Assembly (NCBI GenBank): GCA_026981635.1
Contig: JALSIF010000043.1
Coordinates: forward strand, 1 to 5,322
Reading direction: 5' to 3'
Source of the DNA: a bacterium
GTDB taxonomy: Bacteria; 4484-113; JALSIF01
Length of the DNA: 5,322 nt
In this document: positions 1 to 5,322 of the stretch, one piece after another
Numbering within the stretch: the first letter of the stretch is position 1
Layout of the letters: every line of letters begins with the position of its first letter
Program-made: the position numbers and the translations under genes
The notes under the pieces: model-generated
What the model was told of the DNA's origin: nothing
The model's database searches: none
Seen by the model: the letters and a program-made list of their open reading frames with translations, nothing else

Positions 1-10
1 CATCGGGGCG

Positions 11-16
11 ATTATA
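11..16 (-). promoter_or_regulatory. Consensus -10 box (TATAAT) reading out of the left edge
   Basis: The minus strand has a perfect TATAAT at 16-11, just after the hairpin that follows lspA. No good -35 is seen: the hexamer 17 bases upstream is CAACCT. A start point would fall within the first few bases of the window, so it could serve a downstream gene outside the window. The local A/T-rich spot in GC-rich surroundings supports a functional element, but a single hexamer is weak evidence. Confidence 0.3.
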
Positions 17-20
17 AACC

Positions 21-36
21 CCTGCCAAGGGGCAGG
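21..36 (-). terminator. Small GC-rich hairpin downstream of lspA
   Basis: CCTGCC (21-26) and GGCAGG (31-36) form a perfect 6-bp stem with a 4-base loop, starting 22 bases beyond the lspA stop. On the minus strand it is followed by GGTTTATAAT rather than a run of T, so it would be at best a weak intrinsic terminator. It could equally be an RNA-end stabilising structure or chance in GC-rich DNA. Confidence 0.3.
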
Positions 37-58
37 TTGGGCAGGCCTAACCTATGTC

Positions 59-784
59 TCAGCCCTCCGCCTGTCCCCCTTCTCCCTCGGCGTTGGGCTT
101 GAGGGCAAGCTCGGAGGGAGAGGAGCCTTCTTCGGTTCCTTCCTCTTCCTCTGCCTTTTCGTGGGAGTGGGAGAGAAAGATGGAGATCAGCACCAGCAAA
201 ACGCCGATGGAGGCCAGGCTGTCGGCCACGTTAAAGACCGGGAAATCCCACGGCGGGCGCCCGGGGAGGGGGATGAGAACGTCTATGAAGTCCACCACCA
301 CCGCCATGCGCAGGCGGTCAACGAAGTTGCCCATGGCGCCGGCCACAATGAGGATGAGCCCCCAGCCGGCGAAGCGGTCTCGGTAGGCAACCTTGTGCCA
401 GTAGATAAGTAGCAGAAGGATTAGTAGGGCACTAAACAGAGCAAGCAGGCGGGGATAGCCGGAGAAAATACTCCAGGCGGCTCCGTCGTTTAGGGCCAGC
501 TTAAAGGTGAGCCAGTCGCCCAGCAAGCGCAGAGGAGGAGCAAAGGGACGGTAGGGAAAATCTTCCATTCCAACCGAGTGGAGGGAGAAGTAGCGAAGTA
601 GGAAGCTGGGCAGGGGGCCGCTTGTACTTCCCAGATAGTAGACTGCAAGAGCCTTACTTAGCTGATCCAGAGCCAGCCCCAGGCTCACAACAACCAGCAT
701 CAGGGACCAGGGGCGGCGGGGGGAGGAGTTCTGTGCCCCCTGGCTAGATGCCCCGGCTGGCGTCAATCTCCTGCTGGGCCTCAA
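59..784 (-). CDS. lspA: Lipoprotein signal peptidase (signal peptidase II)
   Basis: LspA is the inner-membrane aspartyl protease that removes the signal peptide from diacylglyceryl-modified prolipoproteins. Family blocks are all present: DQLSK (40-44) in TM1, NDGAAWSIF (99-107), GAMGNFVDRLR (149-159), VVDFID (163-168) and FNVADS (184-189); Asp165 and Asp188 form the expected catalytic pair. Four hydrophobic segments fit TM helices near 27-50, 111-129, 139-157 and 184-204. At 241 residues it is longer than typical members (about 150-170): it has a roughly 28-residue TTG-dependent N-terminal leader, a loop of about 55 residues between TM1 and the NxGAAW motif, and a 37-residue Glu/Gly-rich tail. 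The TTG at 784 lies within the dksA-like gene; TTG at 766 or ATG at 700 are alternative starts, the last just at TM1. No good Shine-Dalgarno decides between them. Confidence 0.95.
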   Translation of the reverse strand: MRPSRRLTPAGASSQGAQNSSPRRPWSLMLVVVSLGLALDQLSKALAVYYLGSTSGPLPSFLLRYFSLHSVGMEDFPYRPFAPPLRLLGDWLTFKLALNDGAAWSIFSGYPRLLALFSALLILLLLIYWHKVAYRDRFAGWGLILIVAGAMGNFVDRLRMAVVVDFIDVLIPLPGRPPWDFPVFNVADSLASIGVLLVLISIFLSHSHEKAEEEEGTEEGSSPSELALKPNAEGEGGQAEG

Positions 785-1325
785 AGGAGTACTTTGCCCA
801 AGGGATGGCCTTGAGCCGCTCCTTGGAGATGGGCTTGCCGGTGCGGCGGCAGAAGCCGTAGGTGCCGTCCTCTATGGCCTGGAGGGCCTCGTCAATGAGC
901 TTGAGGTTGCGCTCCAGCTGGGCCACCAGCTGCTCGTCCTTGGCCAGCTCGGTGGTCTCGGTGATCAGGTCGCTGTCGGGGTCACCGCTGTTTCGCTCGT
1001 GGAGCAGCTCTCCGGCCAGAGCCTTCTGGATCTTCTTGCGCAGACCAGTGAGCTCCTTCTGGATCTCCTCCCGCTTCTCCAAAAGTAGCTTCTTGAAGTA
1101 GTCCAGCTCCTTGTCGGAGAAGCGGGGGTGGTTGTAGCGACGCTTGGCCGACCCAGCGGTTGACTTCTTGGCGGCGGACTTGCCGGCCGCCTGCTTGGAG
1201 CCTTTTGAGTTGGTCTTGGTCTTCTTGCTGGCCAACTTCTCGTTCACCTCCGCATCCTTCTGGGCTCGCCTTCCACCGCCTCGCTTTGCTATACCCCGGC
1301 TAGAGGGAGAAAGCTTTCCTGGCAT
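744..1325 (-). CDS. dksA: TraR/DksA family protein with degenerate zinc finger and basic N-terminal tail
   Basis: DksA-type proteins bind in the secondary channel of RNA polymerase and tune transcription, often with ppGpp. The C-terminal half shows the family architecture: a long coiled coil (helices around LDYFKKLLLEKREEI and DEQLVAQLERNLKLIDEAL) and the globular YGFCRRTGKPISKERL...AIPWAKYSFEA module. The usual C-x2-C-x17-C-x2-C finger reads C, T, S, A, so only one of four zinc cysteines remains; spacing and fold residues are kept, as in known cysteine-poor DksA variants. The first 60-65 residues are Lys/Ala/Ser-rich and probably disordered, like histone H1-type tails. The start is uncertain: ATG at 1325 (193 aa) is preferred, TTG at 1346 (200 aa) is possible, and neither has a Shine-Dalgarno. 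The gene overlaps tatD at its 5' end and lspA at its 3' end, implying coupled translation. Confidence 0.88.
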   Translation of the reverse strand: MPGKLSPSSRGIAKRGGGRRAQKDAEVNEKLASKKTKTNSKGSKQAAGKSAAKKSTAGSAKRRYNHPRFSDKELDYFKKLLLEKREEIQKELTGLRKKIQKALAGELLHERNSGDPDSDLITETTELAKDEQLVAQLERNLKLIDEALQAIEDGTYGFCRRTGKPISKERLKAIPWAKYSFEAQQEIDASRGI

Positions 1326-2052
1326 TTGAGGCTGTTTGAGCGGCAAATTCTACCAGACTGGTCGCCCTAAGGTGGGCAACCCTTTCCGCCGTCGCCACCA
1401 GCATGGCGGGGTGGGAGGGTCTCCCCCGCCAGGGGTGGGGAGCAAGAAACGGCGCATCGGTCTCCAAAAGCACATAGGAGGGATGGAGATTCTTTGCTGC
1501 ATGTTCAATGTCCGGGTCGCCATAGGTGGCGTTGCCGGCAAAGCCGAAGTAGGCTTGGTGGGAGGTTCCCCAGGCCAAGATATCGGGGGAACCGTCAAAA
1601 CAGTGGAAGATGAAGCGAACCTCCGGGTAGCGGCTCACTACGGCCAGTACCTCGGCGGGGGCGCTTCGCTGGTGGACCACCACCGGGAGATGGCGCTCCC
1701 TAGCCAGCTCAATCTGGCCAGCAAACAGCTCCTGCTGGTAGTGGAGGGGGGTGGTCTGGTGGTGGAGGTCAATGCCGCACTCGCCCACCGCCACCGGGGA
1801 GGGTTCTTCCTCAAAAAACCCCGCCAGCTCCCGCAGAGCGGTGGGGGGATGGTGGTAGGCGGGGTGGAGTCCGGCGGTGAAGTGGATCCGGCCGGGGAAG
1901 GCGCGGGCCAGCTCGCGGGCCTTATGGCTGGTCTCCAAGTCAATGCCGATCAGGATGAGGGCGGCAAAGCCGGCCCGGAGGAGACGGGAGATGGTCTCCC
2001 GCTGGGGGGAGAAGTGGTCAAAGTAGAGGTGGCTGTGGGTGTCAATGAACAA
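1300..2052 (-). CDS. tatD: TatD family metal-dependent deoxyribonuclease/hydrolase
   Basis: The 250-residue protein is a full-length TatD-type TIM-barrel hydrolase. All expected metal ligands are present: His6 and His8 in DTHSHL, Glu91 in GECGIDL, His127 in VVVHQR, His150 in FIFHCF and Asp199 in LLETDAPFLAP, followed by the RGRPSHP form of the family's third signature. Characterised members (TatD, YcfH-like) are cytoplasmic metal-dependent nucleases acting on DNA ends; the exact substrate here cannot be told. The start is TTG, chosen because family proteins begin with M-(F/L)-(I/V)-D-(T/S)-H-(S/C)-H. It lies 5 bases after the fapA-like stop with no recognisable Shine-Dalgarno, which suggests translation by reinitiation. 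Its 3' end overlaps the dksA-like gene. Confidence 0.93.
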   Translation of the reverse strand: MFIDTHSHLYFDHFSPQRETISRLLRAGFAALILIGIDLETSHKARELARAFPGRIHFTAGLHPAYHHPPTALRELAGFFEEEPSPVAVGECGIDLHHQTTPLHYQQELFAGQIELARERHLPVVVHQRSAPAEVLAVVSRYPEVRFIFHCFDGSPDILAWGTSHQAYFGFAGNATYGDPDIEHAAKNLHPSYVLLETDAPFLAPHPWRGRPSHPAMLVATAERVAHLRATSLVEFAAQTASNARKAFSL

Positions 2053-2057
2053 GGGAG

Positions 2058-3470
2058 CTATTTCTTGCGCATCGCCCGCAGGCGAACCTTGCCCTGGACC
2101 ACGTAGAGCACCACCGAGCGTAGCTCCTCAATGGGCTTAAAGATGGCTCCCTGCAGGATCACCATCACCCCGGGGTAGAGGGTACCGGAGACCTCAACGG
2201 TTGACTTGGGGGCAAAGCTGAGCAGTTTGGAGAGCTCCTCCAGTCGCTCGGCGATGCGGGCAAGCTCCTTCTCCACCACATATTTCTGGTCCTCCAGCAG
2301 GGCCTTGATCTCTCGCTGGCGGGGAGAGATGACCCGCTTCTGCTTGAGCACCTCTAGACCCTGGTTAATCCGCTCCAGCCGGTGGAGATAGTCGCTCTGG
2401 CGGTCGCAAAGCTCCTCGTACTCGGTGGAGAGGATGGGGTTTCTGCCCACCTCCACCCGGGTGAAGGTGCCCATTGGGCTGCCCAGCTGGGTGGTCTCCA
2501 GGCGGTGGTGGACCCGGGCGCTGCCCCCTACCAGCCCGGCGTTTCCCCTGACGGTGAGGCTCCCCCCCACCAGGGTGTCACAGTGGCGGAGTCCCTCCTC
2601 CACCTCTAGGTCGCCTCCCACCTGGACCTTTGCCCCATCGGCGGAACGGATGCGAGCCCGGCCACCTGCCTTAATCTCGCAGTCTCCCTTGCCGAAGACC
2701 CGGCCCTCTATCACCAGGTCACCACCCGCCTCCACCTGGGCCTTCTCCACGAAGCCACGGATGACCAGGTTGCCCCCCGCCCGCACCCGGAAGTCGGGGT
2801 TGACATTGCCGTCAATGGTCAGGTGGCCGCCGAAGTCCAGGTTGCCGGTGGTGTAGTCCACGTCGCCCTGAATGAAGATGCGATCCAGCAGGGAGAGCTG
2901 GTCACCTGACAGAACGACGTGGCCACCGCACTCGGCCACGATGGTGGTGCGGTCTTCACTGTAGCGCAGGTTCTCCCCCGGGTGGTAGCGGGGGTGGCGC
3001 ACCTTCTTTACCTTGATTCTTTTGCCGGTGACGGTAAATCCCTCCTCACCCGGGTCGGGGCTGCGCAGGTAGGCCACCACCTGACCGGGGGCGACGTTGT
3101 TGAAGCGCTTGAGGTCGCGAAAGTCCACACTGCCGTCGGGACGGGTCTTTAGCCCCTCGGCGTGCTCCTCAATGTCTACCGCCAGCACCCACTTGCCCTC
3201 GTCGGCGGGGCGCATCTCCCGCCCCCGGGCAACCACCACCGGCTGCTCATAGATCGGCTCGGCCAGGAGCTGCTCAATGGCCGGCCAATCAATCCCCTCC
3301 ACCACCCCAGCCTCCTTGAGCAAGCTTGCGATCTCCTGGGGGGAGATGGGAGGGTCCCCCTGGTGGGGAGGGTGGAGGGTGAGGCGGGCCTCCATCTGGT
3401 CGGAACTGACCGAGATGTCGGCCTGATAGGCCAGGGAGGTGGGACGGGATGGAGTCTTTGCTTCGCTCAA
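2058..3470 (-). CDS. FapA family (DUF342) beta-solenoid protein
   Basis: The 470-residue product matches the FapA/DUF342 layout. An N-terminal domain (about 15-190) contains family-like stretches such as DGSVDFRDL, GFTVTGKRI and a YSEDRTTIVAECGGHVVL segment. A right-handed beta-solenoid follows (about 195-330), whose coils each carry a GG turn before a short strand: GG at 214, 232, 249, 269, 285, 302 and 315. Next is a charged, probably coiled-coil helix (about 345-415) and a small C-terminal beta domain (VEVSGTLYPGVMVIL). No signal peptide or membrane segment is seen, so it is probably cytoplasmic. A Vibrio FapA has been linked to flagellar assembly and chemotaxis, but most members have no known role and no flagellar gene is nearby. 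It starts with TTG behind a strong ribosome binding site and ends with TAG 5 bases before tatD, apparently as first gene of the cluster. Confidence 0.9.
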   Translation of the reverse strand: MSEAKTPSRPTSLAYQADISVSSDQMEARLTLHPPHQGDPPISPQEIASLLKEAGVVEGIDWPAIEQLLAEPIYEQPVVVARGREMRPADEGKWVLAVDIEEHAEGLKTRPDGSVDFRDLKRFNNVAPGQVVAYLRSPDPGEEGFTVTGKRIKVKKVRHPRYHPGENLRYSEDRTTIVAECGGHVVLSGDQLSLLDRIFIQGDVDYTTGNLDFGGHLTIDGNVNPDFRVRAGGNLVIRGFVEKAQVEAGGDLVIEGRVFGKGDCEIKAGGRARIRSADGAKVQVGGDLEVEEGLRHCDTLVGGSLTVRGNAGLVGGSARVHHRLETTQLGSPMGTFTRVEVGRNPILSTEYEELCDRQSDYLHRLERINQGLEVLKQKRVISPRQREIKALLEDQKYVVEKELARIAERLEELSKLLSFAPKSTVEVSGTLYPGVMVILQGAIFKPIEELRSVVLYVVQGKVRLRAMRKK

Positions 3471-3545
3471 TCTACCTCTCCTCGCTTGGGGCTTAAGTTT
3501 TTGGATTCAGTTGAGGGTCAAGGTCTCTCTTATACCCACCCGGGG
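3471..3545 (-). promoter_or_regulatory. Possible promoter region for the fapA-tatD-dksA-lspA cluster
   Basis: This 75-base gap is the only real intergenic space between genes in the window. Read on the minus strand it has a TATAAG (3534-3529), five of six matches to a sigma-70 -10 box but without a convincing -35, and a TTGACC (3521-3516) followed 18 bases later by a poor -10 candidate, CTTAAG (3497-3492). The gap is more A/T-rich than the flanking genes. No terminator hairpin follows the upstream gene's TAG, so read-through from that gene is also possible. Confidence 0.3.
3474..3482 (-). promoter_or_regulatory. Ribosome binding site fixing the TTG start of the FapA-like gene
   Basis: On the minus strand AGGAGAGGT precedes TTG at 3470, with seven bases between AGGAG and the start codon. 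An in-frame TGA lies a short way upstream and no other start codon sits between it and this TTG, so the start is well supported. It is the only strong Shine-Dalgarno among the gene starts visible here. Confidence 0.7.
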
Positions 3546-5322
3546 CTAGGCCATCTCCTCCATCAGCTCTTTGGGGGTGAGGCGGAAGGCGCCCTTGACC
3601 TCCGGCCTCTCTTCAACGATGTCGCGCACGATCTGGTTCAGGCTCTCAATGTCGGTGGGGCGGGCAAAGAGGGCCTTTTGTCCCGGCGAGCGCTCCCTTC
3701 CGTCCAGCACCAGGATGCTCACCCCGCGGGCGTTGCCAAAGGGGGGAAGCTTGATCAGGCAGAAGATGTCTGCCCGGTCGGTCATCTCACGGAAGAAGTC
3801 GTGGCCCTTGACCTGCTGGAGGAACTCGTCGGTGACGAAGCAGGCCACCCTGCCCTGGGGGGTGATGTTGTTTAGGGCGTGGTCAATGTAGTTGGCCACC
3901 AGATTGGCGTCGCCCTTGAAGGCGAAGTTGCCCGCGATGAGGTCAAACTTGAGGTCGCTTACCTCCTCGCCGAAGATGCGGTCAAGCTGGGTGAAGAAGT
4001 CAAGCTGGGCAACGAACAGCTTGGGGAAGCCGGAGAGCAGGGCGACCATCTGGGTGGCCTTGGCCAGCACCGGGTCGGTCTCCAGGGAGACGAAGTTGTA
4101 GGTCAGGAAGTGGTCAACGAAGTCGTACTGGCTGAGGAAAAAACTCTCCTTGGCCTTCTCCAGCAGGGGGGCATCGGTGGCGTCCACCAGGACTATCTCG
4201 CCCTCGTCGGTCAGCACCTCTATCAGTCCATCCTCCCCCAGCGCCCAGCGGGCGTTCTCCAGCGAGTCGTAGACGTGGGAGACCAGTGAGACTGCCACCA
4301 GCCCGTCGCCGGCGGCCGGGTTGATGACCAGCTGGTTGATGGAGGGGGCAGCAAGCTGGGCCAGGTAGCGGCAGTAGTCGCGGGGGATGGGAATGCGGTA
4401 CTGGGTGTAGTTCTGGTAGTTGTGGTAGAGCAGGTCCTCCACCTTGCGCACCGAGAGGGGACCGTGGACGGTGACCTTCTCCTCGCTCCCCATGCTGGCA
4501 AGCTCAGTCAGGAAGTTGATCACCTCCAGGCGCTGGTGCTTGTTGAGGTGACGCTCGCGGGGCAGGGTCTCAATGCGGTTGAAGTTCTTCCCCCTAAGCT
4601 CCTCCCGCTCAAGCCCCAGCACCGCCCGGCGATCGCTGGGGGGCTGCTCCCCCTCGCCCTCCTTTTCCAGCCGCTCCTTTACCTTCTTCTTGAGTTTCAT
4701 CTTGAGGGGGGACTCGGCCTCGCGCTTGGCCTTGCCCTTTCCCTTCTTGGTCTGCTGTTCGCGGGTCCCCTCAATGAATGCCTGGGCAAACTCCTGTTCC
4801 AAGGTGGGGGAGACACCCTTCTTGGGGGTGATGTCAAAGCCGGCGATGCGCGCCTTCTCCTGCCTGGCCTCCTCGGCCGCCTGCTGGCGCTCGGTCAGGT
4901 CCCAAAGCTTCCTCACCCGGGTGAAACGGCTGTCCATCTCGGGGGTGAAGATGACCAGCTCCCGGTCCAGCTCGGGGTTCTTCTCCAGCACCCGGCGAAG
5001 GATCTCCTTCTCATTCAGGGGGCGACCGGCCTCCTTGAGTACCTGGTAGGCCTGGGGATTTACATCAATCCACTCCTTTCTTCCCCAGCGGCCCTTGTGA
5101 CGGCGCAGTCCCTCCACCTTGGCGGGGTCCAGGGCGACCTGGGAGTACTTGATGCCCAGCTTCTTGGCCACCGCCCGCTTTAGATCGCGCTCGGTGACGA
5201 AGCGGCGGAGCTCATCAATCGCCTCCATCACCACCTGGTGTTCGGGGAGCTTGGCCTTGCTTATCCGCCAGAGCTTCTGCTTCTTGCCCTCTCTGGTGGA
5301 GGTGCGACCGGAGAAGTAGTCG
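3546..5322 (-). CDS. Tandem winged-helix (HARE-HTH-like) plus N6-adenine DNA methyltransferase-like protein, 5' end off window
   Basis: The frame stays open to the right edge (29 further codons upstream of the first available GTG at 5234), so the gene is 5'-partial with about 591 codons visible. Residues are numbered here from that GTG. The N-terminal part holds repeated winged-helix units ending in KLWRI, GRWGRKEW (48-55) and KLWDLT (109-114); the last (about 61-115) resembles HARE-HTH/RNA polymerase delta domains. A charged Lys/Glu/Gln-rich linker spans about 116-220. From about 275 comes a type I HsdM-like methyltransferase fold: IPIPRDY entry helix, SAM-binding motif I NPAAGDG (305-311), then DLIAGNFAF (431-439) where (N/D)PP(F/Y) is expected, then the QGRVACFVTDEFL strand and LPPFG-NARGVSILVLDG. 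Asn436 and Phe439 are kept but the Pro-Pro pair is Phe-Ala, so catalysis is doubtful. No restriction or specificity subunit is visible. The fold assignment is fairly firm; the role (DNA-binding regulator, pseudo-methylase or orphan methylase) is inference. Confidence 0.8.
   Translation of the reverse strand, partial: DYFSGRTSTREGKKQKLWRISKAKLPEHQVVMEAIDELRRFVTERDLKRAVAKKLGIKYSQVALDPAKVEGLRRHKGRWGRKEWIDVNPQAYQVLKEAGRPLNEKEILRRVLEKNPELDRELVIFTPEMDSRFTRVRKLWDLTERQQAAEEARQEKARIAGFDITPKKGVSPTLEQEFAQAFIEGTREQQTKKGKGKAKREAESPLKMKLKKKVKERLEKEGEGEQPPSDRRAVLGLEREELRGKNFNRIETLPRERHLNKHQRLEVINFLTELASMGSEEKVTVHGPLSVRKVEDLLYHNYQNYTQYRIPIPRDYCRYLAQLAAPSINQLVINPAAGDGLVAVSLVSHVYDSLENARWALGEDGLIEVLTDEGEIVLVDATDAPLLEKAKESFFLSQYDFVDHFLTYNFVSLETDPVLAKATQMVALLSGFPKLFVAQLDFFTQLDRIFGEEVSDLKFDLIAGNFAFKGDANLVANYIDHALNNITPQGRVACFVTDEFLQQVKGHDFFREMTDRADIFCLIKLPPFGNARGVSILVLDGRERSPGQKALFARPTDIESLNQIVRDIVEERPEVKGAFRLTPKELMEEMA
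4890..5322 (-). repeat. Protein-level tandem winged-helix repeats, 61-residue period
   Basis: Three tryptophans that close winged-helix-like units (in KLWRI, GRW and KLW) are spaced exactly 61 codons apart, twice. Aligning the two complete units without gaps on that tryptophan matches W at 0, R at -5, P at -13, V at -17, K at -26, R at -30, L at -32 and R at -40, with L/F at -7 and -15 also similar. The most upstream unit is cut by the window edge. This supports an internal duplication of a small DNA-binding domain; the HARE-HTH name is by resemblance only. Confidence 0.6.

What the first reader, a model, noticed from the sequence alone, without database searches (positions are those of the whole stretch)
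3918..3929. Methyltransferase fold with NFAF in place of the catalytic NPPF motif
The protein keeps the order and spacing of a type I-like N6-adenine methyltransferase (motif I NPAAGDG, LPPFG strand late in the fold), but motif IV reads N-F-A-F. The Asn that contacts the target amino group and the stacking Phe survive while both prolines are gone. Motif I also begins with Asn rather than the usual Asp. With no restriction or specificity subunit visible and DNA-binding repeats fused in front, this may be a methylase-derived DNA reader or a divergent active enzyme.
Basis: partly seen in the sequence, partly recalled or inferred. Interest (0 to 1): 0.62.

Follow-up and report, generated by a model that had tools for sequence, protein, structure and literature searches.

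The report
Conserved dead-looking DNA methylase with winged helices
In every sampled genome of one uncultured bacterial phylum a single, strongly conserved protein carries a DNA-methylase fold whose catalytic and cofactor-holding residues have been replaced, behind a row of winged-helix domains, so it is probably a DNA or transcription factor made from an old methylase and not a working enzyme.

Summary
NFAF lies at 3918-3929 (-), exactly where an HsdM-type N6-adenine methylase has NPPF. It is not an error or decay: all 10 genomes held of this candidate phylum have one copy, motif IV is N-[FLIY]-[TIA]-F in all ten, and the domain is under purifying selection (dN/dS 0.06-0.14). True methylases of the same phylum (13 loci) and 12 ordinary methylases found with the family's own profile carry NPP[FYW].

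The acids of motifs II and III, which hold ribose and adenine, are kept, as are the Asn and Phe of motif IV. Relatives with the same layout in three other lineages also lack [ND]PP[FYW].

Best reading: a vertically inherited housekeeping pseudo-methyltransferase; HARE/RNAP-delta-like winged helices bind DNA or the transcription machinery, and the methylase fold is a non-catalytic scaffold or nucleoside/base sensor. A weakly active enzyme is not excluded. DNA binding, loss of activity and function are inferred; none was assayed.

The parts
3546..5321 (-). Open frame of the winged-helix/methylase-fold protein (591 residues, cut at the contig edge on its N-terminal side)
   Evidence: orthologues are about 60 residues longer
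5070..5258 (-). Winged helix 2, HARE/RNAP-delta-like (residues 22-84)
   Evidence: AF2 secondary structure; Foldseek match of the relatives' N-terminal model to RNAP delta 2krc, prob 0.99 but E 0.09
4893..5066 (-). Winged helix 3, HARE-HTH-like (residues 86-143)
   Evidence: Pfam HARE-HTH residues 90-115, 19.4 bits, below the 25.9 cut-off; 6 of 10 orthologues match, best E 2.4e-5
4572..4892 (-). Low-confidence charged linker (residues 144-250)
   Evidence: pLDDT under 50 over most of 160-242; Lys-rich in the window protein but charge not conserved
3549..4556 (-). HsdM-like methyltransferase-fold domain (residues 256-591)
   Evidence: VIA-align Z 21.2 to 2okc over 266 residues, aligned 269-591; dN/dS 0.14 and 0.06 in two orthologue pairs
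4374..4397 (-). Motif X position: Thr replaced (RIPIPRDY; Ile/Val in 10/10)
   Evidence: role of the Thr from CamA (PMC8187626)
4302..4322 (-). Motif I: NPAAGDG, Asp replaced by Asn (Asn/His in 10/10)
4074..4085 (-). Motif II: LETD, acid kept in 10/10
3996..4001 (-). Motif III: D441-F442, invariant in the phylum
3918..3929 (-). Motif IV: NFAF in place of NPPF (the finding)
2058..3470 (-). Downstream neighbour fapA (DUF342); also directly downstream in G001, G002, G004, G005 and G007
   Evidence: FapA E 1.5e-55
1300..2052 (-). Neighbour tatD
   Evidence: E 1.1e-59; also near the gene in G002, G003, G005, G006 and G008
744..1346 (-). Neighbour dksA/traR-type zinc-finger gene
   Evidence: E 1.3e-9
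59..784 (-). Neighbour lspA (signal peptidase II)
   Evidence: E 2.3e-29

Best explanation
It is a conserved pseudo-methyltransferase: about three HARE/RNAP-delta-like winged helices followed by an HsdM-like methylase fold that no longer methylates adenine in DNA. Shown here: the motif changes, their fixation across the phylum, purifying selection, vertical single-copy inheritance, and a housekeeping neighbourhood with no restriction or specificity genes beside the gene. Inferred: the winged helices bind DNA (or the transcription machinery), and the methylase fold works as a non-catalytic module, either a scaffold or a pocket for an adenine nucleoside or a flipped base, since it keeps the ribose- and adenine-holding acids and the base-cage Asn and Phe but has lost the residues that hold the methionine part of SAM and shape the catalytic loop.
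For: Motif IV is N-[FLIY]-[TIA]-F in 10/10. Motif X Thr->Ile/Val and motif I Asp->Asn/His in 10/10, while the acids of motifs II and III are kept; roles of those residues are taken from CamA, and the roles of the catalytic Asn and Pro carbonyl from M.TaqI and CamA. One copy in all 10 genomes of the phylum. The gene tree follows the genome families f2, f3, f4. dN/dS of the methylase-like domain is 0.14 and 0.06. Same-architecture proteins outside the phylum also lack [ND]PP[FYW]: DPPV, NPPS, HPPS, ADMT, GDFS/GDFG. Controls: 13 true N6_Mtase loci of the phylum and 12 of 12 ordinary methylases hit by the same profile have NPP[FYW]. No match in phages, plasmids or viral contigs. HsdS absent in 8/10 genomes. 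Three winged helices predicted in the N-terminal part.
Against: Asn465 and Phe468 are invariant, which is odd for a fully dead site and fits some base or ligand contact. N-x-P-Y enzymes (KsgA/Erm, from memory) show that the first proline is dispensable. In RM.BpuSI the Asn itself is needed for SAM binding, so keeping it could mean residual SAM binding. M.TaqI's own motif I (EPACAHG, seen) is already non-standard yet active. The N-terminal structural matches to RNAP delta are weak (E 0.09 or worse). No biochemistry exists.
Confidence: 0.6

Rival explanations
1. Divergent active methyltransferase: an orphan enzyme of a novel active-site type (N-x-x-F) acting on DNA, RNA or a protein, with the winged helices giving specificity in place of HsdS.
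For: Asn and aromatic of motif IV invariant, acids of motifs II and III kept; CamA shows that an orphan gamma-methylase can be lineage-wide and bind SAM weakly; strong purifying selection.
Against: Both catalytic-loop prolines, the motif I Asp and the motif X Thr are replaced in 10/10; same-architecture relatives vary at motif IV in other ways, which suggests that catalysis is not the conserved property.
Confidence: 0.17
2. Methylation reader: the domain keeps the base-flipping cage without catalysis and reports methylated or unmethylated sites made by other methylases, with output through the winged helices.
For: Asn and Phe cage residues kept; the window's genome has two PF01555-type methylases and 9 of 10 genomes have at least one; HARE-HTH domains are proposed modified-base readers.
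Against: PF01555 matches vary from 0 to 13 per genome across the phylum while this gene is always single copy; no target-recognition domain was identified in the model.
Confidence: 0.15
3. Part of a restriction-modification or MADS-type defence system.
For: PADLOC mad2 profile matches 254-529 with E 3.4e-11, and 6 of 10 orthologues match it.
Against: Universal, vertical and single copy; neighbours are housekeeping genes; HsdS absent in 8/10; not found in phages or plasmids. The match is confined to the generic methylase fold.
Confidence: 0.04
4. Sequencing error, local decay or pseudogene.
For: Single MAG contig, long branch in the tree (1.35).
Against: Same Pro-less motif in ten genomes, open frames throughout, dN/dS well under 1 in relatives.
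Confidence: 0.01

Closest known systems
HsdM / type I-like N6-adenine DNA methyltransferases (PF02384; 2okc, M.EcoKI) and M.TaqI
   Same: Same fold and motif order; Z 21.2 over 266 residues to 2okc; the Asn of motif IV
   Different: No NPP[FYW], no motif I Asp, no motif X Thr, no HsdS in most genomes, winged helices fused in front
CamA, orphan gamma-class adenine methylase of C. difficile
   Same: Fold (Z 20.1); lineage-wide orphan gene; acids of motifs II and III
   Different: CamA has Asp60, Thr32 and NPPY and a C-terminal recognition domain and is active
HARE-HTH proteins and RNA polymerase delta subunit (RpoE) N-terminal domain
   Same: Winged-helix repeats; Foldseek prob 0.99 to 2krc at E 0.09; HARE-HTH in 6 of 10 orthologues
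   Different: Tandem repeats fused to a methylase fold; delta has one such domain and an acidic tail (from memory)
DndH inactive DAM domain
   Same: DNA methylase fold with eroded SAM loop and [SDN]PP[FYW], proposed as a non-catalytic blocker (PMC10853773)
   Different: DndH belongs to a defence system with HerA/FtsK and REase domains; this one is a vertical housekeeping gene
MAD2 of the MADS defence system
   Same: Best PADLOC profile
   Different: No other mad genes seen nearby; match limited to the methylase fold
YtxK-type protein lmo1582 (2f8l)
   Same: Methylase fold (Z 18.6); from memory a restriction-free HsdM-like protein of Firmicutes
   Different: No winged-helix repeats; its motif IV was not examined here

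Membership tests
N6_Mtase / HsdM (PF02384) | HsdM-type fold | tested here: met
   Z 21.2, 3.7 A over 266 residues to 2okc
N6_Mtase / HsdM (PF02384) | Pfam gathering score | tested here: not met
   14.4 bits against 20.4
N6_Mtase / HsdM (PF02384) | Motif IV [ND]PP[FYW] | tested here: not met
   N-[FLIY]-[TIA]-F in 10/10
N6_Mtase / HsdM (PF02384) | Motif I acid and G-x-G | tested here: not met
   Asn/His in 10/10; first Gly kept only in the window protein
N6_Mtase / HsdM (PF02384) | HsdS partner | tested here: not met
   PF01420 in 2 of 10 genomes, not in the window's (85% complete)
N6_Mtase / HsdM (PF02384) | SAM-dependent m6A activity | not testable with these tools
   needs an assay
HARE-HTH (PF05066) | Winged-helix fold | tested here: met
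   predicted in the N-terminal model, pLDDT 79.5
HARE-HTH (PF05066) | Pfam gathering score | tested here: inconclusive
   window protein 19.4 of 25.9 bits; 6 of 10 orthologues match with E up to 1, best 2.4e-5
MADS (MAD2) | Neighbouring mad genes | tested here: not met
   neighbours fapA, tatD, dksA/traR, lspA; other loci likewise carry housekeeping genes
CamA-like orphan methylase | Thr (X), Asp (I), Asp (II), Asp (III), NPPY (IV) | tested here: not met
   only the II and III acids, and the Asn plus aromatic of IV, are kept

The most novel reading that the evidence does not exclude
A family of winged-helix/methylase-fold proteins spread over several deep uncultured lineages in which catalytic motif IV has been lost repeatedly and in different ways, so that the selected function is non-catalytic: a core chromosome or transcription factor built from a restriction methylase, whose pocket in this phylum may bind an adenine nucleoside other than SAM.
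Probability: 0.4. Interest if true: 0.72.

Novelty: new variant of a known kind. Interest (0 to 1): 0.52.

Why it matters
Pseudo-methylases are known one by one, but a phylum-wide, vertically kept one fused to RNAP-delta-like winged helices would be a clear case of a restriction enzyme part turned into a core cellular protein. It also warns that annotating such genes as 'N-6 DNA methylase' would probably be wrong, and it gives a ready test of which methylase-pocket residues are kept when catalysis is lost.

Tried and rejected
Local error or decay: rejected by ten orthologues and dN/dS. Defence or mobile element: no match in phages, plasmids or viral contigs, housekeeping neighbours. Acidic charge of the methylase-like domain as evidence against DNA contact: dropped, since ordinary methylases are acidic too. 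Methylase origin of the C-terminal part of the ~955-983 aa proteins in G090, G360 and G231: hhalign probability 16%, E 0.0016, left open. The first genome-contig scan with the single protein found nothing; the alignment found eight loci. NCBIfam gave no usable family. phmmer of the G244 relative against PDB gave nothing. Literature searches for M.EcoKI NPPF, YtxK, pseudo-methyltransferase with winged helix, and MADS gave no relevant paper; the HARE-HTH founding paper is not held.

Full report
What is there. The window is a whole 5322-base contig (G000:C43) of a metagenome-assembled genome of 1.75 Mb, 85% complete. The protein is read from the reverse strand, 3546-5321, and runs off the contig end, so its N-terminus is missing; relatives are about 60 residues longer. 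NFAF is at 3918-3929 as stated, residues 465-468 of the open frame.

Fold. An AF2 model from ten orthologues has mean pLDDT 72. Residues 269-591 align with HsdM-type methylases: 2okc Z 21.2, CamA 7lt5 Z 20.1, M.EcoKI 2ar0 Z 19.5, M.TaqI 1aqj Z 15.7. The profile finds M.TaqI at E 1e-4. The N-terminal part, modelled from nine complete relatives, forms three winged helices; Foldseek E-values are weak, but RNAP delta (2krc) is matched at prob 0.99, E 0.09, and Pfam HARE-HTH matches 6 of 10 orthologues (best E 2.4e-5), below the cut-off in the window protein.

Conservation. All 10 genomes held of the phylum have one orthologue (identities 29-34% to the window protein over the alignment). The gene tree groups the f2, f3 and f4 genomes by family, as expected of vertical descent. 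In 6 of 10 genomes including the window's a fapA (DUF342) gene lies directly downstream, and tatD, dksA/traR and lspA follow in several. Two close pairs give dN/dS 0.14 and 0.06 in the methylase-like domain; synonymous sites are near saturation in the second pair, so these values are rough.

Motifs. Motif IV is N-[FLIY]-[TIA]-F in all ten. Motif X Thr is Ile or Val, and the motif I Asp is Asn (six) or His (four). Motif II keeps an acid and motif III keeps Asp. In CamA, Thr32 and Asp60 hold the methionine end of SAM, Asp114 the ribose, Asp149 the adenine; Asn165 and the Pro166 carbonyl hold the target adenine, Pro167 stacks on the SAM ribose and Tyr168 on the base (PMC8187626). So this phylum has lost the contacts to the methionine end and the two prolines, and has kept the contacts to ribose, adenine and target base. 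The assignment rests on sequence alignment, not on a superposition of coordinates.

Controls. True N6_Mtase loci of the same phylum have NPP[FYW] in 13 of the 15 loci fetched; the other two showed no recognisable motif in the scan. Twelve of 12 ordinary methylases that the family profile drew from other genomes have NPPF with an intact motif I.

Relatives elsewhere. The same layout, winged helices then methylase fold, occurs in G244 (motif IV DPPV) and G385 (NPPS) of one small phylum, in G249 (HPPS) and in four genomes of one family, G391, G422, G423, G424 (ADMT, GDFS, GDFG). These keep the motif I Asp and the motif X Thr. None of the 17 proteins has [ND]PP[FYW]. That the two halves of the site are lost in different lineages suggests that methyl transfer is not what selection keeps, but only about four lineages are sampled.

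Context. The window's genome has no PF02384 match over the threshold, no HsdS and two PF01555 methylases, so some DNA methylation is likely and a reader role cannot be excluded. No relative was found in phages, plasmids or viral contigs.

Explanation. I commit to a pseudo-methyltransferase that acts through its winged helices on DNA or the transcription machinery, with the methylase fold as scaffold or nucleoside/base sensor (0.60). Shown: sequence facts, conservation, selection, inheritance. Inferred: loss of activity, DNA binding, function. A precedent for an eroded, non-catalytic DNA methylase is DndH (PMC10853773). The main rival is an active enzyme of unusual type (0.17); the retained Asn matters here, since in RM.BpuSI its loss abolishes SAM binding (PMC3817140).

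Noticed in passing
L042 (G385:C21), L076 (G085), L077 (G227): The same winged-helix module heads proteins with unrelated C-terminal parts; in G085 and G227 the gene sits beside a pilB/gspE-type ATPase gene.
   Followed up: partly
L073, L074, L075 (G090, G360, G231): Proteins of about 955-983 aa with the winged-helix module and a C-terminal stretch with a motif-I-like PAGHGE; relation to the methylase fold inconclusive.
   Followed up: partly
window 2058-3470: fapA (DUF342) directly downstream of the gene in 6 of 10 genomes of the phylum; possible functional link.
   Followed up: partly
residue 359 of the protein, window 4245-4247: An invariant Trp in a segment between motifs I and II is shared with G244 and G385 and supports common descent.
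   Followed up: no
L017:4171-4629 and L018:4336-4773: Upstream of the gene in two genomes, a Lys-rich protein containing 'SYKVGDVVKFDKVR' with no Pfam match.
   Followed up: no
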